A stretch of DNA of 43,095 nt from a virus: IMG/VR virus record IMGVR_UViG_3300044644_000409, positions 1-43,095 of that record; one strand, given 5' to 3'. The first letter of the stretch is position 1. Each line of letters opens with the position of its first letter. The translations under genes and the position numbers were made by a program. Positions 1 through 43,095 of the stretch are shown here, piece after piece. Under the pieces are notes generated by a model. It had not been told where the DNA came from and did no database searches. It saw only the letters and a list, made by a program, of their open reading frames with translations.

Positions 1-401
1 CGGTCAGCAAACAGAGGCATACGCGGGTCGTTATTTCTCATGAAGTGGTTGTCCACTGAGTCCATCTGGTTCTGCGCTTGCGTGTCGTAGTACTCTTTCA
101 TGGCCATGAGTTTTTCGGTTTGGATCTTGCAAAGCATCAATCCACCAATTTCTACATTACCATTTGCACTACCTTCAAGCATCAGTTCTGGATGGTCTAC
201 TGCCTTCACTGGAACCCAGCCATCCCGCATCTTGCTAGACACATTGGTTGGCATTGTCTGTCCCAAGACATGAGTCGCTATGTAGCGATACTCCCATCCG
301 GGTTCAGGGGTAGGATCAGGCAACGCACTCGAAGGTTTATACACGTATCGAGTTGTTTTTTCGCGTGACGCATTGTCACGGGGTGTGCGGTTTTCAGCCA
401 T
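1..401 (-). CDS. Head-module protein of unknown function, 3' end outside window
   Basis: Open reading frame from an ATG at 401, in frame to the left edge (133 codons visible), so the C-terminus is missing. It begins MAENRTPRDNASREK and continues with a Pro-rich stretch and an aromatic segment (GWEYRYIATHVLG). Its start overlaps the end of the scaffold-like gene by 8 nt (394-401), implying translational coupling. Position after TerL, portal and scaffold suggests a head protein or the gene just before the major capsid gene. No domain recognised. The frame is clear; the function is inferred from neighbours only. Confidence 0.8.
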   Translation of the reverse strand, partial: MAENRTPRDNASREKTTRYVYKPSSALPDPTPEPGWEYRYIATHVLGQTMPTNVSSKMRDGWVPVKAVDHPELMLEGSANGNVEIGGLMLCKIQTEKLMAMKEYYDTQAQNQMDSVDNHFMRNNDPRMPLFAD

Positions 402-1353
402 TTTGATTCTCCAATTTTAAAACTTCAGCAACATATTTCTTAGGGTCAAGGTTGTACTTCTTAATTAACGCTGCTTGTGACGGCGTCAATTGCACTTTCC
501 TTGTTCCAGTCGAACGAGTCGCCGGAGCAACTACTGCTGCCGGTTTTCTACTGGATGCATCAACCGACCTTGGCTTGTCTTCGTTACCACCAAAAACTTC
601 GGGGAACTTAGACTTCACGCGAGCATCAATTTGCTCGAAATAATCGTCATTGCGGGGATCAACCCCGGAGTTGACTAGTTTTTGATGCAGCCCTAGTGCA
701 AAGCTGGTAACTTCCTCAAACCCATCAGAACCAAACCACTGGTTTTTTGCCTGCCAGCGCAGAGTCTTTTCGTCTGGTTGTACCTGTTGGGGAGCAGATT
801 GACGCGGTTGTACCTCAGTTTCTTCAGTCTGTAAAGGGGTGGGCCGAAAATTCTCTGCTTGTTGCAGCTTCATTTTGGCTTCAAACAACGATTCTTGGGC
901 CGCCAAGATAGCGTCAGAATCAAAAGCTTCTTGTGCTGCTTTGTATTCTCGGCGCGCCTTATCAAGTGCAGCTTGGGCAGCGGTCTTGGCCATTGCCCCG
1001 TACTGCTCAGTGCCGGTGTTTACATACTGTTTGAGCTTTTTATTCTCTTCAACGTAGTGTTGTGCAAGACGCTCAAGGTCTTGCTTCTCCCTAAAAAGGG
1101 CTTCTTTGGCGCGGCGCTCATCATGCCTTGCATGGGTCAGCTCCTTGATTCGGACTTTGACCTTATCTGAATAAGTTTCAATCTCGTCATCAGAAGGATC
1201 ATCAACCTCCTTGTCCAGCGGCTTTCGGCCACGGTCTTGGATGGGCGTATCGTCAACAATCTCAATTTCAACATCATCATCGGGCTGAATGATCTCAACC
1301 TTCTGACTCTTGTCGTCTTCAAGTTCGTCGGGAAACTTGTATTGTTCTGCCAT
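394..1353 (-). CDS. Scaffold-like head assembly protein
   Basis: 319 residues. The N-terminus is strongly acidic (residues 1-60, many D/E). It is followed by a long charged helical, coiled-coil-like region (about 65-170, rich in K, E, A and Q), a Gln/Pro linker (about 175-195) and a basic C-terminus ending near KKYNLDPKKYVAEVLK. Acidic N-terminus, central coil and short helical basic C-terminus is the usual architecture of phage scaffolding proteins, which line the inside of the procapsid and bind the coat through the C-terminus. It lies between portal/GroES-like genes and a head-module gene, as expected. No catalytic motif is visible. The assignment rests on architecture and synteny. Confidence 0.65.
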   Translation of the reverse strand: MAEQYKFPDELEDDKSQKVEIIQPDDDVEIEIVDDTPIQDRGRKPLDKEVDDPSDDEIETYSDKVKVRIKELTHARHDERRAKEALFREKQDLERLAQHYVEENKKLKQYVNTGTEQYGAMAKTAAQAALDKARREYKAAQEAFDSDAILAAQESLFEAKMKLQQAENFRPTPLQTEETEVQPRQSAPQQVQPDEKTLRWQAKNQWFGSDGFEEVTSFALGLHQKLVNSGVDPRNDDYFEQIDARVKSKFPEVFGGNEDKPRSVDASSRKPAAVVAPATRSTGTRKVQLTPSQAALIKKYNLDPKKYVAEVLKLENQNG

Positions 1354-1363
1354 TTCTACTCCT

Positions 1364-1801
1364 TTAAGCGCGGGTTAGCCCACGAGGGTCTTGCACAACA
1401 GCGTCCACTTGGTCATCATTGATGAGCCGGAACTCTTTTCCAAAAATCTTAAAACGCGTACCAGAATAGGTACGTACAAGGACAAAATCTCCTTCTTTGC
1501 ACCAAGCGCCTGCGGGAAATTTGGTCTGATCCTTATATGCATCAGGGCCAACTTTCATCACAAACAACACGGTGGTTGCACTTTCTTCTTGTCGCATACT
1601 GCTTGTATCGCGTACAAGATCAAGCGCAGTACCATCAATCTTTTCAGAGACTGGGGGCACGGCACACAGCAGCTTCCAGCCTGTCGGCTCTGGCAGCATG
1701 GTGGCTTTCTCTTCGTCTGTAGCGTCTTGCACTGGTGCGTCGACGGGTTGGATTGCTTCCGGCAGGGCGTACTGCCCCGGTTCTAAAACAAGTTCACTCA
1801 T
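1364..1801 (-). CDS. GroES-like co-chaperonin
   Basis: 145 residues from ATG 1801. An upstream in-frame start at 1831 is possible, but 1801 gives an ATGAGTGA junction with the preceding gene. After a roughly 40-residue acidic/Pro linker comes a Cpn10-like barrel: GWKLLCAVPPVSEKIDG, then VLFVMKVGPDAY, GAWCKEGDFVLVRTYSGTRF and IFGKEFRLINDDQVDAVV. The order (start strand, ..V.KVG.., G..V.., final ..I.DD.V.AVV) matches the GroES fold. Bacterial GroES is about 95 residues, so this one has an N-terminal extension. It would cap host GroEL, probably to fold the capsid protein (role known for T4 gp31; inferred here from the head-gene location). Confidence 0.82.
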   Translation of the reverse strand: MSELVLEPGQYALPEAIQPVDAPVQDATDEEKATMLPEPTGWKLLCAVPPVSEKIDGTALDLVRDTSSMRQEESATTVLFVMKVGPDAYKDQTKFPAGAWCKEGDFVLVRTYSGTRFKIFGKEFRLINDDQVDAVVQDPRGLTRA

Positions 1802-1988
1802 TTGATTTTTCAGCTTTCTCTGCAAGGTCAAGTAAGTGGCGCTCTGCGATAGCTAGACCCTGGATAACACCGCAAAGTTTTTGATACTCATCGAAATTGC
1901 GACATGCCCCGCCAGCGCAGTCATCTGCGTAGTTGTTCATGTCGGTGCGTAATTTTTCGCGCAATACGCGTGCGAAGTCTTGAATCAT
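1794..1988 (-). CDS. Small protein between portal and GroES-like genes
   Basis: 64 residues beginning MIQDFARVLREKLRTDMNN, predicted helical, with two Cys in DDCAGGACRNF. It overlaps the portal stop by ATGA (1985-1988) and the GroES-like start by 8 nt (1794-1801), so it is translationally coupled on both sides. No family recognised. It is probably a small head-assembly or accessory protein. Confidence 0.7.
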   Translation of the reverse strand: MIQDFARVLREKLRTDMNNYADDCAGGACRNFDEYQKLCGVIQGLAIAERHLLDLAEKAEKSNE

Positions 1989-4435
1989 TTAGTTGGCTTC
2001 TCCTGTTGTTGTTGATATCTTGCTTTCGTCTCCATCTGTTGCCGTTGACGTTTTAAGTCCCCAGCCTTCCCAAGCGCAGTGATTTCTGCAACTTTCTTTT
2101 GTTGCTGTAGCTGACCAGCTTTGTTCATGGCCTCTACTTCCAGCCGTTTGTTATCCAGCTCCAATCGAGCTTTCATCTCTTGCGACTTAAGCTGCAAGTC
2201 TTGTTGCTTGATCTGGAGTTCTTGCTGCTTGATCTGCAACTCTTGTTGTTGCATCTGGATCAGCGGGTCTTGCTGCTGTTGTTGAGCTTGTTGTTGCGCA
2301 ACTTGAGCTTGGTTTTGTTGCAGTACTTGAGATGCGGCTTGAGCCATCATCCCCGAGAGTTGGATCTCCATTTCGGGTGGCAGCTTTTCATCTTCAGGAG
2401 GCAAAGGCATACCCATTTGCTGCTCAATCTTCTGGCGGTAGGCAAAGCCAACGTGCTCTGCAACGTGCGCCATCATTGCAGCTTGTATCTGTCCGGCCTT
2501 GGGATTTTGTCCGATCAACTGCATGACGATGGGGTCCTGCATTGCCATCATATGCACCTTGATATGGGACTCATGATCTTGATAGAAGAATGCTTTTAAA
2601 GGCTCCATACGAAGAGCCGCCATGTTTTCGGACACAGGGTCTTTTGGCTTCTGATCGTCGGGCAACGGAACTAGCTTGTCAGCATCCTTGATACCCAAGA
2701 CTTGCAACATATTGCGGTGCAACTGCGGCAAATCGTAAATATCCGGCGCCATCTGCGCCATCTGAATAACAGCTTGGTACTGCACAACCCGCTGACTCAT
2801 TGTTGCCGCGTTAGGGTCGCTTACAGGAATGATGTCTATATGGTCGTAGTCTGACTTCTTGGCCTTGCGTGGTGCATCAACGGGGTCGTAGTCGTAATTT
2901 GGTTCGGTGTAGTCGCGGATGATCGCGGCCAACAGACGCAGCTCTTGCTTAAATGTGTAGTGCAGCCGAGCCTGAACCGCAGACATAACCTTAAGCTGGC
3001 GCTCCAAGAGAGCCAATGTTGTACCAACAGGAGCCTGTGCAGACATGTCCGACACCTTCATGTCGGCAGTGGCTGCAAACCTACGGCCTTCCTCCACAAT
3101 CTTGTCCATCAGTCCGGACAGGACAACGCTGGGTTCCTTGTAGGGTAAGGGCAGGATGCTGTCGCGCAGCGCCCCAGAAGCAATGTCTACGTCTCGCCAT
3201 TCTCCGGGAGCGATGGGGGTGTCGTCTCCCTTAATGCGCATTCCGCGAGTCTTAAGACCTCCGGGTAAGTTAGAAAGCGTCCCAGCATCGACAAGCTGAC
3301 GCATGATACTGGTGGCTGACCTAGCGTATCCTCCGATGAGGTGGAAAAGGCCGAAGCCGTAGGCTCCAAAACCTGGGATGTATTGGTAGTGAACGAAGTG
3401 CTGTCGCTTGAGTTTGAGGGGGTCATCTTGGTTCCAGTTCCGCCGAATAGACAAGACATCATTGCTTCCTTTTATTAGAGTAACTACATATGGCTGCATT
3501 ACGCCAGTGGGTTCGCCGTCGTCGTCTTTGTCCTCATCTCCTTCTAATACCAAGTCAACATGGCATTCATATAAGGTATACCGATCATCGTTCAGATCAG
3601 AAAACCCAGTCTCTTGATCCTTAGCTTTCTTGATGTTGTCCTGCTCTCTACTTGGATCAGGCAGCTCAATATCACGATAGAAGCCAGCCTGCTGTAGCTT
3701 AATGATCTCGTTCTTGGTCTTGCGCATACCGTGGGTCAGGCGGTAACAAGTGTCCAAGTCGGTTGTGCCATAAGGCAGGATGATGTCTTCTGCTGGGATA
3801 AACATAGACACCTGACGGCCAAGATTGGGATCAAAATAAACTTTCTTGAACGCCGAACCGGTGGCCGGCAAGCTCCACAACATGCGCTCATGCTCAGGAC
3901 GGAACTCACGCATGACTTCTGTCAACTCGTAGTTCATGTCAGCTTCAACACGCACAGCCGCTTCTTGCTTCTCAGGAGTCTCTCTGCCCAATATTTTTGT
4001 ACGTACAGGCCCTGCGGCTGGGAACTGCTCAGTAATTGTTTCTGACTGGAAGCGCACCACGGCCTCTGTAATCATGGGGTGGAACACGCCACACGCGCCG
4101 TTCCAAGGTTCTGTACGCTCTTCGTACTGAAGACCCAAAAGCTTCAAGCCTTCTGTATAAGCTTTCTCCCAATCCTTGCGGGAGTTTTTATCATTCTCAA
4201 TATCGCCACACAAGTCTCCCGCCAATGAAGCCAATGCGCCTTCATCCATTTCTTCGGCCAAGTTTTGATTAAAGTCGTCTTCGCCGTCGGGGATTATGGT
4301 TATGTCCAAGTCCCCCGCGTGGATGTTGACCATCTCGGGATCAACAATCTCAATCTCGATGGCCTCCTCATCTTGCGCCAGATCGTCTATGCCTTGGGGT
4401 TGTTGGTACAGAGCTTTATCTATATTGGTTGCCAT
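1985..4435 (-). CDS. Portal protein
   Basis: 816 residues, large for a portal. It has an acidic N-terminus; a central core with the portal-like segments EPWNGACGVFHPMITEAVV (about 110-130), LPATGSAFKKVYFDPNLG (about 188-206) and a proline/tyrosine-rich FVHYQYIPGFGAYGFG region; and a very Gln-rich helical C-terminus (about 690-816). The dodecameric portal forms the DNA entry channel and docks TerL. It sits directly downstream of TerL (8-nt gap) and upstream of the scaffold-like gene, the usual order. Similar long portals occur in podovirus-like environmental phages. The Gln-rich tail could extend as a barrel into the capsid (inference). Confidence 0.85.
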   Translation of the reverse strand: MATNIDKALYQQPQGIDDLAQDEEAIEIEIVDPEMVNIHAGDLDITIIPDGEDDFNQNLAEEMDEGALASLAGDLCGDIENDKNSRKDWEKAYTEGLKLLGLQYEERTEPWNGACGVFHPMITEAVVRFQSETITEQFPAAGPVRTKILGRETPEKQEAAVRVEADMNYELTEVMREFRPEHERMLWSLPATGSAFKKVYFDPNLGRQVSMFIPAEDIILPYGTTDLDTCYRLTHGMRKTKNEIIKLQQAGFYRDIELPDPSREQDNIKKAKDQETGFSDLNDDRYTLYECHVDLVLEGDEDKDDDGEPTGVMQPYVVTLIKGSNDVLSIRRNWNQDDPLKLKRQHFVHYQYIPGFGAYGFGLFHLIGGYARSATSIMRQLVDAGTLSNLPGGLKTRGMRIKGDDTPIAPGEWRDVDIASGALRDSILPLPYKEPSVVLSGLMDKIVEEGRRFAATADMKVSDMSAQAPVGTTLALLERQLKVMSAVQARLHYTFKQELRLLAAIIRDYTEPNYDYDPVDAPRKAKKSDYDHIDIIPVSDPNAATMSQRVVQYQAVIQMAQMAPDIYDLPQLHRNMLQVLGIKDADKLVPLPDDQKPKDPVSENMAALRMEPLKAFFYQDHESHIKVHMMAMQDPIVMQLIGQNPKAGQIQAAMMAHVAEHVGFAYRQKIEQQMGMPLPPEDEKLPPEMEIQLSGMMAQAASQVLQQNQAQVAQQQAQQQQQDPLIQMQQQELQIKQQELQIKQQDLQLKSQEMKARLELDNKRLEVEAMNKAGQLQQQKKVAEITALGKAGDLKRQRQQMETKARYQQQQEKPTK

Positions 4436-4443
4436 TTTTTACC

Positions 4444-5940
4444 TCAGTAGTACGCCGCAGCGCGTCGCTTAAAAAATTGTGGCTCATCTCGCTCATCTGA
4501 ATCCAGCGAAATAAAACCGCCTTGTCTGAATCGAATCAGCGCCTGAGTGGTCGAGTCAACCAAGTCATCGTTAGCCGCATTTGGAAAAGCAGCCACCTCT
4601 TCAATAAGCTCATCAGCCCATTTCGTCTCAGGTGCCCATACTTTACCTGACCTGAACAGATCAGTCACGGAATTTAACCGCACAAACTTATCGTTGCCTC
4701 GACTCGGCGTAAAGTCCTGTACATAGATGCCCATTCTGCGCAACTCAAATATCAGCGGAGCGCCAGCAGCCTTGGCTTCAATCACACAAGCATCCGGCTC
4801 CCATTCCTTATAAAACCTAAAAGCCGTATCCTTCAACTCAGGAAACTCCATCCGCTTTTTAAATGCGTCGAGCAAAATCACATGCGGGTCGTTTTCATTC
4901 TCATCCATATAGAAAACACCCCACGTCGTGCAGGCACTGTAGTCGCTACGTTCGTTTTTTGTAAAAGCCGTATCCCAGCTCTGGATAATGAACTCACACC
5001 GTGGCGGATCATCCTTCTTCCATCTCTGCCACCAGTCCCGCTTAACCAAGGCACCTTCTTCGCCGGTCGGACTTTGCTGGTACTGAGCATTCCATTTAGA
5101 GGAGGGCAACTCTTCCTTAAGAGCCTCCAATTCCTCAATGCTCCAAAACTCCGGCCACAAAGGCTTTCCACTTGGCATGATGGCGGGCAGCTCAATAATC
5201 TCCCACTCATCCCCTTTGTCCCGCTTAATAGAATCTTCAATGACCTTGCCAGTCAAGTCACTCTGACCCCACCGAGTCATGATGATGACGATGGCGCCAC
5301 CAGGTTGCAGACGCTGTCTTGGACCCGAGGTGTACCACTCATACACCTTATCGTAGATCTCAGGATTCCCCGCCGCCAATGCAGCTTCCTGTTCTGAATG
5401 CGGATCGTCAATGATGAGCAGATCCGCGCCCTTACCCGTAACCGTACCCCCAACGCCAATAGCGAAATACTCCCCGCCCTCACTCGTCGCCCACCGACCC
5501 GCCGCTTTACTATCTTGGCGCAAACTTACACCAGGGAATACCGTTCCATACTGATCCGACCCAACTAAGTTTCTGACCTTACGTCCAAAGCCAACTGCCA
5601 GTTCACCCGTATTCGAGCACTGAATAACCTTCTTCTGAGGAAACCGCCCAAGAAACCAACTCGGCAATAAATACGACCCAAACTCAGATTTCGTATGACG
5701 CGGCGGCATATTGATAATCAATCTTTTCAGCGTCCCATTTGCTATTGCCTCGAATTTTTTTGCCACCAAAGCATGATGCCTACCCCCAACAAACCCGGGC
5801 CACATCATCTTTACATACGCCATAAATTTTTCTTGCGCACCCTCCCGATCAAGCGCAGCTCGATATTCCGCCACCTGTGCCAGCAACTTCTCTTGCTCCA
5901 CCGGCGACAAACTACCAATCAATTCATCTAACTTGCTCAA
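4444..5940 (-). CDS. terL: Terminase large subunit (TerL)
   Basis: 498 residues: ATP-driven packaging motor plus headful nuclease. ATPase part: Walker A-like MPPRHTKS (78-85), Walker B LLIIDDP (174-180), then MTRWG (221-225). RNase H-like nuclease: SWDTAF with Asp323, VIEAK with Glu388, and NDDLVDST with Asp459/462. The start is TTG at 5940, not ATG. It overlaps the upstream stop as TTGA, has AGGA 7 nt upstream, and the next in-frame ATG (residue 40) would remove the N-terminal helix. Walker A has His-Thr where many motors have Gly, a variant known in this terminase group. Lies between the winged-helix gene and the portal. Confidence 0.93.
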   Translation of the reverse strand: MSKLDELIGSLSPVEQEKLLAQVAEYRAALDREGAQEKFMAYVKMMWPGFVGGRHHALVAKKFEAIANGTLKRLIINMPPRHTKSEFGSYLLPSWFLGRFPQKKVIQCSNTGELAVGFGRKVRNLVGSDQYGTVFPGVSLRQDSKAAGRWATSEGGEYFAIGVGGTVTGKGADLLIIDDPHSEQEAALAAGNPEIYDKVYEWYTSGPRQRLQPGGAIVIIMTRWGQSDLTGKVIEDSIKRDKGDEWEIIELPAIMPSGKPLWPEFWSIEELEALKEELPSSKWNAQYQQSPTGEEGALVKRDWWQRWKKDDPPRCEFIIQSWDTAFTKNERSDYSACTTWGVFYMDENENDPHVILLDAFKKRMEFPELKDTAFRFYKEWEPDACVIEAKAAGAPLIFELRRMGIYVQDFTPSRGNDKFVRLNSVTDLFRSGKVWAPETKWADELIEEVAAFPNAANDDLVDSTTQALIRFRQGGFISLDSDERDEPQFFKRRAAAYY

Positions 5941-6161
5941 TCAATTTTCCTAAAGTTTATGTACACCGGCCTAATCGTCCTATGCATCCCATCAACCTTC
6001 TTTAAAACACCCAACCTCACCAACCGATCCACAAGCTTCTTCGTATTCCCCAAACCCATCTTCCCGCGCTGATCCGCAATAATCTGCAACGTAGGACTAT
6101 GCCCATACATCTTCCAGTACTCATCCACAATCCTGAAAACTTCAACCTGCGCCGGACTCAT
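5937..6161 (-). CDS. Small LexA-type winged-helix DNA-binding protein
   Basis: 74 residues from ATG 6161, which has GGAG 6 nt upstream. A TTG eleven codons earlier (6194) has no comparable ribosome site. MSPAQVEVFRIVDEYWK, then HSPTLQIIADQRG and NTKKLVDRLVRLGVLKK, form a helix, a turn and a recognition helix followed by a wing, closely resembling the N-terminal DNA-binding domain of LexA-like repressors without the peptidase. It sits between TerS and TerL, an unusual place for a regulator, so it could be a late regulator or bind DNA for packaging (inference). A perfect -10 box and the ATAACGTTAT palindrome lie about 100 nt upstream. Confidence 0.78.
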   Translation of the reverse strand: MSPAQVEVFRIVDEYWKMYGHSPTLQIIADQRGKMGLGNTKKLVDRLVRLGVLKKVDGMHRTIRPVYINFRKID

Positions 6162-6314
6162 AATCTTCTCCAAACACCCCTCTAAATCTTTCAAAATATA
6201 TACCCCCCACCCCTTTTTTATTCCCTTTTAGATATATCAATCCCCGTTTTATATTCTAAAAATGAATTATAACGTTATGGACGTCCCGCTAAAAGTTCTA
6301 AAAATATACCCCCC
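6162..6314 (-). promoter_or_regulatory. TerS-to-winged-helix gap with -10 box, palindrome and G-runs
   Basis: 153-bp gap in an otherwise tightly packed late operon. Leftward reading shows a perfect TATAAT (6266-6271) overlapping the palindrome ATAACGTTAT (6269-6278), but no good -35 box at 16-18 nt, so an activator or non-sigma70 use is possible. Two related elements of G6-7 followed by TATAT and a T-run lie at about 6296-6314 and 6186-6210. It may be an internal promoter for wHTH-TerL-portal. It sits next to terS, so a packaging-site role cannot be excluded, but nothing specific shows one. Confidence 0.45.
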
Positions 6315-6983
6315 CTATGTTTTATTTTCATCTTTAGTATCCAATTCAGATGGTATTTGTTCGTGTGGAATAGTATGTGTAACATCCGCAGCACCCGAGC
6401 CCTCAAAAGGGGGGGTGCCCCCTGGGTGGGGGTCGACCGGCACCAGTTCATCAAGCAAAGTCGATGCATCTACTTCGACCGCGTCGACTGCGCCGGCCTT
6501 CATCATGCCGCGCAATTGCTCCATGATCTGCGCGCGCGCGTCTGTGCTTGTCTTGATGGTGGTTATCTCTTTGCGTTCTGTGAAGGCGGCCACTTCGGTG
6601 ACAGTCCCTAATACTTTGGCCGCTTGTATGCGAACGCTGGGTTTAGTGTCGGGATCGATGACCACTTGAACAAGGGAGTGAATTACCAGCTCGCGCAATT
6701 GTCCAGCGTTACGTTGTTTCGCCGCCTCATTAGCCAACCTATAGGCCTCTATCTCGCGTTTTATTCTAGGATCGGCCGCTAATGTATATGGCGCGGTAAC
6801 CATTGTAGACGGAGCCGGTTTAGCTTTATAGGCTTTTCGGTAAGCGCTGGCTTTTGTTTCTCCATCCGCTACGGCCTTGGCAAACTTCTTTTGCTTGGTA
6901 GTTAACTCACCGGAAACGGAAAGAATAGACTCTATTGGAACCTGTGCTAATCCTTCCCTTATTTGCTTACGAGTCATAACCAT
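6315..6983 (-). CDS. terS: Terminase small subunit (TerS)
   Basis: 222 residues. Residues 26-50 (ELTTKQKKFAKAVADGETKA and on to YRKAYKAK) form the helix-turn-helix typical of small terminases. Next is a helical oligomerisation region (about 70-150) and an acidic, Pro-rich C-terminal tail of the kind that contacts TerL or the portal. It is expected to form a ring that recognises the packaging site. Start at 6983: GGAG lies 6 nt upstream, and a second ATG two codons later is the alternative. First gene of the leftward packaging operon, behind a predicted sigma70 promoter at 7017-7045. Confidence 0.82.
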   Translation of the reverse strand: MVMTRKQIREGLAQVPIESILSVSGELTTKQKKFAKAVADGETKASAYRKAYKAKPAPSTMVTAPYTLAADPRIKREIEAYRLANEAAKQRNAGQLRELVIHSLVQVVIDPDTKPSVRIQAAKVLGTVTEVAAFTERKEITTIKTSTDARAQIMEQLRGMMKAGAVDAVEVDASTLLDELVPVDPHPGGTPPFEGSGAADVTHTIPHEQIPSELDTKDENKT

Positions 6984-7016
6984 GAACTACTCCGCTTCGC
7001 TTTAAACATGGGCGCG

Positions 7017-7045
7017 ATTCTAGGGGAAAAAGAAGGGAAAATCAA
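7017..7045 (-). promoter_or_regulatory. Predicted sigma70-like promoter for the terminase operon
   Basis: On the leftward strand, TTGATT (7040-7045) and TAGAAT (7017-7022) are separated by 17 nt, about 30 nt upstream of the terS start. Matches to consensus are 4/6 and 5/6. It lies in the 197-bp divergent gap (6984-7180) between the late leftward block and the early rightward block. The rightward side has TTGACA at 7134-7139, but no clear -10 follows. Confidence 0.55.
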
Positions 7046-7180
7046 CCGAGCCCTGGTGTTATATACAGCCTGGACGGAAAACCAGTAGGGTTTTCATATG
7101 GTTTGAGTGTCGCATATGTGACTGACAGACCTATTGACAAGAAATTAATATAAGACTTTTTAACCGCCGGAGCCCTACAG

Positions 7181-7360
7181 ATGAAAGTCCAAACCGCAGT
7201 ACTGCGCCAAGCTTATAAAGAGCTAAACACCCCTAAGCCGCCCAGTTATCAATTGACGCCCGCGGAGTACAAGCGCCGCCTCGTATTGATCGCCCACGAA
7301 AAAGGCCAGCAGCCACAACCCGACCCCATTAACGAAAATCAAAAGGATCTTTTCGCATGA
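7181..7360 (+). CDS. Small protein, first gene of rightward operon
   Basis: 59 residues beginning MKVQTAVLRQAYKELNTPK and ending with a short acidic tail. GGAG lies 9 nt before the ATG. The stop overlaps the next start as ATGA (7357-7360). Basic and helical in the middle (YKRRLVLIAHEKG). No family recognised. Confidence 0.7.
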   Translation: MKVQTAVLRQAYKELNTPKPPSYQLTPAEYKRRLVLIAHEKGQQPQPDPINENQKDLFA

Positions 7361-7767
7361 AACCGCTTTATCTAATCGCTTGCAGCCAATCCAAACTAGA
7401 CCGCGCCGCACCGGCTGCAGAGCTTTACACCGGCCAAGCCTTCAAGCTTGCCATGAGCGCCGCCAAGGCCGCCAATGCCGACGTGCTGATTCTCTCCGCG
7501 CTTTATGGAGTGCTGGAACCGGACGACGTTATAGACCCCTATAACTGCTATTTGGGAGGCCTGCCCGCCATGGATCGCGCCATATGGGCAATAACCACAG
7601 CCGCCCAGCTCGCACCACACCGCGAACGCTTTGCCGTCATTTTGGCCGGTAAGCATTACGCCGCAGCCTGCGACGACTTCGCAAACAAGCGCGAACCGCT
7701 CAAAGGCTTAGGAATAGGCCAACAGCTCCGCGTTTTAAAGAATGCAACCGAATTCCTGAGCCGGTGA
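7357..7767 (+). CDS. YaaA/DUF6884-like protein
   Basis: 136 residues. The N-terminal CSQSKLDRAAPAAELYTG (from residue 9) contains the Cys-Ser-x-x-Lys signature, followed by VLILSALYGVLEPDDVIDPY. Both segments match the DUF6884/YaaA-like fold, an alpha/beta domain seen in DNA-damage and deazaguanine-related contexts. In phages its biochemical role is not established. It is early in the rightward operon and translationally coupled to the preceding small gene. Possible roles are nucleotide or DNA-base metabolism or host takeover (inference). The family call is fairly firm; the function is not. Confidence 0.65.
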   Translation: MKPLYLIACSQSKLDRAAPAAELYTGQAFKLAMSAAKAANADVLILSALYGVLEPDDVIDPYNCYLGGLPAMDRAIWAITTAAQLAPHRERFAVILAGKHYAAACDDFANKREPLKGLGIGQQLRVLKNATEFLSR

Positions 7768-7848
7768 AAGTGTCAGGCCAAGCCCGCCCGCGCGGGTTTG
7801 ACCGGACATTGTCCGAACTTGAAACCATAAACAAAAGGAACTTTAAAC
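7768..7848 (+). other. Intergenic hairpins
   Basis: 81-bp gap inside the operon. An 8-bp stem AAGCCCGC/GCGGGTTT (one G-T pair, 4-nt loop) lies at about 7782-7802, followed by only three T. A second stem, CGGAC-ATT-GTCCG, follows directly. The first resembles a weak terminator or attenuator that could reduce readthrough from the first two genes into the rest of the operon. The short T-tract argues against strong termination. Confidence 0.4.
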
Positions 7849-8145
7849 ATGAAAAACACTCCCGAATTGTCGGCCATTGTCGACCGCATCGCCCAGCTTA
7901 AGGCGCAGATATCCGACCTAACCCAAGAAGAGGCCGCATTAAAGGCCGCATTGATCGAATCAGGACTTGAGGCCGTCAACGGCTCCGAACATCGCGCGGC
8001 CATTAGCTGGACTTTTAAAAAGACTACAGACTGGCGCAGTATCGCGGAGAAATTCGACCCGAGCCGCCAATTGATCGCCGCCCACACGTCAACCGGTGAA
8101 CCCTTCGCAACTGTTCGCCTATTCGCCCGCAAACAAGGAGCCTAA
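7849..8145 (+). CDS. Small protein with N-terminal coiled coil
   Basis: 98 residues. Residues 5-40 (ELSAIVDRIAQLKAQISDL and on) form a heptad-like helix. The remainder (ISWTFKKTTDWRSIAEKF, then ATVRLFARKQGA) looks like a small alpha/beta domain. It starts 81 nt after the preceding gene with AGGA upstream. The architecture is common in phage accessory proteins, but no function is known to me. Confidence 0.72.
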   Translation: MKNTPELSAIVDRIAQLKAQISDLTQEEAALKAALIESGLEAVNGSEHRAAISWTFKKTTDWRSIAEKFDPSRQLIAAHTSTGEPFATVRLFARKQGA

Positions 8146-8148
8146 ACC

Positions 8149-8424
8149 ATGAAAACCCAAAAGCTTAACTTTTATTGTGACGCCGGCCATGGCTGGCTGG
8201 AAGTCATGCGCGAAGACGTCGACGCGCTTAACTTGGCCGACAAAATCAGCGCCTATTCCTACGCGCGCGCCGGCTGGGTTTTTCTCGAGGAAGACTGCGA
8301 CGCCGGATTGTTTTTAGACGCGGCCAAGGCCGCCGGCTGGACAATTCAAATTGTCGAAAGGTACACCGCCGGAGATTCTCCGATCCGCCGGTATGAGCGA
8401 TTCTCCGCTAAGGTGGCCGCATGA
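8149..8424 (+). CDS. Conserved phage protein of unknown function
   Basis: 91 residues beginning MKTQKLNFYCDAGHGWLEV, with ISAYSYARAGWVFLEEDCD and a short helical part, ending FSAKVAA. The pattern CDAGHGWL followed by LEEDCD recurs in uncharacterised phage and plasmid proteins; Cys10 and the later Cys could bind a metal (inference). Its stop overlaps the next start as ATGA (8421-8424). Confidence 0.75.
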   Translation: MKTQKLNFYCDAGHGWLEVMREDVDALNLADKISAYSYARAGWVFLEEDCDAGLFLDAAKAAGWTIQIVERYTAGDSPIRRYERFSAKVAA

Positions 8425-8630
8425 AATACGAAGTGCAAACCTACACGCTCTGCGCCGGCTGGGTGAACATATGGACGGACGACGACAACGAGCCGGTGAC
8501 ATTCGACCGATACGAAGCCGCTCAAGCCGGTTTAGCCGATTATTTGGCCGCGCTCGCTTTTGCGGTAAAGCTTGGCCATTTAGACGACTTTAACCCCGAA
8601 GATCACAGAATTCAAAAGGTGCCAGCATGA
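8421..8630 (+). CDS. Hypothetical protein
   Basis: 69 residues (MKYEVQTYTLCAGWVNIW at the N-terminus) with an acidic middle and a helical stretch GLADYLAALAFAVKLGH. Coupled by ATGA to both neighbours. The N-terminal strand pattern resembles short phage proteins that take a small beta-alpha fold. No function recognised. Confidence 0.7.
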   Translation: MKYEVQTYTLCAGWVNIWTDDDNEPVTFDRYEAAQAGLADYLAALAFAVKLGHLDDFNPEDHRIQKVPA

Positions 8631-9379
8631 AAAAACCCCTCGGATATATCGCATACGAAGGCCGCAGCCGGATCGATGGCCGCCCCATTGTCGTAATCAT
8701 TAACCGGATTGACACCGACAGCGCGAACGATAAAACCGGCGCGCTGGTGCAGTCCTTCATTCTCCGCGCGGACGTGCCGCCCATGGAGGCCATAAACACC
8801 GGCGCGGATCGCTCAATTTGTGGGGATTGTGAACACCGCCCAATAATTGCCAAGCAAACCGGCAAAGCCCCTTGTTATGTGGCCGTATGGCAAGCTCCGC
8901 GCTCAGTCTATGCCGCATACAAGGCCGGCCGGTATGAACGCGCCACGCCCGCACAATTGCGCGCCATTCTCAAAGGCCGGAAGTTAAGAATCGGAACCTA
9001 TGGAGACGGAGCCGCCGCACCGGTCGAACTGTGGGAAGAGATAACCGCAGAAACCGCCGGCCATACCGGTTATTCCCACCAATGGAAGCGCCAAGACTTC
9101 GACCACGCCCGATGGGCTCCGCTCGTAATGGCCTCGGCCGATACCCTAGACGACGCTGCATTGGCTAATCTTTATGGGATGCGGGTTTTTCGCGTCTCAA
9201 TTGGTGCCGACAAACAACCGGCCGAGGCCATATGCCCAGCATCAAAAGAAGCAGGCCGGCGCGCAACGTGCGAGACGTGCCTATTGTGCGCAGGCACCAG
9301 CAAGGCCGCGCGCGATATCGTTATCCAAGATCATGCGACCGGCAGCCAGCGCCGCGTTATCCAACTTCAAACCGCATAA
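8627..9379 (+). CDS. Conserved phage protein with two Cys clusters
   Basis: 250 residues. IDGRPIVVIINRIDTDSAN, then KTGALVQSFILR near the N-terminus, and SICGDCEHRP (about 64-73) plus a later CYVAVWQAPRSVYAAYKAG, are the hallmarks of a widespread phage family of unknown function. A second cluster, CPASKEAGRRATCETCLLC, is near the C-terminus (about 212-230). The paired CxxC motifs suggest zinc or iron-sulfur binding. Its genes usually sit in early operons, as here. No enzymatic activity can be claimed. Confidence 0.75.
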   Translation: MKKPLGYIAYEGRSRIDGRPIVVIINRIDTDSANDKTGALVQSFILRADVPPMEAINTGADRSICGDCEHRPIIAKQTGKAPCYVAVWQAPRSVYAAYKAGRYERATPAQLRAILKGRKLRIGTYGDGAAAPVELWEEITAETAGHTGYSHQWKRQDFDHARWAPLVMASADTLDDAALANLYGMRVFRVSIGADKQPAEAICPASKEAGRRATCETCLLCAGTSKAARDIVIQDHATGSQRRVIQLQTA

Positions 9380-9390
9380 AGGGAGAAACC

Positions 9391-9666
9391 ATGCAAAAAA
9401 GAATGATAGCCAAATACGCCGGAAAAGACGCGCACACCGGCGCACCGATCCGAGCCGGAGATGAAATTATTTTCGACACCACCACGCGCCAAGCTTGGCA
9501 CACCGACGAAGACGAAGGCCGCCTAAGCTTTACCACCACCACCCCGCCCAATATTCGCGCGGATTATGTGAGCCACGTTTTTAATTTTGGCAATGGCCGC
9601 GAATACTACAGAAACAAGGCCGGACGCTGCGAAGATGCCCCATGTTGTGGCTGCTGCACTATTTGA
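9391..9666 (+). CDS. Hypothetical protein with C-terminal Cys cluster
   Basis: 91 residues from ATG 9391, which follows GGGAGAAACC; in-frame codons further upstream lie inside the previous gene. Begins MQKRMIAKYAGKDAHTG, has GDEIIFDTTTRQAWH (a small beta barrel-like pattern) and ends in RCEDAPCCGCCTI, five Cys within twelve residues. The cluster may bind metal. No family recognised. Confidence 0.7.
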   Translation: MQKRMIAKYAGKDAHTGAPIRAGDEIIFDTTTRQAWHTDEDEGRLSFTTTTPPNIRADYVSHVFNFGNGREYYRNKAGRCEDAPCCGCCTI

Positions 9667-9676
9667 AAGGGAAACC

Positions 9677-9835
9677 ATGCACGACGACGACCAAGCCCCA
9701 AACCATGCCAGCACACCGGCCGAGATTGTCGATTATTACGACCGACATTTAAACCTAACCCTTCGCGAATTGTCGGCCATGACCGGCCGCACAATCAAAG
9801 AATTGAAACGCTTAATTATGGAGCCGGCCAAGTGA
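9677..9835 (+). CDS. Small helix-turn-helix-like protein
   Basis: 52 residues from ATG 9677, preceded by AAAGGGAAACC. STPAEIVDYYDRHLNLTL is followed by RELSAMTGRTIKELKRLIM, a helix-turn-helix-like arrangement (sensor helix, Thr-Gly turn, recognition helix). It could bind DNA as a small regulator. Its stop overlaps a GTG start (9832-9835). Confidence 0.65.
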   Translation: MHDDDQAPNHASTPAEIVDYYDRHLNLTLRELSAMTGRTIKELKRLIMEPAK

Positions 9836-9996
9836 TACACACCGAATCAGAATACATCAACGCCGGCCATCGATACGAACGCGGAGCCACGCCGGCCGAG
9901 ACGCTGCGCCGCATGATAGAGGCCGAACGAATAGACGACCGAGCCGAAGCGCGCCGACTAATCCAGCAAGGCCGCGAAGAAGCCCAAAAACAATAA
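9832..9996 (+). CDS. Small basic/acidic helical protein, GTG start
   Basis: 54 residues starting at GTG 9832, overlapping the previous stop as GTGA. Sequence begins MIHTESEYINAGHRYERG and is mostly charged helix (ETLRRMIEAERIDDRAEA). No domain recognised. Support comes from the coupled start, an intact frame and continuity of the operon. Last gene before the internal promoter at about 10029. Confidence 0.6.
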   Translation: MIHTESEYINAGHRYERGATPAETLRRMIEAERIDDRAEARRLIQQGREEAQKQ

Positions 9997-10028
9997 CCCT
10001 ACCCCCTGCCAGGTTATCCGCGCGGGTC

Positions 10029-10059
10029 TTTTCACGCGTGAATGTACCTGATACATTCA
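10029..10059 (+). promoter_or_regulatory. Predicted internal promoter with inverted-repeat operator
   Basis: TTTTCA (10029-10034) and TACATT (10052-10057) are spaced by 17 nt. An 8-bp perfect inverted repeat, TGAATGTA (10039-10046) and TACATTCA (10052-10059) with a 5-nt spacer, covers the -10 region. The block GTGAAT..ACCTG.TACATTC is almost identical to the one in the 23269-23312 promoter region (20 of 23 positions), so both are probably bound by the same regulator. It would drive the genes from 10090 rightward. Confidence 0.6.
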
Positions 10060-10089
10060 ACCCTTCCACACATAATGAGAGTCACGCTT

Positions 10090-10293
10090 ATGGAACCCAT
10101 CAAAACATTCACAAACGAGGCCGACGCGCTCGCTGCGCGGGTCTTCAGGACAGAGTCAGGCTTCCTAGTCACGCTTAAGGACACCGAAAGCCAAAGAGAA
10201 TTGCCAACCCGATGGCATTACCACGAAGAAGAACGCGCCATCAAACGCGCCGAATTTTTAGCATTCCCCGAACGTTTTACAACCGAACCATGA
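10090..10293 (+). CDS. Hypothetical protein
   Basis: 67 residues. Chosen start ATG 10090 (GAGAG 8 nt upstream); in-frame alternatives are at 10075 and 10042, the last inside the operator. Begins MEPIKTFTNEADALAARVF and contains GFLVTLKDTESQRELPTRW, consistent with a small alpha/beta domain. No family recognised. First gene after the predicted promoter at 10029-10059. Confidence 0.65.
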   Translation: MEPIKTFTNEADALAARVFRTESGFLVTLKDTESQRELPTRWHYHEEERAIKRAEFLAFPERFTTEP

Positions 10294-10305
10294 AAGGACA
10301 AGACC

Positions 10306-10482
10306 ATGCTTGATATTTACCAAGCCAACGGCTACCACGACCGCACCCAGTATTTGGCCACGCTAAGCGAAGAATACCCGCGCGAAATTGTCTATGCGCT
10401 GGCTGATTTACTTGGCCGCTCCGAAGACTTCGACGGCTTAGTCACAGCTTTACAGGATTATGCGGAGGGCTTTTTGCAATGA
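10306..10482 (+). CDS. Hypothetical acidic helical protein
   Basis: 58 residues beginning MLDIYQANGYHDRTQYL, helical and acidic, ending DYAEGFLQ. A purine-rich AAAGGACAAGACC precedes the ATG. Its stop overlaps the next start as ATGA (10479-10482). No domain recognised. Confidence 0.65.
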   Translation: MLDIYQANGYHDRTQYLATLSEEYPREIVYALADLLGRSEDFDGLVTALQDYAEGFLQ

Positions 10483-10685
10483 GCAAATACAACATATTCC
10501 ACCCCGAACATGACGGCCTCGCAAGTGACCGGCTAATCGAGAATGCCGAGGCCATGCTTGTTTTATTGAAGCACATGATCGCGGCCACATACCAAGAAGA
10601 CGGCCAATATTGGCCGACCGACGACTTCGATCACATGATCGACAGAGCAAAAACAATAACCCAATACATCGAAACAGGAGCCTAA
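10479..10685 (+). CDS. Hypothetical protein
   Basis: 68 residues (MSKYNIFHPEHDGLASDR at the N-terminus) with a central helix ENAEAMLVLLKHMIAATY. Coupled to the preceding gene by ATGA, and followed 3 nt later by the next gene. No recognised family. Confidence 0.65.
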   Translation: MSKYNIFHPEHDGLASDRLIENAEAMLVLLKHMIAATYQEDGQYWPTDDFDHMIDRAKTITQYIETGA

Positions 10686-10688
10686 ACC

Positions 10689-11180
10689 ATGAACTACTTT
10701 GAAAAATCCGCGCGCAACATCGACAAATTATCTTTTGACATCATGGCGCAAGCCCCACGCTTTATGGCAATGCTGGACGGCTTTGTTCTAAATGGGCAAG
10801 AGATCGCCAACTTTCCGCGCATGGTGGCCGTTTTTATGACGCAGGAAAAAGTCACGCTCGCGCAGCCCGATGCTGAGATATTGCCGGTGGTCAAAAAAGT
10901 TATCGCTCAGATTGAGCAAAACCGCGAAACCGCAGAACAGGTTTACAGCATTCCCAAGGAATTGCTCGAGAAAAAATACAAGGGCTGCGGCAATGGCATT
11001 GTGACCATTGAAAAAGGCACCCGCAAAGTGCTGGACTTTGACTATACCGACTCAAAGTTTCGGCCATTGACAGAGCAAAACGTCAGCATGACCAAGTCTG
11101 CTGGCAGAAAAATCTGCGAAGACGAAACCAGCATCACATACCGCGCTAACTTTTCATCCTGCCAAGTCTGCTTATTCTAA
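10689..11180 (+). CDS. Hypothetical protein
   Basis: 163 residues. The N-terminal half is helical (IDKLSFDIMAQAPRFMAML; VVKKVIAQIEQNRETAEQ). The C-terminal half is more beta-like, with two late Cys (SSCQVCLF at the very end). GGAGCC lies 9 nt upstream of the ATG. It does not match a domain I can name. It lies within the early rightward operon. Confidence 0.68.
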   Translation: MNYFEKSARNIDKLSFDIMAQAPRFMAMLDGFVLNGQEIANFPRMVAVFMTQEKVTLAQPDAEILPVVKKVIAQIEQNRETAEQVYSIPKELLEKKYKGCGNGIVTIEKGTRKVLDFDYTDSKFRPLTEQNVSMTKSAGRKICEDETSITYRANFSSCQVCLF

Positions 11181-11192
11181 AAAGGTGAACAC

Positions 11193-11693
11193 ATGAAAAT
11201 CGAACTTAAAAACATCAAGTACAGCGAATTCGCAAGCCACGAAACCTCATGCTATGAGGCCACGATTTATATCGATGGCAAGAAGGCCGGCATTGTAGAG
11301 AACGATGGCCGAGGCGGTTGTGACCATGTCACGCCTTGGCAATTGGCGCAAGAGATTGACGCATACGCCAAGACTTTGCCGCCGGTGGTGAGCAAGTGGA
11401 TAGACCCCGACACCGAAAAGCCCGCAGAGATGGAGCAAACCCACGAGACCATTTTTGGCGACATCCTGAACGACTGGCTACACGCCAAAGACCTAAAGCG
11501 CGCCATGTCGCGGTGCGTTATGTTCACCCGCGAAGATGGCCGCGTGTATCAAGCCACAAGCATGAAAAAAGACGCGCTTGCAAAATATTTATCGGAGGGT
11601 AAATTAAAAGAAGCACTCAGAGCCAAGGAAATTCTTAACCTCTTGCCATTTGGCAAAGCTTTAGAAATTTACAAACAGGGAGCCACAGCATGA
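11193..11693 (+). CDS. Conserved phage protein of unknown function
   Basis: 166 residues. The N-terminal MKIELKNIKYSEFASHE followed by CYEATIYIDGKKAGIVENDG and GGCDHV recurs in many phage and plasmid accessory proteins of unknown role. The C-terminal half is helical (LKRAMSRCVMFTREDG, LSEGKLKEALRAKEIL). Its stop overlaps the next start as ATGA (11690-11693). The sequence family is recognisable but has no assigned function. Confidence 0.72.
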   Translation: MKIELKNIKYSEFASHETSCYEATIYIDGKKAGIVENDGRGGCDHVTPWQLAQEIDAYAKTLPPVVSKWIDPDTEKPAEMEQTHETIFGDILNDWLHAKDLKRAMSRCVMFTREDGRVYQATSMKKDALAKYLSEGKLKEALRAKEILNLLPFGKALEIYKQGATA

Positions 11694-11899
11694 AAGATTC
11701 AATCATTATCCTAGCCCGAGAAAAGTCATTATCATTTAATGGCTACACCGAGGATGCCTTAGCCCTTGTTAATTCTTTGCGCGATGCGTATGGCACCACA
11801 AGTATGCCAAAAATGCTAAATGACTTTGTCTTCAATATTGAAGTGGCGCTGCAAAACGCCAATGTACTGGACGAAGACTTTAACGAGGTGGCAGCATGA
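11690..11899 (+). CDS. Hypothetical protein
   Basis: 69 residues beginning MKDSIIILAREKSLSFNG, then helical (EDALALVNSLRDAYG, FVFNIEVALQNANVL) with an acidic end. Coupled by ATGA overlaps to both neighbours. No family recognised. Confidence 0.68.
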   Translation: MKDSIIILAREKSLSFNGYTEDALALVNSLRDAYGTTSMPKMLNDFVFNIEVALQNANVLDEDFNEVAA

Positions 11900-12234
11900 A
11901 ACCATCCGAAGCATTCGCACTCGACACTTGGCTGAGTTATTACCCCGAGAACATGACCTACGACGAAATAATCGAGGCCATGACCGACCGCGCGCAAGCG
12001 CACAAGGCCGAATACATCGATGTATGGGAGATTGTGGAGGACCACGACTACCCCTACATAGCCCAACTTATAGAGGATGCAAAAGTCCATTTTGAGCAAA
12101 CCGCGCGGCTGGTGGTGACAGAATACAAAACCGCCCTGCAAGAACTGCTTAACTACACCGGCGGCTGGGATCTGACAGACGAAAGCCACCCCATATACAA
12201 AGCCCGCAAACTTTTGGAAAAGGTGCCAGCATGA
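11896..12234 (+). CDS. Hypothetical acidic protein
   Basis: 112 residues, acidic and mainly helical (PENMTYDEIIEAMTDRAQ; YIAQLIEDAKVHFEQTA; TEYKTALQELLNYTGGW). ATGA overlaps at both ends (11896-11899 and 12231-12234). Very acidic small early proteins sometimes act as DNA mimics or inhibitors, but nothing specific points to that here. Confidence 0.68.
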   Translation: MKPSEAFALDTWLSYYPENMTYDEIIEAMTDRAQAHKAEYIDVWEIVEDHDYPYIAQLIEDAKVHFEQTARLVVTEYKTALQELLNYTGGWDLTDESHPIYKARKLLEKVPA

Positions 12235-12518
12235 CCGACTACAGAGACGAATTCCCCGACTATGACGACACTTTGATTTTGCCCGAGGGGTGGACTGATG
12301 TGTCGTGGCACAACGATGCCTGTCCCAGCTTCGTGCGTAAATTTGGCGATGTTGAGTACCGGATTTTCTGCGACTATGTAGACCCCGACCGGCGCGAAAT
12401 GCATGGCGCTATGCGCTTTGTGATTTACATCGAAGACGAGGTCAACTACAACTGTATTGGCCAAACCGACACCATAAAAGAGGCCATCGATTGTGTTAAC
12501 GCAGAGGTGAACAAATGA
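12231..12518 (+). CDS. Hypothetical acidic protein
   Basis: 95 residues beginning MTDYRDEFPDYDDTLILPEG, with WTDVSWHNDACPSFV and MRFVIYIEDEVNYNCIG. It looks like one alpha/beta domain ending in a helix (TIKEAIDCVNAEVNK). Coupled by ATGA upstream and overlapping the next start at 12515-12518. No recognised family. Confidence 0.68.
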   Translation: MTDYRDEFPDYDDTLILPEGWTDVSWHNDACPSFVRKFGDVEYRIFCDYVDPDRREMHGAMRFVIYIEDEVNYNCIGQTDTIKEAIDCVNAEVNK

Positions 12519-12646
12519 CCATCTATATTTTGCTTGAAGAGGGTGATTTTGTTGCTGCTTACCGCACACGAAAAGAGGCAGAAAAATCTGCTATGGATAA
12601 CGAGATCCGCAATTTCCACATTATTGAAACAACATTAAAGGGATAA
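12515..12646 (+). CDS. Very small protein
   Basis: 43 residues: MTIYILLEEGDFVAAYRT followed by KEAEKSAMDNEIRNFHI, a strand-helix-strand pattern. The start overlaps the preceding stop as ATGA. The next gene starts 5 nt after its TAA, with AAGGGATAAAGCC as ribosome site. Tight spacing is the main support. Confidence 0.6.
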   Translation: MTIYILLEEGDFVAAYRTRKEAEKSAMDNEIRNFHIIETTLKG

Positions 12647-12650
12647 AGCC

Positions 12651-12854
12651 ATGAAAACATACACACAAGACGACATTCACATGATCGCGGAGAACGCCCT
12701 TAACGCAGCCATTTTGTCCATTCAAGACAAGCTTGGACAGACGGACGGCGGCATCGCTGGCATTTATTTCAGCGGACACAGGGAAGAAGTAGCTTTGGAT
12801 ATTTTGAAGTCATACATTCAAACCGAAATTAACTTTGCCGGCCATCCTGCATGA
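12651..12854 (+). CDS. Hypothetical protein
   Basis: 67 residues beginning MKTYTQDDIHMIAENAL, with a helical C-terminal part (EEVALDILKSYIQTEINF). The stop overlaps the methyltransferase-like start as ATGA (12851-12854). AAGGG lies upstream. No family recognised. Confidence 0.66.
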   Translation: MKTYTQDDIHMIAENALNAAILSIQDKLGQTDGGIAGIYFSGHREEVALDILKSYIQTEINFAGHPA

Positions 12855-13480
12855 GGGTGCTGGTAGCCTGCGAATATTCCGGCGTCGTCAGGGACGCTTT
12901 TACACGCGCGGGGCATTACGCAATGTCCTGCGACTTATTACCGACCGAGCGGCCAGGTTTTCACCACGAAGGCGATGTTTTGCCATTGCTGAGTCAGGGT
13001 TGGGATTTGCTAATCGCATTCCCGCCCTGTACACACTTGGCCGTCTCAGGTGCCGCGCACTTTGCTGCAAAGCAAGCCTCGGGAGTACAGCAAGAGGCGC
13101 TCGATTTTGTGCGCCAGCTACTTGAAGCGCCGATCCCCAAGATCGCGCTTGAGAATCCTGTCAGCATTATTTCATCCCGCATACGCAAGCCCGACCAAAT
13201 AATCCAGCCATACGAATTCGGCCACGATATCAGCAAGCGCACCTGCCTATGGCTGAAAGGCTTGCCCAAGCTGGTGCCGACCAAGTATGTGGAGCCACGC
13301 TTGGTGACCACGCCGTCCGGCAAAACAGCGCAGCGGTGGGGTAACCAATGTGATAACTTTGGGCATGATAATTTGCCGCCTTCGGCCGACCGCTGGAAAA
13401 TTAGAAGCACAACACACCTAGGGATTGCCGAGGCTATGGCCGATCAATGGTCTAAGCCCGCACAGGCTGAACTCATATGA
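12851..13480 (+). CDS. Minimal C5-cytosine methyltransferase-like protein
   Basis: 209 residues with the SAM-binding and catalytic signatures of C5-MTases: VLVACEYSGVVRDAF (motif I region, 3-17), SCDLLPTE (motif II), AFPPCTHLAVSGA (56-68, with Cys60 in the catalytic Pro-Cys position) and IALENPVS (motif VI, ENP where classic enzymes have ENV). It is roughly half the length of classic C5-MTases and no target-recognition domain or motifs IX-X are visible. It may methylate phage DNA against host restriction, or use a partner for specificity (inference). ATGA-coupled to both neighbours. Confidence 0.75.
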   Translation: MRVLVACEYSGVVRDAFTRAGHYAMSCDLLPTERPGFHHEGDVLPLLSQGWDLLIAFPPCTHLAVSGAAHFAAKQASGVQQEALDFVRQLLEAPIPKIALENPVSIISSRIRKPDQIIQPYEFGHDISKRTCLWLKGLPKLVPTKYVEPRLVTTPSGKTAQRWGNQCDNFGHDNLPPSADRWKIRSTTHLGIAEAMADQWSKPAQAELI

Positions 13481-13680
13481 AAAAAACCCAATCCCTGTTT
13501 GCAATTTACTTGCTGGAGGACGAAGACGGCAAAGTCACAGTTAATGTTGACTCTGTCGGCTTCGGTGCGAACTGCTCCACCATAGGCATGGAGCTTGTCA
13601 CCCAGCTACTCTCAGCGGAGATTCTCAGCAACGGATACCTGACTGTCGCCGTGCCGGTTGAGTCTGACCAAATTCAATAA
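13477..13680 (+). CDS. Small protein, last gene of rightward operon
   Basis: 67 residues beginning MKKTQSLFAIYLLEDEDGK, beta-rich. It is coupled to the methyltransferase-like gene by ATGA (13477-13480). Its last 69 nt (13612-13680) overlap the 3' end of the convergent Toprim primase gene, so the two operons meet tail to tail inside coding sequence with no room for a terminator. Confidence 0.62.
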   Translation: MKKTQSLFAIYLLEDEDGKVTVNVDSVGFGANCSTIGMELVTQLLSAEILSNGYLTVAVPVESDQIQ

Positions 13681-14484
13681 CGGAGTCAGGCTTTGGGTAA
13701 ACTTGAATAGACCGACGCGCATATGGAAGTCGTTGGCATCTTCCCCAACCTGTTCGCTCATCCAATACGGCCATCCTATTTCCTTGGCCACCCTTTCACC
13801 GGTTCCGCTGGCATCGTTGTCCGCAATTACAAGACCACGCTTGCCCTCGGCCACGCGCTTCATATTCCCAGCACTAAAGCACACATGGATTGTGTATGGC
13901 CGCTTCAAACTCTTCATGGCCTTTTGGATTGACATGGCCGTGGCAAAGCCTTCGCACAGGATGTTGTCACCCTTGTTGTCTATGCAGAATGTGGCGCCAG
14001 ACGTGCGCTGACCATAGAGAAACTTCTTGTCGCCATCAGGCTTGATGAGCTGGCACCCAACCATGTATCCGTCTGCCCACATCGGTATCACAAGGATCTG
14101 CTCGCCGTCCTTGATCCACACCCTGCCCCAGTCATCAGGAAAACCCTTGGCTTTGAGGTAGTCATGCTTGGCCAACACAGTCTGCTCAAGGATTGCCTTG
14201 GCCTTGGCCGCGGCCTCCGCCTGAGCCTTGCGCTTAAGCATTTCCGCATCCCTAGCAGCTCGCGCAATACGCGCAACATCGATGTTGACCGGTGCATCTG
14301 TATGCCACACAGACACCTCGGTATCGGTTGCATGGTTCTGCACAAAAGCATGGTCACCCATGAACTTCACAGCACCATTGCGAGACTTTGGGTGATCGGT
14401 GGTTGGATACCGCTTCCAAATGCCTATGGGCGGCGCATGATTGATGACGATGCCATGCGCGGCGCAGAAATCCAAGAAATTCAT
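13612..14484 (-). CDS. Toprim-domain DNA primase
   Basis: 290 residues. Start ATG 14484 follows a strong GGAGG; an upstream in-frame start at 14511 would lie inside the previous gene. The N-terminal part (GIVINHAPPIGIWKRYPT, residues 11-28) and a helical linker precede a Toprim core: NILCEGFATAMSI with catalytic Glu178, LVIADNDASGTG with the Asp222-x-Asp224 pair, then GEDANDFH at 248-255. This matches phage primases that make RNA primers at the fork, probably with the SF2 helicase encoded next to it. No zinc-binding N-terminal domain is present; the Cys-rich protein encoded immediately upstream might supply one (inference). Confidence 0.85.
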   Translation of the reverse strand: MNFLDFCAAHGIVINHAPPIGIWKRYPTTDHPKSRNGAVKFMGDHAFVQNHATDTEVSVWHTDAPVNIDVARIARAARDAEMLKRKAQAEAAAKAKAILEQTVLAKHDYLKAKGFPDDWGRVWIKDGEQILVIPMWADGYMVGCQLIKPDGDKKFLYGQRTSGATFCIDNKGDNILCEGFATAMSIQKAMKSLKRPYTIHVCFSAGNMKRVAEGKRGLVIADNDASGTGERVAKEIGWPYWMSEQVGEDANDFHMRVGLFKFTQSLTPLLNLVRLNRHGDSQVSVAENLR

Positions 14485-14720
14485 GCTTCCTCCCTCTCGG
14501 CCAAGCCCCAAATCTTGTAGCCAGCACAGTCTGTTGCGTGATATTTGCCGTCGGCTCCAATTGCAGCATCATTCAGGGCGTGGGCATCAGGGTGCCTATC
14601 ATGGCAGGGAAACCCGCCGGACGCTTTGATTTCATCGTACATACTCCGAAGGATATGCCTATGCATGGCGGGAGTGGTTGGTTTGCAAGGGCAAAGCTCA
14701 CATGGTTGGCTTGTTTTCAT
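14481..14720 (-). CDS. Small Cys/His-rich protein
   Basis: 79 residues: PCELCPCKPTTPAMHRHIL near the N-terminus, then GGFPCHDRHPDA and ATDCAGYKIWG. The arrangement CxxCxC..H..PCH..C resembles small Cys-rich phage proteins of the type CPFR...PCH...CAGA, likely zinc-binding. It overlaps the helicase stop by 1 nt and the primase start as ATGA, so it is translated between them and may assist the replication proteins. Confidence 0.72.
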   Translation of the reverse strand: MKTSQPCELCPCKPTTPAMHRHILRSMYDEIKASGGFPCHDRHPDAHALNDAAIGADGKYHATDCAGYKIWGLAEREEA

Positions 14721-16207
14721 CAGCGCCTCTTCATTTGTCGGATGTATGCCTTGACCCGCGAGTCGATGAACTTAATCACCTCGGGCGTGGGCGTTGCGGT
14801 GGATTGGACAAGGCCGCGAGGCCATACCCCAAACTTGTCTTTGTATGTGTGTGCCGCACGACCTGGTGACCATCCGGCGTGTTGGACATACCAGTTGAGC
14901 TGTGACCACCATTGCTGTTTGTCGGGCATAGACTGGGTGCCGCGTGACAATTCCTGCATCACGCCAGCTACCGAACTGACTGTATTCCTGCGCTCTCTGA
15001 CATGGCCGCAATGGCTGCAAATGTCCAACCCTTTAGGCCATAACGATTTGCACTTGGGACACTTGGCGTCCTCCTTTTCCCGCTCGGTCGGCTCCTTTTT
15101 GGGCTTCTCTTTGCCGTCGTCCAGCTCGTTCACGCCGTTATCAAAAACATCATCCCATTCATTCCTGAAGCGCAAGTAATTGCCGGAATGATCCAGCCAT
15201 AGGGCAAATGGCTTGTCCTCGGGGTTGCCCATGTTGGCGCGCATGACCCGCCCCATCTGCTGGATATGGGAAGACAGAGACTTGCTGAATGGCCGTGCCG
15301 ATACGCCGATCATCACGTCAGGCACGTCAAAGCCTTTGGTTAGGATGTCCGTGGCGATCAGGCCATGGATCTCTGTATCAGGCTTGGCAAACTCCGCGAT
15401 CACATCCTTTTTGAACTGCTCGTCGTCGCGGTAACTGAGCGCCACAAAGTTGTAGCCCGCCTCTGCAAACTTCTGCGACAAGCTCGCGCCATGAGCTACC
15501 CCTGAGCAAAACACAATCGTCTTGCGCGGCTTCCCAAACACCTCCATGGTCTTGGACTCCCACTCGGCCACCACGTCGCCTGTGATCTTAATGCCCCTCT
15601 CGCTGGCCTCGGCTTGGCTCCACTCCCCTGCCACCTTCTTGGCACCGGTCATGTCGATTTCCTTGGCGACAAATACCTTGAGCGGCACCAGCACCTGCTT
15701 GTCAACCAAGTCCTTGGTCGTAACAGTTGAGATAACGTTATCGTAGATCTTGCCCAGCCCCTTTGTGAATGGCGTAGCAGTCAGGCCAATTACCCTGATA
15801 TGAGGATTGTTTTTGATGAACTCGATAGTCTGATCGCGGGTTTGGTGAGCCTCGTCCACGATCAAAAGGTTCAATCCTGGGAAGTCCCCGCGCTTTTCCA
15901 GCGTCTGCGCTGAGCACACTTGGATACGCTCATACGGACGATAGCGCCAATGCGTAGCCTGCATAACACCATGCTCGATGTTGTACTTGTCCAGCCGCTG
16001 GCTTGTCTGATCGCATAGCACGACACGATCAAGAATCATGGCTGCTTTGTTGCCTTTGGCGCGAACCGCCTCAAGCAACGCAATAGCCATCTCAGTCTTG
16101 CCTGCACCCGTAGGTGCATACAAAATCTGAGCCCTTTTGCCCGACGCAAACCCCTCTCGGAGAGCGTCGAGCGTCTCGGCCTGATAAGGCCGTAGCTCTA
16201 GTCCCAT
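14720..16207 (-). CDS. SF2 DEAD/DEAH-type helicase with zinc finger
   Basis: 495 residues. Helicase motifs in order: LRPYQAE (Q-like, 5-11), Walker A APTGAGKTE (31-39), DEAH (118-121), LTATPF (142-147), TDILTKGFDVP (286-296) and IQQMGRVMRA (315-324). A four-Cys zinc finger (CPKC and CSHC, residues 383-400) and a helical C-terminus follow. AGGAG precedes the ATG. This is the family of phage-encoded replication or recombination helicases near primase. It is expected to unwind DNA at origins or forks. The palindrome ATAACGTTAT occurs inside its coding sequence at 15731-15742. Confidence 0.9.
   Translation of the reverse strand: MGLELRPYQAETLDALREGFASGKRAQILYAPTGAGKTEMAIALLEAVRAKGNKAAMILDRVVLCDQTSQRLDKYNIEHGVMQATHWRYRPYERIQVCSAQTLEKRGDFPGLNLLIVDEAHQTRDQTIEFIKNNPHIRVIGLTATPFTKGLGKIYDNVISTVTTKDLVDKQVLVPLKVFVAKEIDMTGAKKVAGEWSQAEASERGIKITGDVVAEWESKTMEVFGKPRKTIVFCSGVAHGASLSQKFAEAGYNFVALSYRDDEQFKKDVIAEFAKPDTEIHGLIATDILTKGFDVPDVMIGVSARPFSKSLSSHIQQMGRVMRANMGNPEDKPFALWLDHSGNYLRFRNEWDDVFDNGVNELDDGKEKPKKEPTEREKEDAKCPKCKSLWPKGLDICSHCGHVRERRNTVSSVAGVMQELSRGTQSMPDKQQWWSQLNWYVQHAGWSPGRAAHTYKDKFGVWPRGLVQSTATPTPEVIKFIDSRVKAYIRQMKRR
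15731..15742. promoter_or_regulatory. Palindrome GATAACGTTATC inside helicase gene
   Basis: 12-bp perfect palindrome containing ATAACGTTAT. On the leftward strand it shares 13 nt (ACGATAACGTTAT) with the copy at 21281-21290. It encodes Asp-Asn-Val-Ile in the helicase, so it may be coincidental or a secondary binding site. Confidence 0.35.
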
Positions 16208-16238
16208 TTGGTACTCCTGTCGAAATTAACTCTTCGAC

Positions 16239-17042
16239 TTAAGCTGCTTTTTTAAGCTGACGCTGGAGCGCAGCCACTTGCTTCATCAGTTGCGCATTCT
16301 CGTTTTGAAACTGATCGCGACTTAATTTTACAGTCTTCAGCTCCATGTGCAAGCGTTTATTTTCCTCTCGCAATTCATTGATGATTGCCTCTGCCGCCGT
16401 TGGATCTGATGCCCCGCCGACAGCCAGTTGATCCTTCAACTTCTCGTTCTGCTCAGTCAGGTCGGCAATGACTTCATCCTGCATATCGTGGGCAAACTCA
16501 TCGGGTACTTCTTCCTTGGCTACAGCCTTCAGGCGATCCCCGATCTTTGGCTTGGCGGTGACGCGAGTGCGGGTGTGTACCGTGCCGTCTTTGGCCTTGT
16601 ACTTCACCACGTCAGGGGCAATACCCTTGCGAACATTGGACACAAACGGCTGAGATACCCTGCATTGGCGGGCAATCTCTGAATCGCTCCAATCGCTCCA
16701 CTCAAAATCATCGAGCAATACCGTTACCGACTTGCGCTTGTCGGCATTGGTGCGTGGCAGGCCGTGGTCTGGATTGGCTGCGGTAGAGGCCAAGATGGCG
16801 TCTCGCAGGGTGCCGCTGACAATCTCTGCCTCAATCGATGTCTTGCCATTCTTTTTGACGGCAAAGTACCGGTGGAATCCATCAACCAGGTAGCTCTTCA
16901 CGCCGTCAGTTATGACTTTAACTGGCGGAAACTTGTCCCCGTTATTCATGTCCTCCGCATAGCGGGCGATGGCCTCTTCGTTGATTGCTTCGCGTGATTG
17001 TGTTCCTGCATCAATCGTTAGTTTTTCTATGTTGATAAGCAT
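16239..17042 (-). CDS. ParB/Srx-fold DNA-binding protein
   Basis: 267 residues. The N-terminal ParB-type nuclease/binding fold contains VDGFHRYFAVKKNG (53-66, the GxHRxxA box) and RDAILASTAANPDHG. A helix-turn-helix, DSEIARQCRVSQPFVSNVRK (120-139), and a C-terminal coiled coil (about 195-265) follow. ParB-like proteins bind DNA sites and use CTP; in phages they serve in segregation, replication or regulation. The gene lies upstream of the helicase (31-nt gap) in the same operon, which favours replication or transcription control. No ParA partner is visible, arguing against plasmid-type partition. Confidence 0.83.
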   Translation of the reverse strand: MLINIEKLTIDAGTQSREAINEEAIARYAEDMNNGDKFPPVKVITDGVKSYLVDGFHRYFAVKKNGKTSIEAEIVSGTLRDAILASTAANPDHGLPRTNADKRKSVTVLLDDFEWSDWSDSEIARQCRVSQPFVSNVRKGIAPDVVKYKAKDGTVHTRTRVTAKPKIGDRLKAVAKEEVPDEFAHDMQDEVIADLTEQNEKLKDQLAVGGASDPTAAEAIINELREENKRLHMELKTVKLSRDQFQNENAQLMKQVAALQRQLKKAA

Positions 17043-17067
17043 TGTTTTTCCTTTTGGTTGTTAAAAA

Positions 17068-17232
17068 TTAGAATGTCCGTTCTTGGCATTCGTGGCTCTC
17101 TCCATCGCGTTTGGCCAAGAACACAAGCCGGCATTTAGTGCAAGCCCATGCGGTGCCAACCGCGACAATGGTTCTCTTCTTCTCATGCAGTCCCATCACC
17201 CTGCCAAAGAATGTGCGTATGCGCTCAAGCAT
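17068..17232 (-). CDS. Small protein with C-terminal zinc-finger-like motif
   Basis: 54 residues from ATG 17232 (AGGG 9 nt upstream), preferred over an in-frame start at 17280 inside the previous gene. Begins MLERIRTFFGRVMGLHEKK and ends ACTKCRLVFLAKRDGESHEC, a CxxC...HxC motif likely to bind zinc. Start and preceding stop overlap as TAATG. No function recognised. Confidence 0.62.
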   Translation of the reverse strand: MLERIRTFFGRVMGLHEKKRTIVAVGTAWACTKCRLVFLAKRDGESHECQERTF

Positions 17233-17387
17233 TATTCTTTCCCTCTCCAAATTCTTATTGCCCTCTTGATTGCGTACCACAAGCTCCTACGCATAAGCTG
17301 TTTCTTTAACTGCTCGTTCTCCAGCAATAGCTCGCTGTTGTGCATGGACATTAGATTCCATGCTTTTTGAATTGCTTCGTTATCCAT
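17232..17387 (-). CDS. Small basic helical protein
   Basis: 51 residues (MDNEAIQKAWNLMSMHN at the N-terminus), with ELLLENEQLKKQLMRR forming an amphipathic helix and a basic C-terminus (AIKRAIRIWRGKE). It overlaps the preceding gene by 8 nt and abuts the next as TAATG. No family recognised. Confidence 0.6.
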   Translation of the reverse strand: MDNEAIQKAWNLMSMHNSELLLENEQLKKQLMRRSLWYAIKRAIRIWRGKE

Positions 17388-17583
17388 TCTGTTGCTCCTT
17401 CCATCGTCTACACAAATCTTTTGCCGTCTTACTCTTTGGCTTCCTGTCGCACATGGCGCTGATGGATTTCTCCTTTGCCTTTACTTGCAACATGTGTGGC
17501 GTGACTGGTGGCGGCGGTTCGGGGAAGAGTCCGTTGTATCCCACTGTGCCCAACACTGCGCTCAGGATGAGCTTGTCAATCAT
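17380..17583 (-). CDS. Small protein with Pro-rich segment
   Basis: 67 residues from ATG 17583 (AAGGAGAAG upstream). The N-terminal hydrophobic stretch MIDKLILSAVLGTVGY is followed by EPPPPVTPH and a basic tail. It might be a signal anchor or lysis-associated peptide, but the hydrophobic part is short. ATGA coupling to the upstream gene (17580-17583). Confidence 0.58.
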   Translation of the reverse strand: MIDKLILSAVLGTVGYNGLFPEPPPPVTPHMLQVKAKEKSISAMCDRKPKSKTAKDLCRRWKEQQNG

Positions 17584-17903
17584 GTGTTCTTCTCCTTGAG
17601 TTTGGCTTCTACTGCACGAGCAAACTCTATCCATTTGCTCCCATAAACATTGTTTAAGTCAAACATATCTAATGTTTCTTCGGTGGTCAGCCCTACCCAT
17701 GTGCGCTGTGGTACTTTTTCAGGACAGTCTTCACACTTCGCCGTGCAGCCGTTCATCTTCATGCACCAAGGCTCTTGGCTTTCCAACTCTGCAATGGCTT
17801 TCTTGCCTGCTTGGATGGCTTGTTTACATTTGTCAATGTAAGGCTTGTCATCACTCAACGCACATTCCAATGCCTCTACCATCTCTTTCAATACTTCAAT
17901 CAT
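17580..17903 (-). CDS. Cys-rich hypothetical protein
   Basis: 107 residues from ATG 17903 (AAGGGGACAAGC upstream). The helical N-terminus (MIEVLKEMVEALECALSD) is followed by a Cys cluster EPWCMKMNGCTAKCEDCPEK, then RTWVGLTTEETLDMFD and a helix ending EAKLKEKNT. The RTWVGLT and EAKLKEKNT elements recur in phage proteins of unknown function. The four clustered Cys suggest a zinc site. Confidence 0.68.
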   Translation of the reverse strand: MIEVLKEMVEALECALSDDKPYIDKCKQAIQAGKKAIAELESQEPWCMKMNGCTAKCEDCPEKVPQRTWVGLTTEETLDMFDLNNVYGSKWIEFARAVEAKLKEKNT

Positions 17904-18103
17904 GCTTGTCCCCTTGCTCTGATTTTTTTCACGTACTCTGGCAAAAGCCACGGCTCTACCATCTGAGCAATTGCCTCACGTTCAGCTTTTACTGCCCTGT
18001 TAACCAACTCCACCAAGTGCGGCGTTGATACCGTCCAAGTGGTGAACTGCTGGTTGCCAGCAATGACGTTGTGCAACTCTTTAAGAACCTCATCTTGTGT
18101 CAT
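17900..18103 (-). CDS. Paralogue of the next gene upstream, unknown function
   Basis: 67 residues from ATG 18103. Starts MTQDEVLKELHNVIAGN, contains VNRAVKAEREAIAQM and ends KIRARGQA. The gene at 18100-18366 shares the MTQDE(V/I)L start, the KxEREA middle and the IRARGQA end, so these are tandem duplicates that diverged. Start preceded by AAGGGGACAAGC. Confidence 0.68.
   Translation of the reverse strand: MTQDEVLKELHNVIAGNQQFTTWTVSTPHLVELVNRAVKAEREAIAQMVEPWLLPEYVKKIRARGQA
17901..17923. repeat. 23-bp direct repeat, copy 1
   Basis: Identical to 18101-18123, exactly 200 bp away. Each copy covers the last codons of one gene (IRARGQA-stop), a GGGG ribosome site and the next ATG. It looks like the scar of the tandem duplication that produced the paralogous pair. 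Confidence 0.8.
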
Positions 18104-18366
18104 GCTTGTCCCCTTGCTCTGATGGCATCTGCACAATCAATGCAAGTCACATCCCACATTGACATATCTGTGTTGCTGTATGTGTCGGGTGCTGGCAATT
18201 CATCACACAACTTTGCACAGGCTTCACGCTCTTTGGCGGCTGCCAGTTTGGCAAAGCGTTCGAGAAATTCGGTGGATTGAGTGCCGACCCAAGTTGTCCA
18301 CCCGTGGCCTCCAACGTCAGACCCTCCGGCCTCTCTTACCATCTCAAGGATTTCATCTTGTGTCAT
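18100..18366 (-). CDS. Conserved small phage protein, tandem paralogue
   Basis: 88 residues: MTQDEILEMVREAGGSD, a Trp-containing segment, FLERFAKLAAAKEREACAK, CDELPAPDT and a final DAIRARGQA. Proteins with this MTQDEIL...FA.L.A.KEREACAK...IRARG layout are frequent in environmental phages, with no known function. ATGA-coupled to both neighbours. Confidence 0.75.
   Translation of the reverse strand: MTQDEILEMVREAGGSDVGGHGWTTWVGTQSTEFLERFAKLAAAKEREACAKLCDELPAPDTYSNTDMSMWDVTCIDCADAIRARGQA
18101..18123. repeat. 23-bp direct repeat, copy 2
   Basis: Second copy of the 17901-17923 repeat at the junction of 18100-18366 and 17900-18103. It provides the same stop/ribosome-site/start arrangement. Confidence 0.8.
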
Positions 18367-18578
18367 ACGTCCTCCTCTGCGTGTTCAAACAGGCGTTGCT
18401 TCAGCCTTTCGATTCGGCGACTGTTGTATTCGATAGTGGCATCTGCGTACTCAGCGGCAGTCTCAGCTTCCAGCTTGCGTAGGTACGCCTCTTGCAGTTC
18501 CGTGTAAACAACTTCGTAGATGGTCTTTGGTCTAAGAATATCCTTGATGTATTTGATTGTGGTTTGTCTGAATGTCAT
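18363..18578 (-). CDS. Small conserved helical phage protein
   Basis: 71 residues from ATG 18578 (GGAGAAGCT upstream). MTFRQTTIKYIKDILRPKT, then VVYTELQEAYLRKLEAETA, AEYADATIEYNSRRIERL and an acidic end. The helical YTEL.EAYL.KLEAE...AEYA pattern is common in phage small-gene clusters. Function unknown. Confidence 0.68.
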   Translation of the reverse strand: MTFRQTTIKYIKDILRPKTIYEVVYTELQEAYLRKLEAETAAEYADATIEYNSRRIERLKQRLFEHAEEDV

Positions 18579-18706
18579 AGCTTCTCCTCGTATTCCCCAA
18601 GCGCCGCATTCCATCCAGCCGCCGCAAACTGTTTGGCTATAGGCTCAAGCCAGCGTGTACCAAACTTCCATTCAAAACGATTGCTCCACCAATGTTCAAA
18701 TGTCAT
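18575..18706 (-). CDS. Very small aromatic-rich protein
   Basis: 43 residues: MTFEHWWSNRFEWKFGTRW, then AKQFAAAGWNAALGEYEEKL. It has five Trp. It ends in EEKL, whose codons GAGGAGAAGCTATGA also supply the ribosome site and start of the next gene. Coupled on both sides; no family recognised. Confidence 0.62.
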   Translation of the reverse strand: MTFEHWWSNRFEWKFGTRWLEPIAKQFAAAGWNAALGEYEEKL

Positions 18707-18879
18707 AGCTTCTCCTTGAGTTGTTGATGTATTTCATTGTGAACATCAACGTACATCCGTGCCCATTCTTGAGGAGATACACCCGCCTTGCGCCCAGCTT
18801 CACTCACTGCGATCATTGCCTCAAAAAACTTGTATCTCTCTTTTTCGGGTAGTGCTTTGATTCGTTCTTGGAATGTCAT
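18703..18879 (-). CDS. Small helical protein
   Basis: 58 residues: MTFQERIKALPEKERYKFF, then AVSEAGRKAGVSPQEWARMY and an end EIHQQLKEKL. Again ends in the EKL-stop cassette (AAGGAGAAGCTATGA). The middle could be a small helix-turn-helix, but this is weak. Confidence 0.62.
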   Translation of the reverse strand: MTFQERIKALPEKERYKFFEAMIAVSEAGRKAGVSPQEWARMYVDVHNEIHQQLKEKL

Positions 18880-19136
18880 AGCTTCTCCTTCAAATAAAAC
18901 TCCATTGCAATACGGTATGGGTCAAGCAAAGGCAGAGGGCGATCGTTGAAGAAATAGTATTTTGGCTTGCTCTCATCTACGCTGGTAACAACTGTCCCAT
19001 CAACAACGTGGTGATACCTTGTTTCTTCAACCCGAATGGCGTAGCCCTCTGCCCTTGCCACAGCCAACTTCAACTCAATACTTCCAATAGGAACATAGTT
19101 CTTGATGGTGTCGTCTTTTTCAATCAACTCATTCAT
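18876..19136 (-). CDS. Hypothetical protein
   Basis: 86 residues beginning MNELIEKDDTIKNYVPIGS. ELKLAVARAEGYAIRVEETR and SKPKYYFFNDRPLPLLDPYR suggest a small alpha/beta domain, ending in FYLKEKL (EKL cassette). ATGA coupling on both sides. The AEGY.I.VEE....F.NDRPLPLLDP pattern resembles small phage proteins of unknown function. Confidence 0.68.
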   Translation of the reverse strand: MNELIEKDDTIKNYVPIGSIELKLAVARAEGYAIRVEETRYHHVVDGTVVTSVDESKPKYYFFNDRPLPLLDPYRIAMEFYLKEKL

Positions 19137-19399
19137 AGCTTCTCCCCCATCTTGGCTTGCAACTCATCCATCTTTGCTTTCAGCTTGGGGGCGTATTGAC
19201 CTACGCTGATAAGCGTTGACTTGATTGCATTTGGGTGATAGCCATGCTCTAGTTGTTGACGCAGTTCAAGATGTGCTGACCCAAGCAGTGCATAGATTTC
19301 ATCTCGTTCTGCTTTTAACCTACGCACATCTCCCTCCAACCCCCTAATCACAATCTTGAACGCCTTGGCTTCGCATTGATTCTTGCAGGTGTCAGTCAT
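19133..19399 (-). CDS. Coiled-coil small protein
   Basis: 88 residues: MTDTCKNQCEAKAFKIVIRG, then GDVRRLKAERDEIYALLGSA and a C-terminal helix APKLKAKMDELQAKMGEKL. Two long amphipathic helices. It ends in the EKL cassette. No family recognised. Confidence 0.65.
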   Translation of the reverse strand: MTDTCKNQCEAKAFKIVIRGLEGDVRRLKAERDEIYALLGSAHLELRQQLEHGYHPNAIKSTLISVGQYAPKLKAKMDELQAKMGEKL

Positions 19400-19557
19400 T
19401 CGTCATCCTCCCTTGTCCATGCAAGGACGGTATAAATCATTGACCAAGGTAAGAACTTGGTGCAGCTACAACACCACACCCATTGTTTATCTTTGCTCAA
19501 ACGCCACAGTGAGCGTTCCGGTGATTTTTTGTTGTCATACTCAAGTAGCCAAATCAT
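19396..19557 (-). CDS. Small protein with CCxC motif
   Basis: 53 residues: MIWLLEYDNKKSPERSLW, WVWCCSCTKFLPW and an acidic tail. Its start lies 17 nt inside the preceding gene, with GGGGAGGATGACG as ribosome site. The three close Cys may bind metal. No function recognised. Confidence 0.6.
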   Translation of the reverse strand: MIWLLEYDNKKSPERSLWRLSKDKQWVWCCSCTKFLPWSMIYTVLAWTREDDE

Positions 19558-19717
19558 CGTCATCCTCCCCGTCCATACTTTCTTGTATCAGTTGTTGCTT
19601 GACCAACTCCAACACGCCAATGACTGTTGACATATACATCGACTCGTCATACTTGTGAATGAGCGCCAGCAGTTCATCAACCAATCCGTTTGCCAGTTTG
19701 CCTTGGTCAAGAATCAT
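19541..19717 (-). CDS. Small acidic protein
   Basis: 58 residues from ATG 19717 (GAGGGAAGC upstream); an in-frame start at 19732 is possible. Helical (MILDQGKLANGLVDELLAL; VIGVLELVKQQLIQESMDG) with an acidic EDDDDLAT end whose codons carry the ribosome site of the next gene. Confidence 0.6.
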   Translation of the reverse strand: MILDQGKLANGLVDELLALIHKYDESMYMSTVIGVLELVKQQLIQESMDGEDDDDLAT

Positions 19718-19728
19718 GCTTCCCTCGC

Positions 19729-20190
19729 TCACTTAAGTGCGCTAGAAATCTTGTTGAGCTTGCCTTCCTTTTCCAGCTCCGCAAGTGTTGACATGGCCGT
19801 TGCCGCCCGCTCCAACAAAGAAACGTAACGCTCTAGATTAGAAAAGTTTGCAGTCTTTTCGACCTTGGCCAAGCCGGAGGCCAAATCATCTGCCGCCTTG
19901 CGAACGCTGCCCGAAACTTTTTTAATGTTGGCTTGCAGCTCATCTGTGGTGGTCATCAGGTTGCTGGCGCTGCGCTTGAACATTTTGTCGGCTGTGTCTG
20001 CAATCTCTGTCGCTTTTTCATAGTCTGTTGAAATCATTTTTGCCTTCCTTGTTAAATATTTGCCTGATTCAGTTGTTAGTTCTTTTGCTATTGCTTCTGT
20101 AACTCTTTTGACGCTCCAACCAGGACCGTCTTTGTCAATCACATCCGGCCTTGCCTGCAAAAAGTTTTGGTGTACGCCGATGGACATCAT
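19729..20190 (-). CDS. Hypothetical helical protein
   Basis: 153 residues. The N-terminus MMSIGVHQNFLQARPDVID is followed by a long, almost wholly helical Ala/Lys/Glu-rich body (ATEIADTADKMFKRSASN; KVSGSVRKAADDLASGLA; YVSLLERAATAMSTLAEL). It looks like an extended coiled coil. GGGAG lies 7 nt before the ATG, and the start overlaps the preceding stop as ATGA. Function unknown. Confidence 0.65.
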   Translation of the reverse strand: MMSIGVHQNFLQARPDVIDKDGPGWSVKRVTEAIAKELTTESGKYLTRKAKMISTDYEKATEIADTADKMFKRSASNLMTTTDELQANIKKVSGSVRKAADDLASGLAKVEKTANFSNLERYVSLLERAATAMSTLAELEKEGKLNKISSALK

Positions 20191-20354
20191 TCCAACACTC
20201 CCTTTTCTTTTGCTAAGGCTTCCATTGCCTCAATCTTTGCATCTAACAAAGCATTTTTATATCTGTCAGTTAGAAGATCGCCATGCCTTTGATAGCCTTC
20301 AAGCGCTTTAAGCAGACGATCTAAGGCCGCTTCTATTTTCAAGGCTCGACTCAT
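20187..20354 (-). CDS. Small helical protein
   Basis: 55 residues: MSRALKIEAALDRLLKALEG, RHGDLLTDRYKNALLDAKI, EAMEALAKEKGVLE. One or two helices. Coupled by ATGA to both neighbours (20351-20354 and 20187-20190). Confidence 0.62.
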   Translation of the reverse strand: MSRALKIEAALDRLLKALEGYQRHGDLLTDRYKNALLDAKIEAMEALAKEKGVLE

Positions 20355-20638
20355 TTCTTCAGCCTCCTGATATAGATTGCAAACGAACTGATGGTGTCGG
20401 GCCCAAAACCTGCCAGCTTCTCAATGTGTTGGGCCACTTCTTCGATGGCATCGTTACGAATGCCGCCATTCATAATTCTTGTTACATCAGATTGAGTCTG
20501 CTTTTGCATTCCATCAATAAACCCATTCTCATACCCACGCTGGTACTCCGTAAGGGTATGAACAGCCGCCATCACCGACTCCTTGCGCTGCTTTGCTTGT
20601 CGTTCAATCTCGTTGAACGCTTCATCTTCTTCAGTCAT
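20351..20638 (-). CDS. Hypothetical protein
   Basis: 95 residues: MTEEDEAFNEIERQAKQRK, then YQRGYENGFIDGMQKQTQ, NGGIRNDAIEEVAQHIEKL and a final FAIYIRRLKK. The GYENGFIDGM and AIEEVA.HIEK....TI.SFA.YIR elements recur in phage proteins of this cluster type. Function unknown. ATGA coupling on both sides. Confidence 0.68.
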   Translation of the reverse strand: MTEEDEAFNEIERQAKQRKESVMAAVHTLTEYQRGYENGFIDGMQKQTQSDVTRIMNGGIRNDAIEEVAQHIEKLAGFGPDTISSFAIYIRRLKK

Positions 20639-20910
20639 GCCGCCTCCCTGATGAAAAATAGTTTTGCCATAGTCTCAAACTCAGCCATCTGCGCCTTGGT
20701 GTAAATCTCTGCATCCCTCACCCCCGCAATGATTGTTGTGTAAGCCTTCTTCAAGCTCCAGCCATTACGCACAGCCTCTTGCACAAACAAAGGCCAGTTG
20801 ACAGTCTTACCTGCTTGGTCTATCCGCATCAGTGCCATTTCAAGAGGTAAGCCGTTCTCTGCATACAGCCTAAATAACTCTGCGCCGTCAAAGAATTTTT
20901 GATCAGTCAT
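20635..20910 (-). CDS. Hypothetical protein
   Basis: 91 residues: MTDQKFFDGAELFRLYAENG, EMALMRIDQAGKTVNWPLFV, EAVRNGWSLKKAYTTIIAGV. Helical, with two helix-turn-helix-like stretches. ATGA coupling to both neighbours. Possibly nucleic-acid-binding, but unproven. Confidence 0.66.
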   Translation of the reverse strand: MTDQKFFDGAELFRLYAENGLPLEMALMRIDQAGKTVNWPLFVQEAVRNGWSLKKAYTTIIAGVRDAEIYTKAQMAEFETMAKLFFIREAA

Positions 20911-21146
20911 GCAATTCTTTCGCTAATAGTTAGTTTGAAAACTTGCCAAGGTTCGGGTCTTTCTTTCCAGTGGTCAGTATTAAATCCCTTCGGATACTCT
21001 TCCAGCCGAACATCCATGTTCGCTTTATGCCCGAGTGCCGCCGCTTCCGTGAAAAACAACAAACCTTTTGGATTGGGGTCGCTTGGCGAAATCGCTACAA
21101 ACCCTTGATGGTCGGGAATTCTTGGGTCTTTAACCAACTCAGTCAT
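20907..21146 (-). CDS. Hypothetical protein
   Basis: 79 residues. Start chosen at the second ATG of a tandem pair (21146, with GGAGG 5 nt upstream); the first ATG at 21149 would leave only 2 nt. Contains HQGFVAISPSDPNPKGLLFF and DVRLEEYPKGFNTDHWKERP. It overlaps the small membrane-protein gene by 8 nt. Unknown function. Confidence 0.65.
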   Translation of the reverse strand: MTELVKDPRIPDHQGFVAISPSDPNPKGLLFFTEAAALGHKANMDVRLEEYPKGFNTDHWKERPEPWQVFKLTISERIA

Positions 21147-21270
21147 CATCGCCTCCGTTCTGCATAGTGAATATCGCCCAACCAATCATGGCGCATATAA
21201 AGACAAACAGTATCGCGCCCAGTGCCAGCATTGCTGTCATCACAAGAATCCCTGCAATCATTTCTAACAT
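21139..21270 (-). CDS. Small single-span membrane protein, first gene of leftward early operon
   Basis: 43 residues from ATG 21270, with GGAGG 5 nt upstream. An in-frame frame opening at 21366 would run through the promoter. Residues 5-38 (IAGILVMTAMLALGAILF and on) are strongly hydrophobic, followed by a NGGDDD tail: one long transmembrane helix, N-terminus short, C-terminus acidic. It may be a membrane-acting early or superinfection-type protein (inference). Confidence 0.62.
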   Translation of the reverse strand: MLEMIAGILVMTAMLALGAILFVFICAMIGWAIFTMQNGGDDD

Positions 21271-21280
21271 GTGTTCCTCC

Positions 21281-21323
21281 ATAACGTTATCGTCCATTCT
21301 AGCCATCTCCGAAGCTATGTCAA
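21281..21323 (-). promoter_or_regulatory. Leftward early promoter with palindromic operator
   Basis: On the leftward strand, TTGACA (21318-21323) and TAGAAT (21296-21301) are 16 nt apart, 6/6 and 5/6 matches to the sigma70 consensus. The expected start falls at about 21289, inside the palindrome ATAACGTTAT (21281-21290), the classic position for a repressor site. GGAGG and the ATG at 21270 follow immediately. It would transcribe the small-gene, ParB, helicase and primase operon down to 13612. Confidence 0.7.
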
Positions 21324-21372
21324 CAGGTATATTACTACACAACCTATCAGCCATATCATACAGCAAAAAGAA

Positions 21373-21680
21373 CCCAACCCGTTGACCCTCCCTCCCCCAA
21401 GGGGCGCAGAGTCAAGGCTCTTTACCAAGGCACTATGTCGGGTGTTAACCAACTACGGGTAGCCATCTCCGCCCTCCCCTGGAATCCCGATCCTCCGAGC
21501 TCTCGCCTGTTGGTCGATCATCTCCCAGCCAGTGGGGTATGTGTCATGAATGACAGCCTTGTATATCCCTTTCGCTTACGCTACTTGGGGGTGCGGGTCA
21601 CACCGAGGTTCTGTCTTTTCTTCCACGCGGGCGATACAACCCCTTACTGCGGATGGAGTCCGGCTGGGTTGTGGAGGCAC
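21373..21680 (-). ncRNA. Candidate structured non-coding region
   Basis: About 310 bp with no credible gene: the frames that cross it have no ribosome site or recognisable protein pattern. GC-richer than both flanks. Local stems: CCCC-AA-GGGG (21395-21404), AGAG/CTCT (21408-21421), TGTCAT-GA-ATGACA (21542-21555) inside a near-complete GGGATAT/ATACCCC stem, and ACAACCC/GGGTTGT (21636-21642 with 21666-21672) enclosing CGGA/TCCG. Strand is uncertain; both flanking genes are leftward. It may be an RNA, a leader or a DNA site such as an origin. No known RNA family could be matched by eye. Confidence 0.4.
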
Positions 21681-21684
21681 AAAT

Positions 21685-21770
21685 AAAAAAACCGTTAATG
21701 AAACCCCGGTGGAAGAACCCAAGTCTTGTGGACAGAGGCTACCCCAAAGGGGTCGGGATTTCATTAACGG
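21685..21770 (-). terminator. Long-stem intrinsic terminator (leftward)
   Basis: Arms at 21754-21770 and 21692-21708 form a 17-bp stem (one G-T pair), closed by a 45-nt loop with an inner CCCC-TTT-GGGG hairpin. Seven T follow on the leftward strand (21685-21691). There is no T-tract on the opposite strand. It would end the candidate small RNA and also any readthrough from the PP-loop gene at 21906. Confidence 0.75.
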
Positions 21771-21801
21771 CTCTCATCGCTGCGGCTTCCACACCTAGCT
21801 G
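21685..21801 (-). ncRNA. Candidate phage small RNA or attenuator transcript
   Basis: A predicted leftward promoter (21808-21835) starts transcription near 21801. A long-stem terminator ends it at 21685, giving a transcript of about 117 nt. The 5' part contains GTGGAAG, complementary to CTTCCAC in the terminator loop, so an alternative pairing could compete with the terminator. A 12-codon frame (MRAVNEIPTPLG, 21739-21777) starts before the stem and ends inside it, so transcription attenuation by a leader peptide is also possible. It is either a free-standing small RNA or the attenuated leader of downstream sequence. Confidence 0.5.
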
Positions 21802-21807
21802 GATCGG

Positions 21808-21835
21808 ATTTTACACAAATTTCAGACTGTGTCAA
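21808..21835 (-). promoter_or_regulatory. Predicted sigma70 promoter upstream of candidate small RNA
   Basis: TTGACA (21830-21835) and TAAAAT (21808-21813) spaced by 16 nt on the leftward strand. The decamer GTTTGACACA around the -35 is repeated 44 bp upstream (21872-21881), four helical turns away, and CATGTA...TACATG arms lie between, suggesting a regulator site. Confidence 0.6.
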
Positions 21836-21905
21836 ACGTTGTCATGTATAAAAAATGGGAAATTTTGTACATGTGTCAAACATCATGTCTACTTATTGCC
21901 GGTTT

Positions 21906-22745
21906 TTAATCACCACAGAAACAGGCAATAGCCTCATCGTCGAACGCAAACATATCGGTTTGCTGCTTGGTGTATTCCAGCATGGACGCGTAGGATGGCC
22001 GGTCTTTACGAAACACTTCACCATCTTTAATATGAGCATTAGTGATTGAGCTTTCCTGTGCCGCCCACCAAATTGCCCGCTCTGGCTTTTCTGAAATTAA
22101 AGACATGATCGACGACGCGCCCTTGAGGAAGCAGAGGTCGCAGTTTCCGTGGTACGTGACCCCGTCTATGTTGGGCAGCTCAAGGTCAAAATCCCGCGAA
22201 CGCCAGAAGTCGGCCACATCATGTTTACTGACGCTGGCCGTAGCCAAAGGCATAAACCTGGTGACACCTTTGCGGCCATCGGAAGGGTTTGCCCTGATCT
22301 TTGACACGCGGCGCGGCTCATCTGCCCGAATGCCAATCAGGTTATCCCATTCCGTCCAACCTATAGACTTGAGATACCGCTCAAAGGTCAGGATCTTTAA
22401 ATCAACCGTGCAGAATCTAGCAATTGGGTTGGGCAGGTAGTTTTTCTTTTGAATCAACGCCTCGAACGGCTCACCGTTGCGGCTGGCCGTCTCAAAGGTA
22501 ACAACCTCGAATGGCACCTCGGCATTGCGGTATTCCAACCAAGTGATGGGCACATTCCAGCGAACGGCGCATTCATTTACAAACCGTAAGGTGGCGTCGT
22601 CTTCTTTACCGGTGTTGGCAAACAACACAACGGCGTCCGCCGGCAGGCCATCATTGGCCTCCAATACCCGCCACAGCATATAGGCAGATGTCCGCCCGCC
22701 AGAGAATGAAATGCAGGTAGGACTGTCTATTTTGAATGGGTTCAT
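21906..22745 (-). CDS. PAPS-reductase-like PP-loop ATPase
   Basis: 279 residues of the phosphoadenosine phosphosulfate reductase / adenine nucleotide alpha-hydrolase fold. The PP-loop CISFSGGRTSAYML is at 11-24. Also VVLFANTGKEDDATLRFVNE, RFCTVDLKILTFERYL, GIRADEPRR, NCDLCFLKG and a C-terminal ACFCGD. The Cys-containing motifs suggest thiol or iron-sulfur chemistry. Such phage proteins are widespread, with a proposed role in nucleotide activation or sulfur transfer to nucleic acids; the substrate is not known. No DndA/B/D-type partners are visible here, so DNA phosphorothioation is not supported. A 160-nt leader precedes it. Confidence 0.8.
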   Translation of the reverse strand: MNPFKIDSPTCISFSGGRTSAYMLWRVLEANDGLPADAVVLFANTGKEDDATLRFVNECAVRWNVPITWLEYRNAEVPFEVVTFETASRNGEPFEALIQKKNYLPNPIARFCTVDLKILTFERYLKSIGWTEWDNLIGIRADEPRRVSKIRANPSDGRKGVTRFMPLATASVSKHDVADFWRSRDFDLELPNIDGVTYHGNCDLCFLKGASSIMSLISEKPERAIWWAAQESSITNAHIKDGEVFRKDRPSYASMLEYTKQQTDMFAFDDEAIACFCGD

Positions 22746-22905
22746 GTGTTCCTTGTAGGTTGTCGGCTACTCGCTGCACTGCTTACTATGCGCTTCACTT
22801 CAGAGTCACGCAGCATCCGCTTTCACCAACACGGCTGGGGACTGCACTTACAGTGAGAACTCGTCCCACGGCTTTGCAACGCCTCAATCCCCATGCGTCT
22901 TGATG
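22746..22905 (-). promoter_or_regulatory. 5' leader of the PP-loop gene
   Basis: 160 nt with no gene, between the 22906-22932 terminator and the PP-loop ATG. A nested hairpin is visible: GGGAC/GTCCC (22838-22842 with 22863-22867) around CACT-TAC-AGTG (22845-22855). No convincing sigma70 promoter was seen inside it. It may be a structured leader, but I could not match it to a known riboswitch. Confidence 0.35.
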
Positions 22906-22932
22906 AAAAAGGTGGGGTCACCAGGACCCCAC
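22906..22932 (-). terminator. Intrinsic terminator after the VRR-NUC gene
   Basis: Leftward reading gives an 8-bp perfect stem GTGGGGTC/GACCCCAC (22912-22932, 5-nt loop) followed by CTTTTT (T-run 22906-22910). The rightward strand lacks a T-tract. It lies about 40 bp after the stop of 22974-23261, so that gene would be transcribed largely alone. Confidence 0.72.
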
Positions 22933-22973
22933 TAAGAGGAACACATGAAAAGCGGCAACTGCTTACCGCCCCT

Positions 22974-23261
22974 TCATTTTATACCTTCCAGCAGCTCTAG
23001 CGCATCCTCCACAGATTTAACTACCATACAAAGGCCACCTTCCCACTCATCAAAGAACTTTTTCTCTGCTGGCGTAAGCGTTCTAGCCGATGGCGGCTTG
23101 TTTCCATCCTTGACTTCCAACAGGATCGTCTCCCCCCTAAACCCTACCAACAAGTCAGGTATACCATCGCCTTGACTGATGACTCTGACAGTAGCGCCGG
23201 CCTTACGCAGCGCGGTAACTATGTCGTTTTGGTTGTCGTCAATCCTGTTTGCTCGTCTCAT
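22974..23261 (-). CDS. VRR-NUC-domain nuclease
   Basis: 95 residues covering a complete VRR-NUC domain of the PD-(D/E)XK superfamily: ANRIDDNQNDIVTALRKAG, GIPDLLVGFRGETILLEVK (Asp in the PD position, Glu-x-Lys catalytic pair), then KPPSARTLTPAEKKFFDEW. Stand-alone VRR-NUC proteins of phages cleave branched DNA such as Holliday junctions, and this one probably works with the recombination genes across the divergent promoter at 23269-23312. Confidence 0.85.
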   Translation of the reverse strand: MRRANRIDDNQNDIVTALRKAGATVRVISQGDGIPDLLVGFRGETILLEVKDGNKPPSARTLTPAEKKFFDEWEGGLCMVVKSVEDALELLEGIK

Positions 23262-23268
23262 GGCTGAT

Positions 23269-23312
23269 ACTATATCACATATGTTGACAGGTGTGAATTA
23301 ACCTGTTACATT
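23269..23312. promoter_or_regulatory. Overlapping divergent promoters with shared operator
   Basis: Rightward: TTGACA (23284-23289), 17 nt, TACATT (23307-23312). Leftward: TTCACA (23292-23297), 17 nt, TATAGT (23269-23274). The inverted repeat ACAGGT...ACCTGT (23287-23306) covers the space shared by both promoters, so one bound protein could control the recombination operon and the VRR-NUC gene. The segment from GTGAAT to TACATTC is nearly identical to that of the 10029-10059 promoter. Confidence 0.7.
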
Positions 23313-23341
23313 CCTCTTCCCATTAACTGTTAGGAGAAGAG

Positions 23342-23515
23342 ATGAACTTCTGTCCCGATTGCGGAGTACCCAACCCCTCTGACATTCACACCTGTGTGGA
23401 GTACGAGAAAAAGATCAAGCCTGAATTGACGATTGAACAAGAGGTTGTGATTCTCAGAGAGATGATTGGCGAGCTGCAAGCCAAACTGCGAGAGCTGGAA
23501 CTGTGCGCAGCATAG
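23342..23515 (+). CDS. Small zinc-finger coiled-coil protein
   Basis: 57 residues: MNFCPDCGVPNPSDIHTC (a zinc-ribbon half CxxC plus a later Cys), then a charged helix EVVILREMIGELQAKLREL. AGGAGAAG precedes the ATG. First gene of the recombination operon, right behind the regulated promoter. Function unknown; a regulatory or accessory role for the downstream nuclease is possible. Confidence 0.68.
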   Translation: MNFCPDCGVPNPSDIHTCVEYEKKIKPELTIEQEVVILREMIGELQAKLRELELCAA

Positions 23516-23745
23516 ACCCCGAAGACGCCTACGAAGAATGGCGCTTACAAAGAGAGTTTGAAGAATATCAAAAAAGAAAGGCCATCGACAAGATGGGAAC
23601 ATTTAGGATCACAGATGAAAATTACAAACAAATACAACTTGCCCGACACGATTCTGAACGTGTTGGATCGCCCGACCTACAGCAAGGGGAAGGCACACAT
23701 CTCAGCGACGGAGTTGCTGAACAGTCCTCGGATCGTTCAGCTTAA
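23503..23745 (+). CDS. Possible overlapping small gene, GTG start
   Basis: 80-codon frame starting at GTG 23503. The first 30 residues (RSIDPEDAYEEWRLQREFEE) look like a genuine acidic helix and fill the 99-bp gap before the exonuclease. The last 43 codons overlap the exonuclease in another frame and look like a shadow sequence. Either a real small gene with a long overlap or non-coding; no strong ribosome site. Confidence 0.3.
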   Translation: MRSIDPEDAYEEWRLQREFEEYQKRKAIDKMGTFRITDENYKQIQLARHDSERVGSPDLQQGEGTHLSDGVAEQSSDRSA

Positions 23746-24490
23746 GCGCAAGTACTGGGAGTTCATTGAGACAGACGCCAGCGAAATGGTTTGGGCGCTG
23801 TTCGGGTCAGCAGTCCATAACATTTTGGAGCACGGCAAGGGTGAGAACCACATTGTTGAGCAACGCCTTGGGACTGACATTGACGGCTGGCGCTTGAGCG
23901 GTGCCATCGACTTACAGGAAGAAGACGAAGACGGCATCGGCATCAAGGACTACAAGGTGACCGGCGCTTGGTCGGTGATGAATGAGAAGCAGGATTGGCA
24001 CAACCAGCTCAACGTCTACGCCTACTTGGTAGAGAAAGAAGCCAAGAAGAAAGTCAAGTCTTTGCAGATCGTGGCCATCGTCCGAGACTGGGCGGCGCGC
24101 GACACAGTCAAAGAAAACTATCCTCAGTCACCCATTGCCACCATTGACATCCCTCTATGGCCAATGGATCAGCGAGAGCAGTACATCAAAGACCGCGTCA
24201 ACCTTCACAGTGCAGCGCACTTTGAGATGGAGACAAACGGAGAACTGCCATCATGCTCAGAGGAAGATATGTGGGAAAAGCCCACATCCTATGCCGTCAT
24301 CAAGGTTGGCGGCGTAAGAGCCAAGAGCGTTCACAAGACGCTTGAAGACGCTCAACACGCCCTCAATCAGTTGAAGGGATACAACTTGGAAGTCCGACAA
24401 GGCGAGCGTACACGTTGCGCAAAGTACTGCCAAGTCAGTGAATTCTGCACTCAATACAAACAATATCTTGAAACAAAGGAACAACCATGA
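23615..24490 (+). CDS. RecB/Cas4-like PD-(D/E)XK exonuclease
   Basis: 291 residues from ATG 23615 (AGGA 6 nt upstream); an earlier in-frame start at 23558 is less likely. Nuclease motifs in order: GSAVHNILEHG (His68), LSGAIDL (Asp99), IKDYKVTG (Asp112-x-Lys114) and HNQLNVYAYLVE (Gln131 motif). A C-terminal Cys set, CAKYCQVSEFC (268, 272, 278), recalls the metal or Fe-S cluster of Cas4/AddB-type nucleases, but the usual N-terminal fourth Cys is absent. Probably resects DNA to make single strands for the ERF protein encoded next. Confidence 0.82.
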   Translation: MKITNKYNLPDTILNVLDRPTYSKGKAHISATELLNSPRIVQLKRKYWEFIETDASEMVWALFGSAVHNILEHGKGENHIVEQRLGTDIDGWRLSGAIDLQEEDEDGIGIKDYKVTGAWSVMNEKQDWHNQLNVYAYLVEKEAKKKVKSLQIVAIVRDWAARDTVKENYPQSPIATIDIPLWPMDQREQYIKDRVNLHSAAHFEMETNGELPSCSEEDMWEKPTSYAVIKVGGVRAKSVHKTLEDAQHALNQLKGYNLEVRQGERTRCAKYCQVSEFCTQYKQYLETKEQP

Positions 24491-24642
24491 ACTGGGCGGC
24501 ATTCTTTGGATTAGCCTGCTTTGCCGCATGGCTCACACACATCTTCACTTGCTTTGCACAAAGCTTGTGGGGTTTTCTTGTCGCTGGCGCAATCATGTTC
24601 CCAATTGGGATATTGCACGGCTTCTATCTTTGGGTTAATTAA
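24487..24642 (+). CDS. Small two-span membrane protein
   Basis: 51 residues: MNWAAFFGLACFAAWLTHIF, then WGFLVAGAIMFPIGILHGFY. Two hydrophobic segments joined by a short turn, with few charges. The MNW.AFFG..CFAAW.THI...GAI.FPIG..HG pattern recurs in aquatic phages of this type. ATGA overlap with the exonuclease stop. Role unknown. Confidence 0.7.
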   Translation: MNWAAFFGLACFAAWLTHIFTCFAQSLWGFLVAGAIMFPIGILHGFYLWVN

Positions 24643-24653
24643 AAAGGAAAAAA

Positions 24654-25331
24654 ATGTCTGTCTATAGAAAACTGCAAGCGGCTCGCCTTGAGTTGATCAA
24701 CTCCGGCATCAAGAAGACCGGCCATAACTCCTATGGCGGCTGGAACTACTACGAACTGGGCGACTTCATCCCCACAGTCCACAAGCTGTTTGATGCTGCC
24801 GGCCTGTGCGGCGTGGTGACGTTTGGCGAAACAGCCACCCTCACCATATACGACACTGAGTTCACCGATCAGAAGATCGAGTTTGCCACCCCCATCGTCT
24901 ATGCTGAAGCGGCCAAGGGTCAGCCCATTCAGATGCTGGGCAGTACCCACACGTATTTGCGTCGCTACCTGTGGCTGCTGGCCATGGAGCTGGTTGAGGC
25001 TGACGCGGTAGATTCTGCGCAACAACAGGAACATGCTGCGCCAATCAAGATTGCACCAAAGCCTCCAGCCAAGATTGAGGGTAAAGAGGGTGCGTGGCAA
25101 CTGAAGATCAAAGCAGACCCCGAGGCCGATCTGCAAGACTGGATTGACACCGTAAAACAGGCGGTTGGGATTATGCTTGGCACCGCCAAGAACGAGAAAG
25201 ATGTAATGGACATCTTCAAGAACAACCGCGTCATCTTTGACCGCCTCAAAGCGGACAGCGTTGACGATCATGTTTCTGTGATGGCGGCATTCAAGAGTGC
25301 AAAAGACAGTTTTAAAAAGGAACCCGCATGA
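24654..25331 (+). CDS. ERF-family single-strand annealing protein
   Basis: 225 residues. The N-terminal 120 carry the ERF signature: VYRKLQAARLELINSGIKKT, GWNYYELGDFIPTVHKLF, ATPIVYAEAAKGQPIQMLGS and THTYLRRYLWLLAMELVEAD. A Pro/Lys linker (about 125-145) and a helical C-terminal domain follow. ERF proteins anneal complementary strands and mediate RecA-independent recombination in phages such as P22. It lies between an exonuclease and an SSB-like gene, the expected partners. Confidence 0.87.
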   Translation: MSVYRKLQAARLELINSGIKKTGHNSYGGWNYYELGDFIPTVHKLFDAAGLCGVVTFGETATLTIYDTEFTDQKIEFATPIVYAEAAKGQPIQMLGSTHTYLRRYLWLLAMELVEADAVDSAQQQEHAAPIKIAPKPPAKIEGKEGAWQLKIKADPEADLQDWIDTVKQAVGIMLGTAKNEKDVMDIFKNNRVIFDRLKADSVDDHVSVMAAFKSAKDSFKKEPA

Positions 25332-25642
25332 GCAATCAATACCCCAACAGCGGCAAGCTGTCCCACAACAAGTACAAGGCCGAGGGCGACAAGAAGCCCA
25401 ACTGGACTGGTGAGATCACCATGGATCGCAGCACACTGCGCCAGCTCATGGATGAACACACCGAAGACGACATCGTCATCAAGCTTAGCGGATGGGATAT
25501 GGCTGGCAACTATGGCCCATGGATACGCGTGTCATGGAACAACTACAAGCCACAGCCAAAGGAAAACCCCTACGTGCCGGCAGCCAAGCCAAAGGCTCCT
25601 CCGCAGGCAGAAGCAGATGATTCGGATGACGTACCATTTTAG
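25328..25642 (+). CDS. SSB-like protein with acidic C-terminal tip
   Basis: 104 residues: SGKLSHNKYKAEGDKKPNW, TGEITMDRSTLRQLMDEH, DDIVIKLSGWDMAGNYGPW, then a Pro-rich tail ending EADDSDDVPF. The terminal DD-V-P-F is the hallmark of single-stranded DNA-binding proteins, used to recruit partners. The body is shorter than a canonical OB domain and no SSB motif is clear, so this is either a divergent SSB or a protein mimicking its tip. ATGA-coupled to the ERF gene. Confidence 0.65.
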   Translation: MSNQYPNSGKLSHNKYKAEGDKKPNWTGEITMDRSTLRQLMDEHTEDDIVIKLSGWDMAGNYGPWIRVSWNNYKPQPKENPYVPAAKPKAPPQAEADDSDDVPF

Positions 25643-25649
25643 AATGGTA
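25632..25649. repeat. Inverted repeat flanking the SSB-like stop
   Basis: TACCATT (25632-25638) and AATGGTA (25643-25649) with a 4-nt loop that contains the TAG stop. A further ATACC at 25660-25664 continues the pattern. Followed by the HNH gene's ribosome site. No T-tract, so not a typical terminator; possibly an operator or the edge of an inserted HNH gene. Confidence 0.45.
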
Positions 25650-25680
25650 TACTTGAGACATACCTTTCTGGAGATTAGCT

Positions 25681-26154
25681 ATGAAGATATGTCGAGAGTG
25701 CAAAACAGAAAAGCCTCTTTTTGAGTTTTACAAACATGCAGCAATGTTGGATGGACACCTTAACAAGTGCATTCAATGTGTGAAAAGCAGAATCAAAAAA
25801 CATAGAGAGGCCAATTTAGAAAAAATTCAAGCTTATGACAAGGCGCGAGCAAATGCACCGCACCGAGCTCAGGCAAGAAAGGATTACTCAAAAACTGAGG
25901 CGGGTAAAAGAGCAAAGAAAAAAGCAATGGATTCGTATCGAGAAAAGTTTCCAATGAAACATGCAGCTCATGTCATAACAAGAAACTACATACGAGATGG
26001 GAAGCTAAAGGCAGAAACAGTATGTTCAATTTGTAAATCAACAAAGAAAGTAGAGGCACATCACGATGACTATACAAAACCATTGGACGTTAGATGGCTG
26101 TGCGAATCTTGTCACAAAGACTGGCATAGGCACAACAAAGCAATTTACGAATAG
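25681..26154 (+). CDS. HNH endonuclease
   Basis: 157 residues. The N-terminal zinc-binding part has two CxxC pairs (Cys4/7, Cys30/33), followed by a basic helical linker. The HNH core is VCSICKSTKKVEAHHDDYTK, then RWLCESCHKDWHRHN. Such free-standing HNH proteins in phages act as homing or DNA-processing endonucleases. The gene is visibly richer in A/T and Lys codons than its neighbours and has its own 38-bp upstream gap with an inverted repeat, both suggesting recent insertion. Confidence 0.83.
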   Translation: MKICRECKTEKPLFEFYKHAAMLDGHLNKCIQCVKSRIKKHREANLEKIQAYDKARANAPHRAQARKDYSKTEAGKRAKKKAMDSYREKFPMKHAAHVITRNYIRDGKLKAETVCSICKSTKKVEAHHDDYTKPLDVRWLCESCHKDWHRHNKAIYE

Positions 26155-26157
26155 ACC

Positions 26158-26577
26158 ATGAAGACGAGCCAATTCGAGGCCGTCAAAATGGCCATGAAGC
26201 AAGACAGGACGGGATACGTTCTGACCCTGTCTCTTCACCCCGACGACGTGCCCGACGAGATCTTGCGAGACTTTGTTGGTGCGCGATACCAGGTTGTGAT
26301 GGTGCGGCTAGGGGGTACCGATCAACCCATGATTCGGGAGCAGGAATACGCTCCTGATCCGGTAAAGATTGCCGGCATTCTTTGCCGCGACGTGGACTTC
26401 CATAAGTTCTTGGTGGAGACTGGGAACATCTTGGAGGCCACCGAGAAAGATACGATTGACTGGATGCGCAATGAATTTGGTATTGCCTCCCGAGCGGAGC
26501 TGAAGACAAACACTGAAGCCTCCCGCCACCTTTTCACCATTAACGAGGAATTTAAAGCATGGAAGCGAAACGTTTAA
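26158..26577 (+). CDS. Conserved phage protein of unknown function
   Basis: 139 residues: MKTSQFEAVKMAMKQDRTGY, VLTLSLHPDDVPDEILRDF, VGARYQVVMVRLGGTDQPM and a helical C-terminus with FGIASRAELKTNTEASRHLF. The TGYVLTLS.HPDD.P.EILRDFVGARYQVVMVRL core is common in aquatic phage recombination/early clusters; function unknown. Follows the HNH gene by 3 nt. Confidence 0.75.
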   Translation: MKTSQFEAVKMAMKQDRTGYVLTLSLHPDDVPDEILRDFVGARYQVVMVRLGGTDQPMIREQEYAPDPVKIAGILCRDVDFHKFLVETGNILEATEKDTIDWMRNEFGIASRAELKTNTEASRHLFTINEEFKAWKRNV

Positions 26578-26879
26578 TACCCTACTCAGTTCATTTGCGA
26601 GAAGACATTTACAACAAACTCAAGTTAGCAGCCGGCGAACGCAAGGCATCTTCTATGGTTCGCGATGCCATCACCATGATTATTGAGGGGGATGATGCCT
26701 ACACCAGCGGCTACAACAAGGGCTTGCAGGATGCCATCAAGGTGATCGAATCTGATTCGCTGGCTGCCGGTGTAACCGTCAATGATCGCAACGTGGCAGA
26801 GGGCTTGGTCGCAAGCGTTAATTGCATGATTGTCAAGAAGGAGAAGACCCGTGGCACGAAAAAAACCCGAGGGAATTGA
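26559..26879 (+). CDS. Ribbon-helix-helix DNA-binding protein
   Basis: 106 residues. RLIPYSVHLREDIYNKLKLA (beta strand and first helix) and ERKASSMVRDAITMIIEG (second helix) fit the Arc/CopG ribbon-helix-helix fold; a helical domain of about 60 residues follows. The start lies 19 nt inside the preceding gene. A plausible candidate for the repressor acting at the early inverted-repeat operators (inference). Confidence 0.72.
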   Translation: MEAKRLIPYSVHLREDIYNKLKLAAGERKASSMVRDAITMIIEGDDAYTSGYNKGLQDAIKVIESDSLAAGVTVNDRNVAEGLVASVNCMIVKKEKTRGTKKTRGN

Positions 26880-27048
26880 AGCCTTAGCAGCAAAGCCTGA
26901 GCCGCCATCCATTCAAGAGATTACCATGCTGGACTGGTTTGCGGCCTTTGCCTTGATGAGCGTAGGCCCCGATGTACATAGCGCAACGGCAGCGTCTAGG
27001 GCTTTTGATAGGGCAGAAGAAATGATGAAACAAAGGGAAAAACGATGA
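26851..27048 (+). CDS. Small protein, GTG start, paralogue of next gene
   Basis: 65 residues from GTG 26851, which has AAGGAG 9 nt upstream. Basic Pro-rich N-terminus (MARKKPEGIEALAAKPE), then SIQEITMLDWFAAFALMSVG and a helix ending EEMMKQREKR. The LDWFAA.AL core and the final helix resemble the next gene's LRDYFAGQALQG and ADAMLEAR, so the two are probable paralogues. Function unknown. Confidence 0.65.
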   Translation: MARKKPEGIEALAAKPEPPSIQEITMLDWFAAFALMSVGPDVHSATAASRAFDRAEEMMKQREKR

Positions 27049-27260
27049 TGGCATTTCCAGACCCACACAGGACAGACATTAAAGGCATGACCTTGCGCGA
27101 TTATTTTGCGGGGCAAGCCCTACAAGGGGCCATAGCACATGGTTTATTTAATTCAGAAAAGGCTGAAAAAGGCTACCCTGAATACTTGGCATTCTTGGCT
27201 TATGCCTATGCAGACGCAATGCTGGAAGCGAGGGGGATCGATGCCTCGACCAAAGTCTGA
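27045..27260 (+). CDS. Small conserved protein
   Basis: 71 residues: GMTLRDYFAGQALQGAIAHG, YPEYLAFLAYAYADAMLEAR. The pattern GMTLRDYFA.QALQG...YAYADAMLEAR is common in phages; function unknown. Its start overlaps the previous stop as ATGA. An in-frame ATG one codon later (27048) is possible. Confidence 0.7.
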   Translation: MMAFPDPHRTDIKGMTLRDYFAGQALQGAIAHGLFNSEKAEKGYPEYLAFLAYAYADAMLEARGIDASTKV

Positions 27261-27420
27261 ATTAACCAAGAGCGGAAAGACAATTGGAGTTCGAGTGACG
27301 CAAAGAGAGTACGAAGAGTTTATGAGGCTGGGAGGTAGCAAGTGGCTGCGCTATCAATTGGCCTTCAATTTGGAACACAAGAACCGTCATGAGCAAACAG
27401 CTAAAACGTTATCTCAATGA
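27241..27420 (+). CDS. Small basic protein, possible RHH-type
   Basis: 59 residues from ATG 27241 (GGGGG upstream). PRPKSELTKSGKTIGVRVTQ, REYEEFMRLGGSKWLRYQL: a strand followed by helices, as in small DNA-binding RHH proteins, but short and not decisive. Overlaps the previous gene by 20 nt and the next by 32 nt. Confidence 0.55.
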   Translation: MPRPKSELTKSGKTIGVRVTQREYEEFMRLGGSKWLRYQLAFNLEHKNRHEQTAKTLSQ

Positions 27421-27679
27421 AGTTGCCGATCTAGGGTGCATCCTATGCCTGCACCTTGGATACGGCCCCACGCCACCACAGCTACACCATCCAAGGAATG
27501 CTGCTGGCGGCGGAGAAAAAGCCTCTGATTGGTTGGTAGTGCCACTCTGCCCAGAACACCATACAGGCAAGTCCGGCCTGCACGGACTGGGCGGAAGTGG
27601 CTTCTACACCCGCTACAACCTTACCGAATGGAACCTTGTAGCGTTAACTATTGAGTATCACCACAAGTCCAAAAGTTAG
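27389..27679 (+). CDS. HNH-like nuclease of Ref/NinG type
   Basis: 96 residues. GCILCLHLGYGPTPPQLHH (CxxC then HH), ASDWLVVPLCPEHHTGKSG (CPEHH), then LHGLGGSGFYTRY. The layout CxxC..LHH.R...G....D...VPLC.EHH.G..GLHG matches small HNH proteins of the recombination-dependent Ref/Nin group. Last gene of the rightward operon; it probably cleaves recombination intermediates. Convergent with the polyvalent protein gene. Confidence 0.72.
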   Translation: MSKQLKRYLNEVADLGCILCLHLGYGPTPPQLHHPRNAAGGGEKASDWLVVPLCPEHHTGKSGLHGLGGSGFYTRYNLTEWNLVALTIEYHHKSKS

Positions 27680-27698
27680 AACTTGTAGGACAGTTATC

Positions 27699-27712
27699 CC
27701 ATAACGTTATGG
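27699..27712. promoter_or_regulatory. 14-bp palindrome CCATAACGTTATGG between convergent operons
   Basis: Perfect palindrome at the exact meeting point of the rightward recombination operon and the leftward late operon; it contains the TAA stop of the polyvalent protein gene. It shares 14 nt (ATAACGTTATGGAG) with the copy at the leftward early promoter. No hairpin loop or T-tract, so it is more likely a protein-binding site than a terminator. Confidence 0.55.
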
Positions 27713-30700
27713 AGCTGCCTGCTTCTTGATGGCCTTGCGGGCTGCTTCAGCTTGCTCTGCCACCGAGGACATGAGCTGTCTGAGACGGTTGATTTCGTCT
27801 TTCTTCTCTTCCCCCGTCATGGCTGTGTACGCTGGGTTTGAAACCATTTGAATCTGTTGGCGAATGTTGGCCAAGTTCTTGGACGTCTTGTCGTAGAACT
27901 TCTGCAAGCTCACCTCGGTACCCTTTTCCTCCAACAAATCCAAGACCTTTTCAGACTGGCCAAGCTCAGCGTAGTGACGCATGTCGGCATAAGCCTGCTG
28001 GATCTTTTTATTGTTTTGGTAGAAGTCAGTCAGATATGTGGACTGGTTTGTTGGCAGGTTCTCTATGAATCCCAAGGACAGCATCTTGGTCTTGTTGACG
28101 TCAGGATACACGCCGTCATTAAATGGCTGAACGGCATAGCCTGAAGACGCTGCGATGGTGCCACCCAGCCAGCCCATGTAGGCGCGGATCATGTAGTCGA
28201 TTTGGATTGGAGACAGCTCTGTTGACTCTCCGGTAACCGTAGACATGGCCTTGCTTACGGAGCCCAGAGCTACTGCTATGGGGCTTGTGGAGTCTGTTTT
28301 GCGTTCCTGCTTCGACAAACGCTCCATGCCGGCAGTCTCGATTGGCGCACTGGTGAACGGATTCTTGTTGGCGTAGATGTCGACCATTGGCTTGAAGAGC
28401 TGCGGCACAGGGTTCATGGAGAATGTCTGCCACACCATGCGACCCAATGAATCAGTGAAGCGCGATGTCTCAACATCCTTGTCGACCATCTGCTCAACAG
28501 TGCGCTCCACCAAGGTGGCAATGGCGCCAGTCTCGAACGGCTTGGGCACGCGGATGGCAATGTCGGTGCCAGGTATCTTGCCCCACCAGAATGCATCACG
28601 ATCCCACTGCTCGCGCTTCTTGAAGTCTTCGTCGTCCTTGTTGGCCAAGTACAGGGCAATTGACGCCAAGGCCACCGCACCTGTAACGGAGACAAACGAC
28701 TTGGTCTTTTGAGCATCAGTTTGATCGATCTCTTTGCCGGTGATGCTGTTGTAGAACACCCGCACGGTAGGCACAACGCCATCCCTGCCCAGCTTGTACA
28801 GACCCTGTGCGCGGGCATTGAAGAACGGAACAGTGGCAGCCACAAAGCGAATGGCATTGGAAGATCCGGAGGCGGAGAAGTTCAACAAGTCGCGAGCGGC
28901 AAAGCTTGCTTCCAAGTGAGTCTTACCGCTCTCCATCAATTGCTTGTACAGGGCAATCCTGTTTGCATTCTCAGCCTTGTTACCCAAGTCCTCGTAATAG
29001 CGCCACGACTTAGTAAACATGCTCTTGACCTTTTCGGGAGTATCAAGAATAGTGGCCTCGTCTACACCGCGATCAATCAACTTTTTAATTGCTTGCGCAC
29101 GATCACCCTCTAGCACTGTGCCAAAGTTAAATACAGCGCCGCCAGCCAATGCTGATCTGTAGATTGGAGAGCCCCTGCCTGAGTCATACAGGCCGCTATA
29201 CACGTTCTTCACAAGGTTGCCACTCAAGTCCGACAGTGCGGCAGACTGGATGGATTCCCTGATTAAGTTGTATGCCTTGAATGTAGGAGACATCGTCACA
29301 CCAAAGCGCAACAGGTCTTTGAATGGCCGCATGATATCCACAGCAAGGCCGCGTGGGCCTAGCTCTGTAATCATGCCAATCGACTCAAGCAACAGCGGGT
29401 CATTGATATGGTGATAGGTGGTCACGCCATCGACCTGCGTCTTGACGATATCTTTGGAACCTGGCTTGGACTCGGTCATGGATACCAACTCATCTTCGCC
29501 GGCTGCGTTTGCGCGAACCTGAACTAGCTTGCCGTCGCCAACTATGTTGCCCGTAATAGAGTTAACCACGCGGCCATTCTTACCGTCCGCATCAGTCCTC
29601 CACTCCATGCCGGGCTTGAGCGCAGGCACAACAACAGCCTGCTCGCGGGCATCTTCCAAGATAGTGTTAGACGCTAAGTTCTTCATGGACGCAGACAGGA
29701 TGTGGCTCCAGTTGCGCAAGGTGTTCTCCATCAGGTCGCCAAACGGCTTGTCGCTTTGGCCTTTGAGCATCTTGGAAAACTGCTGATTGGACAGGCGTGA
29801 CGCCGTACGGATGGATTCGAGTTGGCCATCTTCCATCGCCCGATAGAACGGGATGTAGAACATGTCGTTTGAAAAGCGTTGATAGGCTTGACGATCAATC
29901 AGGCCATTCATCAGCGCCACATTCAGCACCGACCTGTTCAGCGCCATTACGTCTCTACGGGCTTGCTCATAGACCTCTGCGCGTGGCCGACCATTGATAG
30001 TTCCCTTGACGAAGTCATTCTTCTTGGCAACCAAGTCATCCAGTCTTGAAGAGCGCTTCTCGTCAGGCAGATTTGCTTCGCGGCTCAGTGCCATCCAAAC
30101 TTGCCAGCGATCCAGCTCCTGCCCCAAAGGCTTGACCGAATCAATGAAGCCCTTCTTGTTCTCGTCAGCAATGACATCAAGAGCGCCTTGGTTCATGGTC
30201 ACATGGCCGTGATAAAGCAGGTTCTCCAACGCTCCGCCGGTATCTTTGGACAGCGTGGCCTGCATGTGCCCCATAGGTGAGTAGGTCTTGGCTGAGCGGA
30301 ATTCATCCACAGTCTTTTGGGCAAGCCACTCAAACGCTCGGCCTTTGTTTTGCTCCATGCGATCAATGATCGTCAGGTTGGGCGCAAAGAAGTTCTTGTT
30401 GACATCGGCCACGACATCTTCATCCAAGCCTTCAAATGCCTTGACGTTCATGGGCGCACGCGTTTGCAGCACCTCTTGCGCTTTGGCCTTAATCGTTTCC
30501 TTCATGAAGTTCAATTCCATCTGGTCTGATACCAGTGGCATTTGCATGCTTGTGTCTGGGGTTGCGTCAATCGCAGCATCGGTAACGCGATCAAGGTATT
30601 TCTTGAGCGTTTCGTTGGGCAAGTACTTGGAGCCGCGCAGCTTGGCATAGAACGCCTTCATGGCAGCGCCCAGCTTGGCAAAAAACTTCTCGACAACGGT

Positions 30701-33700
30701 CAGCGGCTTTTGTTGGGTAGTTGCCCACTTGGATACTTGGTCTGCGTACCACTCAGCAAACGATGACCAATATTGTTGGTAATTAGAAACATTTTCAATT
30801 GGCATGTCTGGCGCAACAGTTGTTTTACCAGTGGCGCGCGCACGCAATTCTTGCACGTACTCCGAAGCAGACATGCCTTTGGTTTTCTTCAGCCAATCAC
30901 TATAAGCAACTTTGATGGCGTCCTTGGTTGATTTGCTTGCATCGTTGAACACCTCTTTCTCGTGGATGTGTCCAAGCTCATGAGCCAACACCTCAAGCAG
31001 TCTGGCCTTGCTTTGCTTGGGCTTAAACGCAATAACGTAATCCCCATTCTTCAGGCGCTGAGCATAGCCACCTGCCTCGTGCAATGAGCCTGCGCCAATG
31101 GTTGCTTGCTCGCCGGTAAACATCAAGCGGTTGGCAGCAGTATCCTCTACGGTGGTGAGATAGATATTGTTGTCCAACTTGAGCATCTTCTTCCAGCCGG
31201 CAAAAATGCCAGCTATCTCAGGAGAAATGCTTTGTGAGAACGCTACGCCGTCTTGGTCAAACTTAACGAACGGATCGTTTTTGTATCTTGCCGCGTCTTC
31301 AGCTTTCCATTTGTCAATGGCGTCTTTGATTTGAGTCTTTTCTTTTTCGGAAAAGATCTTGCCGGTGTAGTCTTCAATATTCACCAGTATGCGATTGTCC
31401 TTTTTGAACGCTCGATAAATTGGCTCATAGTTCAAGTTAAAGTTTCTGTATACCCCGATGTCTCCATCTTGGTAAATGACATCTCCGCCAAATTGTTTGA
31501 CTGAGTCGTCCTTTTCTTTAATTTGCGCAGGCGTAGCATTACGCTCAACCATGTCTTTCATGTACATGAAATCTTCGCGTTCGCCAAACTTGACGTTCTT
31601 GGCCAACAAGAAACGGCCAATCTGAAACACTTCATCAGCAGACAGTACAGGCTTCCTTGTTTCGCGGTCATAGAAGTATGAATGACGCAATGGATCAAGG
31701 CTAACTTGAGTCCAAGCTGGATCATTCAGGTGCTTCAGTACGTCAGCATAGACCTTGCCAGGGGACGCGGGCTTCCATATGCCTTCAGCGGTTTGCTGCG
31801 GCTTCTTTGTATCCTTGCCCATAGCAATCTTCATTGCCGCCTTTTCAGATCGGATAACAAACTGGACATCAGTTATATGAGCCGCGCTTGCATAGCCGAT
31901 TGGAGAGCTGGGATCGTTCTCTGGATGGATGGCCACAACGCTACCATTTATACCAAGCGCATCACCTCGATTTAGTGCGTTGATATCCATGCGCAAACCA
32001 ACCTTGGTGCCGGCAGGTATCACAGGGTTAATCTTTTCCTTTTGCGCCTTATTCAAAACCTTGGCCATTGCATCGGTAGTAAGAGGCGGCTCAGGGTTTG
32101 GCACCTTGCCAATTGGCTTGTATGCGTCAACGTACTTGTCGTACTGGGCTTTGTTGATTCGGCCAGCGGCAAGCTCACGCGCAGCCATTACCACCTGTGG
32201 GTGACGGCCCCTGATGGGCTTGTAGTCATCGGGGATGGGCAGGACTGGGGGCAGCTCTTTCTCTGCTTTAGGCTCTTCTGGTTTCTTTCCAAATCTTTCT
32301 TGCTCGCGATAGATTGCTTTATTGAGAAATTCGCCCTTTTCATTTGCTACCGCATAGCCGTCACTCTCGGGAATTTTTACGGCCTTGTGTTCTTTACCAG
32401 TCGCCTTTGTCTCATTCAAAGCCGCAGCTTCTACCATTGCTTTGTCGCGGGTGGTAGAGTCTTTTGAAGGTATAAATCTCTTTAAGGCAAGGTTAATTTC
32501 GCCTTTGGCCGTGCCAGTTTCAATAGGCGTTGCATACCAAAGCTTTTTATCCGCATCCCACTTTGCCCCGCGAGCTTTTACAAAATCTTTATCTTTAAAT
32601 GGAACGAACAAATATGTTCTATCTTCTTGCGGCTCTGCTTTTGGCTCGGGCTTCTTCTCTTCAGGAGCGGCAAAGATATCCTTCTGACCTTGAGAGGCAG
32701 CCACATCAGCAGGTCGATTGCTTCCGGTCAGAGTGAACTCACCAACTTCGGCATCAGCCTTGGCCTTAGCCTCTTCCTCTTTGAAAGCTTTCTCTTCTGC
32801 TGCGGCACGTTTCTCAGCTTCTGCCTGCTTGGCTCTAACCTCGTCGGCAGTTTCAGTCTTTAGCTTGAACTCTTCTGTTACCGGCTTGCGCACCAGCACC
32901 TTGTCATACCCAGCCTCTTGCTGCTCAAAACCTGCCTTTTTGTAAAAGCTTACAAGTTGGGCAAGATCCATAGCGCCAGCCTCTAATGGGGTTGGCTCAA
33001 CATATAAAGTTTGACCCTTCTTGTCCGCAATATCCATTAAGGTTTTTAAAGCGGCAGCAGCTTTGCCTTGCTTCCTTGCCTCCGGATCAACCATCAATGA
33101 CTCAATAACGATGTCTTCAGGCTCGCCTTGGAAGACGCCAACATCGCGCTTTCCTGGCTCCGCGTAGATCACCCTGCCTTGACCAAGAGCTATGCGAACA
33201 CCATCCTTTTCCCATGTTGGGTGCCATTGACCACCCTTATCTACATACACCCTTGGATTTGGCTGCTCTTTTACTCGCGGAACATGCAGTCTTTCAAATC
33301 CTTCTTGATCTAAAAAATCAGAAAGTTTCTCAGGCTTTACTTCGCGCTCTGCTGGTTCAGCTTTCGCTCTTTCGCTTGGAGCAGCAGCTCTTTCCTCGCC
33401 TTTGGCGGGAGCTTTCTCAGCAGCGAGATCAATTTCTCTTTGCTCATCGGAGGCAATTTGGAGTTCATAGTTGATGTCCTTTAATCCTAGATGCAGATCA
33501 ATCTGCTTTTCAATTTCATCCTTGGCGTAACCAAGTTCTCTCAGCGCCTGATTGGTTTCTTCGGTGAGGTAATCTTTGCGGCGTAGCTTTTCTTTGACGT
33601 GCTCGACCGCATCCTTCAGGTCAAACCCAGGATTGTCATGTCGGTTGTTGTACGGCAGGAATTCATCAAGCTTTCCATCCGCCACGACGTCATCCAAAAT

Positions 33701-35803
33701 AGCTCCGCGTCTTCCAGCCTTGGCGCGCAACAGTCTGTACTCTTTGTCGGGACTGATGTCGTTTACCTCAGATGGATCTAAGGTGCCGCGCAACGCCTGC
33801 CACAAGCTCCAGCTACCGCGCTTCTCTTTGTTCATTGCCGCAGTGATGCCCTTTGACTCTTTGAGCATTTGCGCAGTTTCTGCCTCAAACTCTTTTGAGA
33901 CAGGCATGGGCTTGCCTTCGGTAGGCGTAGCTTCCTGAAACTCAGGAGGCTCTTTGCTCATCAATCTAATTGACAGCTCTTTGGCGCGCTCCTGTAGGGT
34001 GGCGTATTCTTTGCCTGCCTTAGAGCGGAGTGACGGCACATTGCCTTTGTTCTCCTCGCGCATCATGGTCATCTTTGCAACCGCGTCAGCGCGCTCAGCC
34101 AAAATCCTTTGGCGTTCATCCATTGGCTCAGTTTCGGTTGGCTTGACAACCTCTTCCGAAACAGGCTCTTCCTTGATTGGCAGTTGGGCCTTGGATACAC
34201 CCTTGGGCGCGGCGGCAGCTTTAGGGGCAGCAGGCTCTTTGCCCTCTGGCGTCATGCCAAGCTGCGTTTCAATAGGCACATACGGCATGAAGCCCAGCTT
34301 CTCAAATTCCTTCTGCTGAAGCATTACATTTTGAATTGGGTCTGAGCTGTATTCGGTATTGCGAATCTCGTCGACCTTGGCCTGCAAATCAACTTTCTGC
34401 TGGCGCTCCTGATCCGCTTGACTCTCGCGGACATTTCTCATCATTAACTCATTGATGCCACCAGGACCACCCGTGAATCCAGGCGCTTCGGCCATGCGAC
34501 CTTGGATCTCAGCAGCTTTCATCTGAGCTTGCTGCTCAGGGGTGATGATCTCAATAGGCGGCGCGGGCTCTTGAACTTCAGGCATCTCACCCAGCTTGGC
34601 CAACTCAGCAGTCTTGCGACGCTGGTTCTCAAGAGGGTCTGCATGGAACTGAGTCGCCTCAACTTCCTGAATCTTTTCAAGTCTTGCCTGCTCCAATGCG
34701 GCAGCTTCAGCCTCACGCTGATCGCGGGCGGCGCTTAGAAGTTCAGCATTTGGATCTGTGACGCCTGTGAACCCAGGCATATTGCGGGCACGCTCCATGG
34801 CGGCTTCGCGTCTTTGGCCAGCAGCCAATAACTCTTGTGCCTTGGCATCTTCCGCTGCTTGAATGGCTCTCGCCTCATCGGCCAAACGTTTGCTCTCAGC
34901 CCTTTGAGCTGCTTGCTCTTTGCCTTGTTCGCGGGATCTCTCAACATATCTACCAGCAGGAGCCAAGGCTCCGCCCAGTACAGCTCCGCCAACAAAACTG
35001 TCAAAGTATTCGTCTCGCGCTTTCTCATCATTGATAGCAAGACCAGCTTGCAACCTTTCCAGAACCTGTTGACCTGCCTCGGTCAAACCTTCCATGCCAG
35101 CAGCTTTGCCGGTGGCCAATGTGTAATCAGCCGTGATCTTGCCAACAGACTGCTTTGTAGCGTCTAACAGTAACTTCTCGGGAACCTCTTTGCCGGCGGC
35201 GGCGAAGATGCCACGAATACCTGGCAGCAGCCTGAATGCAAACACATCCAATGCGGCCTGTGGGATTGCTGCGGCAGCCGCAGAACCCAACTCTGTTTGT
35301 CCAAGAGTCTTGCCCTCTGCCATTTGGCGAGATAGGTTTGAGCCTGTGAACTGAGCGGCAGATGTCAGGCCGGCAGCTATAGGAGCAACAATCGCTGCAC
35401 TGGGTGCGGCCAAGGCACCAACACCAGCAGCCACGGGCGCGGCCATGTATGGAAGCGATCCACCGAACAATTCAAGAGCCTTGGTTACAGGAGCTTCACC
35501 AAAAGTCTCCGTTGGCTTGAATGTCTTTTGTCGGTAGGCTTCTTGTTCTTGGATGTACTTATTGGCCGCAGCCTCATCCATCAAGCCCGTCCTACCCGCA
35601 AGGGCGGCAATGTCAGATTTCAGTGAAGCTAGTCCAGCTTTGGACGCAGCTATAAAACCGCTTTCTGGTTTTGGTGCTGCTGCTTGCGCGGCAACGTGAC
35701 GCTTAACAGATGCAATGAGTGCGCCTTCCGAAGCGTCATCCGGCCCCTCAACATCATAGATCCGTCCGTCCGGGCCTTGTACGCTGTAAATTCGCATCGA
35801 CAA
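27707..35803 (-). CDS. Giant polyvalent virion protein
   Basis: 2698 residues, 19% of the window. In order: an N-terminal segment RIYSVQGPDGRIYDVEGP; an Ala/Gly-rich hydrophobic region (about 100-165); long charged linkers; a GNAT-like acetyltransferase domain (about 850-970, with ESLMVDPEARKQGKAAAAL); a DUF5710-like domain (about 1061-1113, YLFVPFKDKDFVKARGAKWD); a zincin metallopeptidase motif LAHELGHIHE (His1608-Gly-His) with EWYAD (about 1684); a C-terminal region with VAATVPFFNARAQGLYKLG (about 2314) and a hydrophobic segment near 2366-2385. This fits phage large polyvalent proteins, thought to enter the cell with DNA. The multidomain reading is strong; substrates are unknown. Confidence 0.85.
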   Translation of the reverse strand: MSMRIYSVQGPDGRIYDVEGPDDASEGALIASVKRHVAAQAAAPKPESGFIAASKAGLASLKSDIAALAGRTGLMDEAAANKYIQEQEAYRQKTFKPTETFGEAPVTKALELFGGSLPYMAAPVAAGVGALAAPSAAIVAPIAAGLTSAAQFTGSNLSRQMAEGKTLGQTELGSAAAAAIPQAALDVFAFRLLPGIRGIFAAAGKEVPEKLLLDATKQSVGKITADYTLATGKAAGMEGLTEAGQQVLERLQAGLAINDEKARDEYFDSFVGGAVLGGALAPAGRYVERSREQGKEQAAQRAESKRLADEARAIQAAEDAKAQELLAAGQRREAAMERARNMPGFTGVTDPNAELLSAARDQREAEAAALEQARLEKIQEVEATQFHADPLENQRRKTAELAKLGEMPEVQEPAPPIEIITPEQQAQMKAAEIQGRMAEAPGFTGGPGGINELMMRNVRESQADQERQQKVDLQAKVDEIRNTEYSSDPIQNVMLQQKEFEKLGFMPYVPIETQLGMTPEGKEPAAPKAAAAPKGVSKAQLPIKEEPVSEEVVKPTETEPMDERQRILAERADAVAKMTMMREENKGNVPSLRSKAGKEYATLQERAKELSIRLMSKEPPEFQEATPTEGKPMPVSKEFEAETAQMLKESKGITAAMNKEKRGSWSLWQALRGTLDPSEVNDISPDKEYRLLRAKAGRRGAILDDVVADGKLDEFLPYNNRHDNPGFDLKDAVEHVKEKLRRKDYLTEETNQALRELGYAKDEIEKQIDLHLGLKDINYELQIASDEQREIDLAAEKAPAKGEERAAAPSERAKAEPAEREVKPEKLSDFLDQEGFERLHVPRVKEQPNPRVYVDKGGQWHPTWEKDGVRIALGQGRVIYAEPGKRDVGVFQGEPEDIVIESLMVDPEARKQGKAAAALKTLMDIADKKGQTLYVEPTPLEAGAMDLAQLVSFYKKAGFEQQEAGYDKVLVRKPVTEEFKLKTETADEVRAKQAEAEKRAAAEEKAFKEEEAKAKADAEVGEFTLTGSNRPADVAASQGQKDIFAAPEEKKPEPKAEPQEDRTYLFVPFKDKDFVKARGAKWDADKKLWYATPIETGTAKGEINLALKRFIPSKDSTTRDKAMVEAAALNETKATGKEHKAVKIPESDGYAVANEKGEFLNKAIYREQERFGKKPEEPKAEKELPPVLPIPDDYKPIRGRHPQVVMAARELAAGRINKAQYDKYVDAYKPIGKVPNPEPPLTTDAMAKVLNKAQKEKINPVIPAGTKVGLRMDINALNRGDALGINGSVVAIHPENDPSSPIGYASAAHITDVQFVIRSEKAAMKIAMGKDTKKPQQTAEGIWKPASPGKVYADVLKHLNDPAWTQVSLDPLRHSYFYDRETRKPVLSADEVFQIGRFLLAKNVKFGEREDFMYMKDMVERNATPAQIKEKDDSVKQFGGDVIYQDGDIGVYRNFNLNYEPIYRAFKKDNRILVNIEDYTGKIFSEKEKTQIKDAIDKWKAEDAARYKNDPFVKFDQDGVAFSQSISPEIAGIFAGWKKMLKLDNNIYLTTVEDTAANRLMFTGEQATIGAGSLHEAGGYAQRLKNGDYVIAFKPKQSKARLLEVLAHELGHIHEKEVFNDASKSTKDAIKVAYSDWLKKTKGMSASEYVQELRARATGKTTVAPDMPIENVSNYQQYWSSFAEWYADQVSKWATTQQKPLTVVEKFFAKLGAAMKAFYAKLRGSKYLPNETLKKYLDRVTDAAIDATPDTSMQMPLVSDQMELNFMKETIKAKAQEVLQTRAPMNVKAFEGLDEDVVADVNKNFFAPNLTIIDRMEQNKGRAFEWLAQKTVDEFRSAKTYSPMGHMQATLSKDTGGALENLLYHGHVTMNQGALDVIADENKKGFIDSVKPLGQELDRWQVWMALSREANLPDEKRSSRLDDLVAKKNDFVKGTINGRPRAEVYEQARRDVMALNRSVLNVALMNGLIDRQAYQRFSNDMFYIPFYRAMEDGQLESIRTASRLSNQQFSKMLKGQSDKPFGDLMENTLRNWSHILSASMKNLASNTILEDAREQAVVVPALKPGMEWRTDADGKNGRVVNSITGNIVGDGKLVQVRANAAGEDELVSMTESKPGSKDIVKTQVDGVTTYHHINDPLLLESIGMITELGPRGLAVDIMRPFKDLLRFGVTMSPTFKAYNLIRESIQSAALSDLSGNLVKNVYSGLYDSGRGSPIYRSALAGGAVFNFGTVLEGDRAQAIKKLIDRGVDEATILDTPEKVKSMFTKSWRYYEDLGNKAENANRIALYKQLMESGKTHLEASFAARDLLNFSASGSSNAIRFVAATVPFFNARAQGLYKLGRDGVVPTVRVFYNSITGKEIDQTDAQKTKSFVSVTGAVALASIALYLANKDDEDFKKREQWDRDAFWWGKIPGTDIAIRVPKPFETGAIATLVERTVEQMVDKDVETSRFTDSLGRMVWQTFSMNPVPQLFKPMVDIYANKNPFTSAPIETAGMERLSKQERKTDSTSPIAVALGSVSKAMSTVTGESTELSPIQIDYMIRAYMGWLGGTIAASSGYAVQPFNDGVYPDVNKTKMLSLGFIENLPTNQSTYLTDFYQNNKKIQQAYADMRHYAELGQSEKVLDLLEEKGTEVSLQKFYDKTSKNLANIRQQIQMVSNPAYTAMTGEEKKDEINRLRQLMSSVAEQAEAARKAIKKQAAP

Positions 35804-35813
35804 TTCCTAATTA

Positions 35814-37475
35814 TTAGGGTTTAGGTGCAACTTGCGGTCCAAGAACTTTGTATCTGGGGTCTACGCCTGTCTGCCCACTTACTCCGTTGGCCGCCAAATA
35901 ATCTTCAATCGTAGGATAATCTTTTTTCAGCATAGGATTTTCAAAATATTCTTTTCTGAGCATCGATTCGGCACGAACGTTAGCGCCGCCCGTTTGAGAT
36001 TCCATGTACCTCTTGAACTTAACGGGGTCAGCTAATATGCGCTCCAATCCAGTGGGCGCATTGGCTGTCATCCTTGTGCGCTCACTAGCTTTATCTTGCT
36101 CGTAAATAGATCGCTTGGTTGCCTCAGTTTGCTCAAACTCAGAACGCTTATTGGTCACATAAGCATCAAACATTTTTCCGGCTTGTGTGTTTGCCAAGCC
36201 ATAAGCCTGCTGCGCACCAGCCAACACATCTTTTTCTGATTGAATAACGGTCTTTCTGACATTAGCTTCAAGCTCTCGCAATTCTTTGGCATTGAGAACC
36301 TTCTCGCCGCGACGGGCTTCTTCAATTCGGCCAAACGCATCATCCAATTTATCTTTGGCATCAGATATCTTTTCAACGCCTTGCTGATATGACTTTAATC
36401 CCGCAGCTCCGCCGGCTCCAATATTTACAAAAGCGTGAGGGGAAGTTCCTGACATCATGGCCAAGCCGGCCTCTACAAGCGCCCCATAAGGAAGTTGTGC
36501 TTCTTGCTTTTCTATTCGACCTTGACGACCCTTAAGCTTTGCTTCGCGCTCTGTATAAGCCTCCCCAAGATCGGCAATATCTTGTCTACGCCGTGCCAAA
36601 TCTTGCGCAGCATTGGCCTGTTCCATTTCGCCGACAGCACGAATCCTGCCTTCAAAAGGATCTGGCGCAGCCGGCATCATGTTGCCGTAGATACGCTGCA
36701 AGTCTTCAGGTTTGGTGGCAAGTGCTGAAATGCCGGAAGCTTTATCTTGTGCGACAGCTTGATTTTGTGCGACAGCAGCAGGTGGTTTAGCAGCAGCAGG
36801 CGGCTTGGCAACGACAGCGGGTAGCGCAGGCATTGCTTTTGCAGCGGCTACTTGTGCAGCATGATCGTTTAAAACAGGTGCAGCAACAGGAGCAGTGGGC
36901 GCTGCTGGGCTGCTCAACAAAAGTTGTTTTCTATTTTCCAAATAATCCCGCTGCGGACTTGGCGGCATAGTTTGAAGTTGCGCTTCAATTCTTTTTAATT
37001 CATCTTGGTTTGATTGTGCGGCTATATTAGACATCGTGCCTGCAATCAAGGCGCTTCTGTTTGACGTTGGTGGTGGCAGCATCTGATCGCGCCTAAAGCC
37101 TTGGCCTACAAGTGCGCCTTCGTAATAACCAGGAACTTCACCACCCTCATCAAACGCAACAATACCTCCGCCGGCCATGCCTTGCATGTTCCGAGCGGGG
37201 AGCGTGCCAATCCCTTGATCTTCAGGCATCATCTGCTGAGCTGGAGCCATTTGTTGCATAGGATTTATCTGTGCAATATCTTGGTCAACTACTTTGGGTT
37301 GAGGCTGCATTCCTGCTCGCCCCTCTTGTCCAGCCTTCATCTGTTTCTTCTGGTTGGCAATAGACAGCGCCAGCGTCACGATGTAAGGGTCATTCTTGTG
37401 CAGTGCCGCATATTGCTGCAACTGTGGCAACTCCATGCGGGACATGGTATCGGTGAGGGTCTTTACATTAAGCAT
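35814..37475 (-). CDS. Virion structural / internal protein
   Basis: 553 residues: helical N-terminus, Met/Gln-rich region, a GMAGGGIVAFDEGGEVPGYY motif (about 98-117), Pro/Ala-rich repeats (about 190-245), a long coiled-coil section (about 270-460) and an acidic/basic end. The GGGIVAF.EGG motif occurs in several virion proteins of this phage type. Located between the polyvalent protein and Q-rich gene. No enzymatic motif; it is probably ejected or tail-associated. Confidence 0.65.
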   Translation of the reverse strand: MLNVKTLTDTMSRMELPQLQQYAALHKNDPYIVTLALSIANQKKQMKAGQEGRAGMQPQPKVVDQDIAQINPMQQMAPAQQMMPEDQGIGTLPARNMQGMAGGGIVAFDEGGEVPGYYEGALVGQGFRRDQMLPPPTSNRSALIAGTMSNIAAQSNQDELKRIEAQLQTMPPSPQRDYLENRKQLLLSSPAAPTAPVAAPVLNDHAAQVAAAKAMPALPAVVAKPPAAAKPPAAVAQNQAVAQDKASGISALATKPEDLQRIYGNMMPAAPDPFEGRIRAVGEMEQANAAQDLARRRQDIADLGEAYTEREAKLKGRQGRIEKQEAQLPYGALVEAGLAMMSGTSPHAFVNIGAGGAAGLKSYQQGVEKISDAKDKLDDAFGRIEEARRGEKVLNAKELRELEANVRKTVIQSEKDVLAGAQQAYGLANTQAGKMFDAYVTNKRSEFEQTEATKRSIYEQDKASERTRMTANAPTGLERILADPVKFKRYMESQTGGANVRAESMLRKEYFENPMLKKDYPTIEDYLAANGVSGQTGVDPRYKVLGPQVAPKP

Positions 37476-37484
37476 GAGTTTTCC

Positions 37485-38639
37485 TTACGCCATTTTTGAA
37501 AGCGCCAACTCAGCCAAGCCGGCTGGGCGTTTCTTTTCTTTGATCTGACCACCCTTGGCTTTTGCTGCTGTACCGCCCAACTGAGAAAGTCCGTAGGCTG
37601 CGGTACCCAAACCGGCAAGTTGAGAAGCCATGCTTGGCGCGGCTTGATACACCTGTGTGGTGGCAGCTTGCATTGGTAGTCCGCGTGTCAACGCGTTCAT
37701 GTTGGCCAACTGCAACATGGGGTACTGCTGTGCGGTTGCGTAGTCTTGAATCTGCTGGTTTATCTTTGACTGCTCCAACGCTTGTTGCTGTGCGCCATAT
37801 TGGTTCTGCAACTGGTTAATACCCATTTGCTGGCCGTACACGTTCTGACCAAGCTGACCCAATTGACCTGCTGCCTGTAGACCTGTTTGAAGTCCTTGCA
37901 TACCAAGGTTAGCGCCAAACTGCTGTTGGCCAATATTGGCTTGCTGTGCTTGCATCCGTGCGGCTTGATCGGCATTGAACTGTTGCTGGGCTTGGCTGAA
38001 TGCAGTATTCAACCCTTGCGCTTGGATGGCGTTTTGCTGGTCGGCCAGCGCACGATTGGCTTCGGCATCGGTAATAAATTGTCGAGCGCCACCAAAAGCA
38101 CCTGCTTGGGTAGCTTGTGCATTACGTCCTGTACGGGCAATATCGGCTTGGCGTTGGGCAGCTTGTTGCTGAATATTCACTACACTTTGCATGTAGGGGT
38201 TCATGTACTGGTCAGCTTGCTGTTGGCCAAACTGCTGAGACCGCGCCATCATCGGGTTGTACTGAGTACCCAAGGCACCCATACCAGCAGCGCCAGCTAT
38301 GCCAGAAGCCAGACCTGTTTCAGGAGTGACTTGCATATTTTGCGCTTGTTGCTGCGCTTGCCGCTGCATGGGAGAGAACCCTGCAAAATAGGCGTTGGGG
38401 TCGTTGCTAAACGGTTTGTATGGCTTGATGTTTGTTGGGTTACCCGCAGCATCTCTATCAAAAATCTCACCTTGTGCAGCGCCAAGCATCTGCTCAACAT
38501 ACGGCTGTGCATACTCAGGGATGTTTGAGGTTTGAGAGTACGTAGTATTTGGCGCACCGCCACCGGAACCGCCACCACCCATGTACATGATGAACTGTTC
38601 GCCAGTCAACCAATTAAATAAACTTTTAACGATGTTCAT
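37485..38639 (-). CDS. Gln/Ala-rich virion protein
   Basis: 384 residues. After a Gly-rich start (YMGGGGSGGGAPNT) the protein is dominated by Gln/Ala helices with AFGGARQFITDAEANRALAD and QGLNTAFSQAQQQFNADQ. It resembles internal/ejection-type proteins that form a channel in podoviruses. Start ATG 38639 overlaps the previous stop as ATGA. A Lys-rich tail (GGQIKEKKRPAG) ends it. Role inferred from composition and position. Confidence 0.65.
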   Translation of the reverse strand: MNIVKSLFNWLTGEQFIMYMGGGGSGGGAPNTTYSQTSNIPEYAQPYVEQMLGAAQGEIFDRDAAGNPTNIKPYKPFSNDPNAYFAGFSPMQRQAQQQAQNMQVTPETGLASGIAGAAGMGALGTQYNPMMARSQQFGQQQADQYMNPYMQSVVNIQQQAAQRQADIARTGRNAQATQAGAFGGARQFITDAEANRALADQQNAIQAQGLNTAFSQAQQQFNADQAARMQAQQANIGQQQFGANLGMQGLQTGLQAAGQLGQLGQNVYGQQMGINQLQNQYGAQQQALEQSKINQQIQDYATAQQYPMLQLANMNALTRGLPMQAATTQVYQAAPSMASQLAGLGTAAYGLSQLGGTAAKAKGGQIKEKKRPAGLAELALSKMA

Positions 38640-39043
38640 AGCTTAATCCTCATAACTTGGTGGGTGTTTTCCATGCCCATTTTTTCGTACATCTGAACCA
38701 ATGAGCCTCTTGCCCAACACTGCGCTTTAGTGGCTCCGAAGTTGCGCATCCACTGCATAGCTTCTTCAAACACATGTTTCCTAACAACCCGTTTGCCGCC
38801 CATCAAGTTGACGTGAGCCACGCGTTCGCGTGGGTAGTCCATGAACTCAATAGTCACAGCGCCTGTGATGCCTTCATCAGGCTCTTCCCACACCAACAGA
38901 AAAGTCCGACCAGTCCGCACCGAGTACTCAACCTGCTCAATGGTAATCATCTCAGGCTCAAGGTCAATAGCCTTTTGAAGCAACGGCGCAGCAATAGGCC
39001 ACACTTGCGGCAACTGGCTTGGGTGGACTTGGTGCAGGGGCAT
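38636..39043 (-). CDS. GNAT-like acyltransferase-fold protein
   Basis: 135 residues: QVEYSVRTGRTFLLVWEEPD, GITGAVTIEFMDYPRERVA, HVNLMGGKRVV, EAMQWMRNFGATKAQCWARG, YEKMGMENTHQVMRIKL. Strand-helix-strand order with the final (Y/F)..MGF-like element fits a small GNAT fold. An acetyl-CoA P-loop is not clear, so catalysis is uncertain. Coupled (ATGA) to the Gln-rich gene; such genes recur in the tail/head modules of these phages. Confidence 0.65.
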   Translation of the reverse strand: MPLHQVHPSQLPQVWPIAAPLLQKAIDLEPEMITIEQVEYSVRTGRTFLLVWEEPDEGITGAVTIEFMDYPRERVAHVNLMGGKRVVRKHVFEEAMQWMRNFGATKAQCWARGSLVQMYEKMGMENTHQVMRIKL

Positions 39044-39045
39044 GT

Positions 39046-40266
39046 TTAAGCTAAGTACTTCTCAGGGTTGATCTGTTTGCCTTGTTTCTTGTTGCCAGTA
39101 CGCGCCTTACGTACACGCTCCATCATTTTGTACAACTGCTTGGCACCGGCTTCAGACGAGCCATTACCGAGGTGAGAAACCACATCGGCAGGGATTACAA
39201 ACTCTTCGTTGGCTAAGCGTGCTGGTTGCTTGTTGGCAATTGTCGCAGGAATGTCGTCAGACATACCGTCTCCAGGTCCTTTAAGCATACGACCGCCGTC
39301 CGAGTAGCCGCCAAGATCTGCTAAGCCACCACCTGCATACTGAGGTTGATAGGGGGTGGGTTGGACAGGTGTATATCCTGTGTACAAACCAGGCTTAAAA
39401 GTTGATTTGTACTTTTCTTTTTCGTAGGGCTCGGGCTTGTTTAAATACATGGCAAGCGCATTTGCGCCAGTTGCCACAGATAAAGGGTTCTTTTTGGCAA
39501 AGTCCAAGCCCTGATTAAATAGACTTTCAATTCCGCTTGGGCTCTGACCTTGCATCGCTTGTAGTTCTGCCGCTGTGTAGGGCGTAGCGTCACCTCCTGA
39601 TCCAATCTGTACGGCTTGTCCTCGATACCCTGTTCCTGCACCTCCAAGGGAGGGAGTTTCTACAACCGGAGCAGGCGCAGGGGCTTGCGGAACAATATCC
39701 GGTAGGAAGTTGGTTCCCTTGCCGGGCAATGATGGTGATCCAAAACTGTAAAGCGGGGCAGCAGGCGACGCAGGCAGCGTAGGAGGTACCGAGCCTGGCA
39801 TTGTTGAATAAAGGTACTCAGTGCCAAACTTCGCAGTATCAATAGGCGGTAGCTGTGAAGTTACAGGTGGAATGTTGGGTACAGGCGGTATGGCAGAAGG
39901 GGTTGCGGAAGAAGCACCAACCGGAGTAGAAACGGCGTTGCCAACCTCCAAAAGGTTTCCTTTATCCGCATACCCTAAATGGACGGGTGTGTTGATAGAC
40001 GCTATTTGATTAGCGTCCATTCCTGCCACTATATTCCCGCTAACTTCTTTAGCTAATGTTTGAATACCGCTAGTGGCGACGTTAGTAGCTGTGGCTGCGG
40101 TAGCTTGTTGGGCTGCAAGTGCGGCGGCTTGTTCAGCGGCAAGTGTTTGTGCGGCGGCTACTTGTGCAGCATGGGCGGCAGCAGCTTGGGCTGCGGCAAT
40201 CTCGGCGGCGGTCATTGTGGTTGCAACGGCTGCTTCGGTGGCAAGTACAGGTGCGGCTTGCGGCAT
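39046..40266 (-). CDS. Virion protein with Ala-rich N-terminus
   Basis: 406 residues. N-terminal Ala/Gln helix (about 15-60), a Pro-rich middle and a conserved C-terminus: GGLADLGGYSDGGRMLKGPG, DGMSDDIPATIANKQPARLA, NEEFVIPADVVSHLGNGSS, then AGAKQLYKMMERVRKARTGN and a KYLA end. This C-terminal block is widely shared among environmental podovirus-like phages, next to GNAT-like and fibre genes. Probably a tail or internal virion protein. Confidence 0.72.
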   Translation of the reverse strand: MPQAAPVLATEAAVATTMTAAEIAAAQAAAAHAAQVAAAQTLAAEQAAALAAQQATAATATNVATSGIQTLAKEVSGNIVAGMDANQIASINTPVHLGYADKGNLLEVGNAVSTPVGASSATPSAIPPVPNIPPVTSQLPPIDTAKFGTEYLYSTMPGSVPPTLPASPAAPLYSFGSPSLPGKGTNFLPDIVPQAPAPAPVVETPSLGGAGTGYRGQAVQIGSGGDATPYTAAELQAMQGQSPSGIESLFNQGLDFAKKNPLSVATGANALAMYLNKPEPYEKEKYKSTFKPGLYTGYTPVQPTPYQPQYAGGGLADLGGYSDGGRMLKGPGDGMSDDIPATIANKQPARLANEEFVIPADVVSHLGNGSSEAGAKQLYKMMERVRKARTGNKKQGKQINPEKYLA

Positions 40267-40267
40267 A

Positions 40268-40576
40268 TCAAACTCCTCTTTTCATTAAAACAAACCCGCC
40301 GTTACGAGCGAATTCTTTGAAGCCAAACATGGTTATCAACTTCTGAGCTTTTACATCATTTTCAAAGGGTGTAGCATACACTTCTGTGTACTTTTTGTCT
40401 TCAAAATCTTTTAGCATACCTTTGAAGATTTGCTTGTACCGCTTGAACTTTGATGGTGTCCATGCGCCTTCTTTAAATGTCAAATGCAATGCAACCTTTG
40501 TCCGGTTACACATGTAATCGCACAAGACCTCGGTGTCCGCATCTTCGTAGATCTTTTCTCTTACTGGTGGCATCAT
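40268..40576 (-). CDS. Second GNAT-like protein of the virion module
   Basis: 102 residues: CNRTKVALHLTFKEGAWTP, SKFKRYKQIFKGMLKDFED, YTEVYATPFENDVKAQKLIT, MFGFKEFARNGGFVLMKRG. The central helix, the VYATPFENDVKA strand/loop and the MFGF...FVLM end are typical of GNAT folds. It overlaps the fibre-like gene by ATGA. No clear substrate; possibly structural rather than enzymatic. Confidence 0.65.
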   Translation of the reverse strand: MMPPVREKIYEDADTEVLCDYMCNRTKVALHLTFKEGAWTPSKFKRYKQIFKGMLKDFEDKKYTEVYATPFENDVKAQKLITMFGFKEFARNGGFVLMKRGV

Positions 40577-41220
40577 GTTGAGAGCGCCGATACAAATGAC
40601 ATCGTAGCTACGACGGACTGGGTAGACGGCTTGGTTGGCGTACCAGAAGCGGCAAGATGCTGGATGCTTACAGCAGTATTAGGCACAGACCAATAAATTT
40701 CCACATGATCGCTTGCCGCCATATCCAAAAAATAATTCCATCCAACGATTGTGTGTCCATCCGTTCCGGCGTGTCTGTTTGGAATAGATACAAAGCCAGT
40801 TGAACCCGGTATATCTACCCCGTTTTGGCGTAGCCAAATATATACATCTTGGAAGGCGGTGTCTGTGTTTTGAAACTGGGCGCTGAACTGAAGGTTGTAT
40901 ATACCAGCATTTGCCACTGTGATCTCAGACGAACTGATCGACACATCATTGGCAAAGTCCGTAGTGTTAAGCGTCATCAGCGTGGCAGTGTTCGCCGTAG
41001 CGGTCTGGTCTTGGTCGCTGGAGAACGCGCCATAAGGAAACTGAACAAACCTTCCCCCAGACTCACCCAACAACACCCCAGTCAAGTTATCAAGCTGATT
41101 AAAGTACAGGCGCAGGATGTTTGAATATTGCTCAATAAACTGAGCGTCGTACTGGGCGGGAGCCGCAGGCAGGCGCGGCTGAACAACGGGTCTGTAGCGG
41201 TTAATGATTGTCGTTGCCAT
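40573..41220 (-). CDS. C1q-like fibre / receptor-binding protein
   Basis: 215 residues. Helical trimer-type N-terminus (YSNILRLYFNQLDNLTGVL), then a beta sandwich: ITVANAGIYNLQFSAQFQ, FQDVYIWLRQNGVDIPGS, HTIVGWNYFLDMAASDHVEI and a final VVATMSFV. This resembles C1q/TNF-like jelly rolls at the tips of phage fibres. Probably a host-contact or tail-tip protein. It overlaps the next gene upstream by 1 nt. Confidence 0.7.
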   Translation of the reverse strand: MATTIINRYRPVVQPRLPAAPAQYDAQFIEQYSNILRLYFNQLDNLTGVLLGESGGRFVQFPYGAFSSDQDQTATANTATLMTLNTTDFANDVSISSSEITVANAGIYNLQFSAQFQNTDTAFQDVYIWLRQNGVDIPGSTGFVSIPNRHAGTDGHTIVGWNYFLDMAASDHVEIYWSVPNTAVSIQHLAASGTPTKPSTQSVVATMSFVSALST

Positions 41221-43095
41221 CAGCGTCTGCCGTCAGGACGAATATCTATACGGGGTACACCCAACTGCCACTGAACACCTAACTCAGACGAGCTTACCTT
41301 GAACGCCATTTGACGACCGCGAATCCGCACATACACTTGCTGGGTAAACTCTTGGATAGCGTAGTTTCTTTGGTTCTGATAATTCTGCGCACTGACAACA
41401 TCAGGGTTATTTGACGAGCCGTATGGCGCACCTGAATTAGCGCGGGGGAGTACCGTGAACACAGCAGTCGGCCCATTTATGTTTGAGCCGTCAAAAGTCA
41501 AGTCAGGAATCAATCTCCAGACAAACCCGAAGTTATGCCCGTCACCAATGTCAAAATCTGATGAGGTGACCTGCGCCACAATTGGTACAGCCGGATTAAC
41601 TGTGCCGTCGTCCACCCCGTTTTCATGGTACACGAGCAATGCGTTTGCATTGCCACCAGCCACCCCGTAGGTTGCTGCCATAGGATACGCACGTAATGGA
41701 CTATCAAGCCATGCGGTTCTTCCTTGGAATGCCGTGCCGGTGTAGTTAACCCAGTCACCGTAATACCAAGTGTTTTCCAAATGGTTGTAAATAACGTAAC
41801 GGTCAATCACATCAGAATTGGCGGAACAATACTGCCACCACACTTCACTGTAGCCCTCGTTTGTGCCAGCCATAAACTGAAAAGATTGGGTTAAGTTTAT
41901 ATCGTTGTAGACGTACTCGCGCAAAGTGGATGGCAGCGTTTGAACTCGACCTGAATACGTGTAGAACTTGTCCGTACCCATCCAATATGTAATGTTGTTA
42001 GCGGTTGCTATCGCATTTGGCCCAGCAATAGATATGTTGTCGCCCATGATCTGGAAGCTCCAGACATAGGGTGGGCCAAGGTATTGCATGGAATATATAG
42101 CGGAGTCCGTCAACACCAAAATCTCTTGGCGGGTCTGCATGACGGTCACAATTTGTGAGCCATGACTCAGTCGGTAGCTACCCGCTTGGTTTGTAACAGC
42201 CGGAATCCATGTAGCAAAACTTTCTTGGTCAGACCAGCGAATGAGCAACGGGTCTTGAATGGCGCTGCCGTAGTCATTAACACCAAATGCAAGGACAAAC
42301 CTTGAGGCATCTGACACCATTACAAAGTTGGCTATCGTTGGGCAGGATGCGTCAGTGGTAATAGTTCCAGCTTTGGTGACAATCCCGATGCTTGGGCCAA
42401 GGTATTGGCCTCGGTTAAAAGTATTAGCCGACGCAGCGTTTGCCCAGTAATACAGCGCACCGCCACGGGCATTAAAAATCAAGTCCTCACCAAAGTTTGA
42501 CTGACTCCACAAACGAAGCTGTTCTCCAATACCTTGACCAGCAGGAGCCGAGACACCCCAACCAGTAAATGTAGTGGACTGCACAACGGATGCATTGTCG
42601 GCGTGGGAGGCGGCTGCGCCTGAGCCTGTGCCACTGACCCCGCGAGTACAGCCTGTAAATGTTGTTCCTGTTGTACCTGTATATGTAATTGTTTCTTGGT
42701 CGATCAATAACGTGCCGGTTGGCGTAGAAAACCCTGTTGTTGAATCAACCGTGATTGTGGTGACGGAATTATTTATAGCCCCATTAAGTTGGTTTGTTGC
42801 TGTGCCGGGAATAACGCCACCCCAAGTACCAGCGCCCCAACCGACGTTCTGGGTAAAAATAGCATTACCTGTTGTGATTTGATAAGCGCCAACAACCGAG
42901 CTTCCACCATTGCCTGAGTCACCTGCGGTTGCTGCGACTGAAGATGTTATGGTGTACTGGTTGGAACTTAAATAGGTAATCTGAAACTCAGCGTTCAGTA
43001 TCGTGGCTGTGATGTTGCCACCCAAAGAAACCGCTCCGCTGTAAGTTACAAAGTCGCCAGTTTGCGCACCATGCCCGGCATCGGTAACTGTAATA
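41220..43095 (-). CDS. Large tail/virion protein, 5' end outside window
   Basis: Frame open to the right edge, at least 624 codons. An apparent start at 43025 is only a TTG inside the frame, and upstream codons (ITVTDAGHGAQTGDFVTYSG) continue the beta-rich repeat, so the N-terminus is missing. Beta-rich throughout, with TTITVDSTTGF and TLLIDQETITYTGTTG modules and a C-terminal VRIRGRQMAFKV. Such proteins form the tail hub or stabilisation layer in podovirus-like virions. Function inferred from position and repeats. Confidence 0.75.
   Translation of the reverse strand, partial: ITVTDAGHGAQTGDFVTYSGAVSLGGNITATILNAEFQITYLSSNQYTITSSVAATAGDSGNGGSSVVGAYQITTGNAIFTQNVGWGAGTWGGVIPGTATNQLNGAINNSVTTITVDSTTGFSTPTGTLLIDQETITYTGTTGTTFTGCTRGVSGTGSGAAASHADNASVVQSTTFTGWGVSAPAGQGIGEQLRLWSQSNFGEDLIFNARGGALYYWANAASANTFNRGQYLGPSIGIVTKAGTITTDASCPTIANFVMVSDASRFVLAFGVNDYGSAIQDPLLIRWSDQESFATWIPAVTNQAGSYRLSHGSQIVTVMQTRQEILVLTDSAIYSMQYLGPPYVWSFQIMGDNISIAGPNAIATANNITYWMGTDKFYTYSGRVQTLPSTLREYVYNDINLTQSFQFMAGTNEGYSEVWWQYCSANSDVIDRYVIYNHLENTWYYGDWVNYTGTAFQGRTAWLDSPLRAYPMAATYGVAGGNANALLVYHENGVDDGTVNPAVPIVAQVTSSDFDIGDGHNFGFVWRLIPDLTFDGSNINGPTAVFTVLPRANSGAPYGSSNNPDVVSAQNYQNQRNYAIQEFTQQVYVRIRGRQMAFKVSSSELGVQWQLGVPRIDIRPDGRR

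Follow-up and report, generated by a model that had tools for sequence, protein, structure and literature searches.

What is encoded by the compact arrangement of promoter, long stem, and T-run that lies between the genes of this phage genome? The window, by which we mean the whole stretch analyzed here (43,095 nucleotides; positions 1 to 43,095 of IMG/VR virus record IMGVR_UViG_3300044644_000409), was the subject of an original prediction of a ~117-nt leftward unit with its own promoter and a long-stem terminator, in the only long gene-free stretch, giving either a phage small RNA or a leader-peptide attenuator. The promoter, unit, and terminator-like end lie where they had been placed (the stem at 21772-21755 / 21707-21692 and seven T at 21691-21685). 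Positions 21272-21905 are indeed without genes, but they are not otherwise empty; beyond the predicted RNA, which we call module 1, most of the remainder is occupied by a second structured domain, module 2 (~21607-21378). The features are as follows.

21808..21835, minus strand: sigma-70-like promoter TTGACA-16-TAAAAT (consensus match; at a nearly fixed distance from module 1 in homologues)
21685..21801, minus strand: module 1, predicted RNA of ~117 nt (103 bits, E 1e-22 with covariance model R1, which has the window itself among its seed sequences; ~130 homologous loci)
21779..21799, minus strand: P0, a 5′ hairpin whose loop contains the P1 5′ strand (modest support, from arm complementarity)
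21786..21792, minus strand: P1 5′ strand, GUGGAAG (pseudoknot)
21755..21772, minus strand: P2 5′ strand, terminator stem (helices 2 and 3; at least 99% paired, seven pairs changed on both sides)
21741..21753, minus strand: P3 hairpin, ACCCC-UUU-GGGGU (invariant in alignment A1, altered in divergent members)
21716..21740, minus strand: P4 hairpin, variable and missing from short members (helices 5 and 6 of the A1 structure)
21709..21715, minus strand: P1 3′ strand, CUUCCAC, 1 nt from the P2 3′ strand (covariation)
21692..21707, minus strand: P2 3′ strand, of near-constant length
21685..21691, minus strand: U7 run after P2, intrinsic-terminator-like (T-run conserved)
21608..21684, minus strand: linker or first hairpins of module 2, with a CGGACUCCAUCCG hairpin common in homologues
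21378..21607, minus strand: module 2, second conserved structured RNA domain (nhmmer homologues and compensatory changes)

Homologues of module 1 were sought with a pattern taken from both stem ends with a free centre (24 IMG/VR stretches, 12 with the complete unit and the rest chance-like), a conserved-centre pattern, CCCGACCCC-N3-7-GGGGTAGC (50 stretches), and a pattern spanning the 3′ strands of P1 and P2 (118 stretches). Covariance model R1 found module 1 again in the fetched loci and also matched L026 and, more divergently, L057, L061, and L070, all of them loci with near relatives of the PAPS-reductase gene that neighbors module 1 in the window. Including the window the loci number ~130, and every one lies in a contig of phage or virus, from IMG/VR except for one GenBank phage record, the environmental assembly MW202545.1; later counts are based on 97 unique element sequences. 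Module 1 occurs once per record in 24 phage records of 43-72 kb; second R1 matches within a record proved to be the opposite strand of the near-palindrome rather than extra copies. Core-pattern matches in bacterial genomes amounted to 109 stretches, and none of the 100 tested with R1 is a member (best E 0.02); R1 had no match in 369 genomes from the class of a Burkholderiaceae MAG, a search run without a positive control. The window matched no phage record by DNA similarity. Neither module 1 nor the module 2 of the window has a match among the Rfam 15 families, and a mir-191 match (E 0.064), a long hairpin far under the family cut-off, was set aside as chance.

Compensatory changes among homologues had been named beforehand as the check on the proposed RNA, and they were found. 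In A1, an alignment of 39 sequences, 98.4% of cells in the whole structure, pseudoknot included, are paired, with 16 pairs changed on both sides. There are 135 cells changed on both sides, where shuffles give 47 and slid controls never more than 12, and the covariation score is 0.286 versus 0.142, these controls leaving the relatedness among sequences in place. Given how varied the P1 pairs are and how the slid controls came out, an artefact is an unlikely source of the covariation. The minimum free energy of 21802-21680 is −52.7 kcal/mol, against a shuffle mean of −33.5 (sd 3.9; z = −5.0), and none of 200 shuffles was as stable. From the covariation, module 1 is almost certainly a conserved structured phage RNA.

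The complementary segments GTGGAAG (21792-21786) and CTTCCAC (21715-21709) had been read as a competing fold. The segments are present, but they do not compete with the stem, since P1 and P2 both covary and have no nucleotide in common. P1 is paired in 97% of A1 cells, with both-side changes at four of its seven pairs, and is a perfect 7-bp Watson-Crick helix in 93 of the 99 unique elements taken with flanks, formed by more than 20 different sequence pairs (GTGAGAG/CTCTCAC, GTAGAAG/CTTCTAC, and GTAGTGG/CCACTAC among them). Because they have no base in common, P1 and P2 can coexist, and the order P1-5′, P2-5′, (P3, P4), P1-3′, P2-3′ predicts a pseudoknot. As the P1 5′ strand lies in the P0 loop, and P0 arm complementarity (14.9) exceeds that with swapped arms (13.25 ± 0.23, sd), P1 is probably a kissing contact between the P0 loop and the strand beside P2. 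We assume this pairing to be intramolecular, although it could also form between molecules.

The same helices bear on whether module 1 is a regulated attenuator, in which termination would be altered, and module 2 switched on at one infection stage, by the P0-P1 kissing contact itself or by a factor from phage or host. The layout of promoter, terminator, and second RNA is that of an attenuator, and P1 lies one nucleotide away from P2. An antiterminator helix overlapping the terminator was nonetheless rejected, as the covarying P1 has no base in common with P2; no helix was seen that would form at the expense of P2, there is no conserved peptide, and divergent members retain the fold without an obvious ligand-binding core. 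Module 1 thus resembles trp-leader-type attenuators in its promoter, terminator-like stem, and subsequent downstream unit, and differs from them in lacking a conserved peptide, with no mutually exclusive helices found. We consider regulated attenuation rather doubtful.

The leader-peptide form of attenuation, which was part of the original prediction, fares worse. Its 12-codon frame, ATGAGAGCC...GGGTAG, is present in the window and is not conserved in homologues; an ATG frame of at least eight codons occurs in only 34/97 unique elements, with differing peptides, and element lengths fall in all three classes mod 3. A conserved protein frame through the stem was not found, and both a leader peptide and a protein through the stem were rejected on the spread of lengths, the sparse frames, and the dissimilar peptides. 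It might instead be supposed that chance, or an ordinary terminator between genes that does nothing else, accounts for the arrangement: a window-only scan gave 12 promoter-like sites in the region versus 14.3 expected from shuffles, and terminator-like sites in the window were about equally common in shuffles in a simple scan, so that these elements, judged from the window by itself, would count for little. Against this stand the compensatory changes throughout and the conservation of the promoter; covariation refutes these readings, and we regard chance, an ordinary terminator, or a leader peptide as hardly credible.

In the window the promoter consists of TTGACA (21835-21830) and TAAAAT (21813-21808) on the minus strand, separated by a 16-nt spacer and matching 11/12 consensus positions; with the −10 element ending at 21808, the RNA is predicted to start near 21801. 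As expected of an intrinsically terminated small RNA, module 1 has a promoter of its own, putatively active and with a consensus match: a sigma-70-like promoter stands at a nearly fixed distance from module 1 in 107 of 110 distinct upstream regions of homologues, and the promoter score is at least 9 in 84/110, compared with ~1.5% of control 70-mers. A chance origin of the site at 21808..21835 is unlikely because of this conservation among homologues. Upstream of the promoter, 21815-21890 contains a repeated GTGTCAAAC and the dyad ATGTATAAAA..TTTTGTACAT, with an operator-like look. There is also a strong leftward promoter-like site, TTGACA-16-TAGAAT, at 21323-21296 (minus strand), past the RNA region and ahead of the next genes.

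The 3′ end likewise has the form of a small RNA, with a covarying stem followed by a U-run: every one of the 48 core-pattern loci has a T-run of 5-9 behind P2, and for most of them the T-run had played no part in recruitment. Both conserved signals, promoter and U-run, favor an RNA beginning at P0 and able to end at the U-run. A phage small RNA, the other product originally offered, thus has the support of the promoter, the compensatory changes, and the U-run, conserved across ~130 loci. Intrinsic terminators, however, do not usually have a stem as long as 16-18 bp that encloses a branched loop of over 40 nt.

A homologous and mostly non-coding region is found within 250 nt past the U-run in 81 of 82 non-redundant loci, and a stop-free plus-strand frame runs through the 260 nt downstream in only 8/82. 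Module 2 types fall into at least six classes across loci. For the window's module 2, nhmmer found eight homologues (L012, L020, L021, L023, L279, L286, L308, and L325); in eight sequences, 20 of 62 predicted pairs show compensatory changes, and the closing helices are CUCG..CGGG and UGACCC..GGGUCA. The support is comparative, in that the window's module 2 alone folds no better than its own shuffles (z = +0.2). A module 2 motif, GGAAGAAAA, was compared with the U-run for pairing. Phages of one group carry an additional long hairpin (GAGACTGGGA...TCCCAGTCTC, with GGGTTAGCGCC inside) between the U-run and module 2 (L012:2184-2290, L003, L007, L009, L013, L017, L021, and L023).

One module 2 class is Betaproteobacteria-1 (Rfam RF02932), which differs from the module 2 of the window; its Rfam model finds nothing in the window. 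In L125, L138, and L141 this model starts 7-20 nt past module 1, and Betaproteobacteria-1 also lies directly behind module 1 in L287 and MW202545.1 (coordinates L125:1476-1593, L138:6404-6521, L141:5765-5882, and MW202545.1:5829-5946). Such a gap leaves no room for a promoter between the modules, and the arrangement suggests that Betaproteobacteria-1 is often the second part of a module 1 transcription unit. Acidovorax phage AP1 (OM049504.1, host Paracidovorax oryzae) has Betaproteobacteria-1 at 11856-11979, 35 nt past the primase gene, where the record has no annotated feature, and module 1 has no match anywhere in that record; modules 1 and 2 are therefore separable. The primase and helicase of the window share 39% and 37% identity with those of AP1, and a betaproteobacterial host for the window phage is hinted at. 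On the minus strand, the window also carries an open reading frame of 2698 codons (27707-35803).

Module 1 has no constant companion among genes. Its neighbors in many loci are replication and recombination genes (exonuclease, helicase, ParB-like, primase, and resolvases), and in another group terminase genes lie next to it, with a 2OG-Fe(II) oxygenase downstream in some loci; no one gene consistently accompanies it, which makes it less likely that module 1 regulates a particular protein in cis. In 11 of 119 distinct loci, tRNA genes lie immediately upstream on the same strand, with none elsewhere in those loci; no tRNA or tmRNA was found in the window.

The comparisons thus give a predicted promoter, pseudoknot, stem, U-run, and downstream structured RNA, in one copy per phage, from sequence evidence; transcription, partial termination, and trans action we infer. 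We propose that a host-type promoter starts the RNA and that the P0 loop would pair with the strand beside P2 (P1, 7-10 bp), folding the RNA into a compact pseudoknot to which P3 and P4 add one or two hairpins. P2 and the U-run would act as an intrinsic terminator, so that the main product would be a stable RNA of ~117 nt, and some polymerases would read through to make module 2 from the same promoter (~310 nt here, with an end near 21372). Both RNAs may work in trans as structured RNAs, with module 1 as a constant head that would set the amount of a diverse tail RNA. A trans-acting RNA is favored because there is no consistent downstream protein gene and because the promoter and tail RNAs belong to the cassette. 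We regard this scheme, taken as a whole, as an evenly balanced proposition.

Since module 2 is near-obligatory and there is no room for its own promoter, termination would have to be partial, regulated, or absent, with P2 in the last case an internal helix of a long RNA. With module 2 so nearly obligatory, a free-standing small RNA is no better an account than a single long RNA or a dedicated regulator of module 2. On the long-RNA reading, one ornate RNA, ~430 nt long here, would have module 1 as its constant 5′ domain and a tail that varies between phages, with P2 and the U-run having a structural role and termination weak or absent. Besides the 81/82 loci with module 2 and no promoter between, the P2 strand (flanking base included) is 17-20 nt in 97/97 unique elements, also where P4 is missing, and is thus more rigid than a terminator requires; a single copy per phage, sometimes beside tRNA genes, is moreover the setting of GOLLD and ROOL (PMC12286853). 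The U-run kept right after a GC-based stem in every core-pattern locus is nonetheless terminator-like, and in AP1 a Betaproteobacteria-1 module exists without module 1. A single long RNA is possible, in our judgment, though on balance unlikely.

The phi29 pRNA is a ~120-nt phage RNA with loop-loop pairing between molecules; module 1 is of similar size and also has loop pairing, assumed here to be intramolecular where that of pRNA is intermolecular, and the phi29 pRNA Rfam model has no match in the window.

GOLLD and ROOL are phage-borne structured RNAs near tRNA islands, of unknown function, and in GOLLD a conserved region is joined to another that is conserved less well (PMC12286853). Module 1 is like them in being phage-borne, structured, and near tRNA genes in some phages; unlike them, its cassette is shorter, has its conserved part 5′, and ends in a terminator-like stem and U-run. 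Their Rfam models find nothing in the window at gathering score or at E ≤0.1, nor does the gene-free stretch yield a match at E ≤5. We speculate, as something of a long shot, that the module 1 and module 2 RNAs form a modular phage RNA machine, in which a constant, pseudoknotted head, its copies joinable via the kissing loop, would stand ahead of large, interchangeable ornate domains, comparable to and distinct from the GOLLD/ROOL cages.

That such a unit was not described holds for Rfam 15 and for the open-licence literature searched. The 2017 paper that reportedly defined Betaproteobacteria-1 may hold an earlier mention.

As far as these sources go, module 1 represents a family of phage-encoded non-coding RNAs that had not been catalogued before. 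It adds a compact, strongly covarying head domain common to phages with at least six tail RNAs, and Betaproteobacteria-1, an orphan Rfam RNA, is now placed in its putative transcription unit. The size of the ~117-nt pseudoknot RNA suits quick structural and mutational work, and with so small an element the role of such phage RNAs, and the control of their synthesis, become testable.
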